Shown here: piece by piece, positions 1 to 64,000 of the stretch
Layout: each line of letters starts with the position of its first letter
Numbering within the stretch: the first letter of the stretch is position 1
Source of the DNA: Deltaproteobacteria bacterium
GTDB taxonomy: Bacteria > Bdellovibrionota > Bdellovibrionia > Bdellovibrionales > Bdellovibrionaceae
DNA length: 64,000 nt
Assembly: GCA_017302835.1 (NCBI GenBank)
Contig: JAFLCC010000005.1
Location: forward strand, 1-64,000
Reading direction: 5' to 3'
Notes under the pieces: generated by a model
The model's database searches: none
Seen by the model: only the letters and a program-made list of their open reading frames with translations
What the model was told of the DNA's origin: nothing
Made by a program: the position numbers and the translations under genes

Positions 1-300
1 ATGGAGTATTTTAAGCTTAAAATAATGCAAAAAGTTGGCTACCTAAACAGCCGTTTTGCCCTGCAATGGAAGTATGACCCTGAATCCAATTAAACCCCTA
101 TCCCCACAAAAAGAAGAAAGAGGCGAGTGAGTGTTCTATTTTTAGACAATTGGTTATTTATAAATGTCAGTATTTTCTCGTCACTTCATTTTGTGTTTTT
201 AAGATACTTAATTTGCTCGTTTTATTTTGAGATAAGAAAGGAACATTCTTGGCGTATTTATTGAACTGTAAAATTAAGAAACATTATCATTTAAACCAAT
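1..300. other. Left edge: possible gene tail, then non-coding lead-in
   Basis: Frame 1 is open from the first base to a TAA at 91-93 (30 codons, ending in KYDPESN). This could be the 3' end of a gene that begins outside the window, or chance; I do not recognise the peptide. From 94 to 315 I see only AT-rich sequence with no convincing ORF and no clear hairpin. It presumably carries the promoter of the exported protein that follows. Confidence 0.2.
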
Positions 301-315
301 ATGGATGAAGCTTAT

Positions 316-525
316 ATGATTAAAAAAATAAATTTTCTCGTTTCCGCGATGGTCATGTCGGCAAGTTTAGCATATGCTAATTCTCAGTTTTGTTTGAAAC
401 ATTATCATCCTAAATTTTTACCAGAACTAATACCATCAGAATCAAAAAGCTCCTCAATAATTCCTGAGAAACGCTCGGTGAGATCGAATGAAGTACAAAT
501 TATTCATGATGGAAAAAGTCAATAG
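316..525 (+). CDS. N-terminal piece of an exported protein, ended by an in-frame TAG
   Basis: The frame opens at ATG 301, but ATG 316 fits better because it gives a compact signal peptide: MIKK basic start, hydrophobic core, and a cleavage-like AYA-N site around residue 21. The remaining ~48 residues are polar and not recognised. The frame stops at TAG 523-525 (context CAA TAG CCA), and the same frame is then open without interruption to 2382. The long frame downstream has no signal peptide and no ribosome binding site of its own. The natural reading is therefore one gene (316-2382) split by a nonsense mutation, a sequencing error or a read-through stop. Alternatively this is an independent small secreted peptide of 69 residues. 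Confidence 0.5.
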   Translation: MIKKINFLVSAMVMSASLAYANSQFCLKHYHPKFLPELIPSESKSSSIIPEKRSVRSNEVQIIHDGKSQ

Positions 526-585
526 CCACTCATTCACGTCATCGAAAGTCATAATTTAACGGATTATTTTTACTTAAATGACCAT

Positions 586-2382
586 TTGGGAGATCATATT
601 AAGATAAGTTTATTATTGCCAAAGAGGACGGAAAAAACAGAAAATATTGATACCTACCAAAAGGCACAAATTGCCAACAAAACTTCTAATTCATCAGTAC
701 CAGCTTTGCGTTCTCAAGGTAAGAGTGGTTCTGGTTCATTAGTTGTTGGTTCAATTTTAGAAATGAATAAATTACCTCCAGATGAAAAAAGAAAAATAAT
801 GAAGAGATATTTCAGTGAAGAAATATCAAATGTTCAATTTCCCTTGGATGATGGTGTTATCGACTTTATGATTAAAACTTTAGTGAATGACAGCGAGACA
901 CTTCAACGGGCTTTAGATTATCATAATCGTCAAGAAGTCAAAGATCCAAAAAGAACTTTTTTTAGTGATTTTTATAAATATGAATTAGCGAATGAAGGTA
1001 TGAAAAGGTACTTTAGATTCAAACCAAAAGGATCAAACTCAGTGGTTAATGCAAGAGTATTAGATATTCACAGATGGAATAGGTACCCTGAAAATGCAGG
1101 TCCGGAAACCCTTACAAATAGACGAAGTTCAACATTTACAGGCGTGAGTATTCTTGTTGAATGGCTAGGAAGTCTAGATAAAAATGGGATTCAAGAAAAA
1201 CATATTGCCTATTTAAAACAAGAAGAGATTGAAACTGTAGAAATCATAGATAATGCAGAAAGAATAAAAATTCATGACAGTTTTAAGGACACTTTAAGCC
1301 CAATGGAAATTCAAACTAAAAATCTGGCGGAAGCGCTTCGGGTAAAAACATTTGGATTTACGGAAAAAGATCGAGTGCCAGGAATAGGTGCAAGTGATGG
1401 AATTGACCCGCTAACGATGATGAGCAATATCTCTCATATTGCCATGAAAGAATGGAATTTAAATAGATTTGGGGATCTATTAGAAAAAATAATATTGGAC
1501 TTAACAACCAAAGAAGAAAGAGAGCACTCGCTATTTAATATCATCGATTTGATGGGAAAACTAAATCCAAGATTTGTTCTTGAAAAATTTAAAACAGCCT
1601 CACACTCCTGGGTGTATATTTTTGTAATTACAGAAGATGGCCAGCTAAAGGTTTCGCCTCATGGGCACTGGGATAATAATTTGAAAGCACAGAATCTTAG
1701 GCTAGCTGGTGGAAAACGAGTTTTTGCTGCCGGGAAATTTACTATAGATGAAAATGGAAAATTGAGTATTGATTTGAAATCAAATTCCTACCAAGATATT
1801 GATGTCGCCTATGGAAGGCACGATGCGTTTAGAACTTATGGGAATGAGGGATTAGATTTTTTCATAGTTCAAGCTTTTCTGATGCAAACTGGAAAGTATG
1901 TAGAAAACATTAATAGCAGTTCTGCTGAATCATATTACGAGAATGATTTTTTCCGGGAGATGGCTAGAGAAAATAACAGTACGAAATCTAAATTTGAACA
2001 AAGAGGTCAATATGGATTTGGTGGAAATAGATGGGAAGGGTCAGGTAATGAAAGTGATTTTTCTTACACAAAGAGTAAGTTTCACAGTCATCAGGTTAGA
2101 AGTAATGACCTTAAATGGAATGCAGAAAATGAGAATGAAATTCCATTAGAATTTCAAGAATGGGCTAAACGCACAGGTTCAAATGAAAAAATAGACTGGG
2201 CTCATTATGTTTTAGGAACAGATCCAGATATGCCTTTTGGAACAATAAAAAGGAGATATAGAAAATTAATTTTAAAGTTTCATGCGGATAGAAACCCTTC
2301 CGAGCGTGCCGAACGAATTTCACCTAGTTTAACTGTTGCGATGGAAATAATAGAAGAAAAATTAAAAGAAAATGTGAGATAA
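586..2382 (+). CDS. Exported-type protein with C-terminal degenerate J domain, continuation past TAG
   Basis: This 598-residue frame counts from TTG 586, but it is actually open from the codon after the TAG at 523-525. No Shine-Dalgarno sequence precedes the TTG, so independent initiation looks poor. Most of the protein is unrecognised, mixed alpha/beta and rich in Asn/Lys/Glu. The last ~55 residues resemble a DnaJ J domain: YVLG, then KRRYRKLILKFHADRNP, then a closing helix. The usual HPD tripeptide is HAD, so Hsp70 stimulation is doubtful. It ends 12 bases before the next exported protein, which suggests an operon. If joined to the signal peptide at 316, the J-like domain would be periplasmic or secreted, an unusual place for one. 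Function unknown. Confidence 0.7.
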   Translation: MGDHIKISLLLPKRTEKTENIDTYQKAQIANKTSNSSVPALRSQGKSGSGSLVVGSILEMNKLPPDEKRKIMKRYFSEEISNVQFPLDDGVIDFMIKTLVNDSETLQRALDYHNRQEVKDPKRTFFSDFYKYELANEGMKRYFRFKPKGSNSVVNARVLDIHRWNRYPENAGPETLTNRRSSTFTGVSILVEWLGSLDKNGIQEKHIAYLKQEEIETVEIIDNAERIKIHDSFKDTLSPMEIQTKNLAEALRVKTFGFTEKDRVPGIGASDGIDPLTMMSNISHIAMKEWNLNRFGDLLEKIILDLTTKEEREHSLFNIIDLMGKLNPRFVLEKFKTASHSWVYIFVITEDGQLKVSPHGHWDNNLKAQNLRLAGGKRVFAAGKFTIDENGKLSIDLKSNSYQDIDVAYGRHDAFRTYGNEGLDFFIVQAFLMQTGKYVENINSSSAESYYENDFFREMARENNSTKSKFEQRGQYGFGGNRWEGSGNESDFSYTKSKFHSHQVRSNDLKWNAENENEIPLEFQEWAKRTGSNEKIDWAHYVLGTDPDMPFGTIKRRYRKLILKFHADRNPSERAERISPSLTVAMEIIEEKLKENVR

Positions 2383-2394
2383 GGAATTGAAGTT

Positions 2395-3186
2395 ATGATT
2401 CTAAATTTGGTCAAAATTATTTTAATACTCTTGCTGCCGATACAAGTTCTTAATGCAAATGTCATTATAGGTTCATTTAATGTAAGTCATCAGCTTCGAT
2501 TTGGTGTAGTGATTGAACCCCATTTGCAGGGAATTGAAAATATTTTAGGACCAGCACTGGCATTGCTTAATGCAGCACTGGTTGAAAAATTAGAACTTCA
2601 AAATAAAGCGGGTGGACCGTATGATTTTATCATTGAAGTCACGAATAGAAAAAATGTTGAAATAAGAAATTCTGGAGATAATAGAATTCTATATTTTAAT
2701 CGTGGAATACAAGGTGATGCGTACTCGCTTTTTTATCATGATTCCCCAGGCAGTCCAATTATTGTCAGGGTTTTATGGGATGAGGCAATGACAGAAATAA
2801 AAAATGGAAAAAGCGTTGAAAGACCTGATGCTTTTGCAAGACTTGTGACCTTGCTGGGACATGAAATTTATGGAAATGTGCTAAATTTAAGAAAAAAGAG
2901 AGAAATCTTGGAATCGTCGCAAATTAAATATTCCGAGACCAAACAAAATGAAGAGTGGTTAAAGTCAGAAGTTTCAGCATTTAGATCAGGAATAGAATTT
3001 ATATCCACATTGTTGAAAAGATTGGGACCACAATTGTCCGTTAAAATGAAATCTGATTTTCTTGCTGCTTTAGAACGAGAGAAAAAGAGTCTAAGTTTTT
3101 ATGAAGACAAATTAGATTCACTTCTTGGAAATTCAGGAAGTGTCATTTTCTTATCAAAGATAAATAGGTGTAAACTTTTTTATTAA
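2395..3186 (+). CDS. Exported protein with HExxGN motif, unknown function
   Basis: 263 residues. ATG 2395 follows AAGGA by about nine bases. A hydrophobic signal sequence (residues ~1-20, ILILLLPIQVLNA) marks it as exported. Near residue 158 it has LLGHEIYGNVLN, followed about 40 residues later by an acidic helix (EVSAFRSGIEF). This resembles an HExxGH-type zinc peptidase helix plus a downstream glutamate, but the second histidine is Asn, so a metallopeptidase role is a guess and the protein may be a degenerate relative. The C-terminal third is a charged helix. It lies directly behind the J-domain gene and probably shares its transcript. Convergent with the histidine kinase at 3246. Confidence 0.65.
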   Translation: MILNLVKIILILLLPIQVLNANVIIGSFNVSHQLRFGVVIEPHLQGIENILGPALALLNAALVEKLELQNKAGGPYDFIIEVTNRKNVEIRNSGDNRILYFNRGIQGDAYSLFYHDSPGSPIIVRVLWDEAMTEIKNGKSVERPDAFARLVTLLGHEIYGNVLNLRKKREILESSQIKYSETKQNEEWLKSEVSAFRSGIEFISTLLKRLGPQLSVKMKSDFLAALEREKKSLSFYEDKLDSLLGNSGSVIFLSKINRCKLFY

Positions 3187-3212
3187 AGATCAAAACGAAC
3201 TGAAATCATACC

Positions 3213-3241
3213 AATTGCTAATTATCGGTTTAAAAGCAATT
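3213..3241. terminator. Weak hairpin between convergent genes
   Basis: A 7-bp inverted repeat, AATTGCT (3213-3219) and AGCAATT (3235-3241), with a 15-base loop lies between the two convergent stop codons. Neither strand has a strong T-run after it, so a terminator role is only suggested by position. Confidence 0.25.
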
Positions 3242-3245
3242 AGTA

Positions 3246-5858
3246 TTATCCAGCGATTTTTAAGTGGGCTTGCTCTGGAAGCGGCAGTCTGATGACAAAT
3301 CGAGTGTGGGGGCTTGTTTCATCAAGAAAAAACTGTCCTTGGTGAGATTCAATGATTCCTTTGGAGATGCTGAGGCCTAAACCAGTTCCTTTACCAACTT
3401 CTTTAGTGGTAAAGAAAGGTTGAAAAATTTTATTTTGAATTTCTTTTGAGATGCCAGACCCGCTATCTGTAATAGAAATTTCTATCCAGTTTGAAGCCCT
3501 ATCGACTTTTATTTCCACCCATTTTTCTGGCAGATTGATGACGGCATCAAAGGAATTATTTAGAAGGTTTAAAAGGACTTGGGAGATTTCTGTCCCACGA
3601 CAGATTAAATCTTGATGAAAGTTGATTTGGACCCTAAGCTGAACATCGGAGTTATAGAATCGATGTTTACAGAAGGATAAAGTCTCTTCAACAAGAAGAT
3701 CCATATTGAGGCTTTTCATGGGATCGTTGCTTGCATCACGAGAGATTTGTCGAAGTCCTTTGATGATCGTAACGATGCGGTCAACAGTACTTAAGATTTT
3801 ATTAGCATCTTGTTCGATTTTGTTTCGTTGGTCTTCAAGTTTTTCAACGGAGCAGTGGCGGACGATTTGATATGCTTTTCCGTTGATTATCGACAATGGA
3901 TTATTTATTTCATGGGCAATACTACTGGCCATCTCTCCAAGGGAAGCCATTTTGCTAGATTCGACAATTTTAGATTCTTGTTTCCTCACTTTTTCTTGAG
4001 AGTTTAAGAAATCTGAATAAAGTTTATTGGCGAGCTTAAATGCTTTTTCTCCGGTTAACTGAATATTAATTAAAAATAATAAAATGAATAATGTCGAAAT
4101 GGCGCCGATAAAACCTATCCACGTGGATATAAAATCATGGGATCCTGCGTATTCTTTGCTTTTGGTCCATTGAATGAAAAAAACATTACCACCGAAAAGG
4201 AGTTCTTTAATATATCTCTCATTGGGGTTTTGGATTACCGAAGCAGAGCTTTTAAAAATCAAATTGTTTTCGGACAAATCTGGGCGTTCGCTGTCCTTAG
4301 GGGTGTCATATATTTGAAATACAAATTCAGTTTTAAATTTTTCAAAAATGTTCTTTAAGAAATCTTCAAAAATGAACGGGGCAAATACCCAATGAGAAAA
4401 AGCATTGGTTCTTTGAATTTTAGAAGTGAATATCTTATCTGTTTTATATACGGGTGAAAGTATCAGGTAACCCATTTGCTTTTTATTTTCTTGGATAAAT
4501 TCCATTCTTTTAGAAACTTTAAATTCACCAGAAACAAGCGCTTCATTAGCTGTGGCCAATAGATTTTGTTTTGAACTGGGACTGACTTGAATGATTTGTG
4601 GCTCATTTGATATCGAAGAAACATAGGACAAATCAAAGGAACTATTTTCTTTGAAAATAGTTCCAAGTCCAAGTATTCCAGGAACTCTTTGTTTGAGATT
4701 TATGTAACCAACAAAGGTTTTCCATTCATTCTTTTCGACAGATTCAGATGCGTAGTATAGACTTCGGCCGGTATTAATAATTTCAATATAGTCATTCATT
4801 TTTTCAGAAATACGTATTTCAATTTCATTGGTAATTTGTTGAAACTTTTTTGCCTCAATAGATTCGTGGCTCAATTGAATGCTATAAAAGACAAGCCCCC
4901 AGAATCCCCATCCAATCAGCAACAGGTTCCGAATTCTATTTTGAAAAGGGAGGCGAGAAATATTGGCAATGACTATAGCAGACAGTGATATCGCGACGAC
5001 GAAAATTTCAAGATTGAGGAGGTTTTGATTTTCAGTTGACAGAGTAAAGGGGCCTTTTCCAATGACGGTTAAAACGATTGCTAGAATCGATACTAAAGCG
5101 CTACCTACATAGATAAAAAAATGATTCCGGAGCGAAGAAAGTATCAAAAGGATTGGAAAAACTAAAAATAAGAATTTGAGCCTTCCTGGCTGATGAAGTA
5201 AAAGGAATATCAGGGTCAGATAGATCAAAGCGGCACCCGTAATCAGTGTAATTTTTTGAGGAGCTTTTTTAAAATGCCTCCAAAGAATTTGGTGTGAATG
5301 ACTCTTAACCGAAAAAATAATAGGCAGAATGAGGAGCGCGCCTATGGCATCTCCCATCCACCAGGTGAACCATGCATGGGGCATTAGTTCGAGAGGTATG
5401 GAATCATTCAAGACGAGTATCAAGACACCCAAAGTGGTGCTGATAATTGGGGCTAGGAGTGAAGCTAGAGTTATTGAGATGGGATCATGCAAGTGATCTA
5501 ATTTGTATTTATAGTCTCGTATTTTTTCGATGATCCAGATTCCTAAAAAAGCTTCAAGAGTATTTCCAATAGCAATAACCGTTGAGACCAATGTTGTTGA
5601 GGGTGTCAGATAATTCGCAAGCCAGGCCCCCAGAAAGACGGCGGGTAAATATTTCCTGCCGGCGAAGAAAATCAAAGAAATGGCAAAACCTGTAGGAGGC
5701 CAAACAGGTGAGACATGGCTATTGATTGAAGCAAGTTTTAAACTTTGATCAGCTATCCAAAGATAGACGGAAGCTCCTAGAAGATTCCCTAAAATGAGGA
5801 ATAATCTACTACTCTGAAAAAAAGTGGATAAATTTACCTTAAACCAATGTGGTCTCAT
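3246..5858 (-). CDS. MASE1-CHASE membrane sensor histidine kinase
   Basis: 870 residues. Residues ~15-310 form a multi-helix membrane module of MASE1 type (early VWPPTGFA motif, repeated aromatic TM helices). Residues ~340-565 look like an extracytoplasmic CHASE sensor (SLYYASESV, then RVPGILGLG). A final TM helix lies at ~578-600. The kinase core follows: dimerisation helix with phospho-acceptor H649 in SSIAHEINNP, N box LLNLLNNSFDA (~762-772), G1 DSGSGIS (~798), F box FFTT (~815) and G2 GKGTGLGLS (~823). All key residues are present, so it should autophosphorylate. There is no receiver domain and no adjacent response regulator, so it is an orphan sensor; the ligand is unknown. Family assignment is secure; the CHASE call is somewhat less so. 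Confidence 0.9.
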   Translation of the reverse strand: MRPHWFKVNLSTFFQSSRLFLILGNLLGASVYLWIADQSLKLASINSHVSPVWPPTGFAISLIFFAGRKYLPAVFLGAWLANYLTPSTTLVSTVIAIGNTLEAFLGIWIIEKIRDYKYKLDHLHDPISITLASLLAPIISTTLGVLILVLNDSIPLELMPHAWFTWWMGDAIGALLILPIIFSVKSHSHQILWRHFKKAPQKITLITGAALIYLTLIFLLLHQPGRLKFLFLVFPILLILSSLRNHFFIYVGSALVSILAIVLTVIGKGPFTLSTENQNLLNLEIFVVAISLSAIVIANISRLPFQNRIRNLLLIGWGFWGLVFYSIQLSHESIEAKKFQQITNEIEIRISEKMNDYIEIINTGRSLYYASESVEKNEWKTFVGYINLKQRVPGILGLGTIFKENSSFDLSYVSSISNEPQIIQVSPSSKQNLLATANEALVSGEFKVSKRMEFIQENKKQMGYLILSPVYKTDKIFTSKIQRTNAFSHWVFAPFIFEDFLKNIFEKFKTEFVFQIYDTPKDSERPDLSENNLIFKSSASVIQNPNERYIKELLFGGNVFFIQWTKSKEYAGSHDFISTWIGFIGAISTLFILLFLINIQLTGEKAFKLANKLYSDFLNSQEKVRKQESKIVESSKMASLGEMASSIAHEINNPLSIINGKAYQIVRHCSVEKLEDQRNKIEQDANKILSTVDRIVTIIKGLRQISRDASNDPMKSLNMDLLVEETLSFCKHRFYNSDVQLRVQINFHQDLICRGTEISQVLLNLLNNSFDAVINLPEKWVEIKVDRASNWIEISITDSGSGISKEIQNKIFQPFFTTKEVGKGTGLGLSISKGIIESHQGQFFLDETSPHTRFVIRLPLPEQAHLKIAG

Positions 5859-5942
5859 TGCTCACTTCATCGGTACTAAAATCTGGGACTAGAGTCCAAA
5901 TGAGGTCTTGTTATTTTTTGAATAAAAGGCTAGGTTTTCCAA

Positions 5943-6764
5943 ATGAGATTCAACTGGGTTTTTATCAGAGGAATGATGAGCGGATCGGCTCATTGGTCTC
6001 AATTTTTGGAATATTTTGAAGGCCAGTTTCCTGAAGCTTGCATTCATACACCAGATATCTTGGGAAATGGGAAAAACCATTTTATGGATACACCTTTGAA
6101 AGTTCATGGAAATCTTAGCGGTATTAGAAATCAAGTTCTTAATTCTGAAAAAAAAATTATTGTAGGATTTTCTCTTGGCGGAATGCTCGGATTAGAGTGG
6201 GCGCAGGCCCATCCTGATGAAGTAGCAGGATTGATTTTGATTAATACGAGTGTGAATAGGTCAAAGTTTTACCAGCGATATCGACCTAAGGCCTTTTTAA
6301 AAACGATATTAGCAGCATTTATAAAAGATCCTTTTCAACGTGAAGAAAGAATTTTGGATTTAACATCTACACTTTCAAGGGATGAGAAAAAAATAGTTGC
6401 TAAAGAATTTGCAGAAATAGAAAAGAGACACCCAACGAAAGCCTTTAACTTTTTTAGACAATTGATATTTGCCTCCCAAGTAAAGTTAGAGGAAAAATTG
6501 ATTCATTTTCCAGTTCTGATTCTCAATTCAAAGGGGGACCAGATCGTGCACACTTCATGCGCTGGTAAAATAGCCCAGGCTTTAAATATTCCATTAATCA
6601 CCCATCCAAATGCGGGCCATGACCTGACTTTGGATGATCCAAAATGGGTTATTGAACAAATCCAAATTTGGTTAAAGGCACAGAAAGTAGATGAACCTCA
6701 ATTAAATAAAAAATCAATTAGTCTAATTTTGGAACCAAGAATCAATGAGGGGCATCCAGGGTGA
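5943..6764 (+). CDS. Alpha/beta-fold hydrolase
   Basis: 273 residues, cytoplasmic (no signal peptide). The nucleophile elbow is GFSLGG with S77; the acid is likely D199 (SKGDQIVH) and the base H226 (NAGHDLTLDDP), giving a complete Ser-Asp-His triad in the right order and spacing. The N-terminal VFIRGMMSGSAHW takes the place of the usual oxyanion HG loop. The substrate cannot be told; it is most like small carboxylesterases and BioH/MhpC-like hydrolases. Its last 42 bases overlap the 3' end of the convergent PAP2_C gene. The adjacent lipid-type enzymes make an acyl-ester substrate plausible, but this is inference. Confidence 0.85.
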   Translation: MRFNWVFIRGMMSGSAHWSQFLEYFEGQFPEACIHTPDILGNGKNHFMDTPLKVHGNLSGIRNQVLNSEKKIIVGFSLGGMLGLEWAQAHPDEVAGLILINTSVNRSKFYQRYRPKAFLKTILAAFIKDPFQREERILDLTSTLSRDEKKIVAKEFAEIEKRHPTKAFNFFRQLIFASQVKLEEKLIHFPVLILNSKGDQIVHTSCAGKIAQALNIPLITHPNAGHDLTLDDPKWVIEQIQIWLKAQKVDEPQLNKKSISLILEPRINEGHPG

Positions 6765-7346
6765 TGTCAAAATACAAACAAATAAAGAAACAATGAAACC
6801 AGTAAATATATCCATGGTCCAGTGGGCTCTCAGAACCAATACAACGGTGATTTCATAAATTAGAATTAAAACCCCTATACACCCCCAAACACCACCTAAA
6901 TGAAATAACTCATAAGCACCAAGGGTTGCCAGGGCGGTGTGCCCTGAGAAAAAAAGATCTTGAGTCACTCCATAGGTAACAAAAAGTGATGGGAAACCAG
7001 GATATTTCCAAATCATGCCTTCGGGGGCAGGTAAGATGGTGATTATTTGATTCAGTTGTCGCAATAAAAAAATAATAATCATACAAACTAGCGGTTTAAA
7101 ACTTGGTCCAAATAATGAATAAAAAATAATAAACAAGCCTAATAAATCTATTAATAAACTACTGGATATAAGGAGCCAACGAACGAGGTTTGGGCTTTGA
7201 TTTAAATAGGAGTTTATGGAAGAAGTCAGAAGGTGAAGGCTGTCTTTTATTTCATTATTAGAATTTAAGTGAAATCGAGAAATAAACTTTTGACTTAAAA
7301 ACCAAAAAACGAGTGAGATTATTGTAATTAACAACTTAAAAATCAT
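6723..7346 (-). CDS. Sphingomyelin-synthase-like PAP2_C membrane phosphotransferase
   Basis: 207 residues with about six hydrophobic segments. The catalytic pattern is that of the sphingomyelin synthase/PAP2_C branch of lipid phosphate phosphatases: SGHT (H136), then RAHWTMD (H175 and D179, the HxxxD spacing), preceded by TQDLFFSGHT, close to the GDxxFSGHT block of sphingomyelin synthases. These three residues correspond to the family's His-His-Asp triad. The likely chemistry is transfer or hydrolysis of a phosphoryl head group on a membrane lipid or polyprenyl phosphate; the actual substrate is unknown. It is the last gene of a minus-strand run, 25 bases after the large hydrolase fusion (7372-11325) and its upstream lipoprotein. 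Confidence 0.75.
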   Translation of the reverse strand: MIFKLLITIISLVFWFLSQKFISRFHLNSNNEIKDSLHLLTSSINSYLNQSPNLVRWLLISSSLLIDLLGLFIIFYSLFGPSFKPLVCMIIIFLLRQLNQIITILPAPEGMIWKYPGFPSLFVTYGVTQDLFFSGHTALATLGAYELFHLGGVWGCIGVLILIYEITVVLVLRAHWTMDIFTGFIVSLFVCILTSPWMPLIDSWFQN

Positions 7347-7371
7347 AATTTAATTTTGCTCCCATATCTTG

Positions 7372-10300
7372 CTAGGGTAAGAATTTAAGATGTTTAAAAT
7401 AGGCCTCTGAAGAATCTTTAGTATCATTACTGTCATGTTGAAATATAATAGCTAAAATTTCAAACTCATTTACATTTTTATTCGGAAAAGCTTTCTTTAG
7501 GTCTGCAACAAAATTTCTTTTAAAATTCTGAACCTTTCCTAACATACTTGTGTTATTGAGAAGCAATTGCTTAGACTCTGGCAGGGTAATGAAACCATAA
7601 CTTTTATGGGAGTACCAATTTTCAAAAATATCACCTTCCCTGCGTTCTTCTCCGGGGACGGGGTCCCCCCAATAATATCCAAATAAGAAAACCTTATCAT
7701 TTTTTCCATCAAGAATTGTTAAGTCATTATTTGCTTTTCCATCACGAATCATGAACCAAATTTGAAATGCAGAATCATCTTTTCCCGTTTTTCCTTTCAC
7801 TGGATCAGCCCCGTTCACTCCTTTTGTTACAGCCATTTTTAAATCAATATTTGGAAATTCTAGTGGTGAAAAACGATAAGAAAGGGTCATCATTTTTATA
7901 GAATTTTTATGACTGCGTAGCGCAAGCCAATTCTTTTCCCCATTAAAATCAGTGGGAAAAAATCCAAATTCTTTATTGTCATCGAGTCCCGATGGAGAAC
8001 TTGAATCAAAATAGAATTGATTTTCCATCCGAAAATGAATCATATGTCTATTTTTAAATTCAATTTGAATTCCATGTGGAAATATTTTTTTGTCAGCTGG
8101 AGAAATTCTGAATTTTGAAAAGAGGCTATCTAGGCTTGTTATATCTAGGGAGTTATAAGGGTTGTAGCTAATTTGTGATTTAGGAAAATTTGTTTTCACA
8201 AGGTAATCGTCGGCTGGATCTGAATTCAATGGTAATAAAAGCTGATTAAGGTCCCTTAAGCTTGCAAAGGGTGCGGTTAGAATATATTTATCTCCTTGAA
8301 CATCTATTTTAGTAACGCTATTATCGTCTCCTAATTTAAAATATCTTTTGTTTTTCCATTTTTCAGCATTAGCCAATTGAATCATGGTTTTGGCGTTCCA
8401 TTTAAAATTATTTTTAAGATCGTCAATTTTTAATTCAGCTAATGTTTGTAGAAGCCCTTTCATAAATGCTTTTTGGTTAAAATGGGATGACAAAATACCT
8501 GCAAGATGATCCGCGTTTAGGGTCCCAAGATCTGTTGCTTGTAAAGAATTAGGAAACTTAGAAGACGATGTGGTGACAACGCCATCATTATTTTCATCGA
8601 AACGAGCCAATAATTTTGTAGCTTTCATAAAGATATGGGAATCTTCCGGAAGACTTTCAAAGGTGATCGAAAAATACCTTGTGAGTCCAACCAGGGCTCT
8701 TTCATTTTTTCGCCAAAAGGCAGCCATAGCTGAAGGGGTTACTGACTTAGAAGCTATTTTATCATTTTGACAAATTTCTGGGGATTTACTTCCGGAAAGC
8801 GCGGTCACTAAGGCAAAAGGTAAATCTGTAGAATCTAAGATACTGGATCCATGAAGAGGAGAGGCAATGGTCACCAGTCCTAAAATGGATTCAGAAGTGA
8901 ACTTCGTGTTTTTAAGAATAAAATGGAGAGCATCAATACCTCCTTTAGAGTATCCAAGAAATAAATATTTTGGAGGAGCAAAACCCTTTTGTTGTCGAGA
9001 GCTGGAATCGTCTTTAAGAAACTGAGTTAAGATCTCCGAATTGTAATCACTAGCACAAAGACTTTCTATAGGTGGCTGAATCACGCGGAGCCCTAGTTCA
9101 TCGTTGAGCGCATTTAATCCTAGACTAAAAATTTCTTTATCAAAAATGCTATTATATATTCCTGAAAGGTACACAATGGTTACATCTTTCAGCTTTTCAT
9201 TATATATTTTAGTTAGAGGAGTGGGGTATATTTTATCCTCAAGCTCTGCTTCTTTTATAGTTTCTTGAAGTAGTTTTTGCACCAAAGTTTCTTTACCTAG
9301 TGGATTTGTTGCAAGATTAGCGGCTAGGTTCGTTGTTGGATAAGATCCAAAAGTTTGATTGAGGATCTGTGAATTCTTAATAGCCGATGTTTTTAGAGAG
9401 AGCCAATCTTTGGCAAATTTAAAATCATGGGGATCTGGTACAAAGGGCTTTTCTTGAATAACAAATGACTTTTCCAGTAGATAAGGAATTTGATACATTT
9501 TCATGACAGCTTGTTTCGCAGGCAACGTCATTCCAGAAAGAGTAGACAAATTGCTTTCCTTAGTTTTTTGTAGCAGACCTACTTTCTTTTTTATTTGTTG
9601 GACTTTAGAATGGCTAGCCAGCTTTTCGGCAGATCCAGAAGTAAGAATTGCATCGGTTAGCTCTCCTATATCTTCAGGTGAAATCATTGATTGAATATCA
9701 AACTTTGAAATATTAAAATTCAGAGGACTCAAAAACTGGCTTTCAGGTGACTTCGATGGATCAAATTTAAAAGCACTCATAAAATTCTTCATTTCGCTCA
9801 CGACAAAGTAAGGGCGAGTCTCCGTGACGAATCGAGAAATATATTGAAAAATTCTTTTTTGTGAAAAATCCTTTGCCTGAGTTTCTATACCGACAGGAGA
9901 ATTCTTCATTAGTTCTGAAAGTGAGGAGGAGTCTTTTTGTTGGGATTTCTGATAGGTTTTACCAAATAAATCTTTGGGATTAATATTAAGAAAATGGAGT
10001 ATCTCTTTGGATCTGATTTGACCCGGAATTTTTCTACGATTGGATGCCAAAATACCAAAACTTGAATTGGCAGACAAGGATCCATGAGTTCGATACATTT
10101 TTGTAAAGGCCCCAAGAGAAGACTGAAGATAGTAACCATCCTTAAGAGACAGGATAAAATCTGGAAAATCAAAATTATTTGAAGAAGTTGATTCGACAAT
10201 TCGCCACAAAGAATCTGGATAGGGAGTGTTTGCGGTGATAGACAAGGCCTCATTTTTGGTAATGAATTTTTGAGTATTTAAATTAGCATGGTAGAACTCT

Positions 10301-11325
10301 GGAATAAACAGAACATTTCCTTTTAAATTGTAGTAATAGATTTTTTCATTTTTTTTATCATATTTTAAATAAGCCTCACCTTGATTCGATATAACTGAGA
10401 TATGAGTTTCAGTCTGTGAATTCTTATTTATGGAAATTGCTAAATCAAACCATTTTTCAGTTCTTAAATGTTCTAAAAGTTCTTTCATTTTTCTTCTATC
10501 TTTTAAATAAACAGGCCCCCAAGATCCTAAAGCCATTAAAGGAACGCCAACGTCTTTTTCGTTCTTCAGCTGTTGGACGAACTGAAAACCTGCTGCTTCA
10601 ATTGATTTTTTTAAGTTGACCGGAAGTAATTCAATTTCATCCTTAGTTCCTTCATTAAAACGACCATAGTTTCCATGATCTGATACAAGAATGACTTCGA
10701 TTTCTTGATTTTTTTCTCTATAAGAAGTGATGAGTCTTTTTATCTCAGAATCTAAAATTCGAATGACTTCATAGAGTCTATTTTTCTGAGTATGGGAGGT
10801 GGAATCAATGGCGCCAATGTAACCTGTCAGAATTGATTTCTGTTTTGCAGAAATTAAATCATCAATAACTGATTTTATTTCTAATTTTGGAACTTCAGTA
10901 GTTGGAAAGTACATCAGAGCTTCAACATAGGGATTGAAAAAAAAATCAAAGGCCCCCATATAATATTTTGGAAAGGAAAGTCTTCGGTAGTAATCTCGAG
11001 GGTCTCCTTGAATGGATTGAGTCGAGTCATCAAAATAGGTAGCCTCAACCGATTTAATTCTACCTACAGAACCAAAGAGTTCAGAAGTTTGAGTTACTTG
11101 TGACCAAGAGAGATCAGTCATTGATGGAAAGGGGGCAACATGGGCACCTAATTGGGTAAATTCTTGTAAAAACCCTTGTCTCTGGGCTTCTAAAAAACTA
11201 GCGTAAGATAACCCATCAATTCCAATGAGTATAGTTTGAACTTTGTTTTCAAGCGAAAAAGCAAAAGGTAAAAATAGAAGCTGGGCTAAGAGAAAAAACT
11301 TTGCGTAGATTAGTTTAGTCATCAT
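7372..11325 (-). CDS. Secreted fusion: alkaline-phosphatase-like phosphodiesterase, esterase and DUF3047-like domain
   Basis: 1317 residues with signal peptide (~1-24, cleavage near AFS). Region 1 (~28-450) has the alkaline phosphatase/type I phosphodiesterase fold: GIDG (D37), PSMTDLSW with a candidate T70 nucleophile, D174 and H178 in AIDSTSHTQ, D216-H217 in VSDHGNYG, and H414 in YRTHGS. Together these make a full metal set. Region 2 (~700-960) is an alpha/beta hydrolase with GYSKGG (S793), ASPLHGSS after the elbow as in lipases, an acid near D914 and H940. Region 3 (~1000-1317) resembles DUF3047: a beta-rich segment ending in AIIFQHDSNDTKDSSEAYF. Its combined phosphodiesterase and esterase chemistry, with a lipid-phosphate enzyme next door, suggests extracytoplasmic lipid or phosphoester breakdown. 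The substrate is inferred only. Confidence 0.75.
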   Translation of the reverse strand: MMTKLIYAKFFLLAQLLFLPFAFSLENKVQTILIGIDGLSYASFLEAQRQGFLQEFTQLGAHVAPFPSMTDLSWSQVTQTSELFGSVGRIKSVEATYFDDSTQSIQGDPRDYYRRLSFPKYYMGAFDFFFNPYVEALMYFPTTEVPKLEIKSVIDDLISAKQKSILTGYIGAIDSTSHTQKNRLYEVIRILDSEIKRLITSYREKNQEIEVILVSDHGNYGRFNEGTKDEIELLPVNLKKSIEAAGFQFVQQLKNEKDVGVPLMALGSWGPVYLKDRRKMKELLEHLRTEKWFDLAISINKNSQTETHISVISNQGEAYLKYDKKNEKIYYYNLKGNVLFIPEFYHANLNTQKFITKNEALSITANTPYPDSLWRIVESTSSNNFDFPDFILSLKDGYYLQSSLGAFTKMYRTHGSLSANSSFGILASNRRKIPGQIRSKEILHFLNINPKDLFGKTYQKSQQKDSSSLSELMKNSPVGIETQAKDFSQKRIFQYISRFVTETRPYFVVSEMKNFMSAFKFDPSKSPESQFLSPLNFNISKFDIQSMISPEDIGELTDAILTSGSAEKLASHSKVQQIKKKVGLLQKTKESNLSTLSGMTLPAKQAVMKMYQIPYLLEKSFVIQEKPFVPDPHDFKFAKDWLSLKTSAIKNSQILNQTFGSYPTTNLAANLATNPLGKETLVQKLLQETIKEAELEDKIYPTPLTKIYNEKLKDVTIVYLSGIYNSIFDKEIFSLGLNALNDELGLRVIQPPIESLCASDYNSEILTQFLKDDSSSRQQKGFAPPKYLFLGYSKGGIDALHFILKNTKFTSESILGLVTIASPLHGSSILDSTDLPFALVTALSGSKSPEICQNDKIASKSVTPSAMAAFWRKNERALVGLTRYFSITFESLPEDSHIFMKATKLLARFDENNDGVVTTSSSKFPNSLQATDLGTLNADHLAGILSSHFNQKAFMKGLLQTLAELKIDDLKNNFKWNAKTMIQLANAEKWKNKRYFKLGDDNSVTKIDVQGDKYILTAPFASLRDLNQLLLPLNSDPADDYLVKTNFPKSQISYNPYNSLDITSLDSLFSKFRISPADKKIFPHGIQIEFKNRHMIHFRMENQFYFDSSSPSGLDDNKEFGFFPTDFNGEKNWLALRSHKNSIKMMTLSYRFSPLEFPNIDLKMAVTKGVNGADPVKGKTGKDDSAFQIWFMIRDGKANNDLTILDGKNDKVFLFGYYWGDPVPGEERREGDIFENWYSHKSYGFITLPESKQLLLNNTSMLGKVQNFKRNFVADLKKAFPNKNVNEFEILAIIFQHDSNDTKDSSEAYFKHLKFLP

Positions 11326-11346
11326 TTCTTTTCCTAATTTCTAAAT

Positions 11347-11877
11347 CTACTCTAGGTAGATATTGACAAGAGTGCCTTCACGATAACTTAATTTAGAGCC
11401 ACTTTTTGCTTTACAGGACATAGCATTTGCCGAAGGTAAAAGAAAATCACCAATTTGATTTAGCATGCACAAAAAACCTAAAGAAAAGTCTCTTGATGCA
11501 AGCATAATTGGTTCTTTTTGATAAATTGATTTTTCTAATTTAGCGAACTCAATGTCGTACATGAGAAAGCCACTTAATTTTAAGTTTATACTATGAATAA
11601 GACGATCATTCCACTTTTGGTCAAAACTAAAGATGACTCGCGCTTGATTTTTAGGATCACGCGTGATTTCTGATGGATATTCTTTATTTCCTTGAAAATC
11701 TACGAGCTGAAGATTGATATCTTCAGTAGGGATAAGAAGGGTGTTAACAGGTGTGCTGTCATTAAAGTAGTCAACTGCCAAAAGGTAATCATTTATCGTT
11801 GATGACCGATCAATGCCATCTTTAGGACAACAACTAATCAACAATAAGGAAAACAACAAAGTTAATACAATAGGCAT
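11347..11877 (-). CDS. Small lipoprotein, unknown function
   Basis: 176 residues. The N-terminus has a lipoprotein signal: hydrophobic LTLLFSLLLISC with the lipobox cysteine at about residue 16, followed by a second Cys. The mature part has no motif I know; it is predicted to be mostly beta, with one late Cys pair (LGFLCMLN and MSCKAK). It lies 21 bases upstream of the large phosphodiesterase-esterase fusion on the same strand and is probably the first gene of that operon. It may be an anchor or partner for the secreted enzyme, which is a guess from position. Confidence 0.7.
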   Translation of the reverse strand: MPIVLTLLFSLLLISCCPKDGIDRSSTINDYLLAVDYFNDSTPVNTLLIPTEDINLQLVDFQGNKEYPSEITRDPKNQARVIFSFDQKWNDRLIHSINLKLSGFLMYDIEFAKLEKSIYQKEPIMLASRDFSLGFLCMLNQIGDFLLPSANAMSCKAKSGSKLSYREGTLVNIYLE

Positions 11878-12025
11878 AAAAACTCCTTAATTATTCAAAT
11901 TTCGGTGCAAAGTTAAGGCCTAGTTAATTAACTCATTATAAATATTTAGAATTTATAATTAATTAGTTGCTCATCATTGGAGGCTTTGTTAATCCTCGTG
12001 GAGATTAAAAGAGGAGGGGAAATAG

Positions 12026-13564
12026 ATGACGACGAATTGGATAAATAAAAAACTAAAAGGGAAAGAATTTTTTGGGCATCCGTCAGGGCTTTTTGTCTTG
12101 TTCATGGCAGAGATGTGGGAGCGCATGTCTTACTATGGAATGCGGGCGCTGTTAACTCTGTATATGATTAAATATCTAATGGCCGATCCAGAGCGAATGG
12201 CAAGGGTCTTGGGTTTTGATACCTTAAAGTTTATATTGGAAACTGGATTTGGGCCCTTAGCGATTCAACCTTTCGCCTCTCAAATCTATGGTCTTTATAC
12301 AGGTTTTGTTTATTTATCTCCCTACTTTGGTGGAATTTTAGCAGATCGAGTTTGGGGAAGGCGAAAAAGTGTTTATATCGGAGCCGCACTTATGGCATTA
12401 GGACACTTTTTGATGGCTTTTGAAAATTTATTTATTCCTGCTTTGTTCTTTCTTATTTTGGGTAATGGAGCCTTTAAACCAAATATTTCGACTCAAGTGG
12501 GGGCTTTGTATCCAGAGGGTGATAACCGTAGGGATGGGGCTTTCACCATTTTTTATATGGGAATTAATTTAGGTGCTTTTTTCTCGCCTTTTTTAAGTAA
12601 AAACTTAGCTCTGGCAATCTGTGATTGGTTAGGGATAACCGATCCTGGAGTGCCTTGGCATATTGGCTTTGCCCTAGCAGGTATAGGAATGTTATTTGGA
12701 TTATTTGTTTATCATATAGGTCGCACTTTATTACCTGCTGAAAATTTAACCACTCTGGCGCCAGTGAAAGAAAGAAATTCTATCATTTTTAAAACTGTCG
12801 GTGGTTTTTTAGGGGCTATGACAGTATTTATTTTAATATTAATGATACCTATGACTTTTAAATTGATACTCATTGCTGGAGCTGTTGCTTTGGTTGTTTG
12901 GAGTATTAAGCAAATATCAGATGAGTTAGATCGAAAAAAAGTTGCTGCCCTTATTATCTTATGTATGGGGACAGTTTTCGTCTGGGCCATATTTGAACAA
13001 CAGGGTAATACCTTGCAAATTTGGGCCGATGAAAAAGCGAATTGGGCTCAGTTAGGGTTGCAACCAGAAAATTATCAATCTTTAAACCCGTTATTTATTT
13101 TTATTTTTGCTCCCTTGCTGGATGTATGGTGGAATTTTTGGGCCGCAAAAGGAAAGAGACGAAGTTCTGTTAATAAAATGGCTATTGGTTGTTTTTTGAT
13201 TGGATTTGCATTTTTGACTATTCCTCTAGCTTCAAGTTTTATCACTGTTGAAAAATCAATGATCAATTTATTTTGGTTAGCCTTAGCAACCTTTATCGTG
13301 ACTCTAGGTGAGTTATATTTATCTCCCATAGGTCTGAGTTTTGTGACGAAACTGGCACCAGCACGTTTTATGTCCATGATGATGGGAATGTGGTTAGCTT
13401 CCTCATTTTTGGGAAATTATTTAGCTGGAATTTTGGGAATGCTTTATAGTAAAATGTCCCAAAATTCCTTTTTCTTGGTTTTCGCCATTCTGGGTATATC
13501 AGTTGGGGTGTTCTTTTTGATCGCCGATACAAAACTAAAACATATTGTAGGAAAAGAAGTCTAA
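12026..13564 (+). CDS. POT/PTR2 family proton-coupled peptide transporter
   Basis: 512 residues, about 12-14 TM helices. The POT signature is present: E29-x-x-E32-R33 in EMWERMSYYG in TM1, then the PTR2 block GGILADRVWGRRKSVYIGA and FYMGINLGAF. This family imports di- and tripeptides with protons across the inner membrane. Strong Shine-Dalgarno GAGGAGGGG ends about six bases before ATG 12026. The stop is followed after 7 bases by a tRNA-dihydrouridine synthase gene, so the two are probably cotranscribed. For an organism living on host-derived peptides this would be a nutrient importer (inference). Confidence 0.92.
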   Translation: MTTNWINKKLKGKEFFGHPSGLFVLFMAEMWERMSYYGMRALLTLYMIKYLMADPERMARVLGFDTLKFILETGFGPLAIQPFASQIYGLYTGFVYLSPYFGGILADRVWGRRKSVYIGAALMALGHFLMAFENLFIPALFFLILGNGAFKPNISTQVGALYPEGDNRRDGAFTIFYMGINLGAFFSPFLSKNLALAICDWLGITDPGVPWHIGFALAGIGMLFGLFVYHIGRTLLPAENLTTLAPVKERNSIIFKTVGGFLGAMTVFILILMIPMTFKLILIAGAVALVVWSIKQISDELDRKKVAALIILCMGTVFVWAIFEQQGNTLQIWADEKANWAQLGLQPENYQSLNPLFIFIFAPLLDVWWNFWAAKGKRRSSVNKMAIGCFLIGFAFLTIPLASSFITVEKSMINLFWLALATFIVTLGELYLSPIGLSFVTKLAPARFMSMMMGMWLASSFLGNYLAGILGMLYSKMSQNSFFLVFAILGISVGVFFLIADTKLKHIVGKEV

Positions 13565-13571
13565 TTTTGAA

Positions 13572-14660
13572 ATGAGTCAAAGGAAAGTAGATTGGAAGAA
13601 TATAAACTTTCCTTTGACCTTGGCACCCATGGTTGGGATCAGCCATGTCGCCTTACGAGAAATTTTGCACATGTATTTGCCACAGGAAGCTCTGACATTG
13701 TGGCCGACAGAAATGTTGAATTCAAGAAAGTTACCAAAAGAAAATTTTGAGACGACGCCTGAAACACAAAAATTACCTGAAGAACATTATCTAGTGCCCC
13801 AAATTTTGGGAAATGAAGAAAAACCAATATTTGAAAGCATACAAAAGCTTAAAATATGGGGGGCTCATGGAATTGATATCAATATGGGTTGCCCTGTTCA
13901 AAAAGCTCTAAAGCATAATTATGGAGTGGCTCTGATGGGTGATAAAAAATATGCTCAATCCGTTGTTAAAATGGCCGTTCAAAGTTCTGATTTACCTGTG
14001 TCGGTTAAGTTAAGAGCTGTTGAAAGTGAAAACTCCTTAGAAGATCTTTATTCTTTTGTAAGTGGGTTGGTTGATTCAGGAGCCTCCTGGATTTGCTTGC
14101 ACCCAAGAACGGCCACACAAAAAAGAAGAGGACATGCAGATTGGGAACAAATTAGATTTTTAAAAAGTAAAATAAGTATTCCCATTATTGGGAATGGCGA
14201 CGTGCAAACTTGTGAAGATGTCTTAGCTATGAAAAAGGAAACTCATTGTGATTTGGTCATGGCAGGAAGGGCTTTAGCCGCAAGACCCTGGATGTTGTGG
14301 CAAGTGGGTGAGTACCTGGGAATGAAAGCCCCTCAAAATAAGTTAATTAATGATCGAAAAAGGGCTCCAAAAACCAAAGAGGAAGAAGGCGCTGAATATG
14401 GAAAATGTTTATTATTAATGATAGATCTTGCAGAAAAATATTTTGATTCATATCCAGTTGGTTCTCATTTAGTAAGTGCAAATCTAGCAATGAGAAAAAT
14501 AGCTTTTTATGTTAGGATCACTAGCCCTTGGCTCGAGTTTGGACATACTCTTGTAAGTCTTGTTTCAAAATCTAAAAACACCCAAGAACTAAGGCAAAGA
14601 ATCTCACATTTTTTTTCAATGCCCCAATCCATGAATCCAAAAACAGAGCTTAAACAATAG
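13572..14660 (+). CDS. tRNA-dihydrouridine synthase (Dus family)
   Basis: 362 residues, an FMN-dependent TIM-barrel enzyme that reduces uridine to dihydrouridine in tRNA D loops. Visible Dus marks: LAPMVGISH near the N-terminus, INMGCPVQKALKHNYGVALM (the GCP block that ends in the substrate loop), LHPRTATQKRRGHADW, GNGDV and MAGRALAARPW for FMN phosphate binding. The C-terminal ~100 residues are the helical tRNA-recognition domain. It is closest by eye to DusB-type sequences, but the subfamily is uncertain, so no symbol is given. It starts 7 bases after the POT transporter, and its last 11 bases overlap the 3' end of a second, convergent Dus gene. Confidence 0.88.
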   Translation: MSQRKVDWKNINFPLTLAPMVGISHVALREILHMYLPQEALTLWPTEMLNSRKLPKENFETTPETQKLPEEHYLVPQILGNEEKPIFESIQKLKIWGAHGIDINMGCPVQKALKHNYGVALMGDKKYAQSVVKMAVQSSDLPVSVKLRAVESENSLEDLYSFVSGLVDSGASWICLHPRTATQKRRGHADWEQIRFLKSKISIPIIGNGDVQTCEDVLAMKKETHCDLVMAGRALAARPWMLWQVGEYLGMKAPQNKLINDRKRAPKTKEEEGAEYGKCLLLMIDLAEKYFDSYPVGSHLVSANLAMRKIAFYVRITSPWLEFGHTLVSLVSKSKNTQELRQRISHFFSMPQSMNPKTELKQ

Positions 14661-15735
14661 AATTTTCAAAAAGCTCCTTGTATAAGGCTTCTTTAAAAAG
14701 TGGATGCTTCAAGGTCTTCATCTTATCAAAAAAAAATTTAAATTGCGAATTTTTTGAGGATATGGATTTTAACCAACCTTTTACCTTGGCCGTTGCATAG
14801 TACTCATTAACTTCTTGAGAAGATAGTTCGAAGTAACTTGTAAGTATTTTAATGAGTCTTTGCGGAGAAAGCTCAATTTTGTAGTGAAGCAGATCGTTGT
14901 CTGAACAATGGGTTCCAAGGGATCTTTCTTTTAGAAAATGATGTATTTCAGAAAAAAGCATTGGATTGTATATCACTCCTCGACCAATCATAAAATTTTG
15001 ACAATTAGTTTTTGCATGACATTCAATTAAATTTTTAATTGAAAAAATATCCCCATTGGCAACGAGAGGAGTTTTGGTCCATTCACGTATTTGTGGAAGG
15101 TATTCCCAATGGGCTGGTGGGGCATAGCCATTTTTTTTAGTTCGGCAGTGAACCGTAAGCCAGCTAAGTTGAGCTTCATCAATGGCCTGAATAACATCTT
15201 TCAATAGTATGGTATCAGTAAAACCTAATCTGATTTTAGCAGAAACTTTAATGTTTTTGGGAATGCGAGTTCTTAAGTGTTTCGTAATATTTCCAATTTG
15301 ATCTGGGAATTGCAGCAAATACGCTCCACCCTGATTTCTATTTACAGTCTTTGCTGGACAACCAAAATTAAGGTCGATTCCTTTCGCCCCTAATTCAATG
15401 GCGCGTTCTGCGTTAACCAGAAGAGCCTCAGGATTGCTTCCAAGTAATTGAATAATAATCGGAGTTTTATTATTTACCCTTGGACCATTTAACTGACACG
15501 CACTCCTTGAGGTACTTTCTTTAATAGAGCTTTGAGTTAATGATAATTTCAGTAACTCTGGACAATAACGATAAAAAACCTTTTTAGAGTGGAGCTGGGT
15601 AGTGACCCTTATAAATTCGGTCACGCAGTAGTCGATTCCATCAAGCTGACATAGTTTTTCTCTAAATGCTGAGTGGGTAATTCCTTCCATGGGGGCTAAA
15701 AATAAATTTATTTTTCCAGATGATTGCAGATCCAC
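14650..15735 (-). CDS. tRNA-dihydrouridine synthase, DusC-like
   Basis: 361 residues. Dus fold with LAPMEGITHSAFR, GIDLNFGCPAKTVNRNQGGAYLL (split here as DLNFGCPAKTVN and GGAYLL), the LTVHCRTKKNGY block, ANGDIFS and MIGRGVIYNP. The DLNFGCPAKTVN version of the core motif is typical of DusC, which in E. coli modifies U16. It overlaps the upstream EVE-domain gene by 28 bases on the same strand (translationally coupled) and the convergent Dus paralogue by 11 bases at the 3' end. DusC assignment rests on that motif only. Confidence 0.87.
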   Translation of the reverse strand: MDLQSSGKINLFLAPMEGITHSAFREKLCQLDGIDYCVTEFIRVTTQLHSKKVFYRYCPELLKLSLTQSSIKESTSRSACQLNGPRVNNKTPIIIQLLGSNPEALLVNAERAIELGAKGIDLNFGCPAKTVNRNQGGAYLLQFPDQIGNITKHLRTRIPKNIKVSAKIRLGFTDTILLKDVIQAIDEAQLSWLTVHCRTKKNGYAPPAHWEYLPQIREWTKTPLVANGDIFSIKNLIECHAKTNCQNFMIGRGVIYNPMLFSEIHHFLKERSLGTHCSDNDLLHYKIELSPQRLIKILTSYFELSSQEVNEYYATAKVKGWLKSISSKNSQFKFFFDKMKTLKHPLFKEALYKELFENSIV

Positions 15736-16166
15736 AAGTATTCTTTTTCCGTGACAGGTTGAATGCTGAGCCTTTGTCCTTTTTTGATCACTAACATGCT
15801 TTGTAAATTTTTTTCTTTTTTGATTTCTTCTAGAGTTAAAGGATGTGAATATTTTTTTACAAATTTAACTTCCACACAAAACCAAATTGGTTTTGTGAGC
15901 GTTGCTTTAATATCAAAATATTCAGATTTTTTTTCAAATTGAGTCGGGTCAGCAATAGCCCCACTTGAAACCTTAGCTAGTCCTACAATTCCTGATGGGT
16001 TTGCGTTGGAGTGGTAGAATAAAATGATATCGCCTAGGTGCATTTCGCGTATCATAAAATTTCTAGCTTGGTAGTTTCGCACACCCTCCCAAAGTGTGGT
16101 TTTGTTTTTCATAAGATCATCGATTGAAAAAACTTCGGGTTCGGTTTTCATAAGCCAGTATTTCAT
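15708..16166 (-). CDS. EVE domain protein (ThyN1-like)
   Basis: 152 residues making up a single EVE domain: YWLMKTEPEVFSIDDL at the start, WEGVRNYQARNFM, GDIILFYHSN and GLAKVSSGA, with the WEGVRNYQARN motif diagnostic of the family. EVE domains belong to the PUA/YTH-like fold and bind modified bases in DNA or RNA; in bacteria they occur both alone and in modification-dependent restriction systems. Here it is a stand-alone copy that overlaps a DusC-like tRNA modification gene by 28 bases. That favours an RNA-related role over defence, which is an inference from context. Confidence 0.9.
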   Translation of the reverse strand: MKYWLMKTEPEVFSIDDLMKNKTTLWEGVRNYQARNFMIREMHLGDIILFYHSNANPSGIVGLAKVSSGAIADPTQFEKKSEYFDIKATLTKPIWFCVEVKFVKKYSHPLTLEEIKKEKNLQSMLVIKKGQRLSIQPVTEKEYLWICNHLEK

Positions 16167-16255
16167 AGGATTATGGGTTTATAATTAGCCCCACCCAAAG
16201 TCGAGTTAAATGTTAAAAGTCATACTTTTTCAGACATTTATGGTACCATTTTTTC

Positions 16256-18157
16256 ATGGATCAATTTGTACTTATTATCGAGGATGACGAAAAAATTCAG
16301 GAAACGCTATTTAGTGTCTTAAAAAAGATTAATCCAAATCTAAAAGTCAGATTTTTTGATAAATTAGAGTTGTTTTCAAAATGGGTTGGACTGCTTATTA
16401 AAGATGGACCTCAGGTTCTCGATCTTGCGGGTAAAAGATGGAAAAATGATCAAATTCCGGAAACTCAAAATCAAGAAAAAAATGTAAATTTGGTCATCGG
16501 AAAAAATGAAATTCTGGGAAATCAAATTGTTCCACTATTTAGTAAGACTTTAGAATTGTTTATTAGAAAAAACCTTTGTACGGAAGAAGAAAAAACGTCT
16601 TTTGTCATAACAGCTTTTGACAATATCGATTTAAATTTAAAAAACATTGAAGTTAGATTTATTAATAATCTTATATTTAAACCTTTTGATTTATTAATTT
16701 TAGAAGAACATTTAAGTTATGCAGTGATTGGAAGAAAAAAGCCGAAGAACCAGAATTTAAAAAATAATAAAATGTCAGCTCAAGTTGAAATGATTAAAGA
16801 TATTCCTGTACTAGGATTTTCAGATATTGGATTTTTATCCACAAACGATCGACCTCTTGTTGTCGGTGAGATTGGAAAATACTATGGTGAAGAGTTCAAG
16901 GTGGGACATTTAAAAAGTACCTTAGCTCGATGTGTGAAAAGTGAGGCGGATCCAGCAAATCCAAATAAATATTTATGTTGGATGGAATATTTTGCAATGG
17001 AAAACGAGCAGATTAAAAAAACAAGAAAAGATTTTATCGTTGATTATCCCGTTGGACTCATGAATAAACCAGAAATGTCCTTAAAAATAAATATTCTGTT
17101 TTTTAATTCCTATGAAGATAATGACTTGTCGGCGTCCATTAAAAGATTTTATCCAAGCGTAGATATCTTTAGTTATAAGAAATGGGAAGACTTTGAGTTT
17201 GATTTTAATCCAGAGAAATCAGAGTTCATTGTAGATAAAGATCTGCCAACAGAGTCTCAAATATCAATTAATCTTGACCCTTCAGGACATTACTTCATTG
17301 ATTTTGGTGATATTCCCGAGGGCGAAAAAATTTTTGGCGAGACGGTCAATTCACTAAAATCAAAGGATTTTCATCAACTTCTTGAGGCTGATTCAAAGAA
17401 GAAATGGTTTGAAATATTTAGAACTCTTAAAATTGTGCCGGATAATGAGCCTGTCTTGGTTATTCAAAATAATAATAAAAAATACATTTTTAAGTTGCTG
17501 ACATTAAAAAAAGAACTAACAAAAAGTGGTTTGCCTTCCTTGTTTTTGAAATTAGGAAGGTTATCAGCGGCGGAGAAGTCGACGTTTTTAAAATCCATGA
17601 CTGTGTTAGCTAAGAAAATCGATTTAATTATTGGCTCAGAACTATTCTTTACCAATTGTTCTGAGAAAAAATATTATGAAAAAGAACCAAAAATTTTACT
17701 TTCAAAACGTATATTTACTGATGTTGAAGAAAAGGATTGGTCGGAACAAGTAAAGGATATTTTTTACCTCCCGCTGGATAAGGTTTATTTAGCTAAAAAG
17801 ATATATATTTTATTTTTTGAAATAGCTCAATGGAGACCCAGTCATTTCGTTCAGAAGACTAAAGAAATTCAAACGGCACAACAGGTTCAATTAGATGAGA
17901 TCTCGGAAGCGGGACTTATTTTTAAATATCATCGTCCTTTATCTGTCGGAAGTTTTCGAAAATTTTATTTATGGACTCCGAATGAAACAGAACTATTAGA
18001 CTATTTAGCCAATTGTAATTACACGGAAGAGCTAAAAGATCAAAAAGGGATATTCCTTCATCATTTTGTTTTTTTTGGAATGCGAGATATATTTTTAAAA
18101 AACATAAGGCTTTGGGTAAGGGAAAATTATATTCAAAACAAATCTAAAGGAGAATAG
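16256..18157 (+). CDS. Atypical response-regulator protein with two REC-like and two PilZ-like segments
   Basis: 633 residues, cytoplasmic. Residues ~5-158 look like a receiver domain with a ~40-residue insertion: acidic pocket E9-D10-D11 and the conserved Lys in FKPFD (K142). The phospho-acceptor aspartate is not clear. Residues ~175-262 (LGFSDIGFLSTNDRPLVVG) look PilZ-like. The second half repeats the plan: a REC-like segment ~275-525 ending in FYLPLDKVYLAKK, then a better PilZ-like block ~540-625 (LDEISEAGLIFKYHRPLSVG). The RxxxR needed for c-di-GMP binding is not evident in either. It stands alone, divergent from the EVE gene and convergent with mutS2. Domain calls are by eye and need profile searches. 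Confidence 0.6.
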   Translation: MDQFVLIIEDDEKIQETLFSVLKKINPNLKVRFFDKLELFSKWVGLLIKDGPQVLDLAGKRWKNDQIPETQNQEKNVNLVIGKNEILGNQIVPLFSKTLELFIRKNLCTEEEKTSFVITAFDNIDLNLKNIEVRFINNLIFKPFDLLILEEHLSYAVIGRKKPKNQNLKNNKMSAQVEMIKDIPVLGFSDIGFLSTNDRPLVVGEIGKYYGEEFKVGHLKSTLARCVKSEADPANPNKYLCWMEYFAMENEQIKKTRKDFIVDYPVGLMNKPEMSLKINILFFNSYEDNDLSASIKRFYPSVDIFSYKKWEDFEFDFNPEKSEFIVDKDLPTESQISINLDPSGHYFIDFGDIPEGEKIFGETVNSLKSKDFHQLLEADSKKKWFEIFRTLKIVPDNEPVLVIQNNNKKYIFKLLTLKKELTKSGLPSLFLKLGRLSAAEKSTFLKSMTVLAKKIDLIIGSELFFTNCSEKKYYEKEPKILLSKRIFTDVEEKDWSEQVKDIFYLPLDKVYLAKKIYILFFEIAQWRPSHFVQKTKEIQTAQQVQLDEISEAGLIFKYHRPLSVGSFRKFYLWTPNETELLDYLANCNYTEELKDQKGIFLHHFVFFGMRDIFLKNIRLWVRENYIQNKSKGE

Positions 18158-18179
18158 GTAGGCCTAGTCTCCTTTAGAT
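18142..18179. terminator. 12-bp perfect hairpin spanning both stop codons of convergent genes
   Basis: ATCTAAAGGAGA (18142-18153) and TCTCCTTTAGAT (18168-18179) pair perfectly around a 14-base loop that holds both TAG stops (18155-18157 plus, 18164-18166 minus). On the minus strand the stem is followed by ATTTGTTTTG, so it should serve best as the mutS2 terminator. On the plus strand there is no T-run. Confidence 0.55.
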
Positions 18180-20497
18180 AGCTCGACCCAGGTGACCCCG
18201 TCACCACCATTGTCGTTATTTCCAGCTTTCCACTTGCGGATTAAAACACTTCTGGAAAGGTAAGATCTGATTCCCTTTTTTAAGGCTTCCGTCCCGTGTC
18301 CATGAATTATTTTTAGGCGATCCTCTTGGTTTTGAAAAGAACGATCAATTATTGTTTCAAGCTCCTCAATCGCTTCTTCCACTGTTTTTCCACGGAGATC
18401 AACAGTTCTGTCTTCGTCAACTAAGGCAACAGAAAAATTTGATGACTTTCTAACAAGGCTTGATGTTGGATTTGTAGGTTTTCCTGGGGGCTTTAAGTCC
18501 AACCAGGGAACAAGCAAGCGCATCGAGTTAGACATAACTAAGACCTCCCCCTTTGCGTTTGGTGTACTTTGAATCAATCCATCTTGAGCCAGAACTGAGA
18601 TATATATTTTTGAGCCAGGAGGGTATTTTTTTGCGAAGTCGTCAGAGCTTTCAATTTTTGTTGTGACTTCGGGAGGCTGATTTTTTACAATTTCAGGTAA
18701 ATTAAATTTAATTTCTTGAAGCTGTCTGTGTTTGTTTAAAGTTTCTTGAGCTTTAACGTTGGTGATGGCTTCGTCCACTTTTTTACGAGCTGTGCTCAAC
18801 TCTTTGTGGAGGAGTGTTTCTTTGCTCTTTTCAAAATCTGAAATCATTTTTTCATAATGGTGCTTTAAATTCTGAGCTTCGGTTGTTTGTTTTCTTAGGT
18901 GATTTTGTAAGTTAAGAATTTCTTTTTTCAAGGACTCAATTTCTTCTAAACCATTCAATCTGGCTCTGGTAGTTGGCGAGAGGAGTTCAATGGCTCGTTG
19001 GACAATATGGTTGTTAATACCAACTCTTTTTGCCATTTGAATAGCTAAGGACTCTCCTGGAATACCAGGAATAAATTTATAAGTGGGCTTCCCAGAAATT
19101 TTATCATATTCTAAACTGCCATTAATAACCTTATCTGACTCTTTCCAGCCAGTTTTTAGGGGGCTTAAATGAGAAGTGATAACTGAAAAAATTTGGTTTT
19201 GACTATAAGTTTCAATAAAACTTCTGGCTAAAGAGGCGCCCTCTTCTGGATCTGTAGAACCACAAATCTCATCTAGTAAGACTAAATTTTGTGGGCCTTT
19301 AATTTTAGAGGCTTTTTCTAAAATTTTTAAATGAGCTGCGAATGTAGAAAGCTCTTCATCGACGCTTTGTGAATCACCTATGCTGGTAATTATTTCATTG
19401 AAAAAAGGAATTTTAGATCCTAATTCACAGCAGATGGGAATCCCACATCGGGCCATTTGAGATGCCAGTCCAATTGATTTTAATAAAACAGTTTTTCCCC
19501 CAGCATTGGGGCCGGATAAAAGCAAAAGCGATTTTTGAAGTGTCAATTGAACGGTATTTGAAACCACTTGTTTTTTACTTAAGGCTAACAAGGGGTGCTT
19601 GAGCTCAATGAGGTGGAATTCATCTTCAGAGAATTCGCAAGCTTGTCCTTTAATTAGAATAGAGAATTGGGCTTGAGCTAGCCGGAAATCCATGTGAGAA
19701 AGAATTTCTTTAGTCTTTTCAAATTCGGGTGTTAAGTGAAATAGGTACTTAGAAATTTCTTCCAAAAGCCGTTCAATTTCTTCTCCAATTTCAACTTCGA
19801 TTTGTCGGAGTCGATTGTTTAAAGGAATAATTTTCTCGGGCTCCATATAGACGGTTTGTTTCGTTTGTGAAGAAGCATGAATCACTCCAGGAACGAAATG
19901 TTGCATTCCCGATTTTATAGGCAAGACCATACGTCCTTCTCGAGAAGTAAAGTATTTATCTTGAAGAAAATTTTCCATTTGATGATCTTTGACCAAACGA
20001 TCCAGAGTGTTTTCAACTTCCTTACGGAGCTTAGTTTTTTCTTGGATAAGGCTATAGAGTTTTTCACTAGCATCGGGCCGAATTTCTCCTTGAGGGGTCA
20101 TCAAATGATCTATAGCGGATAAGGGTTCTTCAGCTTTCATTATTTCAGATTTTAAAGTAAGGATCCATGGGCTTTGGAGTTCTTTAAGGGCTTCCACCAA
20201 GGCAACGGATTCTAAACAAAAATTTCGAATGTCTTTAATTTCTAGAGTTTTTAAAACTCCCTTTTTCTTTAATCTGAGATTCCAAGGATTAAAAAAATCA
20301 AGGGATTGCATGAAGGGGCGAACCCCTGTTTTAATGATATTCTGGGCTTCTTCAATTTCAGTAAATGATTGAACCGCCATTTCTGAACCAGTAAAAGGTT
20401 GAATCTGTGAGAGATTTAATTTGGCTAATTCGCTAGTGCTGAAGGATTCCATTTTTTCAAGAATTAAATTCCAATCAAGATTTTCTAAATTTTTCAT
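18164..20497 (-). CDS. mutS2: MutS2 family ATPase/endonuclease
   Basis: 777 residues, close to the usual ~780. The MutS2 order is clear: N-terminal core and clamp helices (1-310), ATPase with Walker A LLSGPNAGGKT (~326-336), Walker B NLVLLDE (~404-410) and STDPEEG signature, a long coiled coil (~510-620), and a C-terminal Smr domain starting at VDLRGKTVEEAIEEL with IHGHGTEALKKGI near the end. It lacks the mismatch-recognition domain of MutS. Family members act on branched DNA in suppressing recombination and, in Firmicutes, split collided ribosomes; which applies here is not shown. It overlaps the upstream lnt gene by 23 bases. Confidence 0.95.
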   Translation of the reverse strand: MKNLENLDWNLILEKMESFSTSELAKLNLSQIQPFTGSEMAVQSFTEIEEAQNIIKTGVRPFMQSLDFFNPWNLRLKKKGVLKTLEIKDIRNFCLESVALVEALKELQSPWILTLKSEIMKAEEPLSAIDHLMTPQGEIRPDASEKLYSLIQEKTKLRKEVENTLDRLVKDHQMENFLQDKYFTSREGRMVLPIKSGMQHFVPGVIHASSQTKQTVYMEPEKIIPLNNRLRQIEVEIGEEIERLLEEISKYLFHLTPEFEKTKEILSHMDFRLAQAQFSILIKGQACEFSEDEFHLIELKHPLLALSKKQVVSNTVQLTLQKSLLLLSGPNAGGKTVLLKSIGLASQMARCGIPICCELGSKIPFFNEIITSIGDSQSVDEELSTFAAHLKILEKASKIKGPQNLVLLDEICGSTDPEEGASLARSFIETYSQNQIFSVITSHLSPLKTGWKESDKVINGSLEYDKISGKPTYKFIPGIPGESLAIQMAKRVGINNHIVQRAIELLSPTTRARLNGLEEIESLKKEILNLQNHLRKQTTEAQNLKHHYEKMISDFEKSKETLLHKELSTARKKVDEAITNVKAQETLNKHRQLQEIKFNLPEIVKNQPPEVTTKIESSDDFAKKYPPGSKIYISVLAQDGLIQSTPNAKGEVLVMSNSMRLLVPWLDLKPPGKPTNPTSSLVRKSSNFSVALVDEDRTVDLRGKTVEEAIEELETIIDRSFQNQEDRLKIIHGHGTEALKKGIRSYLSRSVLIRKWKAGNNDNGGDGVTWVELSKGD

Positions 20498-22076
20498 AAT
20501 ATACAGTTAGCAATAAATTCAGCGTAAAGGCAACCAAGATCACTATCCAGAGCCAGCAACCCCACTCTGTATAAAATGTCATGCTTGGATTTGCTAAATA
20601 CCTAATGGAATGCACTCCGGTCCATTCTTGCAGCCAAGGAGAAAAATTATCAATATCACCATAGGCAGAGATAGCAGTTGAAATTCCGGTGTTTGTAGAC
20701 CTCACCAAAGGGCGTCTAATTTCGATAGCTCTTGCCAGCGTCATGTACAAATGTTGATAAGGTTCAAAAGGAATTCCAAACCAGGAATCATTGGTGACAT
20801 TAACTATGACTTCTGCACCTTTTTGGGCTAACTCTCGACTAAAATTTGGATAAAGCCCTTCATAACAAATTTGTCCACCAATGAGAGTGTATTCATTTTT
20901 CTTGATGTCCTTGGGGAGCCTAAGAATATGCGGTCCTTGGCCTCTTCCAAAGTTTGAAATAAATGGAAATAGCTTCAGAAGAAAAGGCATTTGATCACTA
21001 AAAGGCATGTACTCACCAAAGGCTAAAAGAAAAGTTTTATGGTAGGGCGCGGAAAGTTCTTTACCTTCAGAGTCCAATAAAAAAAGAGCATTAAAAACAG
21101 ATTTATCTGGATCTTGATTGTTCTCTTCTTTTGAAAAAGCTCCTGTCAACAAAGGTTTGTTATGTTTTGTAAGGAATGAAGCAATTTTCATTTGATTTTT
21201 GTGATGTTGAAAAGGCCTATCTAAATATTCAGGTATGGCACTTTCTGGCCATAGAATGAGATCGATATTTCTATTGTTATTTAATTCGGATTCACTCAGT
21301 TCGATATACTTGTTCACAATTTCATCACGAAAAAACTTTCCTTTTTCAGCATAGACTTTTTCCAAGTTGCCAATATTAGCTTGGACATTGAGAATATTTA
21401 AATTTTTGTCTGTAACTTTCCATCTATCCCCATGAAGCCAACCGGCAATATTTAAACCAAAGAATAGTGTCAGTATCCCCATAGAATAGAGGATTTTCCA
21501 GTAGTTGGAATTTTGACTAAACCAAATCAGTCCCAAGAATAAGTGAACTATTAATAAAATTAAGGACAAACCCCAAAAACCGATTAAATCAGCTAATTGA
21601 TAGATGGGAAGTTTTGCCCAAAGTAAGGTGTAGCCAAGGTGCCAAGGAAAGATTCCGGGCCAAAATATTTCTAAGAGAGAGTGGCCAAAGGATAAAAAAA
21701 ATAAACTCGCAAGCAAATGAGGTTTAAATTTTTCTTTAAAGAGTGAAAATGACAATGTTAGCAATGGAATATAAAGATGAGCCAGACTACAGAAAGCGAG
21801 AAAGGCGAGAAAGGCAAGGGGCCACGGCAATTGGCCGTAGGTTTTAGCTGTATAAATAATCCAGTGAAAACCAATCAAGGTGAGTACAAATTGACAAAGC
21901 CATCCAGCGATAAAGGCTTCTTTAAAAGATTTTACTTCAAAAATTAACCCATACCAAAGTGGCAGGTATCCAAAGAATATACCCCACGGAGGTAAGGGAA
22001 TATAACTTGTGCCAACAATAAATCCACTCATCAAAGCCCATTTATATTTCTTGATAAACGTTAAAAAATTACTCAT
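20475..22076 (-). CDS. lnt: Apolipoprotein N-acyltransferase
   Basis: 533 residues. About six N-terminal TM helices are followed by a periplasmic nitrilase-fold domain with the Glu-Lys-Cys triad: E278 in LILWPESAIPEY, K347 in YHKTFLLAFGEYMPF and C404 in GGQICYEG. It adds the third acyl chain to the N-terminal Cys of lipoproteins in the inner membrane. This fits a Gram-negative cell with lipoproteins, such as those at 11347 and 60597. The start lies only 22 bases from the divergent zinc-ribbon gene, and the end overlaps mutS2 by 23 bases. Confidence 0.95.
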   Translation of the reverse strand: MSNFLTFIKKYKWALMSGFIVGTSYIPLPPWGIFFGYLPLWYGLIFEVKSFKEAFIAGWLCQFVLTLIGFHWIIYTAKTYGQLPWPLAFLAFLAFCSLAHLYIPLLTLSFSLFKEKFKPHLLASLFFLSFGHSLLEIFWPGIFPWHLGYTLLWAKLPIYQLADLIGFWGLSLILLIVHLFLGLIWFSQNSNYWKILYSMGILTLFFGLNIAGWLHGDRWKVTDKNLNILNVQANIGNLEKVYAEKGKFFRDEIVNKYIELSESELNNNRNIDLILWPESAIPEYLDRPFQHHKNQMKIASFLTKHNKPLLTGAFSKEENNQDPDKSVFNALFLLDSEGKELSAPYHKTFLLAFGEYMPFSDQMPFLLKLFPFISNFGRGQGPHILRLPKDIKKNEYTLIGGQICYEGLYPNFSRELAQKGAEVIVNVTNDSWFGIPFEPYQHLYMTLARAIEIRRPLVRSTNTGISTAISAYGDIDNFSPWLQEWTGVHSIRYLANPSMTFYTEWGCWLWIVILVAFTLNLLLTVYYEKFRKS

Positions 22077-22098
22077 GATACTAGTATTGAAATAAATT

Positions 22099-22866
22099 AT
22101 GAATCAAATAACAACTGAAAACTCAACAATTACCAATTCAAAAGACCAAACAACTTTAAAAATACGTTGTCCTCAGTGTATTTCTTTGTATGAGGTTCAT
22201 TCCAGTAAAATAAATACCTCTATAGCTGAGTTTGTTTGTCCTAAGTGTCAGAGTCTTTTTGGTTTTAACTATCCACCTTCGAACCCGAGTGCTATTTTGA
22301 CTTTTTTAATTTCTTTGGATGAACTTGAATTGAAGAAAAGTTGTCCCAAATGTCATCATTTTCAAAGTGAAAAAAATCTTAGTTGTGAGTCTTGTGGTGT
22401 CGTTATTGAAAATTATTTGTTAATTCAAAATGAAAACTACCCCAAAGTTCCCGTAGAATTAATTAAACAATGGCAGCAGATCTTCCTAGATTTTGAAAGC
22501 AAGCCGACCCATGAAACCTTTATAAGAAAATGCATTTCAAGGGGTAAAATAGATTATGCCTTATTTAAATACAAGGAACTTTCTAAAACGATGAATGACC
22601 CCAAACTCTACGAATTTTGGAGTGAGTATATCCGGTCGATGACTAAAGTTTCAAAGACGGAGATAAATATCAATAGAATGAAATCCGGTTTTTTTGATTT
22701 TAATCCTGCCAAAATAAAATCGATAGTGTTTTTTTTGTTCATCCTGATTGGAAGTTCAATGATCTTATTGGGCTTATTTAATTTTAATTATAGAAATAGT
22801 ATTGGCGGAGGGATCGCATTATTAATTTTGACATTTGGATTTACTGTTTTTCGCCAACACGATTAA
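22099..22866 (+). CDS. Zinc-ribbon membrane protein
   Basis: 255 residues. The N-terminus has an MJ0042-type zinc ribbon (RCPQCISLYEV, then FVCPKCQSLFGF) and a second CxxC pair set (SCPKCHHF, LSCESCG) at ~95-115. A helical cytoplasmic middle is followed by two TM helices (~210-229 and ~234-250). Similar zinc-ribbon membrane proteins are common in deltaproteobacterial and bdellovibrio-type genomes, mostly uncharacterised. It is divergent from lnt with only 22 bases between starts, so its promoter must overlap lnt coding sequence. Its last 26 bases overlap the convergent subtilase. Function unknown. Confidence 0.75.
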   Translation: MNQITTENSTITNSKDQTTLKIRCPQCISLYEVHSSKINTSIAEFVCPKCQSLFGFNYPPSNPSAILTFLISLDELELKKSCPKCHHFQSEKNLSCESCGVVIENYLLIQNENYPKVPVELIKQWQQIFLDFESKPTHETFIRKCISRGKIDYALFKYKELSKTMNDPKLYEFWSEYIRSMTKVSKTEININRMKSGFFDFNPAKIKSIVFFLFILIGSSMILLGLFNFNYRNSIGGGIALLILTFGFTVFRQHD

Positions 22867-24217
22867 ATTTAGGCTTAGGATTCACAGCATCTAATAAACT
22901 TTTTCCAAAGGCAGTGACCTCACTTGTAGCGGTTGGGCTTTTGTTTTCTTTCTGTCCTGGAACAAAGCTATCATTAGCTGTGCCTCTGGTAATAACACCA
23001 TTGGCAGCCACTCCAGAGTCAAGGATTGTGAGCGCTTTAAATAAATTTAGAGCCCTTGAAGTTCTTGTCTTTTGTGCCAAAGAAGTAAAGGGATCCCCTG
23101 TGGACACAATATACTTTTTTACTTCATCAAATTTAAAATCAGATTTATTTGCCATAACTAAAATGGCGGCACCTGTGACAAAAGCAGTGGCTTGGGAAGT
23201 TCCAGTCATAAATCCGTAATTGTTGCCAGGTAAGGTTGAAATAATATTTTGTCCAGGAGCAGCCAAGTCGACAGTTTCAGTTCCATAATTACTGGAAGCA
23301 AGAACTTCCTTATTTGGATCTAAAGCTGTGACGCTAATGATATTAGACAATTTATAATCGGCTGGAAAATAATGGTGTTGATCTGAATTCGATCTTTCGT
23401 TTCCAGCTGCCGCTACAAATAGAATACCTTTTTTTTCTGCTTCTTTGATTGAATCAAATTCATCCTGTGAAAAATCGGTTCCTCCTCCAGAATAATTTAT
23501 AATTTGAGCTCCCATCTTTACGGCATATTTAATACTATTGATGGTATTTTTAAGATTGTCTGTATTGGCAACTTTGGGGTCATAATACTTAAGAATCATT
23601 AATGTGGAGCTGGGAGCTATCCCACTAATTCCTTTTTTATTTTCAGCAATGGCTCCAATAATTCCTGCTATATGTGTTCCGTGACCATGATTATCTGCTA
23701 AATTGTTATTGTTAGAAACAAAATTCCATCCATGAACATCATCTATATAGCCATTGTTATCATCATCAATTCCGTTATTAGCTTTATTCAGTCCTTTGCT
23801 ATCGAAGCCAGTTTCTCCTGGGTTAACCCAAATATTTTCGCTTAAATCTTCGTGATCTATATCTATTCCTGTATCAATGATTGCGGTGATCTTACTTTTA
23901 TCCCCACGAGTGACTTTCCAGGCTCTTGCTGCATCTGAATTTTTTAATCCCCAGGCTTGCTTGATTGCTGGGTCATTAAAAAGAGCACTGGGCTCATTTT
24001 CTACCTTATCTGTTTTTGAAATAACTTCCGATTTCTCAAACTCACGAACTTCCTTGACATTTTTTTTGGCAGCAGAAGCCCTTGTTTGATTTGCAGAAAG
24101 ACGATCCGTGTAGTTTGAGGGATCCGTATCGCTATCTAACTTAATAAAAAAGGCTAGGGCAGCCATCACAAAAATAAAAAAACTACCAAGAATGAGCGTT
24201 GTTTTGATTGGCTGCAT
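22841..24217 (-). CDS. Subtilisin-like serine peptidase (S8 family), exported
   Basis: 458 residues from ATG 24217. This start is chosen because GGAGG (24227-24231) sits nine bases upstream; the longer frame to TTG 24235 would place the ribosome site inside the gene. An N-terminal hydrophobic segment (~8-26) is a signal peptide or anchor, followed by a ~60-residue propeptide-like stretch. The catalytic triad is complete: Asp in AIIDTGIDIDHED (~115), His in NHGHGTHIAG (~179) and Ser in GTSQATAFVTG (~341), with oxyanion Asn in AAAGNE. A calcium-type loop (NGIDDDNNGYIDD) precedes the His. It ends in a Ser/Thr-rich tail. A secreted or periplasmic protease, plausible for prey-protein digestion. 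Confidence 0.93.
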   Translation of the reverse strand: MQPIKTTLILGSFFIFVMAALAFFIKLDSDTDPSNYTDRLSANQTRASAAKKNVKEVREFEKSEVISKTDKVENEPSALFNDPAIKQAWGLKNSDAARAWKVTRGDKSKITAIIDTGIDIDHEDLSENIWVNPGETGFDSKGLNKANNGIDDDNNGYIDDVHGWNFVSNNNNLADNHGHGTHIAGIIGAIAENKKGISGIAPSSTLMILKYYDPKVANTDNLKNTINSIKYAVKMGAQIINYSGGGTDFSQDEFDSIKEAEKKGILFVAAAGNERSNSDQHHYFPADYKLSNIISVTALDPNKEVLASSNYGTETVDLAAPGQNIISTLPGNNYGFMTGTSQATAFVTGAAILVMANKSDFKFDEVKKYIVSTGDPFTSLAQKTRTSRALNLFKALTILDSGVAANGVITRGTANDSFVPGQKENKSPTATSEVTAFGKSLLDAVNPKPKFNRVGEKQ

Positions 24218-24305
24218 TGTGAATGACCTCCACAAGAACTATCGGGTTTTTTCACAATTAGTTAATAACTTTAGGGTATTGAAATCTCATAATTTCTGTA
24301 TCAGA

Positions 24306-25319
24306 ATGAGAAGCATGACTAAATATTTTAAAACATCTATATTATTTTCAATTATTGGACTGTTGTTGTCCGCTGCAGTTGGGTACTCTATTGGGGGAGT
24401 TCAGGGACTTGTGCAAACTGCATTTATCGCTTCTGTCCTGGCCATTTTGGAGGTCTCTCTCTCTTTTGACAATGCCATTGTAAATGCTATTATTCTTAAA
24501 AAAATGACTCCTCTTTGGCGCCACCGGTTTCTAACTTGGGGAATTATTATCGCCGTCTTTGGCATGCGACTTGTTTTTCCTATTGCCATTGTTTCCATTA
24601 TGGCAAAAATCGATCCCATCAGTGCCTTGAATTTAGCATTGTTTAAGCCAAATGAGTATGCGACCTTAATGCTTTCTGCCCATCTTGAGATCTCGGCTTT
24701 TGGTGGTTCATTTTTGCTTTTAGTTGGGTTGAAATATTTTTACGATGAAAATAAAAATGAACACTGGATCAAAGTCTTAGAGAAACCCTTATCATTGATG
24801 GGTCGATTTGAGGCTATAGAAATAGCCATAACGTTAACGGCACTCATGTTCATCATAAATTTTCTTCCAGAACCTGAAAGAATGCGGTTCCTACAGGCTG
24901 GAATTTTAGGAATTATTGTTTATGTCTTAGTCGATGGATTGGGTGAATGGCTAGAGTATTCTGGTCAACAGAAAAAAGATATTCATAGGGCCAGTGCCGG
25001 GATGTTTCTTTACCTTGAAGTACTTGATGCCTCTTTTAGCTTTGATGGTGTTATTGGCGCCTTTGCCATTACTCATCATCTGTTAATTATTATGATAGGT
25101 CTAAGTATTGGCGCTTTTTTCGTTAGAAGTTTAACCATTTATTTTGTAGAAAAAGAAACTCTTAAGAAGTTTGCCTATCTAGAGCATGGAGCTTTTTATG
25201 CTATTTTATCTTTGGCGTCTATTATGTTGGTAGACCCTTTTCTTCATATTCCAGAATGGATAACAGGTCTATTAGGAGCAATCATTATAGTGATCGCATT
25301 TATTTGGAGTATGAGATAG
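24306..25319 (+). CDS. TerC superfamily membrane protein (DUF475)
   Basis: 337 residues from ATG 24306 (ATG 24315 is also possible). The frame extends to 24192, but that would run into the divergent protease gene, so the shorter start is preferred. It has about nine TM helices with the TerC/DUF475 hallmarks: LSFDNAIVNAIILKKM, NEYATLMLSAHLEISAFGG, FEAIEIAITL, and DASFSFDGVIGAFA in the second half. The paired acidic SFD motifs lie in helices and suggest metal binding. TerC proteins are linked to metal (manganese) export at the inner membrane; the DUF475 branch is not characterised in detail. Confidence 0.87.
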   Translation: MRSMTKYFKTSILFSIIGLLLSAAVGYSIGGVQGLVQTAFIASVLAILEVSLSFDNAIVNAIILKKMTPLWRHRFLTWGIIIAVFGMRLVFPIAIVSIMAKIDPISALNLALFKPNEYATLMLSAHLEISAFGGSFLLLVGLKYFYDENKNEHWIKVLEKPLSLMGRFEAIEIAITLTALMFIINFLPEPERMRFLQAGILGIIVYVLVDGLGEWLEYSGQQKKDIHRASAGMFLYLEVLDASFSFDGVIGAFAITHHLLIIMIGLSIGAFFVRSLTIYFVEKETLKKFAYLEHGAFYAILSLASIMLVDPFLHIPEWITGLLGAIIIVIAFIWSMR

Positions 25320-25340
25320 AGTCCAAAACTGTTTTTTATT

Positions 25341-25368
25341 TTGTCATTTTATATCATTCCTTTATAAT
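25341..25368 (+). promoter_or_regulatory. Sigma-70-type promoter for the 25415 gene
   Basis: TTGTCA (25341-25346), a 16-base spacer and a perfect TATAAT (25363-25368) lie 46 bases before the ATG of the outer-membrane-like protein. This is the best -10 match I saw in the window. Confidence 0.6.
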
Positions 25369-25414
25369 CAAACGGAGTGTTAAAATTTGCTATACCTAGG
25401 GAAGAGGGTTTTTC

Positions 25415-27394
25415 ATGATAAAAACAAATAAAAATATCTTTTTTGTAATGATATTCTTTATTTTGACAATGATTTCACTTTTCGTGAAGGCTCAAGATGT
25501 TGATGTGGAAGGTAAACAAGATCAGGAACAAGAGGTTAACTTGGTTAATGAATTTAAGAAAGCCACTTATTTCGAGCCAGGTGGTGGGGTGCTCTTTCCG
25601 AATCAAGTTTTTGATTATGATTTAACCATAGATAATGGCTTAACTTTGAAAGTAGGAAATACCCTCATAAACAACAAGACCCTTTTTTTTGATGTGAATA
25701 AAGTGAACCAAATGCATCCTTCATTAAAACAATTAAATAGTAAAGAGTTAGGGTTTGCCTTAGCGTGGCCAGAGGGTCTTTTTCGAGAACCAATGATTGA
25801 ACTTATTGGAAAAAATGGAGAGTTAATTTGGAAAAAACAATTAACTTCAGCGGAAATTCTCAAGTGGAAAGAAACCGCTAAATCCTGGAAAGAAAAAGCC
25901 CAAAAGAATTCAATTAGCGAGGAATCAGAAAAATATCCATTTAGTGCTAATTATATGCTGATAGATGAGTCCTCATTTAATCAAGCTCAAAAAAAACTAA
26001 ATCAACCCTTTAGAATTTGTCTATCTGAAAAAGTTAAAAAAGCCTCGTCAAAGTTTTGTTCGGCTCGTGCTATTATTAAAAATAATCATTTAGTATTTTC
26101 AAAACTTCAAATTAAGACTAGGGTTCTTTTAAAAAATGAAGAGGCTATTGTTAAAAATGAAGTAAAAGTGACTGCGGGAGCTCCCTTAAGCTTTTATGCT
26201 GATTTAAAGGGGGGAGAGAGTTATGAATTTGTTTCAGGTCCTAGCAGTCTGAATTTGATGGATGTTGTTCATGTAGATAATTCAAGAATTAAAGTTATTG
26301 GGTTTGGTAAAAAACCAATTGCTAAAGTCACCCTGTTAAAAAAAGAAGAATCCTCGTACTTTATCAAGCTGATTGGTTTTGAATCAACAATTAAAGAGGA
26401 GCGTGAGTTTTGGCAAGTTTTTTTACCACTTGATAAAGCTGAATTGTTTTTTCCAGGAACAGGCGGTGGAGTTTTCAAACAACTTATCAACACGGCGGAA
26501 ATTCCGAAATCAAAATCAAGAGTTTTTTTGAGTGATGCGACCCCCAACTCCACGTATAGTTCCAAAGTAAATCTCAAAGGAAAAAAACTTAAAGATTCCG
26601 TTGTGGCATCAAAAGAGCATGCTGTGGAGCCTTCAAAGAATAGTCCCACAGATATTGTTTGGAATTTTAAGGCTGAAAAAAAGGGCGAATTAAATAAAAG
26701 TTATTTAACGGTGCAATATCAAGGAAGGAGCTACCCTGCATTCTATGAGTTATATCGAGCCTATGCCAATGAACTATCTGCTAGATTTACGGGAGTATTG
26801 ACAAAAGAAGGGCAAGTGATACTTGGTGAGATGCTCTATAGCCGTTGGTTTGAAGCTCTTTTTGGAGAAAACTCATTTTCATTTCAGAGGTGGGGATTTG
26901 CAGGAAAATATTTTAATTCAGTTAATAAATTAAAGGTGACAGATACTTCCAGTGAGTCCTTGTCGGTAATGACTCTCGATTTGAAGTACCGCTTTAATCC
27001 TGGGGTTTGGACACGAGACGAAACGACGGGATTAATGTTGTCCTATCAAAATATTAGTTTTGGAACATTTAAGTCGCCGATGTTAGGTGGGGGATGGTTT
27101 TGGGCACGATCCATGCCCAGGGTGTTCGACAACATCATTAACTTTATACCTTTTATGCGTTATCCAAAATGGGTGGATATGGAAGTGATTTACTATTTTA
27201 ACTCTCTGAATTCTAATATCACCCTCAACTCACCTTTAAGTGTCAACTTTCATGGCCAAATCCTATGGAGTAAAAGCATTTTTGGAGAGGCTGGATTCGG
27301 CCTTAAACGGTATGCCTTCCTTGATAAAGAAATAAATCAAAAAGCAGAATTAAATACTTTTTATGGAACCGTAGGACTGGGAATTAAGTTCTAA
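25415..27394 (+). CDS. Exported, outer-membrane-like protein, unknown function
   Basis: 659 residues with a signal peptide (~1-26, ending VKAQ) and a purine-rich ribosome site (GGGAAGAGGG) 5' of the ATG. The middle looks like a chain of beta-sandwich domains (alternating Val/Lys strands, ~60-440). The last ~200 residues alternate aromatic and polar residues and end in GTVGLGIKF, the terminal-Phe signature of outer-membrane barrels. A mixed surface-exposed domain plus barrel is the best structural guess; no family is recognised. It is preceded by a strong promoter and overlaps the convergent small Lys-rich gene by 4 bases. Confidence 0.65.
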   Translation: MIKTNKNIFFVMIFFILTMISLFVKAQDVDVEGKQDQEQEVNLVNEFKKATYFEPGGGVLFPNQVFDYDLTIDNGLTLKVGNTLINNKTLFFDVNKVNQMHPSLKQLNSKELGFALAWPEGLFREPMIELIGKNGELIWKKQLTSAEILKWKETAKSWKEKAQKNSISEESEKYPFSANYMLIDESSFNQAQKKLNQPFRICLSEKVKKASSKFCSARAIIKNNHLVFSKLQIKTRVLLKNEEAIVKNEVKVTAGAPLSFYADLKGGESYEFVSGPSSLNLMDVVHVDNSRIKVIGFGKKPIAKVTLLKKEESSYFIKLIGFESTIKEEREFWQVFLPLDKAELFFPGTGGGVFKQLINTAEIPKSKSRVFLSDATPNSTYSSKVNLKGKKLKDSVVASKEHAVEPSKNSPTDIVWNFKAEKKGELNKSYLTVQYQGRSYPAFYELYRAYANELSARFTGVLTKEGQVILGEMLYSRWFEALFGENSFSFQRWGFAGKYFNSVNKLKVTDTSSESLSVMTLDLKYRFNPGVWTRDETTGLMLSYQNISFGTFKSPMLGGGWFWARSMPRVFDNIINFIPFMRYPKWVDMEVIYYFNSLNSNITLNSPLSVNFHGQILWSKSIFGEAGFGLKRYAFLDKEINQKAELNTFYGTVGLGIKF

Positions 27395-27639
27395 GTAAAT
27401 TGGGTTAATTTTTTTTGAAGGTCCTTTAGAAGTTTCTTGATCTCTAACATTCGAGTGTCATCGGGGTTGGGCTTTCCATCATATTTTTTAGCGACATCAT
27501 TCCAAAAAGAAAGAGCCTTGGACATGTCTTTTTGAATATGGGTCCATTTTTCTTCTGAACTTGAAATTTCAAGAAGTAATTTTGGTTTTGATTTCACTTT
27601 TTTTGCTTTTTTAAGAGTTTTTTTCAATGGTTCTTTCAA
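27391..27639 (-). CDS. Small Lys-rich helical protein
   Basis: The minus frame is open from 27720, but residues before 27639 look like translated promoter sequence. TTG 27639 has AGGA about ten bases upstream and gives an 82-residue protein beginning LKEPLKKTLKKAKKVK. It is basic at the N-terminus and amphipathic helical afterwards (HIQKDMSKALSFWNDVAKKY, EIKKLLKDLQKKL). It could bind nucleic acid or a partner; no family is recognised. It overlaps the convergent outer-membrane gene by 4 bases and is divergent from ettA. Start and function are uncertain. Confidence 0.5.
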   Translation of the reverse strand: MKEPLKKTLKKAKKVKSKPKLLLEISSSEEKWTHIQKDMSKALSFWNDVAKKYDGKPNPDDTRMLEIKKLLKDLQKKLTQFT

Positions 27640-27713
27640 GGTAACTGCATCCTGTATGATAGCTTGTAAAATAAAAATTAAATAGTATCTAAATCCAACA
27701 AAAAAACAACATT

Positions 27714-27742
27714 TTGACAAGAAAATATTTGATAATAATTAT
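27714..27742 (+). promoter_or_regulatory. Possible ettA promoter
   Basis: A consensus -35 TTGACA (27714-27719) is followed at 16-18 bases by an AT-only block (AATAATTATTATT) that must hold the -10. The -10 match itself is poor. It lies about 50 bases before the ettA start. Confidence 0.35.
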
Positions 27743-27792
27743 TATTCCTATAAGTTTAGTTTTTTTAGTCAATCATCAAAAGGGGGTTTTAT

Positions 27793-29460
27793 ATGTCTCA
27801 AGAAATTATATACACTATGAAAGGTGTTTCTAAAGTTTATCCCCCTAATAGATATGTTTTAAAAAATATCTATTTATCTTATTTTTATGGCGCTAAAATT
27901 GGGGTTTTGGGCCTGAACGGCTCAGGAAAATCAACATTGCTTAAAATAATGGCCGGAGTTGATAAAGATTTTTTGGGAGAAGCCTTTCCTGCTAAAAAAA
28001 TGCGAGTAGGTTACTTAGAGCAGGAACCTAAATTAGACGAGAAGTTAACAGTTAAGGAAAATATTTTTTCAGGAATGGGCGAGCTGCCAAAAATCATGAA
28101 AGATTATAATGAAATTTCTGAAAAATTTAATGATCCTGATTTAGATCCTGATCTTATGAATGACCTCATCGAGAAGCAAGGGCAGCTTCAGGAAAAAATA
28201 GAATCCCTGGGCGGCTGGGAAGTGGATCAAAAAATTGAATTAGCTATGGATGCGCTTAGGTGTCCAGATGGAGAATCCGCTGTGGTTCATTTATCAGGTG
28301 GGGAAAAAAGAAGGGTGGCTCTTTGTCGCTTGCTGATGAGTGAGCCTGATATTCTTCTTTTAGATGAGCCTACCAATCATTTAGATGCAGAAAGCGTTGC
28401 TTGGCTTGAACAATACCTACATCAATTTCCTGGAACAGTGATAGCGGTGACCCATGATAGGTATTTTTTAGACAATGTAGCTGGATGGATTCTTGAGCTG
28501 GATCGAGGTGAAGGCATTCCCTTTAAAGGAAACTATAGTTCTTGGCTTGAACAGAAAGAAAAAAGATCTCTTCAAGAGCAAAAAGATCAAAATAGAAGAC
28601 AAAAAACTTTAGAGAAAGAATTAGAATGGGTTCGCATGAATCCTAAGGCGCGCCAGGCAAAATCAAAGGCCAGACTTTCTTCCTATGAGAATTTACTTAA
28701 AGAAGCGACGCCAGATAAAATTTCGGAAATGCAAATTTATATTCCGCCAGGACCACGACTGGGTGAAATCGTTATTGAAGCTAAAGATGTAAGGAAAGCT
28801 TTTGGATCAAAAATACTATTCGATAATGTGAATTTCACTATTCCAAGAGGCTCTATTGTCGGTGTTATTGGACCCAATGGGGTAGGAAAATCTACTCTGT
28901 TTAAAATGATCATCGGCGCTGAGAAGCCAGACTCAGGCCTCTTTAAAGTGGGTGAAACCGTAAAGATGTCCTATGTTGACCAAACAAGAGAGACGCTTGA
29001 TCCGAACAAATCTGTGTGGGAAGAGATTTCTGGGGGAAATGACCTTATTAAATTGGGAATTCGAGAGGTTAATTCCAGAGCCTATGTTTCCTGGTTTAAT
29101 TTTTCAGGTTCGGATCAAGAGAAAAAAGTGGGAACCTTATCGGGAGGGGAACGAAACCGTGTTAATATGGCTAAGATTCTCAAGCAGGGAGCCAACTTGC
29201 TCCTCCTAGATGAGCCTACAAATGATCTCGATGTCAATACGATGAGAGCTTTAGAAGATGCTTTGCTCGATTTTGGAGGATCTGCCGTAATCATTTCCCA
29301 TGACCGCTGGTTTTTAGACAGAATTTGTACTCATATTATTGCCTTTGAAGGGGACTCTCAAGTGAGCTGTTTTAACGGGAACTTTACAGAGTATGAAGAA
29401 GATCGAAAGAAAAAACTCGGAGACATAACTCCGCACAGAGTCCGTTTTAGATCCATTTAA
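27793..29460 (+). CDS. ettA: ABC-F protein, energy-dependent translational throttle EttA
   Basis: 555 residues, the typical EttA length. Two ABC ATPase cassettes without TM helices: Walker A1 GLNGSGKST (~39-47), signature [11 protein letters not shown], Walker [12 protein letters not shown]; then Walker A2 GPNGVGKST, signature [13 protein letters not shown] and [12 protein letters not shown]. The inter-domain P-site tRNA motif helices (~245-310, [14 protein letters not shown]) and the short insertion in domain 1 match EttA rather than Uup or RbbA. It binds the ribosomal E site and links translation initiation to ATP/ADP. AGGGGG lies about seven bases before the ATG. Confidence 0.95.
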
Positions 29461-29520
29461 TAGGAGTAACCCCTGTACATAGGCGGAAACTCGGTTAATA
29501 GGAATTGGTATCATTACTTG

Positions 29521-29558
29521 TTTTGTTAAATACGAGTTTTTTTGTTAAATACGAGTTT
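29521..29558. repeat. Perfect 19-bp tandem duplication at the 3' end of the J-protein gene
   Basis: TTTTGTTAAATACGAGTTT occurs at 29521-29539 and again at 29540-29558 with no gap. The two copies are read in different frames by the minus-strand gene; the distal copy supplies its TAA stop (29526-29528). Confidence 0.9.
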
Positions 29559-30002
29559 AAGATTTTCATAATGTGTTTTCAGATTGATAAAATCCTGATT
29601 AGTTCCTAAGGAATGGTCAGGATGCATTTTAAAGCATAATTTTTTAAATGATTTTTTAAGTTCTTCTATAGAAAAATCTTCTAACAAAAACTCACTATGC
29701 CTTTTAAAAAATGAAAAGGATTCTTTTTGCTTTTCTGACAATTGATGAGCCGGCCCTTGGGCGCGGACTTTGATCTTTCTTTGCCCTGGCAAGCCCTTAA
29801 AATAAGGATTACTGTTCTTTGTTTTGAGGAAAAAGGTTCCTTTATTTAAAGTGGAATAACTTTGTCTGAGATTGATTTGATTTAATTCAAAATGGGTCTG
29901 ATTGACACTACAGATCCCTTCTTTACGCTGTTCAAAATCTTTAAGTCGGGACGATTTTAAGTTTATTTCCTTTAAAACTTCAGCAAAAGTCTTACTGTTC
30001 AT
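29526..30002 (-). CDS. Small protein with C-terminal J domain
   Basis: 158 residues, no signal peptide, so cytoplasmic. The C-terminal ~60 residues form a J-domain core: LEDFSIEELKKSFKKLCFKM, then the intact HPD tripeptide (MHPDHSLG), then a final helix with FINLKTHYENLKLVF. The N-terminal ~90 residues are basic and unrecognised. With HPD present it can plausibly stimulate DnaK, perhaps recruiting it to a specific client. It is convergent with ettA and divergent from the SWIB gene. A 19-bp tandem duplication sits at its 3' end, so the last five residues (KKTRI) are probably a recent addition. Confidence 0.75.
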   Translation of the reverse strand: MNSKTFAEVLKEINLKSSRLKDFEQRKEGICSVNQTHFELNQINLRQSYSTLNKGTFFLKTKNSNPYFKGLPGQRKIKVRAQGPAHQLSEKQKESFSFFKRHSEFLLEDFSIEELKKSFKKLCFKMHPDHSLGTNQDFINLKTHYENLKLVFNKKTRI

Positions 30003-30105
30003 ACAAAGGGAATCGGTATATTTATCCTTTTTTAAAGGCCAGATTAAGTGTTTTTCAAAGAAAATGAAAAAGAGTTCATTTTTTTTTGGACAAATAAGAA
30101 TTGTT

Positions 30106-30135
30106 TGTTCACACTGTGTTCATACGTCATATAAC
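30106..30135 (+). promoter_or_regulatory. Possible promoter of the SWIB/histone-like gene
   Basis: TTGTTC (30106-30111), an 18-base spacer, and TATAAC (30130-30135), 24 bases before ATG 30160. A direct repeat TGTTCA-N5-TGTTCA overlaps the spacer and could be an operator. The -35 match is weak. Confidence 0.35.
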
Positions 30136-30159
30136 AAATTTAACGAAAGGACTATGACA

Positions 30160-30564
30160 ATGGCAAAGAAAGCAACAAAAGCTACTGTAAAAAAAGCAGT
30201 AAAAGCGACTAAGAAAGCGGCTCCTAAGGCGACTAAGAAAGCGGCGGCTCCTAAAGCAACAGCGAAGGCAGCAGCTCCTAAGGCGACTAAGAAAGCAGCG
30301 GCTCCTAAAGCAAAAAGAAAACCAAATCCAGCATTATTACAGAAGTTAACTCCAAGTGAGGCTTTAGCTGCAGTTGTTGGTGCTTCTCCACTTCCAAGAT
30401 CTCAAGCTTTAAAAAAAGTATGGGATTATATTAAAAAGAATAATTTACAAGATTCTGTTAATAGAAGAAAAATCAACTCTGATGATAAATTAAAAACATT
30501 ATTTGGTAAACCTTCAGTAGGAATGCTTGAAATCGGTGGAATTTTAGCTAAACACTTGAAATAA
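30160..30564 (+). CDS. Histone-H1-like Lys/Ala-rich protein fused to SWIB domain
   Basis: 134 residues from ATG 30160, chosen because GAAAGGA (30145-30151) is eight bases away; ATG 30154 would be only three bases from it, and the frame further upstream is not coding. Residues 1-~55 are AKKA/APKA repeats like the C-terminal tail of histone H1 and bacterial Hc/HU-tail proteins, suited to binding DNA backbone. Residues ~58-134 form a SWIB/MDM2-type domain (LTPSEALAAVVGASPLPRSQ, then LKKVWDYIKKNNLQD and DDKLKTLFGK). In bacteria SWIB occurs in chlamydiae and several predatory or intracellular lineages. Likely an abundant nucleoid protein; it has its own strong terminator. Confidence 0.88.
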   Translation: MAKKATKATVKKAVKATKKAAPKATKKAAAPKATAKAAAPKATKKAAAPKAKRKPNPALLQKLTPSEALAAVVGASPLPRSQALKKVWDYIKKNNLQDSVNRRKINSDDKLKTLFGKPSVGMLEIGGILAKHLK

Positions 30565-30631
30565 GCTTAAGATAGATAATAAGGGGTGTCGGCGATGCCC
30601 ACCCTGACTTCAGTAGTTTTTATTTCAATAT

Positions 30632-30663
30632 AACCCAAAACCACACTGGTTTTGGGTTTTTTT
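30632..30663 (+). terminator. Intrinsic terminator after the SWIB gene
   Basis: AACCCAAAACCA (30632-30643) and TGGTTTTGGGTT (30647-30658) form a perfect 12-bp stem with a 3-base loop, followed by a T-run to 30663. It is a textbook Rho-independent terminator 70 bases after the stop. Confidence 0.9.
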
Positions 30664-30678
30664 ATAAGGAAATGATTT

Positions 30679-31440
30679 GTGGGTAACTCACCGTTAAGTT
30701 TAGAAGAAATAAAAAAAATGAAAAAGGTCTGCAGGATGGCTGCCGAGACCTTGATTTACGTTGAAAGGTTTGTAAAACCGGGAGTGAGTCTGAATGAATT
30801 AGATAAAATTGTCTATGATTTTACTTTATCCCAAAACGCAGTCCCTGCAACACTAGGCTATCACGGTTATCCAAAATCCATTTGTACCAGCATAAATCAA
30901 GTTGTTTGCCATGGGGTTCCTAACGACTATCTTCTCAAAGAGGGTGATATTGTCAATATCGATGTGACCACTAAATTTGATGGATTTTTTGGAGACACGT
31001 CGAAGACTTTTGCCGTCGGAAAAATTTCAGAAGAAGCGCAACGACTTGTTCAGACAGCTAAAGAAGCCATGGAAGTTGGAATTAAAGCGATCACCCCCTA
31101 TGGAACCACCGGTGATATTGGTTTTGAAATAAATAAATTTGTGACTCGAAAAGGCTATTCTACGGTTAAGGAAATAGGGGGACATGGAATTGGTAGAAAA
31201 TTTCATCAAGAACCATTTGTTGCTTCTATTGGGAAAAAAGGCAAAGGAGAAAAGCTTGTTCCAAATTATTGTTTGACAGTTGAGCCTATGATCAACGAAG
31301 GTACTGATGAAATTAGTGAATACCCCATTCCTGGCTCTTCGCATAGTCAATACGAGACCAAAGATGGAAAATTATCTGCTCAGTTTGAGCATACCGTTTT
31401 AATCACTGATTCAGGATACGAAGTTTTAACTTTACCTTAA
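30679..31440 (+). CDS. map: Methionine aminopeptidase, type I
   Basis: 253 residues from a GTG start with AAGGA eight bases upstream. It removes the initiator Met from nascent proteins using two metal ions. The ligand set is visible: Asp in VNIDVTTKFDGFFGDTSKTF (two Asp), His in GGHGIGRKFHQEP, Glu in TVEPMIN and Glu in QFEHTVL; the substrate His lies in NQVVCHGVPND. There is no N-terminal zinc-finger extension. It is followed by the SAH hydrolase gene after 18 bases; an operon linking translation start and methyl metabolism is possible. Confidence 0.95.
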   Translation: MGNSPLSLEEIKKMKKVCRMAAETLIYVERFVKPGVSLNELDKIVYDFTLSQNAVPATLGYHGYPKSICTSINQVVCHGVPNDYLLKEGDIVNIDVTTKFDGFFGDTSKTFAVGKISEEAQRLVQTAKEAMEVGIKAITPYGTTGDIGFEINKFVTRKGYSTVKEIGGHGIGRKFHQEPFVASIGKKGKGEKLVPNYCLTVEPMINEGTDEISEYPIPGSSHSQYETKDGKLSAQFEHTVLITDSGYEVLTLP

Positions 31441-31458
31441 ATATATAAAGGAGATAAA

Positions 31459-32859
31459 ATGACTCTCACTTCAACAGGAAAAAATATGAAGAATGTTAAA
31501 AATATAAAAAATATAAAAAATATTAAAAATGTTGGTAAGACAGATTATCGAGTCTGTCAGCTAGCTATGGAAAACCCCGCTCATTTTGAAAAAATGGCGA
31601 AATGGGGCCGAGAAGAAATCAATATTGCGGAAACAGAAATGCCAGGGCTTATGGCTTTACGTAAAGAATATGGCAAGCAACAACCATTAAAGGGTGCTCT
31701 TATAACTGGATCACTTCATATGACAATTCAAACAGCCGTTTTGATTGAAACTTTAATTTGCTTGGGAGCTAAAGTGAGATGGTCCTCCTGTAATATATTT
31801 TCGACTCAGGATCATGCCGCCGTAGCCATGGCGGCCGCAGGGGTACCCGTTTATGCTTGGAAGGGCGAAACAGAAGAAGAGTACAACTGGTGTATTGAAA
31901 AAACAATTGAGGGTTGGGGGAGCGAAGGCTTTAACATGATCTTGGATGATGGCGGTGACCTAACCAATATGATGCATGATTCAAAATATGCCAAGCTACT
32001 TAAGAAGGTCATTGGAGTTTCTGAAGAGACAACTACGGGAGTTCATAATTTAGAAAAAATGTTGCTTCTTGGTAAATTAAAAATCCCAGCGATCAATGTA
32101 AATGACTCCGTTACAAAGTCTAAATTTGACAACCTCTATGGGTGCCGTGAGTCCCTTGCTGATGGTATTAAAAGAGCTACAGATACCATGGTCGCTGGAA
32201 AAACAGTAGTCGTTGCAGGATTTGGAGATGTTGGAAAAGGGAGCGCACATTCTCTACGAGGTTTTGGAGCGAGAGTATTGGTCACAGAGATCGATCCCAT
32301 CTGTGCTCTCCAGGCAGCAATGGAGGGCTTTGAAGTAACAACCATGGATGAAGCCGTTAAAGAAGCCAATATTTTTGTAACAGCAACGGGTTGTTGTGAT
32401 ATCATTACGGAAAAACATTTCACCAATATGAAAAATAATTCCATCGTTTGCAATATTGGTCATTTTGATATTGAAATTGATATGGCTTGGTTAAATAAAA
32501 ACTCTCAAATGAGAGAAGTTAAACCCCAAGTAGACATTCATACACTCAAGAACGGTAAACAAATTATTATATTAGCTAAAGGCAGACTTGTAAATCTTGG
32601 CTGTGCTTCTGGACATCCAAGTTTTGTTATGAGCAACTCCTTTACAAATCAGGTACTGGCACAAATGGAACTGTTTGGAAATCGTGACAAGTACCAAGAA
32701 GTTGGGGTCTATCGATTGCCCAAACATCTTGATGAAAAGGTAGCCGCTTTGCATTTAGATAAACTAGGAGTTAAGTTAACAAAACTTTCTGGAAAACAAT
32801 CTAAATATTTAGGTATGTCTATCGAAGGCCCTTACAAACCTGATCACTATAGATACTAA
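31459..32859 (+). CDS. ahcY: S-adenosyl-L-homocysteine hydrolase
   Basis: 466 residues with strong site AAGGAG just before ATG 31459. It splits S-adenosylhomocysteine into adenosine and homocysteine with bound NAD. Family marks: [52 protein letters not shown], the NAD site [12 protein letters not shown], and the C-terminal [10 protein letters not shown] ending common to the family. Residues ~9-26 are an added Asn-Lys repeat ([18 protein letters not shown]) encoded by a 9-bp tandem repeat, in front of the normal start TDYRV; this looks like a lineage-specific extension that does not touch the active site. Confidence 0.95.
31483..31536 (+). repeat. Six 9-bp tandem units inside ahcY
   Basis: Six in-frame units related to AATATAAAA run from 31483 to 31536 and encode Asn-(Met/Val/Ile)-(Lys/Gly) triplets. 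The two central units are identical, which suggests slippage. Confidence 0.8.
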
Positions 32860-32918
32860 AACCAAGTCCAGGGGGTTACGGCCTCAACTCTTCGTTCTCG
32901 TCGATCGGAACTCTGCCT

Positions 32919-32947
32919 GCGACTAGGCTTTGCCAAGCCTCAGTCGC
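32919..32947. terminator. GC-rich hairpin between ahcY and orn
   Basis: GCGACTAGGCTT (32919-32930), loop TGCC, then AAGCCT (32935-32940), a bulged C and AGTCGC (32942-32947). The stem is 12 bp with one bulge and stands out as GC-rich in this AT-rich region. It overlaps the orn stop codon. No T-run follows on either strand, so it may be a REP-like element rather than a true terminator. Confidence 0.45.
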
Positions 32948-33474
32948 TAAATATTGGGATTAATGAAGCCCATATAAAATTTTAATTCTCCAATGCTTTC
33001 CCTGATATCATCAAGGGCACGGTGTTGGTTTTTCTTTTTATATTCTTTACGAAATTTATTCACAAACATGATTTTCCATGAAGACACATCTAACATGCGG
33101 TAATGAAGTCTTGAGGAAAAGTCTTTAAAATATTTATCAATAAATAATCTGTCTTGAGCTATCGAGTTTCCTGCAATAATAGGTTTATCCTTGGGGTCCG
33201 GAAAAAACTGAGTAATCAAATTCGCTAATTCCTTTTCGACAATTTTTGGTTCTTTTCCAAATGGGATTTTCTGAATAAGTCCACTCTCCTTATGATGGGA
33301 TTTATTCCACTCGTCCATATTATCAATATAACTCTGTGGTTGTTTGACAACAGATTCATAAGTTGAAATTTCTTTAAAATTATAGTCCGTAATGACAGCA
33401 GCAACCTCGATGATAACTTCTTTGTTAATATCAAGACCTGTCATTTCCATATCAAGCCAATATAAAAGGGACAT
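32947..33474 (-). CDS. orn: Oligoribonuclease
   Basis: 175 residues, a DEDDh 3'-5' exonuclease that degrades di- to pentaribonucleotides, including pGpG from c-di-GMP turnover. Exo I is YWLDMEMTGLD (D8, E10), Exo II lies around NSIAQDRLFIDKY, and Exo III is HRALDDIRESI with the catalytic His and Asp. Length and the start at the first Met fit the family. It follows the HMA gene by 2 bases on the same strand, so the two are probably cotranscribed and translationally coupled. Convergent with ahcY. Confidence 0.95.
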   Translation of the reverse strand: MSLLYWLDMEMTGLDINKEVIIEVAAVITDYNFKEISTYESVVKQPQSYIDNMDEWNKSHHKESGLIQKIPFGKEPKIVEKELANLITQFFPDPKDKPIIAGNSIAQDRLFIDKYFKDFSSRLHYRMLDVSSWKIMFVNKFRKEYKKKNQHRALDDIRESIGELKFYMGFINPNI

Positions 33475-33476
33475 AC

Positions 33477-33761
33477 TTAGTCTTTCTTTTTAGAGGATGA
33501 AATGGCATACTCAGTTTTAAATTTGTCCGCCGCCTCTTGAACTGCTTTTTTGACAGCGACTTGATCTAAAGTTTTTCCATCCTCCGAGGTGAGAGTCATA
33601 GAGCCAATATCTACATGACAAATTTTAACTCCTGGAGTTTTACAGACCATAGAACTGATGGCTTTTTTACATGCCCCACAATGCATTCCAGAAAGTTCAT
33701 ATTGATAGGTTTCAGCCAGACTAAAAGCATTGATTAAAAGAAATAAGCATAAAATTTTCAT
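33477..33761 (-). CDS. Exported heavy-metal-associated (HMA) domain protein
   Basis: 94 residues with a signal peptide (~1-16, ending SLA). The mature protein is one HMA fold with the metal-binding loop GMHCGACKKAI (CxxC), resembling MerP or periplasmic copper-binding proteins, and a Lys-rich tail. It would bind Cu(I), Hg(II) or Zn(II) in the periplasm. No ATPase, reductase or metal regulator lies nearby; instead it heads a two-gene unit with orn. Metal specificity cannot be told from sequence. Confidence 0.85.
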   Translation of the reverse strand: MKILCLFLLINAFSLAETYQYELSGMHCGACKKAISSMVCKTPGVKICHVDIGSMTLTSEDGKTLDQVAVKKAVQEAADKFKTEYAISSSKKKD

Positions 33762-33846
33762 AAGTCTACCCTTCTTGAATCTCTTAAAATACCTATCAAA
33801 GAAATGATTATAAGACTAGTTATTTTAGTCAACTCATCAATAGTTA

Positions 33847-33869
33847 GACACATCTCAATTTGAGACCTT
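33847..33869. repeat. Palindromic motif, copy 1
   Basis: The core TCTCAATTTGAGA (33853-33865) is a 5-bp inverted repeat. With flanks it matches 44649-44671 at 19 of 23 positions. It lies 68 bases before the CHAP-like gene. It may be a regulator site or the relic of a mobile-element end. Confidence 0.5.
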
Positions 33870-33936
33870 CATTTAAAGTCCATTATAAAGAATAGGTCTT
33901 AAGAAATGTGGATTGGTTCTTGAATTCTAAAATTGC

Positions 33937-35268
33937 ATGATGGATAAAAAACAAGAACCACTTTTAAATCTAAATAAAGAGGGTTTGATTAGCATTATAA
34001 AGAATATCTGGATTAAATGCTTCTTGGTGTTTACATTTTTCGTCCCAGCGGTAAACTCCCAGGGCTATTTTCCATCCGAATTACCAAATAATCAGTATAA
34101 TTCAGCTTCGCCTTCGAGCTCAGGAATTCCAGCCATGTCAACTTATCAAGTGGGTCTACCTAATCGAAATCATTTCGTTGATGGTGTGATGGTAGATCAA
34201 AATATATCTTTATATTTTAAAGCCCTAAATGAGTTGAGATTAAGAACAAATAGCGGTGAATTGCTGTCATTACCAAAAGATACGGTATTTGAAATGAATC
34301 TTCCCATGGATGAACTTTTAAGGAAATACCAAGGTAGGCAAGATGAAATAATGGTTGATCGTTCAATCAGAGAAATACTTTCCAATTTGCCCACAAAGGA
34401 TTTCTTTGAAAAGAAATCAAATAAAATTAAGATTAAAGATTCTTCGGATAAGGAAATAGAAGGAAAGGAGGTTGAGGCCACCTTTAAAACAAGGGATGTT
34501 GAAAATCTTAAGTTACAGGAAATTGATGCGATACCTTTAGGCCTTAAATCAGATACTTCCAGACAAGATACTGAAGGACATGGTTTGCCATCAACTAACT
34601 GTAAAAATTGCTCTGGATCCAAAGGTGGAACGTCCATTCAAGATAGTAACTTAGAAATACAAAAGTGGTTTGCTCCACAACAAATTAATGCCCTTTTTGA
34701 AAATCCACAAGATGGTTTTTTAAATGATTATAAAAGAAAAATGGACAACGCTATAAGGATAGCCATAAGGATAGCAATGAAAAATACAAAGGGAAGAGTC
34801 GGTGCTGAGTTTTCATTATTAAAATGTTATAAGTACGTCAAAGAAGCTTTGTTTGAAGCAGGGGTGACTAATCCGAAATTAAGTGGAGGCTATGCAAAGG
34901 ATGCATCTGCTGAGTTGGAGAAACAACACTTTGTTAATCTATTAGATCCTAGTCAATTAAAAGGTACTTATCTAGAAAATAAAAATTTAAGCCAATTAAT
35001 AACAAACCCTGATTTAGCTCCCAAAAGAGCTATTCTGGTTTACGAACCTACGGATCCTGACCGAAAGGTTCGAAGGTGCAAAACGAATTCGGAAACTAAA
35101 AGAAAAAGATGTTATTGGGATCAGGATGCAGGACACATTGAAATAAAAACAGCTGAATCTGGAAAGGGTGGTTATGTGAGTGACTATTATAGTGAAAAGT
35201 CACGAACTGGCGATTCAATGATTAACAAGAATCGAAAATTAGTTGGTATCTATTATAAAATTGATTAA
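33937..35268 (+). CDS. Exported protein with C-terminal CHAP/NlpC-like cysteine peptidase domain
   Basis: 443 residues. ATG 33937 or 33940. The hydrophobic signal segment is unusually far in (~24-42, WIKCFLVFTFFVPAVNS). Residues ~45-260 are low-complexity and unrecognised. The C-terminal ~170 residues look like a papain-fold peptidoglycan hydrolase: catalytic Cys in LLKCYKYVKEALFEAG, a helix with Gly-Gly-Tyr, a strand with Pro-x-x-Ala-Ile-Leu-Val-Tyr, and catalytic His in AGHIEIKTAE, followed by YVSDYYSEK. This order fits CHAP/NlpC-type amidases or endopeptidases. Likely to act on the cell wall of this cell or of another; the target is not known. A 12-bp tandem repeat encodes AIRIAIRIA before the domain. 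Confidence 0.65.
   Translation: MMDKKQEPLLNLNKEGLISIIKNIWIKCFLVFTFFVPAVNSQGYFPSELPNNQYNSASPSSSGIPAMSTYQVGLPNRNHFVDGVMVDQNISLYFKALNELRLRTNSGELLSLPKDTVFEMNLPMDELLRKYQGRQDEIMVDRSIREILSNLPTKDFFEKKSNKIKIKDSSDKEIEGKEVEATFKTRDVENLKLQEIDAIPLGLKSDTSRQDTEGHGLPSTNCKNCSGSKGGTSIQDSNLEIQKWFAPQQINALFENPQDGFLNDYKRKMDNAIRIAIRIAMKNTKGRVGAEFSLLKCYKYVKEALFEAGVTNPKLSGGYAKDASAELEKQHFVNLLDPSQLKGTYLENKNLSQLITNPDLAPKRAILVYEPTDPDRKVRRCKTNSETKRKRCYWDQDAGHIEIKTAESGKGGYVSDYYSEKSRTGDSMINKNRKLVGIYYKID
34753..34776 (+). repeat. 12-bp tandem duplication inside the CHAP-like gene
   Basis: ATAAGGATAGCC and ATAAGGATAGCA lie back to back and encode IRIA twice, in frame, within an amphipathic helix. Confidence 0.8.
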
Positions 35269-35631
35269 CTCATTAATATAAATCATGGATATAGATGAAT
35301 TCATGTCAAATTAGACAATCAAAGTATTTGGCTGTGATGTGAAGCTTATCAATCTAATTATTAATGGGCGCACTTCTGAAATTCCCTGTAAAAGCCCGTC
35401 ATCAGTCGAGTTAGCTAACGAAAGCTAGTTCGGTAGGCAAAGACTTACAGTATTTCAACAATTACGACAGCTGTAAAATAGGAATGTCAAAGTAGGTTTC
35501 TAAGCAGTTTGTTTTGTCTTTATCTCTTCTATTAGGTGGCACAATTTTGGCATTTTTTTAAATTCGAAAGAACCGTTTGTTGAAACTCTTGGGAAATTTA
35601 TCCTAACTATTTTGCCACGGTATTAAAAACT
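35269..35631. other. 363-base gene-free stretch
   Basis: No ORF of credible length. It contains a possible structured RNA at 35386-35450 and otherwise AT-rich sequence with a T-run (TTTTTTT near 35555) that might end a transcript. The promoter of the next exported gene must lie in its 3' part; no strong -35/-10 pair was found. Confidence 0.5.
35386..35450 (+). ncRNA. Candidate structured RNA element
   Basis: An outer stem CTGTAA (35386-35391) with TTACAG (35445-35450) encloses an inner 9-pair stem, GAGTTAGCT (35408-35416) with AGCTAGTTC (35423-35431), closed by loop AACGAA. The inner stem has two G-U pairs. A short GGTAGGCAAAG follows before the outer stem closes. It resembles a small riboswitch or sRNA in shape, but matches no family I can name. 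It sits about 180 bases before the next gene. Confidence 0.25.
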
Positions 35632-36792
35632 ATGAAATTATTAAATAAAGTAAAAGATAATATACTTTTAGTAGGAGCTATGCTGGTATATATCAGTCAT
35701 TTTTCTTACGCAAAATCTTGCATTCAATTTTATAAAATTCCAGTTGTTGAATTGTCTGATGAAAGAGAGCGCTCTTTTTTTCTGCGGGATAGTCGTGGAG
35801 AGCATATGCCAATTAACACAATTTTTGATAGAGTATCTAATAGAGGCTATCTTTATACTATTAAGGTGAATGCTGTCAGTGGCAAATCCTATAAATATAT
35901 AAACCATCCAAGCGTTAAAAAACTACTCAATTTTTTAGGTTTTTTCTACGATTCAGCAAATTTAAGTATTCAATACCCAAGTCCCAATTCTTTAACTCAG
36001 AGAATTAAAATGCTAAATGATAAAATGAATCAGATTATTTCTAATGATTTAAACTTTTTAATACCTTTAAGGTTCCAAGGGGTCAAAGAAGGAGAAGTCC
36101 CAATAGAAGTATACCATTCTTATGTAAATAAGGGAGTAGTTTTAATTTCTATGAATGAAACGTCAATGACAGGCTTCAAACCAACACATATCCATGATAT
36201 ATTGGAGCATGTGATTGGTTGGATTCTTTTACCACCACAATTAGTTACATTCTTAGGAGTACGTGGAACTTTGTATGAAAAACTAATTCATACAAAGTTT
36301 GTGCAAAAATATCCATTATTAATTGAATTATTATTAGAATATCAAAGATATGATAGTACTGCCTTTGAAGCTGCGACATTCGCAATTAAAGATATTTTAG
36401 AAAATTCTTTTTCTTCTGAAAATAATAAGGCTATTTTAGATGCTAAAATAAAAAATCTTATTCAAGTAGTTTTTATGAAAGATGCACGAAGTAGTTATGA
36501 GGCAGCAGCATCTAGAGGAGTTGAAACTGGTCAGTTCATAGAATATAAAAACTATGGAAATTCTATTTCAATAAGTCACCAATCTTTTTTAGAAAAAATT
36601 GCAAGAACTGTTGAGTTAAAATATGCCGATTTTAATATGCAACCAGATGAAGTGCAAACATTTATTAAAGAAATAGAAAAACTTAAACAAACTAGCCCCA
36701 ATGATTTACCTATTAATTTAAATGAACTAGAGGGTGTGTTGATTAAACGTCTTGAAGAGTTTGGTAAAGCAATTGACTCTTTTTTAAAGTAA
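35632..36792 (+). CDS. Exported protein, unknown function
   Basis: 386 residues with a signal peptide (~1-27, ending SYAKSC). Much of the protein is helical. Near residue 186 it has THIHDILEHVIGW, a histidine-rich helix that could bind metal (H-x-H-x4-H), followed ~45 residues later by an acidic helix (AFEAATFAIKDILE). This is reminiscent of metallopeptidase-like arrangements but has no HExxH, so no function is assigned. It stands alone after a long gene-free stretch and next to the CHAP-like exported protein; both may be part of a secreted set. Confidence 0.65.
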   Translation: MKLLNKVKDNILLVGAMLVYISHFSYAKSCIQFYKIPVVELSDERERSFFLRDSRGEHMPINTIFDRVSNRGYLYTIKVNAVSGKSYKYINHPSVKKLLNFLGFFYDSANLSIQYPSPNSLTQRIKMLNDKMNQIISNDLNFLIPLRFQGVKEGEVPIEVYHSYVNKGVVLISMNETSMTGFKPTHIHDILEHVIGWILLPPQLVTFLGVRGTLYEKLIHTKFVQKYPLLIELLLEYQRYDSTAFEAATFAIKDILENSFSSENNKAILDAKIKNLIQVVFMKDARSSYEAAASRGVETGQFIEYKNYGNSISISHQSFLEKIARTVELKYADFNMQPDEVQTFIKEIEKLKQTSPNDLPINLNELEGVLIKRLEEFGKAIDSFLK

Positions 36793-36801
36793 AGTTTGTT
36801 C

Positions 36802-36833
36802 CACATTTTTTCATTTTTTAAATGTGATTTTTG
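36802..36833 (+). terminator. Weak terminator-like hairpin
   Basis: CACATTT (36802-36808) and AAATGTG (36820-36826) form a 7-bp stem with an 11-base loop, followed by ATTTTTG, 10 bases after the stop of the 35632 gene. AT-rich and therefore weak. Confidence 0.4.
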
Positions 36834-36956
36834 ATAAAATTATATGTTCAATTTTTTAGTTTGGAAAGGGCTTTAGCCTGCTGGTTGAGTTCAAACTGAT
36901 AACCAGATCATAGAATATTCCAAAGAGTTTCGAGATTTCAAAATGATAAATTTTAG

Positions 36957-37934
36957 TCAAAGCGCGATGTGTTGGACATCGCGGTTAAACCAGTCTTCTT
37001 TGTTATGGTAAACTAGATTAATTTTTTGTGAGATAGGTGTTCCTTTAAAGCATTCACTGTAGGTTTTTAACCAGTATTCAATGGACTCATTATCAAAAGA
37101 GGCTTTCTTTAAATCATTTAAATATTTGTCGGCAAAAATAAGAGTCGAAGCGTATTTTGTAGAAAACTTATTTGCGACAAGAAACTGGTCAAGAATAAAT
37201 AAACCTGGTTTCCAACAACCGCTTCTAAATATATTTAGGATAAGGTTAACGTCGTTGTCTTCTAAATCATAAATTACAAAATCTTTTTTGAGCTGATCAA
37301 AACTGAGTTGATTAAATTTCGAAACTAAGGGAGATAACACTTTATGATTTTCATTCTGGCTCCAATAAAATAAACTATTAATTAATATTTGTTTAAATTG
37401 TATGTTTTTTGAAGACTCAGGAACTCTTGTTATTAAATCAAGTAGTTCTTTGAGGCAGGTGAAATTTGTAATATTTAGATCCAAGCATTTAATCAAGAGT
37501 TCTAGTTTGGTTTTATTACTTTTTAAATACTCTTTAAAGTAAAAATATTCTTTAAAAGATTGGAATCCGTAGGGTAAGTTGGTTATTAAATCAAGTAGAA
37601 AGCCTAAAAGAAGTCCACCCAAAAGAGTAGATATTTTGTTTTTAATAGAATTAGAGTTTCCGAAGAGAGCATAACAAAGCCCCAATAAAGAGAAGAAAAA
37701 TAAAGGAAGGCTGTAGAGTCTTCTTTTAAGTTGAATTTTAAGATTGAGAGGATATGAAAAGGTGGTGATCAGCGAAAATATGCCTAATAAATAAAGCTCA
37801 TAGTTCTGATTTGTTAGTGAGTAGACTAATATTGAATTTACTAACAATAATGAAACGGTTCCTATCTTGGCAACTAGAGTTGAGAACTTATTTTCCAGGA
37901 TTAAATAGAAAAGGGCACTAAACACGATGATCAT
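36957..37934 (-). CDS. Polytopic membrane protein, unknown function
   Basis: 325 residues. The first ~150 residues contain about five hydrophobic helices (SALFYLILE, VSLLLVNSILVYSL, YLLGIFSLITTF, FFFSLLGLCYALF and GGLLLGFLLDLI). The rest is a soluble, helical, Leu/Asn-rich domain with no known motif. It starts 51 bases after ppsR on the same strand and could be the last gene of the nrdR-nusB-ppsR run. Not recognised. Confidence 0.65.
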   Translation of the reverse strand: MIIVFSALFYLILENKFSTLVAKIGTVSLLLVNSILVYSLTNQNYELYLLGIFSLITTFSYPLNLKIQLKRRLYSLPLFFFSLLGLCYALFGNSNSIKNKISTLLGGLLLGFLLDLITNLPYGFQSFKEYFYFKEYLKSNKTKLELLIKCLDLNITNFTCLKELLDLITRVPESSKNIQFKQILINSLFYWSQNENHKVLSPLVSKFNQLSFDQLKKDFVIYDLEDNDVNLILNIFRSGCWKPGLFILDQFLVANKFSTKYASTLIFADKYLNDLKKASFDNESIEYWLKTYSECFKGTPISQKINLVYHNKEDWFNRDVQHIAL

Positions 37935-37985
37935 TTATTCTCCTAACGTCTCTCCATATTATTACTAAGTTAGCCATTTTATCCT

Positions 37986-38825
37986 TCAGTAAAGCACGGA
38001 ATCAGGTAATCCTAGCCGGCTACTAATGACTTTCACAATTTCACTTGCAGTTTCTTCAAGGGCCCGGTCCGTCACATTAAAAACAGGCCATCTTTTGTTC
38101 TTTTTAAACACCTCGGTAGCAAAATCTATTTCCCTAGATATCAATGAAAGAGAAGCGTACTCTCCACCAGTGTCTTGGCCGAACTTCTCTAATCTTTTTT
38201 TTCGAATTCTTTGCAGAGAGTCTATATCAATAATTAATCCTACAATGCGACGTTGATCTATTTTCAAAATTTCCTCTGGCAAGGTGGTATTGAGAACCAT
38301 AGGTATATTGGCGACCTTCCAACCCTTATGACTTAGGAAAATGCTCAATGGAGTTTTGCTGGTTCGACTAATTCCGAGCAAGATGATATCTGCTTTGTCC
38401 AGGTCATTGAGTGTTTTTCCATCATCATGCTTGACAGTGTATTCAATGGCCTCAATTCGTTTAAAATAACTTTCATCCACGGCACGTAGGGCGCCGACAT
38501 TGGATTTTGAGATAACTCCAAAGTAAGTATCCAACGTCGAAAGTAAAGGACCTAGTAAATCAAAAGAAAGCAGTCCTTTTTCTGAACTTTTCTCTTGAAT
38601 CTTAGCTCTCATTGAAGGTGAGACAACGGTGTAAATGATCATTCCTTGAACCAGAGCGCACTCTTCAATAATATTATCAATATAATGTTCGGTTCTTACA
38701 TTTTTATTTCTAACAATATGAATATCACTTTGCTGATACTGTACCAGCGCTGCCCGAATCATGGTAGCTGCGGTTTCTCCGGTGCCATCTGAAATAATAA
38801 AAATACTACATTTTTTTATTTCCAT
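37986..38825 (-). CDS. ppsR: Phosphoenolpyruvate synthase regulatory protein (PSRP, DUF299)
   Basis: 279 residues. The N-terminus IFIISDGTGETAATM and the P-loop-like LLGISRTSKTPLS (~150-162) are diagnostic of the DUF299 kinase/pyrophosphorylase family, which switches PEP synthase or pyruvate phosphate dikinase on and off by ADP-dependent phosphorylation and Pi-dependent dephosphorylation. No ppsA/ppdK lies in the window, so the target is inferred from the family. Its ATG shares one base with the stop of the upstream gene, so it is translationally coupled in the nrdR-nusB-X-Y-ppsR run. Confidence 0.93.
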   Translation of the reverse strand: MEIKKCSIFIISDGTGETAATMIRAALVQYQQSDIHIVRNKNVRTEHYIDNIIEECALVQGMIIYTVVSPSMRAKIQEKSSEKGLLSFDLLGPLLSTLDTYFGVISKSNVGALRAVDESYFKRIEAIEYTVKHDDGKTLNDLDKADIILLGISRTSKTPLSIFLSHKGWKVANIPMVLNTTLPEEILKIDQRRIVGLIIDIDSLQRIRKKRLEKFGQDTGGEYASLSLISREIDFATEVFKKNKRWPVFNVTDRALEETASEIVKVISSRLGLPDSVLY

Positions 38826-39412
38826 TAAACTAATCCATTACGAAGTTCTTTAATGATTTTTTCAAGCCTAAGGCTAAGCCAAGGCTCGGCTTGTTTCGTG
38901 ATAAAGCAGAACAGAGTATTTTGATTCACTTTGTAAAAAATAGTAGTAAAATCGGAATCTACAAGTATGTTCAAACCTAACTTATCTAAGGGGCTTCCCT
39001 TTTTTTTATAAATTTTAAAGTCATCAAAATGAGGAAGTATGATTTGTTTTGTGTTTATTTCATTTTGATCAATGATTTTTTTAAAAATAAAACTTTTTTC
39101 AAGCTGCCAAAAAATATTTCCCGAATTTCTTGATATATGTGAGTTTGATGTTGCAGAACTTGACGCGAGCAATAGACCGATTTCAAAATACTCTGATAAT
39201 CTTAAAAAGAGATAATTGATCTTTTCTTTCTCTTGGGTAGGGAGAAACCAAGAAAGACCCCTAATTTGACCCTCATTATTTAAATAAGAAAATGAATTCT
39301 TTTCATCTTGAAAGGAATTCAAAGTTTCTTGTTTGATATCAAAAATCTGATCAATTATTTTTACAGTTCTGTCCATGCATATAGAATCACTTAGGAAGAG
39401 GCTAGTTTTCAA
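38825..39412 (-). CDS. Conserved-position hypothetical protein Y
   Basis: 195 residues, soluble, no signal peptide. No motif is recognised: mixed alpha/beta with a Ser/Asn-rich centre and a C-terminal basic helix (LSLRLEKIIKELRNGLV). It overlaps the upstream gene X by 11 bases and ppsR by one base, so it is locked into the operon. The GAF/sensor-like alternation of strands and helices (GLLLASSSATSN, FFCF-type strands) is only an impression. Function unknown; possibly tied to gene X. Confidence 0.65.
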   Translation of the reverse strand: MKTSLFLSDSICMDRTVKIIDQIFDIKQETLNSFQDEKNSFSYLNNEGQIRGLSWFLPTQEKEKINYLFLRLSEYFEIGLLLASSSATSNSHISRNSGNIFWQLEKSFIFKKIIDQNEINTKQIILPHFDDFKIYKKKGSPLDKLGLNILVDSDFTTIFYKVNQNTLFCFITKQAEPWLSLRLEKIIKELRNGLV

Positions 39413-39857
39413 GAACTATAGACAAATCCTCTTCAGAGCTAAACGAACGCCAAGATTCCACAAACTGGTTCATACTTAAGTTAGACGGCAAAAAAATCCT
39501 TAATGAGGGTTTATTCAAATCAAGGTAGAGTTTGAAAATTTTTTGACTCCAAAGAGTCGAGTCTTGTTCGTAGCCAACCATCACGGTCCATCGATTTGGA
39601 AATGGTTTAGAACTTGGAATCATTATCACATCATGAGGAGAAGGAAGATTTTCATAGCGTGGTAATTCAGTTTCATTTAAAATAGCATTTAAATTGGAGT
39701 CTAAGGGAAGTTTTTTTTTTCGCAAGGTTTTCCCAATGAGAAAATTATTATACCAATCTAGTTGAATCGCCATTGCTGAATTTGAAAAATCAGGAATGAC
39801 CCAAAGGTCAGCTCCCGAATTAAATGCTTGATTTGAAGAAAGTACTATAACAGCCAT
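39402..39857 (-). CDS. Hypothetical protein X
   Basis: 151 residues, soluble. Starts with a hydrophobic strand (MAVIVLSSN) and has several strand-like segments (DLWVIPDF, RWTVMVGYE, SLRIFLPS). No motif known to me. Overlaps nusB by 13 bases upstream and gene Y by 11 bases downstream, which indicates translational coupling. Function unknown. Confidence 0.65.
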   Translation of the reverse strand: MAVIVLSSNQAFNSGADLWVIPDFSNSAMAIQLDWYNNFLIGKTLRKKKLPLDSNLNAILNETELPRYENLPSPHDVIMIPSSKPFPNRWTVMVGYEQDSTLWSQKIFKLYLDLNKPSLRIFLPSNLSMNQFVESWRSFSSEEDLSIVLEN

Positions 39858-40258
39858 TCTTCTCTGCTGATTTGATCAAGAATACCATTTATAAAACTTG
39901 CTGATTCAGAGGATCCATATTTTTTAGCAATTTCGACAGCCTCATTAATTATAATTTTTGAAGATAACTGTTCTGGACTGATTTTCATTTCAAAAATAGC
40001 AATTCGAATGATATTTCTATCAACAATAGCCATTCTTTCAACTTTCCAATTTCTGCTCACAGAAGAGAGTTTTTCATCTATCTTTAATTTATTTTCATTC
40101 ACAAATTTAATAATTTTTTCAGCGTAGTCTCTTGTTTCTTGAGAAAAATTATTTTCAAAGACATGTAAAAAAGTCGATGTTGAAATTTGTGGAGAAAATT
40201 CAGCCTGAAACAAGAGCTGGAGGGCTAGCTCTCTGGCCTGTCGACGTTCTAAATTCAT
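39845..40258 (-). CDS. nusB: Transcription antitermination factor NusB
   Basis: 137 residues, all-helical, standard length. The N-terminal arginine-rich RNA-binding start RRQARELALQLLFQAEFSP and the C-terminal IINEAVEIAKKYGSSESASFINGILDQI block are family hallmarks. With NusE it binds boxA RNA in rRNA leader transcripts. It overlaps nrdR by four bases (ATGA-type coupling), a pairing seen in many bacteria, and gene X by 13 bases. Confidence 0.95.
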   Translation of the reverse strand: MNLERRQARELALQLLFQAEFSPQISTSTFLHVFENNFSQETRDYAEKIIKFVNENKLKIDEKLSSVSRNWKVERMAIVDRNIIRIAIFEMKISPEQLSSKIIINEAVEIAKKYGSSESASFINGILDQISREEWLL

Positions 40259-40776
40259 AAACTGGCTTTCGTAAGGGGATTATTAAATGCAGTCAAAGGA
40301 AGTTGGGCTTGTGTGGTGTCAACAAAATCCGTTAACTCCGCATCTTCAAGCGTTTCAACAAATTCTTGAACATCTTTAAAAGTTCGATAGACACTAGCGA
40401 ACCGAATATAGGCCACATCATCAAGTTGTTTTAATTCTGCCATGACTTTTTTGCCAATTATTTGAGAAGAAATTTCATTTTCACCCCGATTTATGACCCA
40501 GGCCGAAATTCTTTCAACTACAGATTCCAGTTGGGTCAAACTCACTGGTCTTTTTTGGCAGGCAGCCTGTAAACCGCGAAGAATTTTTTCTTTACTGAAG
40601 GCTTCCCTTCGGCCATCTTTTTTCACAATCATAGGGAAATTAAGCAGCAAAGTTTCAACGGTCGTAAAACGAGCCTTGCACTCAAGACATTCACGTCGAC
40701 GGCGAATCGAGCCATCTTTTTGGACGCGGGTATCTAAAACTCGATCATCATTATGTCCACAATAAGGGCATTTCAT
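40255..40776 (-). CDS. nrdR: Transcriptional repressor NrdR
   Basis: 173 residues. N-terminal zinc ribbon with MKCPYCGHNDDRVLDTRV and RRRRECLECKARFTTVE (two CxxC pairs), then an ATP-cone (~50-140, beginning VKKDGRREAFSKEKI). It represses ribonucleotide reductase genes when dATP/ATP is bound. No nrd gene is in the window, and I could not find an NrdR-box pair around it. First gene of the overlapping minus-strand run nrdR-nusB-X-Y-ppsR. Confidence 0.95.
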   Translation of the reverse strand: MKCPYCGHNDDRVLDTRVQKDGSIRRRRECLECKARFTTVETLLLNFPMIVKKDGRREAFSKEKILRGLQAACQKRPVSLTQLESVVERISAWVINRGENEISSQIIGKKVMAELKQLDDVAYIRFASVYRTFKDVQEFVETLEDAELTDFVDTTQAQLPLTAFNNPLTKASL

Positions 40777-40962
40777 GCCCCATTTTATATCAAATCAAAT
40801 TAAATAAAGCGAAAGAAAAATAGATAAAATATGCTGAATCTTTAAAAATGCCCCGAGTCAAAAAAATCAAAATGCTGGGAAATTTCAAGATTTTGATTAT
40901 CAAAAACAAACGAGTCACTTATATTCATCAGGAACGTTGGGCTTGGAGGCTGGGAACAATTC

Positions 40963-41652
40963 ATGATTTTTTTCAAAAATTTGACTCCTATTTTTTTACT
41001 TGTTTTAATATTTTTTTTTCAAGGGACTTTAGCTCAAACTCCCATTGTTGGCAGGGGGACTTCTGCTAAACCCAGTGCTCCAAAAGCTGGCAAAGAAGCA
41101 GCTCAAGAGTATTTTAAATCAGATGTCGAAAAAGCAAAAGACAAGGAATCCGTTACTTTCTCAAAAAGCATTGAATCTGGGGATCATTATTTGGCTCTAG
41201 GAGTGGGTAATCATCTACAGGGGGATGCATGGAGCTGGGGGCAACGAGAGAAGCAAAAAAATACAGGAGCCTCTTCTGCCAACATTACATACCGATACAG
41301 TGAATGGGGACAGACAGATTTGAATATCCGCTTTGATTTTAATGAATTTAACGTCACGGATGAAAAATTATTAAAAATGTCGATACTTCCGGTGATTATA
41401 TTTCCTGAAGCTAGTTCTAAATTCCCACTTTATTTTGGGGCCGGTGCCGGCCTGGGTATCTTTTTTAAACAGCTTAAAGATGAAAGCAATATTTCATTTG
41501 ATTATCAGTTATTTTTAGGTGCTAGATTTTTTAACGTTTATGGCTCATCAGGTTTTTTTCTTGAAACGGGATTGAAAAATCATTTGCACTTAACTTCAGA
41601 TGGGCAATTTAATGGAACTTATTTTTCAGTAGGGGCGGTATTTACATTTTGA
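40963..41652 (+). CDS. Exported outer-membrane beta-barrel-like protein
   Basis: 229 residues with signal peptide (~1-24, ending TLAQ). After a Lys/Ala-rich linker (~30-60) the chain alternates short strands with aromatic ends (ANITYRYSEWG, LNIRFDFNEFN, FPLYFGAGAGLGIFF, DYQLFLGARFFNV) and ends in YFSVGAVFTF, a terminal-Phe barrel signature. A small 8-strand outer-membrane barrel is likely. Its TGA overlaps the TTG start of the RsmB-like gene, a close coupling of two functionally unrelated products. Confidence 0.7.
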   Translation: MIFFKNLTPIFLLVLIFFFQGTLAQTPIVGRGTSAKPSAPKAGKEAAQEYFKSDVEKAKDKESVTFSKSIESGDHYLALGVGNHLQGDAWSWGQREKQKNTGASSANITYRYSEWGQTDLNIRFDFNEFNVTDEKLLKMSILPVIIFPEASSKFPLYFGAGAGLGIFFKQLKDESNISFDYQLFLGARFFNVYGSSGFFLETGLKNHLHLTSDGQFNGTYFSVGAVFTF

Positions 41653-42908
41653 AACTTCATCAACATTTAATTGAAAAAATCATCGAAGCCCTCTTGCAAA
41701 TTTTTACTTCAACTTCTTACGCTGATAAAGTGATCGAAAAGCATCTAAAAATAAATAAAAAATGGGGAGCTAGAGACAGGAAGTTATTTGCAGAAACGGT
41801 CTATGATCTTGTCAGGTATCGTCGCAAATATTGGAATCTGGCAGAACTCAATGAGGATGATTTTTTAGTTCAAGAAAAGATCTCTGACTTTGAAATCTGG
41901 AAAATGTGGGTTATCTATATTCTGGAGAAAGGTTTTGAACTTCCTGGATGGATGTATGAAAGTTATCAATACATCATCAACGAGATTCCCAGTGACATGT
42001 TATCTGAGAATTTTGATTTTAAAGCTCTAGAAAAAAAAATGAGCTTTGCTGTTTTTCAATCCTACCCTGATTGGTTGGTTGGTTATTTTAAAGATCAGTT
42101 AAAGGAAGAAGCTGAACCATTGTTGCAAGCCCTAAATCAAATGGCGACAACCTATTTGAGGGTGAATACTTTAAAAACCACGCCTAAAGAATTAGTTCAG
42201 AGTCTTGAAAAAGAAGGTGTTAATGCCCGTCAAATAAAGAAAGTGGAATCAGCTCTGGAGCTGATTGAGAAAAAAAATGTATTCATAACTCAAGCGTTTA
42301 AGGACGGTTTATTTGAAGTCCAAGATGTGAGCTCGCAATTAATAGGAGAGTTGGTAAATGTGGAACCAGGCATGCGCGTGGTCGATGCCTGTGCGGGAGC
42401 CGGTGGAAAAAGTTTACATCTGGCGACCCTCATGAAAAATAAAGGAAAAATCATCAGTCTGGATTTGCATGAATGGAAACTCAAAGAATTAAGACAGCGC
42501 TCAACTAGGAACTCTATAGATATTATCGAAGTGAAGGTGATTGAGTCGCTCAAAACCATAAAGAGACTCGATAATTCTTTTGACAGGGTTTTATTGGATG
42601 TCCCCTGTTCTGGATCTGGTGTTATACGAAGGAATCCAGATAAAAAATGGAAGTTGAGTTTTGAAGAAATTCAACGTTTGCTTCAGATTCAGTATGATAT
42701 ACTCTCTCAGTACAAGGATATGATGAAGGTTCATGGCAAATTGATTTATGCCACCTGCAGCGTGTTTCCGTCAGAAAATGAAATGCAAATACAAAAATTT
42801 CTAGCTGAAAATTCAAACTGGAAATTGGAAAAAGAAATAAAAATTTTCCCTCATCGGCAAGGTTTTGATGGCTTTTATGGTGCAAGGTTGGCTAAAATCC
42901 AGGAATAA
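41649..42908 (+). CDS. RsmB/NOP2-family rRNA m5C methyltransferase
   Basis: 419 residues from TTG 41649, which overlaps the preceding stop (TTGA). Residues ~1-150 form a helical NusB-like domain as in RsmB; the rest is a SAM-dependent methyltransferase: VVDACAGAGGKSLHLA (motif I), VLLDVPCSGSGV with the first catalytic Cys (motif IV) and LIYATCSVFPSEN with the second Cys (motif VI). It methylates C5 of cytosine in 16S rRNA by the two-cysteine mechanism. RsmB is likely, but I did not separate it from other NOP2 paralogues. Confidence 0.88.
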   Translation: MKLHQHLIEKIIEALLQIFTSTSYADKVIEKHLKINKKWGARDRKLFAETVYDLVRYRRKYWNLAELNEDDFLVQEKISDFEIWKMWVIYILEKGFELPGWMYESYQYIINEIPSDMLSENFDFKALEKKMSFAVFQSYPDWLVGYFKDQLKEEAEPLLQALNQMATTYLRVNTLKTTPKELVQSLEKEGVNARQIKKVESALELIEKKNVFITQAFKDGLFEVQDVSSQLIGELVNVEPGMRVVDACAGAGGKSLHLATLMKNKGKIISLDLHEWKLKELRQRSTRNSIDIIEVKVIESLKTIKRLDNSFDRVLLDVPCSGSGVIRRNPDKKWKLSFEEIQRLLQIQYDILSQYKDMMKVHGKLIYATCSVFPSENEMQIQKFLAENSNWKLEKEIKIFPHRQGFDGFYGARLAKIQE

Positions 42909-43032
42909 CAAAAGTTAATGATTAGCAAAACTAATGGCTGAAAGAAGTCATATTTCTATATATAAAACTCTTCTTTACTTCATAAGTTGATTCTCCTAGA
43001 AAGAAATAAATTTTTACATCAGGAGGGGAACG

Positions 43033-44004
43033 ATGAAATATTTAATTTTAGCTTTATTAGTGGGGATGTTTGTATCTGTCAGTCTGGCGCAGGGGCCGTC
43101 CCCAAAAAACAATCCAGAATTTGTTATCGGAAGTTATCGAATTATCGAAACAACAAGGATCTATCCAAGGCCGAATTACTACGATCAGATTTTAGATTGC
43201 TCTGGACAGCCATCTCCTTTGAACGCCACGGGGCTGGGATCTTCTGGCTCGGGTGCTACAGGGGCAGCGAACGGACTATCACCGATACTTTTACAGGGTA
43301 GCTCAGGCCAAGATTTGAACCCAGGTTTTGGAAGTGGCTCAGGCAATTTAAATAATAATAGTGGTTCAGGTCCAATTACCTTAGACACCAATAATCCAGG
43401 AGATGGAAATGCAACGGGATCTAGAATTCCTGTAGGTGGATTAGGAGGAGGAGGAGGCTATAATGGTGGATCCGGAGGCGGTGGTTTTCCAAATTCATCA
43501 AGTGGTGTCACCTTGGAAAAAATTGTGAATATTGGAAATATAATTTGGAGTCTTGTCGATATGGGCCGTGTACATACTCGGGTACAAACTTATCGAGCTT
43601 TTGCCCTGCCAAAGGGAATTGGTTGCTGGACCGATTTAGAAAATTGGCAAGTTCCTATTTCAAAAGTTTTTTCAGTGGAATATAAAAATCTTGTTGGGAA
43701 AGTTATAGCTGTTTATTCCTATCGAATTAGTTTTGTCTATGGAGGGAATGTGGATGGTGTTGGAAAATACATAGCAAATTTGACGGTGACTCCTGTGGAT
43801 TTGAGAGTCAGCTGGGGCTTTAATTTTTCTTCGGAGGTTCATATCCCAGCTACTTTTAATATAGGAACTCGGCAAAATCCAATCGCAGGGATGCAAGTAT
43901 ACGTATTTTGGAACATTGGAAACTCTTTGAAGGCGGAAACAAAATCAGCACTTTATTTTGTAGCCGGAGACGGAAGGGTGCAGTTAACTGAGGCTACAAA
44001 ATAA
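43033..44004 (+). CDS. Exported Gly/Ser/Asn-rich protein, unknown function
   Basis: 323 residues with signal peptide (~1-19, ending SLAQ) and a strong site AGGAGGGG. Residues ~60-160 are a Gly/Ser/Asn/Pro low-complexity region (GGLGGGGGYNGGSGGGG). The C-terminal ~160 residues form a compact beta-rich domain (VFSVEYKNLVGKVIAVYSYR, NLTVTPVDLRVSWGF) of unknown family. The flexible Gly-rich section followed by a folded beta domain suggests a surface protein or secreted adhesin-like product. Function not assigned. Confidence 0.7.
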   Translation: MKYLILALLVGMFVSVSLAQGPSPKNNPEFVIGSYRIIETTRIYPRPNYYDQILDCSGQPSPLNATGLGSSGSGATGAANGLSPILLQGSSGQDLNPGFGSGSGNLNNNSGSGPITLDTNNPGDGNATGSRIPVGGLGGGGGYNGGSGGGGFPNSSSGVTLEKIVNIGNIIWSLVDMGRVHTRVQTYRAFALPKGIGCWTDLENWQVPISKVFSVEYKNLVGKVIAVYSYRISFVYGGNVDGVGKYIANLTVTPVDLRVSWGFNFSSEVHIPATFNIGTRQNPIAGMQVYVFWNIGNSLKAETKSALYFVAGDGRVQLTEATK

Positions 44005-44042
44005 TGAATGCTTTTAGCTATTCCACTGAAGTAAAACCACAG

Positions 44043-44519
44043 CTATCTAGATCCAGTGAGGATTTTCTTTGGTAAAATCTCAGAGCAATCTCTTTTTTCA
44101 AAACTTAAACTAATCAGGGATTTTTCTTTTGGCGAGTCATACATTCTGATTAAAAATTTTGAATCATATTCTATAATGTTCACATAGTTTTTAAATAATT
44201 GTGGAAAGATTTGACTTTTTGAAAAGTCAACTTTCCATATAGCTTGTGTCCCACTGTAGGGTTTATAAACAGACTCAAATTTTTTGGAGTCTAGTGTTTG
44301 AAAATAGAGTTTTGTTTCTTGCAAGGACTTATTTTTTAAATTCAAACTGTCTATTTCAACTCTAATTCGGCTTATTTTCTGATGCTGTCTTAATTGGTTA
44401 TTTAGTTCTTTATTCGAACTAAGCCTTTCTCTTGGCGATGAGATATCAATTTCACACAACATCTTAGAAAAGGAGTCTAAACTTAGTAATAAAGCTATTA
44501 ACAATACCAAATGGTTCAT
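44043..44519 (-). CDS. Small exported protein, unknown function
   Basis: 158 residues from ATG 44519, selected because GGGAG lies seven bases upstream and the start opens directly into a signal peptide (NHLVLLIALLLSLDSFS). The longer frame to 44549 adds ten residues without a hydrophobic run. The mature protein is charged, with two Cys (LCEIDIS, RDCSEIL) and alternating strands (AIWKVDFSKS, VNIIEYDSKFLIRMYDS). No family recognised. Convergent with the Gly-rich protein gene. Confidence 0.6.
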   Translation of the reverse strand: MNHLVLLIALLLSLDSFSKMLCEIDISSPRERLSSNKELNNQLRQHQKISRIRVEIDSLNLKNKSLQETKLYFQTLDSKKFESVYKPYSGTQAIWKVDFSKSQIFPQLFKNYVNIIEYDSKFLIRMYDSPKEKSLISLSFEKRDCSEILPKKILTGSR

Positions 44520-44648
44520 ACAGTACTCCCTGCCTATAATTCTCTGCATACTTCATACCAGTCGGCATCAAACGAAATGTTTTAAATTTATTTTAAATAG
44601 GGCCTAACCAAAGAAATAAACCTTGAATGTAGTCAGTGCTAAAGTTTG

Positions 44649-44671
44649 TAGACATCTCATTTTGAGACTTT
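44649..44671. repeat. Palindromic motif, copy 2
   Basis: The core TCTCATTTTGAGA (44655-44667) and its flanks match the motif at 33847-33869 at 19 of 23 positions. It lies 130 bases upstream of the small exported protein (minus strand), in the 198-base gap before rarA. Confidence 0.5.
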
Positions 44672-44747
44672 AACGTTAATCGGTGTTACCCATCAAACGG
44701 GTGGTGCCTTTTCCAATTAATAGAGGACTCATTCATAAGAAAGAGAA

Positions 44748-46022
44748 TTATTTTTTCAACCAAGCTAAGTATTCTTTGATGTTTTTTTCAAAACCAAAAT
44801 CTGAAGGGTCATAAAAATCCTGTGATAAATTTATTTTTTCTGGCAAGTAAGTTTGCTTCACCCAAGATTTTTGAAAATCATGGGGGTACAAATAATTTTC
44901 TTTTCCAAGGGGTTGTGGGCCAGACCTTAAATGGCTTGGAACCTCGAAAAATGGATTTTCTTTAAAGAAAACTTTGGCCTTATTTAATGCCATATAAGAG
45001 CGATTGGATTTAGGGCAAGAGCAAAGATAAGTAATGACTTGAGCTAAAGTGATTTGCCCCTCAGGCATACCAATCAGTTCCAAGGCCTGCAAGCCATTAA
45101 TAGCCACTTGTAAGGCCCTGGGGTCGGCATTGCCAATATCTTCAGAGGCGATAATCACGAGTCTTCTTGCGATAAAAAGAGGGTCTTCGCCAGATTCAAG
45201 CATTTTGAGAAAATATAAAAGTGCTGCGCTTGAGTCACTACCACGAATGCTTTTAATAAATGCAGAGATATGATCATAATGTTGATCAGAATTTTTATCA
45301 TAAAATAAATTGGGGGCATCGGAAATATTTTTAATTTCTTCAAGAGAAAAGTTCGAGTTCACTTTCGAATAATATAAAACCTCCAGGGTGTTATAAAATT
45401 GTCTTACATCCCCATTCACATTTTGAATAAGCAAATTTAAAATCTCCGTGCTGAGAAACAAATCTGGCTCGATATTTAGGTAGGAACAGGCTTTGAAATA
45501 TAATTGCTTTAAAATCTCGGGAGATAGTTTATGAAATTGAATAATGCGGCAACGGCTCAAAATAGCTTTATTTAATTCATAGTAAGGGTTTTCTGTTGTC
45601 GCACCAATAAAACTAAGATCACCCTTTTCAATAAAGGGTAAAAGAATGTCTTGCTGTGCTTTATTAAGGCGGTGAATTTCATCAATAAATAATAAGGTCT
45701 TTTTTTGATAAATATTTCTTCGATCGCGGCCTTCTTCTCCAAGGGATTTAAGTTCCTTTGTTCCCGTCTCAACGGCATTGACTTTGATATAAGTAAAAGT
45801 CTCTTGATTTTCTAATAACTTTGCAAAGGATGTTTTCCCTGTTCCTGGAGGGCCCCAAAGAATCATATTGGGGACAAAATTTTGACTTAGCCACGAGTCT
45901 ATTGGCAATGCCTTGGGGGTTAAAAGAGCGGTTGTAAAAAAGTCATTAAAGGACAAAGGTCTAAGCTCTTCAGCAAGAGGTCTTTTTAGTTCAGTTTTTT
46001 CCACGTGCTTAAATAAATCCAT
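44748..46022 (-). CDS. rarA: Replication-associated recombination protein A (RarA/MgsA)
   Basis: 424 residues from ATG 46022, where the typical MDLF start of the family lies; the frame continues to TTG 46097 but with no good ribosome site. AAA+ ATPase with Walker A LWGPPGTGKTSFAKLL, Walker B LLFIDEIHRLNKAQQD, sensor 1 IGATTENPYYELNKAILSRC, and the C-terminal MgsA block (DSSAALLYFLKMLESGEDPLF, then RRLVIIASEDIGNADPRAL). It acts at stalled replication forks together with SSB. It lies 88 bases downstream of the CNBD histidine kinase on the same strand. Confidence 0.95.
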   Translation of the reverse strand: MDLFKHVEKTELKRPLAEELRPLSFNDFFTTALLTPKALPIDSWLSQNFVPNMILWGPPGTGKTSFAKLLENQETFTYIKVNAVETGTKELKSLGEEGRDRRNIYQKKTLLFIDEIHRLNKAQQDILLPFIEKGDLSFIGATTENPYYELNKAILSRCRIIQFHKLSPEILKQLYFKACSYLNIEPDLFLSTEILNLLIQNVNGDVRQFYNTLEVLYYSKVNSNFSLEEIKNISDAPNLFYDKNSDQHYDHISAFIKSIRGSDSSAALLYFLKMLESGEDPLFIARRLVIIASEDIGNADPRALQVAINGLQALELIGMPEGQITLAQVITYLCSCPKSNRSYMALNKAKVFFKENPFFEVPSHLRSGPQPLGKENYLYPHDFQKSWVKQTYLPEKINLSQDFYDPSDFGFEKNIKEYLAWLKK

Positions 46023-46110
46023 GATTCTATTTAGCTTAGGCAAAGTCTCGTCAGCAATCTTTATTTTGTTACACGCCTTTTGGGCATGTTCAGTCAAAAA
46101 AAGGCAGGTC

Positions 46111-47415
46111 CTAGTTTGGCAAGTTGAAAATCAATTTAAAAGTGGTTCCAGAGGATTTATTCGAGTCATGATTGAGGTCATCTATAGAGCAGCTATCTAC
46201 CTCAATACTACCACCGTAGGCATGCATCGTCGCTAGAACCAAAGGCATTCCAAAACCAGTTCCAGATTCACCTTCTGTGCCTACTCGGGACGTTTTTTTA
46301 TTCATAGAAAATAAATCAGAAAGACTTTCCTTGGGGATTCCTATTCCTTCGTCTTTAACTAAAAGTTGGTATTTGTTTTCTCCAAGAGGGCTTCCGATAA
46401 CTTCGATTTTTTTTCCACGGGGTGAAAATTTAATAGCATTTGATATTAAATTATTAATAACGGAGTGAGTGAGACTTACCACCTCGGCCATAACCTTAAC
46501 TTGGCTTGGTATATGTTCAATAAGAGCTAGCTCTTTTTCAAGTAGTTTTTCGTGGAAGACAAACTTACTTGATTCTATGACATCTAATAGGGTCACAGGG
46601 GTAAGTTGAATGTTCTTCTTTCCTGATTCTAAGGCGGTCAATTCTCGAACGTATGAAATTAAGTCGCGTTCTTTAAGAGCGGCTCGTTGAACCCGCTTCC
46701 AGAAATCTAATTGCTGTGTCGGAGTTAACTGATCAAATATTTTAACAGCTCGAGAAGATGTTAATTGCACGACAGAAAGAGTGTTATTCAAATCGTGACA
46801 AAGGACCCTGACCAGTTGTTGGTTTTCAATGACAGCTGCTTCTAGTTTCATATTTTTATCAGCAAGCTCGGCGGTTCTTTCTAAAACTCTTTTTTCAAGT
46901 TCTTGGTTAGATTTTTCAAGTTGCTTTTTGGCTTCGGTGAGTTCTTTATTTGCGATTTCAAATCCTCTAGCTTTTTCATTGGTGACAACCAGACGTTCGG
47001 CCAAGATGGCCGAGAAGAGTTTAAACTCTGAGGCTTCAAATTCTTTTATAGCTTCCGATGATTCTTTTTTCAATTGACTCAATTTACATAATAAAACGAT
47101 GGATTTTTTTTCAGCCTTGATCGTGGCAGACGTTTTGATTGCATTGATCAGGCTGATTTCACCAAAAACTTCACCAAATCGACTTAACTCAGAAACTTTT
47201 TCTCCATGGACAAAAACTCCTAAAAAGCCCTCAAGAAGAAAATAAAGATCATGATTTTCTTGACCTTCAGTTAGCAGAACTTCCTCAGCCTCATAACTCT
47301 TCAATTCAACATGGGCCATGAGTTTGGTTAACGTTTGGCTTGATAAATTTTTAAAAAAACCTGAGGAGTGGAAAATCTCCATATAATTATTAAGATTTAA
47401 ATGATTCACTTTCAT
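46111..47415 (-). CDS. Cyclic-nucleotide-domain histidine kinase
   Basis: 434 residues, soluble. Residues ~15-130 form a cNMP-binding fold (LLEGFLGVFVHGEKVSEL, FGEVFGEISLI). The phosphate-binding Arg of the usual RxAT motif is missing (here IKTSATI), so real cNMP binding is doubtful. Residues ~140-200 are coiled coil (ERTAELADKN). Kinase core: H207 in LCHDLNNTLSVV, N box NLISNAIKFSP, G1 KDEGIGIP, G2 GTGFGMPL. The atypical H box (CHDLNN) matches bdellovibrio-type kinases by impression only. No receiver gene is adjacent, so the partner is unknown. Confidence 0.87.
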   Translation of the reverse strand: MKVNHLNLNNYMEIFHSSGFFKNLSSQTLTKLMAHVELKSYEAEEVLLTEGQENHDLYFLLEGFLGVFVHGEKVSELSRFGEVFGEISLINAIKTSATIKAEKKSIVLLCKLSQLKKESSEAIKEFEASEFKLFSAILAERLVVTNEKARGFEIANKELTEAKKQLEKSNQELEKRVLERTAELADKNMKLEAAVIENQQLVRVLCHDLNNTLSVVQLTSSRAVKIFDQLTPTQQLDFWKRVQRAALKERDLISYVRELTALESGKKNIQLTPVTLLDVIESSKFVFHEKLLEKELALIEHIPSQVKVMAEVVSLTHSVINNLISNAIKFSPRGKKIEVIGSPLGENKYQLLVKDEGIGIPKESLSDLFSMNKKTSRVGTEGESGTGFGMPLVLATMHAYGGSIEVDSCSIDDLNHDSNKSSGTTFKLIFNLPN

Positions 47416-47534
47416 GCTCTTATGGTTTCAAAAAGAAATGAATTCTTCAACAAATAATTTTAAAAAATGAAAATGATTAAACTGAATAGCCTAATTCACG
47501 GAGCAAAAAGTGAACAATGACATCTAGACTTGCC

Positions 47535-48020
47535 CTAAGCGACTTCCTTGAGATGATCACTTTTTTTATCGGTGTGTCTACGTTTGTGTTTGTCTGAAAA
47601 GTATTTAACCTCAATTTTTCGTGCTGTATTTATAACAGTTACTAATGAAATCGAGATAAATACAGCTACAGGACCATGATCAATTCCAATCATGATTCCA
47701 ATAGCTGAAGTAAACCAAATCCAAGCAGCTGTTGTGAGCCCAATTACGTGACTTGTTCCATTATGGAGTATAGCCCCGGCGCCAAGAAAACCGACGCCAG
47801 AAATTATTTGCGCGATAATACGAAAAGAATCAGAAGTAGGTACTTTAGGTGCAAGCTGAGGTATCACGGTGAAAATCATTGAACCTACACAAACTAAAAT
47901 CTGGGTTTTAAATGATGCTGATGAGTCATTAATTTTTCTTTCATAGCCAACAATCATTCCACAGATCACAGCATAGAGCATTTTGAACGAGATAAACTCT
48001 AAAATTTCTAATTCACTCAA
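47535..48020 (-). CDS. MgtC/SapB family membrane protein
   Basis: 161 residues from a TTG start with GGCAGG upstream. The conserved MgtC block is visible: AVICGMIVGYERK, FKTQILVCVGSMIFTV, and RIIAQIISGVGFLGAGAILH followed by VIGLTTAAWIWFTSAIGIMIG. Four to five TM helices; the tail is basic and His-rich. MgtC proteins support growth in low magnesium and inhibit the F-ATPase in pathogens; only the membrane domain is present here, as in SapB/YhiD-type members. No mgt transporter is near. Confidence 0.9.
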   Translation of the reverse strand: MSELEILEFISFKMLYAVICGMIVGYERKINDSSASFKTQILVCVGSMIFTVIPQLAPKVPTSDSFRIIAQIISGVGFLGAGAILHNGTSHVIGLTTAAWIWFTSAIGIMIGIDHGPVAVFISISLVTVINTARKIEVKYFSDKHKRRHTDKKSDHLKEVA

Positions 48021-48209
48021 GACAGCCTGCCTTTTTTAAAAGTCACTTTAGAAAGCAACTATAGATATTTCCAATTAATTCGGAATAGAGATGAATTAAT
48101 TTAGTCGATTGTTGTTTCTGTTGAGGCAAAAATGAAAATCTATACTTTGGGCTGGCATGGTATGAGGGGCCGAGAAAGAATACTAGTAAAGTTATCCTTG
48201 CACGGGCAT

Positions 48210-49628
48210 TTAGATGATGGAGGGGCTGTAGCCAGAAATAAATGTGAGTTCACTATTTTCAGGAACTTCGCCAGTAAAAAAATCCACAGAAATTGGTTTA
48301 AGATTTATAAAGACTTGAGTGGGCTCATAAACAGTTAAGTTCTTTTCTAGATTAAGGGAATTTGTAATGGAATCAGAAAAAAAAGTTAAGGATAATTTTT
48401 GTCTTGTTTTTAGTTTAAGAATCCACCCAGGGCTACTAGAAACAGATGATTTTATTGATTTTAAAGGCCTTTCAGAAACAGAAAGAACTTGGAGTCCCAA
48501 TTTTTCAAATTGAGTCAGAGATGGAAATAGAGAACCATCGGAATTGTTTTTCGCAAAATAACCTTTATCTTGGTGGTAATTATTTTGGAAATAAAAAGAT
48601 CGTCCATTTAATAAATTAAAATGGAGATAGTCGCCATGGTCATTTTTAATTTGAACAGGAAGATTGAAATAATTATGAGGGGCGGTTTGATTTTTCCCAT
48701 AAATTTTCCACAGACAGTGGTGAAGAGCTGTCATTAATAAGGGTATCCCCAATTTCTCAGAGGCGATGAGGTTATTGGTATTTTTTGAGCTCACAAAAGA
48801 ATTCATGGGCTTGATAATCTGAAATAATGAGAATACTGAGGAATTCATTTTGTGAGACATTTGAAAGTATTGACATAAAAGACTAAAGCAAACACTGTCC
48901 GTTGCCAGATCGCTAAGTGATAACTGATCACTTGGGCTGGTACCTTGGAAATCAATTTTAATTCCCATTTCATCGGTCAGTAATTTCAATTTTAGAAAAT
49001 GAGAACCTCCAATTGGAATTTCAGTTTGGGACTGGGAATAGACCTTTTGTTTGAACTTAAATTGCGCTTCTTCCGCACAAAAATGCAAGTACTTTTGGCA
49101 AACCTCTTTGGTAAAAAAAGGAGATGAAGTTTTAACTAAATGAGAGAACTGATCTTTAAAAATAAGTAAATCATTTATGCTAGATTTTAATAAATCTACG
49201 AATTCAATTGAGATGGAGGGATTTAGTTTTAAACTATCAAAAATAAAAGTGTTTATTTTGTTATTTTCAACAAGAGGAAAGGGAGGAATTTTTAAGGGGA
49301 TTTGTGAGCCATTTTGAGTGCTCTCAAAGGACATTGGGAAAGATTTATTAATACAAAAATTAAAACCATTTTGGGAAAAAACAAATTGAATTGAAGAAAA
49401 CTGCGAACATCCCAGAGAGGGCTCATTGTGAAAGAAAATGGCATCATCAGTAAGAGTAAAAAAAGATTTTAATAATAGTGGGCCTTGCATTAGTCCTAAA
49501 GTTAAAAAAGGAATAGAGGTCTTCACTTTCAGGCATTTGTCATCCGAGGTTGAAATCGAAAAGTTGTCAAATGGTTCAGAAAGACAATCCAGTAAAAAAT
49601 GAAAATCACTGAGACGTACTTGGTTCAT
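48210..49628 (-). CDS. Degenerate hydantoinase B/oxoprolinase-like protein
   Basis: 472 residues, no signal peptide. A stretch near residue 230 (GIKIDFQGTSPSDQLSLSDL, then CFSLLCQYFQMSH and SVFSLFQIIKPMNSFVSSK) parallels the HyuB core DFxGTSPQ ... YALRCL ... GxLxPIxVxxPxGSxLNP. The Gly-rich segment and much of the catalytic part of HyuB are missing, and the protein is shorter than HyuB (~520-590). It starts immediately after the stop of a HyuA-like gene (TAAATG), the normal hyuA-hyuB order. Likely a diverged, possibly non-catalytic pair. The assignment rests on eye alignment of these segments. Confidence 0.6.
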   Translation of the reverse strand: MNQVRLSDFHFLLDCLSEPFDNFSISTSDDKCLKVKTSIPFLTLGLMQGPLLLKSFFTLTDDAIFFHNEPSLGCSQFSSIQFVFSQNGFNFCINKSFPMSFESTQNGSQIPLKIPPFPLVENNKINTFIFDSLKLNPSISIEFVDLLKSSINDLLIFKDQFSHLVKTSSPFFTKEVCQKYLHFCAEEAQFKFKQKVYSQSQTEIPIGGSHFLKLKLLTDEMGIKIDFQGTSPSDQLSLSDLATDSVCFSLLCQYFQMSHKMNSSVFSLFQIIKPMNSFVSSKNTNNLIASEKLGIPLLMTALHHCLWKIYGKNQTAPHNYFNLPVQIKNDHGDYLHFNLLNGRSFYFQNNYHQDKGYFAKNNSDGSLFPSLTQFEKLGLQVLSVSERPLKSIKSSVSSSPGWILKLKTRQKLSLTFFSDSITNSLNLEKNLTVYEPTQVFINLKPISVDFFTGEVPENSELTFISGYSPSII

Positions 49629-51005
49629 TTAAACAATCTCACTTAATGCTAAAATATAGGATTTTGGCAGTTCGGATTCTTTGATCAAAATAACATTTTT
49701 ATGAGGGATCTTTTTTTTAATAAAATCAAAAAATTTTTCCGCCCATAGGCCATAGATAACGATATTTTCATTTTTTGTTATTAGCTGAATTTCCCATGAA
49801 ATTCTTTCCAAAATGGTGGTCCTAAATTCATCTAAAGTGTGAGCCTCAGAGTGTTCCGTTTTAGAAGATCGAACTAATGCCCAAAAAGAATCTTGTAATT
49901 TTTTAAGCAGTTCTTTGCTCAAGTTTTCACTGTTTAGAATATCATAAACACAGGGAATTCTGCCACGTTCTAAACTCATGGGGCCAGGTTCAAAAGATTC
50001 TTCACTTTTTGTGATATCAATTTCTTCAAAAGAATTTAAATAGAACGAATTAGTGGGTTGAATTTTTAGATCTTTTCTATGGAAGCATTTTAAACAGGTT
50101 TCACCCCAAGGGCTTTCCCAGTTGTTAATTTCGGAACTAAAAAAAGAAAAGTTTTCCACTCCAAAATGAAACAGTTCAGATTTTTGAGGGATCAACCCTT
50201 TTTGGGTTAAGGTTGAAAAGAAGGCATGTTCAAAGGAAAATAAAGTGGAAATTCGTTGTCCAACCTCTCCTTGATGCCGCTTCAAAAAGTGGTTTAGGAA
50301 ATAAATATTCTCGGCAGCCACATAGGGGGAAAGGGCCTCAATGATATTGTCCTTAAGCTCGCAAAAAGTTCCGCTTGTTGAAGCTTCCAAAAGATTTAAC
50401 CGCCAAAGAGGGAAATCTGATTCTTCAGCTTGACATCCCACCAAATCATTAGGGTCGAAGACTTCAAATTTATTTTCTAAAAGCTGAGTTTTAATAAAAT
50501 CAGAATGGACTTTATTTTTATTAGAATTGAGTAAGTGTAAACAGACCCGTTTTGCCTGAACTTGTTTTAATTTTAGAATCAACGACTTCAGATCTTTCTC
50601 TTGCAAAGCTTTTTCAACAAAGCCATTGGAATCAATTTTTTCATCGATCGTGAAGATCATGTCATCAGCTGAAAGATCCGGAGCAATTTCAATTTTAAAA
50701 CTATTTTCAAAATGATTTTTTTGATGAAGAGCAAGCCATTTGTCAAATCCTTGGGTGACTACTTGGGCCACGGTGCCACCCAATTTATAACCAAAAATTT
50801 TTTCCACAAAACGAGAGGAAATAGTCACTTTATTTATAGAAATTTCAGGAAATTGGTTCATTATTTTAGAAATTTGCGATTTCAAAGAAAATCTGGCAGA
50901 ATAAAATCTGTCATGATAAATAAGTTTTTTATCCTCTTGTAATACCAAGGAAATATCATAGAAAGATTCGCCGTAAAAGAGACCTATTTGAGCATTTAGT
51001 TTCAT
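49629..51005 (-). CDS. Degenerate hydantoinase A-like protein
   Basis: 458 residues, against ~650-690 for HyuA. Its first ~230 residues follow the HyuA N-terminal plan: a beta start in place of the GxDxGGTFTD ATP motif (QIGLFYGESFYDISLV, so the motif is lost), LGGTVAQVVTQGFDKWLAL (as in LGGKVALLVTxGFRDVLEI), an IDEKIDSNG linker, KQVQAKRVCLHLLNSN, and then NDNIIEALSPYV-type helix. Later, EPGPMSLERGRIPCVYDILN echoes the PGPACYGRGGxxPTVTDA block. Loss of the ATP motif argues against hydantoin or oxoproline hydrolysis. It is directly followed by the HyuB-like gene. Original function is probably replaced; the role is unknown. Confidence 0.6.
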   Translation of the reverse strand: MKLNAQIGLFYGESFYDISLVLQEDKKLIYHDRFYSARFSLKSQISKIMNQFPEISINKVTISSRFVEKIFGYKLGGTVAQVVTQGFDKWLALHQKNHFENSFKIEIAPDLSADDMIFTIDEKIDSNGFVEKALQEKDLKSLILKLKQVQAKRVCLHLLNSNKNKVHSDFIKTQLLENKFEVFDPNDLVGCQAEESDFPLWRLNLLEASTSGTFCELKDNIIEALSPYVAAENIYFLNHFLKRHQGEVGQRISTLFSFEHAFFSTLTQKGLIPQKSELFHFGVENFSFFSSEINNWESPWGETCLKCFHRKDLKIQPTNSFYLNSFEEIDITKSEESFEPGPMSLERGRIPCVYDILNSENLSKELLKKLQDSFWALVRSSKTEHSEAHTLDEFRTTILERISWEIQLITKNENIVIYGLWAEKFFDFIKKKIPHKNVILIKESELPKSYILALSEIV

Positions 51006-51076
51006 ATTTTTTTAAATTGATTTATGGACATAGCTGATTAATTCACTTATGTCTATAAAGAACTTAAGAGGTTGAA

Positions 51077-52216
51077 TTGAAAATACCAAACTATATTAAA
51101 CATTTGAATTTATATAAGCCAGGGAAACCTATTGAAGAGACTAAAAGAGAATTTAGTTTGACTGAAGTTATTAAATTAGCAAGCAATGAAAACCCTCTTG
51201 GCCCAAGTCCGTCTGTTTTGAAGTCCATAAGGGATCATTCAGCAGAACAGCATTTATACCCTGACCCAAGTCAGTTTGAACTTCTTACACAGGCGGAAAC
51301 TTTTTTTTCACACTCTCGTCAGAATATAGCTTTTGGCAATGGAACGGATGAAATAATTGATTTTCTCGTTAGAATATTTTGCGAAAAAAACGATGTCATT
51401 TTGACTTCGGAATATGCTTTTCAAGCCTATGAAGTATCGGCAATGGCAAATCAGGTTAAGTGCTTAAAGGCGCCGGTAACTTTGGGAATGAAATTTGATT
51501 TAGAGGCTCTTATCTCATGCTATGAGCAGCACAAAGAAAAAATTAAAATTATTTTTATTTCAAATCCAAACAATCCCACTGGGTCCTTTTTATCAAGTTT
51601 TGAATTTATTTCTTTTTTAGATTATTTTAAAAACAATGAAGAAGTCCTCATCGTTTCAGATGAGGCCTATGTTGAGTTCGTAAGAGACCCAAATTACAAA
51701 TCACTAAGCTCCGAACTTTTGAGCTATCCTAACCTAGTTGTTTTGAGAACATTTTCTAAAATATTTGGAATGGCAGGATTAAGACTTGGAGCTATGCTGG
51801 GTCCCACGGAAGTTATCGATGCTTACAACAGAATGAGGAAGCCATTTAATGTCAGTTCCGTGGCTCAAACGGCTGGCATTGCGGCCATGAAAGATAAAGA
51901 TTTTGTAAAGCAAACTCAAAAAGTAACGTGGAGCGGAATTGATTTTTTTTATAAAGAACTTGCAGCTATGGGTATTCCTTTTATACCCTCTGAAGGAAAT
52001 TTTATTTTATTTGAAACCCCCGTTTTGGCGCGGATTATTTTTTCAGAGATGTTAAAATTGGGAGTTATTTTGAGACCCGTTGATAATTATGGTTTGCCCT
52101 ACCATCTTAGGATGAGTGTTGGTCTTGAATCAGAAAATAGGAAGGCCATTCAGTGTCTTCAGAAGGTTTTTAAAAAATTGGATTTAACTCGAAATCAGGG
52201 TGTTGTCATTTTATGA
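51077..52216 (+). CDS. hisC: Histidinol-phosphate/aromatic aminotransferase
   Basis: 379 residues from TTG 51077 with AAGAGG five bases upstream. Fold-type I PLP enzyme: substrate loop ASNENPLGPSPSVLKS, cofactor residues in FGNGTDEIIDFLV, SNPNNPTGSF, DEAYVEF, and the Schiff-base Lys in RTFSKIFGMAGLRLG. It converts imidazole-acetol phosphate and glutamate in histidine synthesis, or transaminates aromatic keto acids. No other his genes are nearby; the link to cmk and rpsA is the arrangement often seen with aromatic-pathway genes, so an aromatic role is possible. Its stop lies one base before the first cmk ATG. Confidence 0.9.
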   Translation: MKIPNYIKHLNLYKPGKPIEETKREFSLTEVIKLASNENPLGPSPSVLKSIRDHSAEQHLYPDPSQFELLTQAETFFSHSRQNIAFGNGTDEIIDFLVRIFCEKNDVILTSEYAFQAYEVSAMANQVKCLKAPVTLGMKFDLEALISCYEQHKEKIKIIFISNPNNPTGSFLSSFEFISFLDYFKNNEEVLIVSDEAYVEFVRDPNYKSLSSELLSYPNLVVLRTFSKIFGMAGLRLGAMLGPTEVIDAYNRMRKPFNVSSVAQTAGIAAMKDKDFVKQTQKVTWSGIDFFYKELAAMGIPFIPSEGNFILFETPVLARIIFSEMLKLGVILRPVDNYGLPYHLRMSVGLESENRKAIQCLQKVFKKLDLTRNQGVVIL

Positions 52217-52217
52217 G

Positions 52218-52898
52218 ATGGTTATGAGATTAAAAAAGGAATTTGTAGTGACCATTGATGGCCCAGCCGCAAGCGGAAAATCGTCGGTGAGTCGAGAGCT
52301 GGCTAAACGATTGGATTTCTCCTGGGTTTCAACGGGGGCCTTTTATCGTGGTTTGGCTTTTGTGGCTCTTAAAAAACAGATTGATTTGGATGATGTTACT
52401 TCCCTTGAGATATTGTGTGAAAGCAAGGACTGGGAAATCAGACTTAAGCCAGATAAAACCTATGTTTATTTTGAAAACCAAGATGTTACAGATCAAATAA
52501 ATCACGAAGATGTTGGCAGTTTTGCAAGTCGTATCAGTCATTACCAAGTGGTCAGACAGGCTTTGTTAAAAAAGCAAAGAGACTGTGCCCTTGGTAAAAA
52601 AGGATTGGTTGCTGAAGGGCGTGACTGTGGAACCGTGGTTTTTCCGCAGGCTCCAGCAAAGGTCTATTTAACGGCATCTAGCGAGTTTCGGGCCCAGCGA
52701 CGCGCTTTAGAGCATGGAACAGACATTCAAGAAGTGGCAGATTCGCAAAAGCTTCGTGATTTGCAAGACTCGTCAAGAAAGACAGCCCCCTTACAAATTC
52801 CAGAAAACTCTTTAGTTATAGATACGACCCACCTTTCTCTTTCCCAAGTTGTTGACAAAGTCGAGGAACACACCAGAAATATTTTAAAAACTCTTTGA
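52218..52898 (+). CDS. cmk: Cytidylate kinase
   Basis: 226 residues from ATG 52218 (ATG 52224 equally possible); the longer GTG frame from 52200 overlaps hisC. P-loop TIDGPAASGKSSVSREL, the FDFSWVSTGAFYRGLA substrate block, EGRDCGTVVFPQAPAKVYLTA and the C-terminal DSSRKTAPL ... LVIDTT motif are all standard for bacterial CMP kinase. It phosphorylates CMP/dCMP. The cmk-rpsA order here is highly conserved among bacteria. Confidence 0.95.
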   Translation: MVMRLKKEFVVTIDGPAASGKSSVSRELAKRLDFSWVSTGAFYRGLAFVALKKQIDLDDVTSLEILCESKDWEIRLKPDKTYVYFENQDVTDQINHEDVGSFASRISHYQVVRQALLKKQRDCALGKKGLVAEGRDCGTVVFPQAPAKVYLTASSEFRAQRRALEHGTDIQEVADSQKLRDLQDSSRKTAPLQIPENSLVIDTTHLSLSQVVDKVEEHTRNILKTL

Positions 52899-52989
52899 CT
52901 TTGATTCCTTAAGCCATTTAAAACCAAAGCTCATAATAAATCTAAAGGCCCGTTGAGGTCTTAAGGTCTGGGAGGATCAATCTATTTAT

Positions 52990-54771
52990 ATGGGTAAACA
53001 ATTAAACAAAGCTGAACAAGAAAGACAAAAGGTCTTGGCATTTTTGGATGCTGAAGACTTGAATGTACTAACAACTGCAAAAAAAGAACCTACTGATTTT
53101 GACAAGCTTTTTGAGGCTTCGATGAAAGAGCAAGATTTCAAAGTAGGTGATACTGTTACGGGTATCGTTGTTGAGGTGCAAACTGACTACGTCCTCGTTG
53201 ACATCAACTACAAATCAGAAGGTCTTATAGATATCAATGAATTTAGAGTTGTCGATGGCGTACGTGATGTAAAACCAGGTGATAAAATCGAGGTTTTAAT
53301 TGATCGTATTGAAAACGAAAATGGAATGATCGTTCTTTCTAAAGATAAAGCAGATATGCTGAGAGCTTGGTCAGATATTACGAAAGCCGCAGAAAACGAA
53401 GAAGTTATCGAAGGTACTGTGATTTCTAAAGTTAAAGGTGGATTACAAGTTGATATCGGCGTTAAAGCCTTTCTTCCTGGATCTCAAATTGACTTAAGAC
53501 CCGTACGAAATATGGATGTTTACTTAGGGAAAAAATATAAATTTAAAGTTATCAAGTTTAATAAAAAAAGAGGCAATATTGTCTTATCAAGAAGAGCTCT
53601 TCTTGAAGAAGAAAGAGAAAATTTAAAAACTCAAACTATTGATTCCATGAAAGAGGGATCTATAGTTGCTGGTCTCGTAAAAAACATTACGGACTACGGC
53701 GCTTTTATAGATTTGGGTGGTATGGATGGTCTGTTACATATCACAGACATGAGCTGGGGGCGCATTAAGCACCCATCTGAAGTCATTAATGTGGGCGATG
53801 AAATTCAAGTTAAAGTTTTGAAATATGATCAAGATAAACAAAGAGTTTCTTTAGGTCTTAAACAACTACAAGAAGATCCTTGGACTTCGGTCTCTAAAGA
53901 TTACACCATCGGTAAAAAAGTTAAAGGTAAGGTGGTATCAGTTACTGAGTATGGAGCTTTCATTGAATTAGGAGAGGGAGTTGAAGGTTTAATTCATGTT
54001 TCTGAAATGAGTTGGACAAAACGAGTAAAGCATGCCAATCAAGTTCTTCAGCCAGCGCAAGAAGTCGAAGTACAGGTTCTTGAAGTTGATAATGAAAACA
54101 GAAGAATTTCTTTGGGTATGAAACAGTTAATGACAAATCCTTGGGTAGATATGAAAGAAACTTATCATCCTGGAACGATTATTGAGGGTGAAGTGAAGTC
54201 AGTTACTGACTTTGGTGTGTTTATTGGAATTGAAGAAGGAATTGATGGATTGGTTCACATTTCTGATTTCTCTTGGACGAAAAGAGTGAATCATCCTTCC
54301 GAAATGTTTCAAAAAGGACAAAAAGTTCGAGCTGTTGTTTTAGGCGTTGATATTGAAAATGAAAGATTTAGTCTAGGGATTAAGCAATTAGAGTCTGATC
54401 CATGGGCAAATATTGAAACAAAATATGCCATCGGGTCTCAGCATGAGGTTAAAGTCACCAAAGTCGCAGATTTTGGAGCTTTCGTTGAGCTTGAAAGTGA
54501 TATTGAAGGTTTGATTCACGTTTCTGAGTTAACGAGCGATAAAATTTCAAAACCTGAGGATTTTGTTAAATCAGGTCAGGTTTTAAAAGCCGAAGTGATT
54601 AGTATTGATAAAGATGCTAGAAAAATTGGCCTTTCTTCAAAATTAATTAAATTGAGAGAGCAAAAAGCAGATGTTGAAGATTATGCTAAAAAAGCAACGG
54701 CAACATCTAAGGCTAGCTTAGGAGATTTATTCGGTGATCAGTTGAAAAACATGAAAACCGACAAAAATTAA
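52990..54771 (+). CDS. rpsA: 30S ribosomal protein S1
   Basis: 593 residues with six S1 (OB-fold) domains, at about 47-115, 135-200, 220-290, 305-375, 392-462 and 479-550. Domains 3-6 carry the standard DYGAFIDLGG-GLLHITDMSW, EYGAFIELGEG-GLIHVSEMSW type sequences; domains 1 and 2 are the diverged ribosome-anchoring pair. It unwinds and docks mRNA on the 30S subunit. The upstream GGGAGGATC box is 14 bases from ATG, a longer gap than usual, so initiation may depend on structure or autoregulation. A strong terminator follows. Confidence 0.97.
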   Translation: MGKQLNKAEQERQKVLAFLDAEDLNVLTTAKKEPTDFDKLFEASMKEQDFKVGDTVTGIVVEVQTDYVLVDINYKSEGLIDINEFRVVDGVRDVKPGDKIEVLIDRIENENGMIVLSKDKADMLRAWSDITKAAENEEVIEGTVISKVKGGLQVDIGVKAFLPGSQIDLRPVRNMDVYLGKKYKFKVIKFNKKRGNIVLSRRALLEEERENLKTQTIDSMKEGSIVAGLVKNITDYGAFIDLGGMDGLLHITDMSWGRIKHPSEVINVGDEIQVKVLKYDQDKQRVSLGLKQLQEDPWTSVSKDYTIGKKVKGKVVSVTEYGAFIELGEGVEGLIHVSEMSWTKRVKHANQVLQPAQEVEVQVLEVDNENRRISLGMKQLMTNPWVDMKETYHPGTIIEGEVKSVTDFGVFIGIEEGIDGLVHISDFSWTKRVNHPSEMFQKGQKVRAVVLGVDIENERFSLGIKQLESDPWANIETKYAIGSQHEVKVTKVADFGAFVELESDIEGLIHVSELTSDKISKPEDFVKSGQVLKAEVISIDKDARKIGLSSKLIKLREQKADVEDYAKKATATSKASLGDLFGDQLKNMKTDKN

Positions 54772-54821
54772 ATCTAACTGGCCAGTCTTCGGCTGAGCCA
54801 TTTTCATATTATGAAGAAACG

Positions 54822-54858
54822 AAAAGGACTAACTCAAAAGGTTAGTCCTTTTTTTTTT
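54822..54858 (+). terminator. Intrinsic terminator after rpsA
   Basis: AAAAGGACTAAC (54822-54833) and GTTAGTCCTTTT (54841-54852) form a 12-bp stem with a 7-base loop, followed by a T-run to 54858, 51 bases past the rpsA stop. Confidence 0.9.
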
Positions 54859-54959
54859 ATTTTTTTATGGATAAACTTTGTAGGGGCCCATCCAAAAATA
54901 ACTTGGACTGGCCAAGTAGATTTTAATTTCAGAACCTTAATTTCAGAAATGAGTACTAA

Positions 54960-55946
54960 ATGAAAAAAAATTACACTTTTAAAATTTTATTAGTTTTGGT
55001 GGTTATCTTTAGTTTAATTTATTTGCTTAAAAAGGGAGGTTCTTTTCTTTCTTCAAGTGCGGAAGATGAAATTGTGATGAAAGTAGAAAAAAACTCCATT
55101 TTGCACATGGAGCTAAGTGGCGTTATCATGAATGGAAAGAAATTTATTAAAAATTTAAAGAAATATAAAAAAGATCCAAAAATAAAGGCTATTGTAATTA
55201 ATATCAACTCTCCGGGCGGGGCGGTGGGTCCTTCCCAAGAAGTTTTTAGCGAGATTAAGAGGGCTCGAGAAGAAACAAAAAAACCAATTATCTGTGTTTC
55301 GACGGGAATTATGGCAAGTGGTGCGTATTATTCCGCAGTTGCCTGCGATAAAATTGTGGTTGCTCCAGGGAGTCTGATAGGTTCAATTGGCGTGATCATG
55401 GAGTTTGCGAATTTAAGTAAGCTATACGAGTGGGCCAAAGTCAGTCGATTTACGATCACCTCAGGAAAGTATAAAGACTCAGGTAATGAATTTAGAGATA
55501 TGCGTGATGATGAACGAGCCCTTTTTCAAAGTATGATCACAGAAGTCTATCAACAATTTAGAACAACGGTTAAAGAGTCGCGAAAATTAAAAGATGAAGT
55601 TCTGAACGAGTATGCTGACGGGCGGGTTTTCACGGGAACAAAAGCCGTTCAATTAGGTTTTGCGGATAAGGAAGGAACCTTTGAAGATGCGGTATTGCTT
55701 GCTGCCGAAGAGGCTAAACTCGGCAATGACTATGAGGTCATCGAGCTACCAAAAAAGAAGAGAAGTATTTTTGATTTTGGAGAAAGTAATGAAGACGATC
55801 CTGTAAACTCAATATCCAAATCCTTAAAAGGACTCAGTATGGATCCTCAAGTTCTTCAATCCACCATAAATACTCTCTTAAAAACAGAGTATGTAAATCA
55901 ACCCATGTTTTTAATGCCTGGATTTTGGAAGGCAGATGAAAACTAA
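54960..55946 (+). CDS. sppA: Signal peptide peptidase SppA-like serine protease
   Basis: 328 residues with one N-terminal TM helix (~8-23), the short single-domain form as in Bacillus and many proteobacteria. Crotonase-like fold with INSPGGAVGPS, catalytic Ser120 in STGIMASGAYYSA and the general-base Lys in TSGKYKDSGN (K170 or K172). It degrades leftover signal peptides at the membrane. The position after cmk-rpsA is common in alphaproteobacteria and relatives. Its last 11 bases overlap the HIT gene. Confidence 0.93.
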   Translation: MKKNYTFKILLVLVVIFSLIYLLKKGGSFLSSSAEDEIVMKVEKNSILHMELSGVIMNGKKFIKNLKKYKKDPKIKAIVININSPGGAVGPSQEVFSEIKRAREETKKPIICVSTGIMASGAYYSAVACDKIVVAPGSLIGSIGVIMEFANLSKLYEWAKVSRFTITSGKYKDSGNEFRDMRDDERALFQSMITEVYQQFRTTVKESRKLKDEVLNEYADGRVFTGTKAVQLGFADKEGTFEDAVLLAAEEAKLGNDYEVIELPKKKRSIFDFGESNEDDPVNSISKSLKGLSMDPQVLQSTINTLLKTEYVNQPMFLMPGFWKADEN

Positions 55947-56478
55947 GAAAGTAACAAAAACTAAAAAAACAGACTGGCCAGGGAAAAGAGATATTTTTTT
56001 TCGTCCAGAAAGGTCCGGCTATATTCGAAGAATAAATGCTCCTAAAACTTGTGTGTTTTGTGAAGCGTCTCAAAACGAATTAAGTCTAGCCAGTTTATGT
56101 GTCTATAAGTCATCTCATTCAATGGTGTTGCTAAATAAATACCCCTATAACAGCGGTCATTTGTTGATCATACCACTTAGGCATATTGGTGAGCTACTCA
56201 GCTTGTCAGATGAAGAGTATAACGATTTAATGAAAGTAGTGAAATTAGCGACAAAAGCGATGACTCACATTTACAAGCCATCAGCCATGAATCTTGGAAT
56301 GAATCATGGAGCCATGGCAGGAGCTGGAATTCCTGATCATTTACACTTTCATATTATCCCTCGTTGGTCTGGGGACCTTAATTTTTTCCCCTTAATTGCA
56401 GGGACCAAAGTCGTTATTGAAACTCTAGAGCAGACATACCAACACTATTTGAGTTATTTTAAAGAAGTGGGAATTTAG
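55936..56478 (+). CDS. HIT-family nucleotide hydrolase/phosphorylase
   Basis: 180 residues. An N-terminal CVFCEAS zinc-type CxxC is followed by the HIT domain: NKYPYNSGHLLIIPLRHIGE, NLGMNHGAMAGAGIPDHLHF and the triad DHLHFHIIPRW (H-x-H-x-H). Length and the early Cys pair resemble Ap4A phosphorylase-type HIT proteins rather than small Hint proteins. The likely substrate is a dinucleoside polyphosphate. The start overlaps sppA by 11 bases; a rhomboid gene follows after 46 bases, so these three probably form one transcript. Confidence 0.92.
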   Translation: MKTKKVTKTKKTDWPGKRDIFFRPERSGYIRRINAPKTCVFCEASQNELSLASLCVYKSSHSMVLLNKYPYNSGHLLIIPLRHIGELLSLSDEEYNDLMKVVKLATKAMTHIYKPSAMNLGMNHGAMAGAGIPDHLHFHIIPRWSGDLNFFPLIAGTKVVIETLEQTYQHYLSYFKEVGI

Positions 56479-56524
56479 TTCCTGTAGTCTTGGTATTTGG
56501 TTTTTCATAAGGAGAGTTTTTGCA

Positions 56525-57295
56525 ATGAATTACCGTCCACCTCAAGTGCAAATGGCAATGCCACCTTTTACATTGGCTGTAAAATGGATTATGATCGCCA
56601 CCACGGTTATATGGTTTGTAGGTCAAATTATTTTAGAAGGTTATTTCAAAGTTCCTGTGTCTGATTACTTTAGTTTGATTCCTGGAAAAATTATTTTCGA
56701 ATTTCAAATATGGCAGCTTCTGTCCTATATTTTTTTGCATTCTCAATCTCAAATAACCCATATATTGTTCAATATGTTGATGTTGTGGTTTATGGGAGGA
56801 GAACTAGAACAGCGATGGGGGACAAAAAAATTTGTGTTATTTTATATTCTCAACGGGATAGGGGCCGCAGTCATTTATACCCTAGGGGTTGGGATATTTG
56901 CTTATTTCTCTGAATCACAAAGAGTGCTGCTCATTCCGGTGGTTGGGGCCAGTGGGGCCCTTTTTGCTTTAATGTTATCCTATGGCTGGCTATTTGGTGA
57001 TCGTATCATTTATTTCTTGATGATGTTTCCAATGAAGGCCAGATATTTTGTTATGATCTTGGCTTTTATTCAATTTGCCTCCTTGATGAGTTCTGGGGTA
57101 ATGGGGGGGGAAGTCGCTTACTTAGCTCACTTAGGTGGGTTGATATCTGGAGTTATTTATATGTTTTTTTGGTCATTGCTTGTTAAAATGGAGCTAGACA
57201 GAAAAGCGAAGAAAAAAACAAGGAATTTACGATTAGTCGTAGATAATGAAAAACAAAAAGAACCCGTCAAAAGGGATCCAAAATACTGGAATTAA
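56525..57295 (+). CDS. Rhomboid-family intramembrane serine protease
   Basis: 256 residues with six TM helices. The catalytic pair is present: Ser in VVGASGALFALML and His in AYLAHLGGLISG; the L1-loop signature FMGGELEQRWGTKKF, and the HILFNMLMLWFMGGE helix that carries the conserved His/Asn, are intact. The tail is basic and Lys-rich. Such proteases cut single-pass membrane proteins; the substrate is unknown. It lies in the sppA-HIT-rhomboid run, which puts two membrane proteases together. Confidence 0.92.
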   Translation: MNYRPPQVQMAMPPFTLAVKWIMIATTVIWFVGQIILEGYFKVPVSDYFSLIPGKIIFEFQIWQLLSYIFLHSQSQITHILFNMLMLWFMGGELEQRWGTKKFVLFYILNGIGAAVIYTLGVGIFAYFSESQRVLLIPVVGASGALFALMLSYGWLFGDRIIYFLMMFPMKARYFVMILAFIQFASLMSSGVMGGEVAYLAHLGGLISGVIYMFFWSLLVKMELDRKAKKKTRNLRLVVDNEKQKEPVKRDPKYWN

Positions 57296-57376
57296 AAAAA
57301 GTAATGGACAAAAAATAGGTATCCGTTATAAAAATCTTGTGAACAATGCATACTGTATTTCTAATTAGGAGTTGAG

Positions 57377-57568
57377 ATGGCTTTAAATGAAGCTTTAAAA
57401 AAATTGAAATTTGATACAAGATTAACCGAGTGGTATTTAAAGAACAACTTAATGACTCAGGATGAATTAAAGAGCCATTTAAAAGAACTTGCAGATGTTT
57501 CTCAAAATATTGATATTTCTTCAGAGTCAGATAAGGAACAAATTCCTTCTATTGAAGAGACTCACTGA
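57377..57568 (+). CDS. Small hypothetical protein
   Basis: 63 residues with a good AGGAGTTGAG site six bases before ATG. Charged and helical at the N-terminus (ALKKLKFDTRLTEWYLKNNL, MTQDELKSHLKELADV), then an acidic, disordered-looking tail. Not recognised. The clear ribosome site, amphipathic start and tight fit between the rhomboid gene and the convergent LD-carboxypeptidase (3-base gap) support a real gene. Confidence 0.65.
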   Translation: MALNEALKKLKFDTRLTEWYLKNNLMTQDELKSHLKELADVSQNIDISSESDKEQIPSIEETH

Positions 57569-57571
57569 TAC

Positions 57572-58576
57572 TTATCGTTCTTGAGAAACAACAAATCCTT
57601 TTGGATTTGCGGCTTTCCAGTCTTCCGTGATGATTTTATATAGCCCATCCATTTTCAATGCATGTATCACTTTAATTCCATAGTCTTGATGCTTATCACT
57701 TTCATATTTTTGTAAGGTTTTTATGATGAGCTGATTGTTGTGTATAAGAATAAAGGGTTGGTCGAATTCCACTTTGATAAAGTTATATTTTCCAGTGAGT
57801 CCTGATTTGTACTTCTTCCAAGTTTTGAAGTTGAATCCCATACCCTTAAAGTTTGTATCATAAAAGTTCAGATATTTATCTATATCTTTACTTTGCCAGG
57901 CCTCTTGCCATTGTTTTAAAAAATTCGAAATTTCTTCTCGTCTTTTTAAATGTTCGGTAGGGGGGACAAAATTAACTTTATCAAAAATTAAAATAGGTGT
58001 TTCTTTAAGTTGAATAAAGTTAAACAGCTTTTCTACGACTTCATTTCTGACAACGACACAGCCCCTTGATCCACGAGTCAGGGGAACCGAATCCGGAACG
58101 GAGTGGAGCCAAATTCCATTGCCAGTCTTACCCTCTCTTTGATCAAAGATATTTGGATAATCCAAAGTGAAAGCCATATTTCCATATTGGTCAAATGGAA
58201 TTTCGGGAGGTCGCAGGTGTTTTTGAAAAAAATAGATACCTTCTGGAGTCTTATGATCATTTGCCTTTGTTTTGTTGCCATCATTTTTGCCAATATCAGT
58301 TGGATAATTTTCAACTAGTTTTATGGAAGATCCAGACCTTTCATATAAAAATAATTTACGTTGATTTTTATCAACGAGAAAAACAAACTTTGCAAAAGCT
58401 TGAGTGTTGCTAATTTGTAATAATTGTTCTGGAAGGAGTTCCGACGAAAGAATTTTAGGGCTAATACTTTCAAAAAGCGCGGCAGACATATCAGTTTCTG
58501 CAACGACAGAAAAAGAATAAGAAAAAACAGAAAAAAAGATAACGTAATATAATTTATTAAACATTATTCGTATCAT
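57572..58576 (-). CDS. Periplasmic YkuD L,D-carboxypeptidase-like protein with NTF2-like domain (cell shape)
   Basis: 334 residues from ATG 58576 (MIRIM start; MFNK at 58564 also possible), with a signal peptide ending SVVAET. Residues ~60-210 (counted from the longer frame) are a YkuD catalytic domain: H167 in GIWLHSVPDS and the nucleophile C182 in LTRGSRGCVVV. Residues ~225-335 form an NTF2-like domain (FLKQWQEAWQSKDIDKYLNFY, HALKMDGLYKIITEDW). This YkuD plus NTF2 architecture is that of Csd6 of Helicobacter, Pgp2 of Campylobacter and the Bdellovibrio curvature enzyme Bd1075, which trim tetrapeptides to tripeptides and set helical or vibrioid shape. A shape role here is inferred from that. 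Confidence 0.85.
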   Translation of the reverse strand: MIRIMFNKLYYVIFFSVFSYSFSVVAETDMSAALFESISPKILSSELLPEQLLQISNTQAFAKFVFLVDKNQRKLFLYERSGSSIKLVENYPTDIGKNDGNKTKANDHKTPEGIYFFQKHLRPPEIPFDQYGNMAFTLDYPNIFDQREGKTGNGIWLHSVPDSVPLTRGSRGCVVVRNEVVEKLFNFIQLKETPILIFDKVNFVPPTEHLKRREEISNFLKQWQEAWQSKDIDKYLNFYDTNFKGMGFNFKTWKKYKSGLTGKYNFIKVEFDQPFILIHNNQLIIKTLQKYESDKHQDYGIKVIHALKMDGLYKIITEDWKAANPKGFVVSQER

Positions 58577-58664
58577 TGAAACTCTTTTTCTCACTTTAGG
58601 CAACTGGACTTATTCTAAAATAATGTCTCAATATAAGACAACGCTAAGAAAATTAAAAAATGAC

Positions 58665-58691
58665 TAAGGTCTTAATACTTTGATCCGATAG
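58665..58691 (+). promoter_or_regulatory. Sigma-28-type (FliA) promoter before fliL-like gene
   Basis: TAAGGTCT (58665-58672), exactly 11 bases, then TCCGATAG (58684-58691). The flagellar consensus is TAAAGTTT-N11-GCCGATAA, so each half matches 6 of 8 bases. It ends 21 bases before ATG 58713. Confidence 0.6.
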
Positions 58692-58712
58692 GATTTAAGG
58701 CGAGGTGGAATT

Positions 58713-59207
58713 ATGGCTGAAAAGGCAAAAGGAATAGATATCATGAAAATCCTTGGTATGGTGGTGGCTGTTGTTAACATAGCAGCTGGTTCCGCAGGTG
58801 TTTATTTTACTTATAAAGGAACGATCGGTTACGAAAGTCCTAAAATCACGGAAGAGGAATTAGAGCGACGGATAGCTTCAGAGGCTCCAACGGATTTGAT
58901 TGGACCCTATATTTACACTATGGATAAGTTTACAGTGAATTTGGGTGGAGAACCGAAAAGAACTATACGATTAGAAGTTAATTTGGAAATGTTGGATCAA
59001 GAAGGCTTTGAAGAGGTTATTAGTAGTGAAAATAGAGCTAAGACCAGGGACAAGATCGTTGAAATAATTAACGAGAAAACCTTTGCCGATATTGAAACAA
59101 TGCAGGGAAAGTTGTTTTTAAAAGAAAAAATCGCATCTGAAGTTAATAAAATCATTCCCAGAGGTGTTGTTAAAGATATTTTCTTTAGTGACTTTATCGT
59201 GCAATAA
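58713..59207 (+). CDS. fliL: FliL-like flagellar basal-body protein
   Basis: 164 residues: one TM helix (~14-34), a linker and a periplasmic FliL domain (YIYTMDKFTVNLGGEPKRTIRLEV split as YTMDKFTVNLGG and KRTIRLEVNLEML, then AKTRDKIVEIINEKTFADIE, ending GVVKDIFFSDFIVQ). FliL surrounds the stator and supports torque at the flagellar motor. It has no flagellar neighbours, unlike the usual fliL-fliM-fliN order, but a sigma-28-type promoter lies directly upstream. It could be a FliL paralogue tuned to late flagellar expression. Confidence 0.9.
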   Translation: MAEKAKGIDIMKILGMVVAVVNIAAGSAGVYFTYKGTIGYESPKITEEELERRIASEAPTDLIGPYIYTMDKFTVNLGGEPKRTIRLEVNLEMLDQEGFEEVISSENRAKTRDKIVEIINEKTFADIETMQGKLFLKEKIASEVNKIIPRGVVKDIFFSDFIVQ

Positions 59208-59250
59208 TTTAAAATCTAAATAGAGTGTCTGTTCATAAAAAAGGATTTTG

Positions 59251-60597
59251 ATGAAGACTTTATTTGATATTAAAATAATTAGGGCGTCGCTTTTATTTAG
59301 TTGCCTTTTTTATTCATTTTTTTGTTTTTCTCAGAAAAAAGAATTAGCTAAGATCAATTTCACGGCTCAAAAGTACAGTTTAAAAAATGGCCTCACGGTA
59401 ATTCTTTATCAGGATAATACGATTCCTATGGTCAGCTACCATACTTGGTATAAAGTTGGCTCCAGAGATGAGTACAATGGGGTGACCGGCGCCGCTCATA
59501 TGCTTGAACACATGATGTTTAAAGGTTCAAAAAAATATTCCGCCCAAGAATTTGAAAGAATTTTACATGAAAATGGAATTACTAACAACGCGTTTACTAC
59601 TTATGATTACACAGGATTTTATCAAAATCTACCCTCTTCCAAATTGGAGCTGATGATGCAATTGGAAGTGGATAGAATGAGTCAGCTGTCACTTAAAGAA
59701 GAAGATTTGTTATCTGAAAGAGAAGTGGTTAAAGAAGAAAGAAGATGGCGTGTGGATAACAACCCTTTAATGTCCCTTTTTGAACTGACCATGGCTACTG
59801 TTTTTAAGAATCATAATTACAGGAATCCAGTTATTGGTACGATGAAAGACATTTCTAATTATACAACGGATATTCTTAGAAGTTTTTATCAGACTTACTA
59901 TGTTCCAAACAATGCCGTTTTAGTTTTAGCTGGTGATTTTAAATTGAATGAGGTCAAGCGTCTTATCGAAAAATACTATGGTTCATTAGAGGCTAAGCCC
60001 ATAGCGGAAAGAATTTACAAAAAAGAACCTCTACAAACCATTCAGTTTAATGCGAGAATGAAAAAAGAGGTTCAAGGACTAAGCTTTAATTTGGCTTTCC
60101 AAAGTGTTCCGCAAAATCACAGGGACATGTTTGCCATGGATTTAATTTGTCAAATGCTAGGCGGTGGCAGCTCTAGCCGGCTTCATAAAAGATTAATCAA
60201 CGATAAACAAATAGCAACCTCGTCTTACTGCATGCATTTAAACATGCAAGATCAAGGTGTTTTGAGTTTGCACGTATCAATGAAACCAGGTCAAACTATG
60301 GAGGGGGCATTAAATGTTGTGTATAACGAAGTTTACAGTGTTAGAAATTTTTTGGTTAAAGAAACTGAATTAGAAAAAGCAAAAATTTTATCTATAAAAT
60401 CACTAGTGGATTCCTTAAGAACTATTGATGGAAAAGCCAGAGCCTTAGCGACATCAGAAATAACTACGGGAAATCATGAGTCTCTTTTAAGTGACATACA
60501 AAATTATCAGAAAGTGACCCCTGTAGAAATAAAAGAGGTAGCCTCCAAATATCTTAATCAAAATCAAAGATCTATTGTCGTCCTGGAGGCCAAATAA
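59251..60597 (+). CDS. M16 zinc peptidase, catalytically active type, exported
   Basis: 448 residues from ATG 59251 (AAAAGG 5' of it; TTG 59248 is directly upstream). Signal peptide ~1-28 (LLFSCLFYSFFCFSQ). The inverted zinc motif HMLEH (H-x-x-E-H, residues ~83-87) and the distal Glu in EVVKEERRWR complete the active site, so it should be a working pitrilysin-type peptidase. Its stop overlaps the ATG of the next gene (TAATG), which encodes the inactive partner. Bacterial M16 pairs of this kind cut peptides in the periplasm. Confidence 0.93.
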   Translation: MKTLFDIKIIRASLLFSCLFYSFFCFSQKKELAKINFTAQKYSLKNGLTVILYQDNTIPMVSYHTWYKVGSRDEYNGVTGAAHMLEHMMFKGSKKYSAQEFERILHENGITNNAFTTYDYTGFYQNLPSSKLELMMQLEVDRMSQLSLKEEDLLSEREVVKEERRWRVDNNPLMSLFELTMATVFKNHNYRNPVIGTMKDISNYTTDILRSFYQTYYVPNNAVLVLAGDFKLNEVKRLIEKYYGSLEAKPIAERIYKKEPLQTIQFNARMKKEVQGLSFNLAFQSVPQNHRDMFAMDLICQMLGGGSSSRLHKRLINDKQIATSSYCMHLNMQDQGVLSLHVSMKPGQTMEGALNVVYNEVYSVRNFLVKETELEKAKILSIKSLVDSLRTIDGKARALATSEITTGNHESLLSDIQNYQKVTPVEIKEVASKYLNQNQRSIVVLEAK

Positions 60598-62021
60598 TGA
60601 ACTTTTTCAACCTACTAAAGCTGCTAATTCTCCTTATAAATTTTCTCGTCCTGAGCTCTTGTGTAAGTACAAAACAAAACATAGTAGAAAGCGCGAAACC
60701 AAAGTCCGCCGTGAAACTTAATGGGCTCAATCAAATTAAACTAAAACCTTACAAAGAAGTCGTTTTAGAAAATGGGCTGAAAATCTTTTTTATAAAAGAT
60801 ATGACCCTACCAAGGATTAATTTATCGTTGCTCGTGAAAGTTGGCCAAAGAGATGAGAAGATGGATACTCTTGGAATCAACTATTTAACTGCTAGCTTAT
60901 TAGAAGAGGGAACAAGTCAGTACAACTCAAATCAGTTAGCTGATCAGTTAGCAAGCCTAGGGACAGATTTATCCATATTACCAGGGCCAGACTATTCAAT
61001 TATATCTATTGATGGTTTGACCTTGTCATCGGAAAAAATGATTGATCTTTTTTCCGAAATTTTATTTAAGCCATCATTTAAAGATTCAGAAGTTAAAAAA
61101 ATAAAAGAGCAAATTTTATCAAGTATCAAAAAAGTTAAAGATAACCCTTCTCAGCTAGCTGATATAAAAATAGATCAAGTGATGTTTAAAGATCATCCAT
61201 TTTCTTATCCTTCCTACGGTGATGAAAAAAGTATAAAGAAGATTAGGAGAGTAGACATTATCAAACATTATTTGAATTATTACAGACCTAATAATTCTTA
61301 TCTGGCTGTCAGCGGTGCCCTTACGGAAACCCTTGAAAGCAAAGTAACTGATGTATTTAAAGAATGGCCCTCCAGAAAAATTGAAACGGAAGTGGTGCCT
61401 TACTCGTTTAAATCAAGTCAGGACAAATATTTTATTTATTATAAAAAAGGATCTGTTCAATCAGAAATAAGAGTCTCTTTCCCATTGTTTCCGAGAAATC
61501 ATCCAGATCATTTGAAACTCAGGGTTGCAAATGAAATATTTGGAGGGGGATTTGTTTCTCGGCTGAATTCTAAGATAAGAGACCAGATGGGTTTAACCTA
61601 TTCTATTAGTAGTTCAGTGGAACATCGTAAGGATCTTGGTACTTTTGATATCGGTACATTTACGAAAAATACATCGACGAGGGCTGTCTTAGATCAGATT
61701 CAAAAGGAACTTCAGTTATACATTTTGCAGGGAATCAGCGCAAAAGAATTAGCAGCCGCCAAAAATTTATTAACAGCACAATTCCCGAGATCCTTAGAAA
61801 CTGTGGATTCCCTGGCATTCAACTTGATGTACTTAGATTTTCATAATATTTCATTTAACTATCTAAATGACTATTATAAAAATATTGAAAAGTTGACGGT
61901 AGAGGATATCAATGACGTTATAAAAACTTATTTTCAGTTAGATCAGGCTAAGTATTTCATTCTTGCTGATGATTCAATTAAGGATCAAATTAAGGAATTA
62001 AACCCCCAAGAAGTTAAATAG
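60597..62021 (+). CDS. M16 peptidase-like lipoprotein lacking the zinc motif
   Basis: 474 residues with a lipoprotein signal (LINFLVLSSC, lipobox Cys at about 22). M16 fold throughout, but the HxxEH site is replaced by NYLTASLLEEGT, so no zinc catalysis. The C-terminal half keeps the R/Y pair of M16 subunit partners (GGGFVSRLNSKIRDQMGLTYS). It shares one base with the stop of the active M16 gene, so it is translationally coupled and probably forms a heterodimer with it, with the lipid holding the complex at a membrane. Confidence 0.9.
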   Translation: MNFFNLLKLLILLINFLVLSSCVSTKQNIVESAKPKSAVKLNGLNQIKLKPYKEVVLENGLKIFFIKDMTLPRINLSLLVKVGQRDEKMDTLGINYLTASLLEEGTSQYNSNQLADQLASLGTDLSILPGPDYSIISIDGLTLSSEKMIDLFSEILFKPSFKDSEVKKIKEQILSSIKKVKDNPSQLADIKIDQVMFKDHPFSYPSYGDEKSIKKIRRVDIIKHYLNYYRPNNSYLAVSGALTETLESKVTDVFKEWPSRKIETEVVPYSFKSSQDKYFIYYKKGSVQSEIRVSFPLFPRNHPDHLKLRVANEIFGGGFVSRLNSKIRDQMGLTYSISSSVEHRKDLGTFDIGTFTKNTSTRAVLDQIQKELQLYILQGISAKELAAAKNLLTAQFPRSLETVDSLAFNLMYLDFHNISFNYLNDYYKNIEKLTVEDINDVIKTYFQLDQAKYFILADDSIKDQIKELNPQEVK

Positions 62022-62068
62022 CTAACACAAAATTACATTTTAAAGTAACAAAGCCCATTTTAGTCGAA

Positions 62069-62923
62069 TTACTTAAACCAGGTTTTCAAATAATGAAATG
62101 TTGAATGCTCAGCGATTTTATCAAATCCTTTTCCACTTAAATGGAAGGCATCGGTTAAACTAAAAAGATGCAACATGGATTTTGATGCTAAATGGAAATT
62201 AGGATCTCCTCCCGTTCTGAGCGGATCATGAGGTGAAGAAATAAATTCAGGACTAAGCGTTTTTAAAGGGGAAATGTGGGCTTCTGGAATTCCATCGTAG
62301 AAATTCATTAAACCATAGTGTTGTATGTAAAATATATTTTTAAAATTTGCCACCTCAGATATTTTTTCAGAAAATCTAATAATAGCTCTATGAATTTCCC
62401 CCGGACTTGGTTGTCCCATTTGCTCATAGGCTTTTCGATAGGCTTTGATAGGATGATTTTCTGTAAATCTAGCATAGTCATATCCAGAGAGTAAAATTTT
62501 TGCGTGGGGCTTTATTTTAAGCATATGAACTAAAATTTTTTCGATGTCGGATTTTATTTCTTCAAAAATTAAATTTTCTTCTTGGATTGTTAAATGTTTG
62601 TTCCAATAATTTAAAAAATCATTGCCGCCAATGCTTAAATAGATAATGTTGGATTCTGTATTTTTATTTAATAGCTTATCTGCATATTTTTGAGTGTTTG
62701 ATCCCAGCCATTTTTTTGCTCGCATTCCTGGTTTAGATGAAAAGTAACAAGGGGCTGTTTCTGCCTCAATTTTAAATTTTTCAAATGATTTATCGAAAGA
62801 ATGGTGGAAGCACATCAAAAAAGCCCAGCTATCACCAAGAAGAAAAAGTTTTTCTTTACTATGTGCCGTGTTTGCAGAAATCATCAAGAAGGAAAATAGG
62901 AAGGTAGTGATCATTTTAGTCAT
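62069..62923 (-). CDS. Exported SGNH/GDSL hydrolase
   Basis: 284 residues with signal peptide (~1-22, ending NTAHS). SGNH blocks: Ser in FLLGDSWAFL (block I), Gly/Asn in YLSIGGNDFLNY (block III) and the Asp-His pair in DAFHLSGKGFDKI (block V). A periplasmic or secreted esterase or acetylhydrolase acting on lipids, sugars or peptidoglycan; the substrate is not known. Convergent with the M16 pair. Confidence 0.85.
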   Translation of the reverse strand: MTKMITTFLFSFLMISANTAHSKEKLFLLGDSWAFLMCFHHSFDKSFEKFKIEAETAPCYFSSKPGMRAKKWLGSNTQKYADKLLNKNTESNIIYLSIGGNDFLNYWNKHLTIQEENLIFEEIKSDIEKILVHMLKIKPHAKILLSGYDYARFTENHPIKAYRKAYEQMGQPSPGEIHRAIIRFSEKISEVANFKNIFYIQHYGLMNFYDGIPEAHISPLKTLSPEFISSPHDPLRTGGDPNFHLASKSMLHLFSLTDAFHLSGKGFDKIAEHSTFHYLKTWFK

Positions 62924-63197
62924 AAAGTCTCCAATGACTCTCTTCTCGGAATTTAAATTTTTTTTTTGATTATGATGTTAGAGCCATAGAACCTGAATTA
63001 AATATTCTTTTTTGTATCATCCCGGGAAGTTTCAGAACTATCACATCGTCTGGGTATATTAAATTCGTCCACATCCTATAGGACGCACAGGTAATCTATA
63101 AGATTTTAGGCATGACAAGGCATTTAGGCCGACCAATCATCCGTCCCCTCGATCAATCTGTCACACTGGAGGACAGAAATTCGGGTTAATGGATAAA
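62924..63197. other. Gene-free stretch downstream of tRNA-Asp
   Basis: No credible ORF. It holds a TCCTATAGGA palindrome (near 63074-63083) and a 6-bp stem TCTGTC-N9-GACAGA (near 63159-63179). Either could mark the end of the tRNA transcript (minus strand), but there is no T-run. Otherwise nothing is seen. Confidence 0.3.
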
Positions 63198-63274
<77 letters not shown>

Positions 63275-63290
63275 TTTAAAAGTTCATTGA

Positions 63291-63319
63291 GTTATATAAA
63301 CTAACTGGAACGATTTCAA
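63291..63319 (-). promoter_or_regulatory. Promoter of tRNA-Asp
   Basis: On the minus strand: TTGAAA (63314-63319), a 17-base spacer, TATAAC (63291-63296), then 16 bases to the tRNA 5' end. The spacing and both boxes fit sigma-70. Confidence 0.65.
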
Positions 63320-63384
63320 CAAAAAAGTGGAAATTAAACCAAACAATGTCCTTTTTGATTAAAAAAATCGCAATTAGCATGTAA

Positions 63385-64000
63385 CTACCAAAGAACGGGT
63401 TCAATTTCTAAGCGTATCTGAAATTTGATTTCAATGGCAGAAATCATTTTTTGAGCTAAGTTTTGGACGTCCTTAAGCTGAGCTTGTCCAAGATTAACCA
63501 TGATCAGTGCTTGCTTCTCATAAATTGAAACGGAACCAAGGCTAGAGCCTTTAAAACCACACAATTCAATGAGTTGACCGGCAGATAGTTTTACCTGCTC
63601 AGTTCCGGCAGGATAGGAAACAAGTTGAGGATAAAGGGATTTTAACTTTTTCCATTCAGAGGTTTTGATCAGAGGATTTTTAAAAAAGCTTCCAACGTTA
63701 GGGAGTTTTTCAAGATTTGGAAGCTTTTTGGTTCGAATTTCTTTTACTTTTTCAGAGATGAGTTCGGGAGTTGGGGTCACAGATTGAAAAGAATCTTTAA
63801 GCTCTCCATAAGAGAATTCAAGGTGATTCTTTTTGGGTATTTTAAAAATGACGTCAGTAATAAAAAAATCATCATAACTTGCATCTTTAAATACGGAATA
63901 GCGATAACTAAACTGGCACTCATGATTGTTAAGTGTTTTTTCTATTCCAGAATTTAGGTGAACCCCTTTTACTTGGTCAATAAAGTTTTTAACCTCGGAA
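63385..64000 (-). CDS. murB: UDP-N-acetylenolpyruvoylglucosamine reductase MurB, C-terminal part
   Basis: Partial: the frame is open to the window edge at 64000, so the N-terminus lies outside. About 204 residues are present. MurB marks: FSYRYSVFKDASYDDFF (the YRxSxFK loop), FIITDVIFKIP strand, NVGSFFKNP carrying the catalytic Ser, AGQLIELCGFKGSSLG and the final Glu in RLEIEPVLW. It makes UDP-MurNAc in peptidoglycan synthesis. The first ATG/GTG inside the window (63780) is internal and is not the real start. It is 110 bases from the tRNA on the same strand. Confidence 0.92.
   Translation of the reverse strand, partial: SEVKNFIDQVKGVHLNSGIEKTLNNHECQFSYRYSVFKDASYDDFFITDVIFKIPKKNHLEFSYGELKDSFQSVTPTPELISEKVKEIRTKKLPNLEKLPNVGSFFKNPLIKTSEWKKLKSLYPQLVSYPAGTEQVKLSAGQLIELCGFKGSSLGSVSIYEKQALIMVNLGQAQLKDVQNLAQKMISAIEIKFQIRLEIEPVLW

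Follow-up and report, generated by a model that had tools for sequence, protein, structure and literature searches.

Within the window, i.e., the whole stretch of 64,000 nucleotides that was analyzed, the gene that we describe here is encoded by the minus strand; it runs from position 11325 to position 7372 and comprises 1317 codons and a stop. The first-pass annotation had delineated this 1317-residue chain at 7372-11325 without stating its strand, and had placed nine active-site residues (D37, D174, H178, D216, H217, H414, S793, D914, and H940), all of which we found exactly at these positions. The host genome, which amounts to 3.63 Mb over 35 contigs with a completeness of 99.98%, carries a single copy of the gene. 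Its product begins with a probable signal peptide (residues 1-24, 11254..11325, minus strand), deduced from a hydropathy peak and, by eye, from the -3/-1 rule. Indeed, the 19-residue hydropathy exceeds 1.5 solely within the first 26 residues or so, up to the AFS/LEN junction, and no further membrane segment was seen, so that the protein is probably exported. Searching NCBIfam with the protein returned zero matching families. Immediately upstream, 21 bases away and on the same strand, lies a small lipoprotein-like gene (11347-11877, minus strand, motif ISCCPKDG), which has zero Pfam matches and no relative in the compared neighborhoods.

The N-terminal part (residues 30-450, 9976..11238, minus strand) is a domain of the alkaline phosphatase (AP) superfamily, of the type I phosphodiesterase kind. 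It passes the Pfam cut-off of PF01663 (24.9 bits for a cut-off of 23, E 1.8e-5), a family that is matched in 8 of 9 orthologues (best E 6e-8). Members of the AP superfamily include phosphatases, nucleotide pyrophosphatases, and phospho-head-group transferases. The metal ligands D37, D174, H178, D216, H217, and H414 follow the pattern D, D..H, DH, H and do not vary among the sequences compared, of which 11 are full-length and 7 stand-alone. The first-pass annotation had listed these ligands and the triad described below correctly but had overlooked the nucleophile, T70, within the FPSMT70D motif, a position held by T or S in all aligned relatives. In an 11-sequence alignment of this domain, which takes in stand-alone relatives of 21-24% identity, D37, F66-P67, T/S70, D71, D174, H178, D216-H217-G218, and H414 are all kept. 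Such stand-alone AP-type relatives, of about 450 aa, occur in the order and the class. The sulfatase branch was ruled out, the segment FPSMTDLSW (66-74) being devoid of the formylglycine motif C/S-x-P-x-R. An Asn located 21 residues past the nucleophile is a mark of NPP/PafA enzymes. Here, the corresponding position (91) is a K, and an insertion could move the Asn elsewhere; with K91 at the place expected for this Asn, mono- and diesterases are not told apart. Hence, the earlier label of phosphodiesterase is to be read more loosely, the motif set being that of the AP superfamily. The likeness to the ENPP/NPP enzymes of PF01663 thus consists of the two-metal ligands (D/D-H/D-H/H), the Thr/Ser nucleophile after FPS, the SDHG motif, and the Pfam match, whereas the protein is remote from them, does not show the NPP Asn at its usual place, and has two extra domains fused to it. 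The profile of the domain draws the structures of ENPP1, 3, 4, 5, 6, and 7 weakly (E 0.02-0.9), which we therefore take as supporting evidence and no more. One of them, ENPP6, is a choline-specific ENPP/NPP enzyme of the alkaline phosphatase superfamily (PMC4757880).

The middle part (residues 701-965, 8431..9225, minus strand) is an alpha/beta hydrolase domain, predicted to be lipase-like, whose triad is S793-D914-H940. It matches the structure of MGS0156 (5D8M), the closest relative with a solved structure, with an E-value of 5.6e-4 when a single sequence is used and of 1.4e-7 with a profile, and the two proteins line up at all three triad positions (Ser, NDG-Asp, and ADH-His). MGS0156 is a metagenomic carboxylesterase/lipase that hydrolyses olive oil and polyesters (PMC5341072). 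Unlike our protein, it is stand-alone, and the likeness spans about 160 residues; the role of lipase in the chain studied here is a prediction. In Pfam, the middle part gives a marginal match to PGAP1 (0.027). The nucleophile elbow among relatives is G/S-Y-S-K-G, so that a strict GxSxG is not universal. Stand-alone relatives of the hydrolase domain (~400 aa, E down to ~1e-39) are common in another family.

The C-terminal part (residues 1080-1317, 7375..8088, minus strand) resembles DUF3047 (PF11249). The first-pass annotation had named it DUF3047-like, an assignment that is weak by Pfam and clear by profile-profile comparison. With Pfam, the window protein stays below the cut-off (19.6 bits for a cut-off of 27, E 7e-4), but 8 of 9 orthologues are matched (best E 5.8e-6) and those of genomes G353 (29.1 bits), G061, and G010 pass it. 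Aligned with 15 stand-alone DUF3047 proteins, drawn from the same phylum, the tail gives an hhalign probability of 97.7% (E 2e-12) over 155 columns, whereas the usual members of the family are stand-alone proteins of ~210-280 aa. Two motifs of the tail, DDSAFQ and DSND, are invariant. Its conceivable ligands are a lipid, a glycan, and metal ions. The three domains are separated by a mostly helical connector (residues 451-700, 9226..9975, minus strand), where an alignment of 11 sequences leaves 9 of 250 columns without variation, and by a variable linker (residues 966-1079, 8089..8430, minus strand), where a single column out of 114 is invariant. Both are barely conserved and therefore mark the domain borders. 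The connector appears as helices in a low-confidence structure model, and its own profile finds the full-length members as its sole matches. The two structure predictions, of residues 26-700 and 480-1317 from a six-sequence input, reached a mean pLDDT of 45 and 43, respectively, which is too low for further use.

Of the 66 genomes of the family, 22 encode the same three-part chain (20 full-length copies and 2 cut by contig ends), with 45-62% identity. When 369 genomes of the phylum were searched with a profile, three more full-length members came up, from outside the family (G259, G240, and G353; 33-36% identity). In 11 full-length sequences, at identities that go down to 33%, none of the nine residues of the metal site and the triad varies. 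Overall, 38 of 226 D/H/S residues are invariant and all nine active-site ones are among them (hypergeometric P 4.5e-8, a guide rather than an exact probability since the sequences are related). Both active sites being intact in distant relatives, the protein looks like a genuine double enzyme, and the three-part order is a stable architecture rather than a chance fusion. The AP-type and hydrolase domains were not found as separate adjoining genes around the stand-alone relatives. The proposal of three parts with two separate active sites, put forward in the first-pass annotation, is thus backed by conservation over great distance and by the domain searches (PF01663 above cut-off, lipase-like match to 5D8M, DUF3047 by profile-profile comparison), and its order recurs in the 22 family genomes and in 3 from other families. 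The same annotation knew of no described protein with such an order; this agrees with the empty NCBIfam search and with the open-access literature, where we found no description of DUF3047 or of this type of protein in Bdellovibrio. The parts are each of known kinds, but none of the descriptions that we could consult has them in this order.

As far as searched, this conserved multi-domain family is confined to one phylum. Beyond the phylum, the search covered plasmids, where nothing matched the protein, and 84,980 species by a pattern-based scan that finds close relatives only; the latter retrieved Bdellovibrio genomes, including NZ_CP102930.1 of B. bacteriovorus kdesi. Five further genomes of the genus were tested and all of them lack the gene, which is therefore accessory. 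In one genome (G171, locus L079, 6459-7209), we observed a decayed copy, in which the first ~75 matched residues are joined to the DUF3047-like tail and which is interrupted by stops and frameshifts; this lineage is losing the gene.

Two kinds of neighborhood accompany the gene. In the window, it is followed by a gene for a membrane protein of 207 aa resembling PDCT and PAP2_C (6723..7346, minus strand) and then by that of a separate alpha/beta hydrolase (5943..6764, plus strand; PF00561, 50.4 bits). The membrane protein is above both Pfam cut-offs (PF24788, AtPDCT1/2, 34.6 bits; PF14360, PAP2_C, 28.4 bits), and its likeness to plant PDCT and to the sphingomyelin-synthase-like PAP2_C proteins extends to an intact H...H-D site, the SGHT and AHWTxD motifs being invariant in all PDCT-like copies. 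It is a possible head-group transferase, which would make it a bacterial enzyme of this kind in its own right. It is, however, encoded by a separate gene, and about half of the genomes that carry the three-part gene lack it. On the other hand, among the 13 of 369 phylum genomes that have a PDCT-like gene, 12 have the three-part gene within about 1.2 kb of it. Within the family, the association of the two genes gives a Fisher P of 1.4e-6, relatedness being ignored. The set occurs in three genera with varying order and strand. An alpha/beta hydrolase gene is usually found beside the pair, and in the further genomes that were sampled it goes along with the PDCT-like one.

In five other Bdellovibrio species (L036, L037, L042, L085, and L086), the gene is located between ppx and sixA-ppk. 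Its neighbors there also include phoU, a PhoB/PhoR-like pair, and a gene for an unassigned outer-membrane-like protein; the PhoU, PPK, and SixA models score above their equivalog cut-offs, and PhoB and PhoR below theirs. In most genomes lacking the three-part gene, and also in several that carry it elsewhere, ppx and sixA are adjacent or separated by no more than about 0.6 kb, so that insertion or removal of the gene at that spot was a clean one. In a genome of another genus (G017), it lies about 11 kb from ppx. The PDCT-like and ppx neighborhoods never co-occur, and the copies of G014, G029, G259, and G353 (the last two outside the family) have neither. On a tree of 24 members, where several forks are open, neither neighborhood corresponds to one clade, and they require 4 changes (PDCT) and 3 changes (ppx). 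We found no convincing Pho box upstream of 18 copies of the gene: the best match was rarer than 5% of the background at 2 of the 18 loci, one of them inside the ORF and none in the window.

To our knowledge, the enzymes by which predators of the Bdellovibrio type dispose of, or re-use, the phospholipids and the phosphorus of their prey are poorly understood. Two independent sites are kept in one exported chain, which suggests two reactions on one material. Taken together, the relationship to a lipase, the partnership with a PDCT-like gene, and the location in a polyphosphate/Pho locus point to phosphorus-containing lipids as the substrate. The reading that we tentatively prefer, without granting it an even chance, is that of an exported bifunctional hydrolase which, in Bdellovibrionaceae and their relatives, would degrade or remodel phosphorus-containing lipids, whether these come from the prey or from the envelope of the cell itself. 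Acyl esters would be cleaved by the lipase-like domain through its S793-D914-H940 triad. The two-metal AP-type domain would use T70 to attack the phosphate ester, either in the intact lipid or after deacylation, while the DUF3047-like tail may attach to the substrate or to some surface. Fatty acid would be released, as would phosphate or a phospho-head group; these products could then feed phosphate and polyphosphate metabolism, and the PDCT-like transferase, in the genomes that encode it, might re-use the head groups. This reading is weakened by the failure to find a convincing Pho box, by the copies with neither kind of neighborhood, by the K at position 91, and by the accessory nature of the gene. 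The first-pass annotation suggested the removal of a head group and of acyl chains from the same lipid, which does not conflict with the lipase relative or with the PDCT-like and polyphosphate/Pho neighbors. A stronger version, in which a single exported chain fully dismantles phospholipids and channels their phosphorus to polyphosphate storage in predators, and would be the first described enzyme so composed, strikes us as doubtful.

The same domains could, on the other hand, serve synthesis. The enzymes of the EptA and PIG-N types, which belong to the AP superfamily, transfer phospho-head groups. The AP-type domain could likewise transfer such a group to an envelope lipid or glycan, with the hydrolase domain deacylating the acceptor or the donor and the whole protein working in step with the PDCT-like transferase. 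The occurrence of head-group transferases in the PF01663 superfamily and the intact H...H-D site of the PDCT-like neighbor speak for such a biosynthetic or modifying enzyme. However, about half of the genomes with the three-part gene have no PDCT-like gene, the lipase-like part has its counterpart in a degradative enzyme, and the ppx/ppk location indicates phosphorus turnover, so that we regard this alternative as rather unlikely.

The location beside ppx, ppk, and phoU in five species would also suit an enzyme that scavenges phosphate from soluble phosphoesters such as nucleotides and sugar phosphates, the hydrolase domain then acting on unrelated esters and sharing nothing but the export. 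Nucleotide pyrophosphatases are found within PF01663, and the weak profile matches to ENPP1, 3, 4, 5, 6, and 7 point the same way; but the lasting fusion to a lipase-like domain across families and the adjoining PDCT-like gene of 12 genomes argue against it, and we consider it rather unlikely as well. As for the domain assignments themselves, the Pfam matches are individually weak, PF01663 alone being above its cut-off in the window protein, and NCBIfam has no matching family. This speaks for wrong assignments, the chain being instead non-enzymatic or a known family in its own right. Such an error seems very improbable, since two of the parts have stand-alone homologues, stand-alone DUF3047 proteins match the third, and every catalytic residue is conserved over great distance. 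A conserved double enzyme encoded at a polyphosphate/Pho locus in some species and beside a head-group-transferase-like gene in others is a concrete and testable candidate for the use of prey lipids and phosphorus, and its orthologue (L006) in B. bacteriovorus kdesi is available in a cultivated strain.

Elsewhere in the window, two apparent dihydrouridine-synthase-like genes (13572-14660, plus strand; 14650-15735, minus strand), which are similar and fall into one homology cluster, are convergent and overlap by ~11 bases. Finally, a gene at 586-2382 (plus strand) encodes a protein of 598 aa whose last ~60 residues look, by eye, like a J-domain in which HAD replaces HPD (KFHADRNP).
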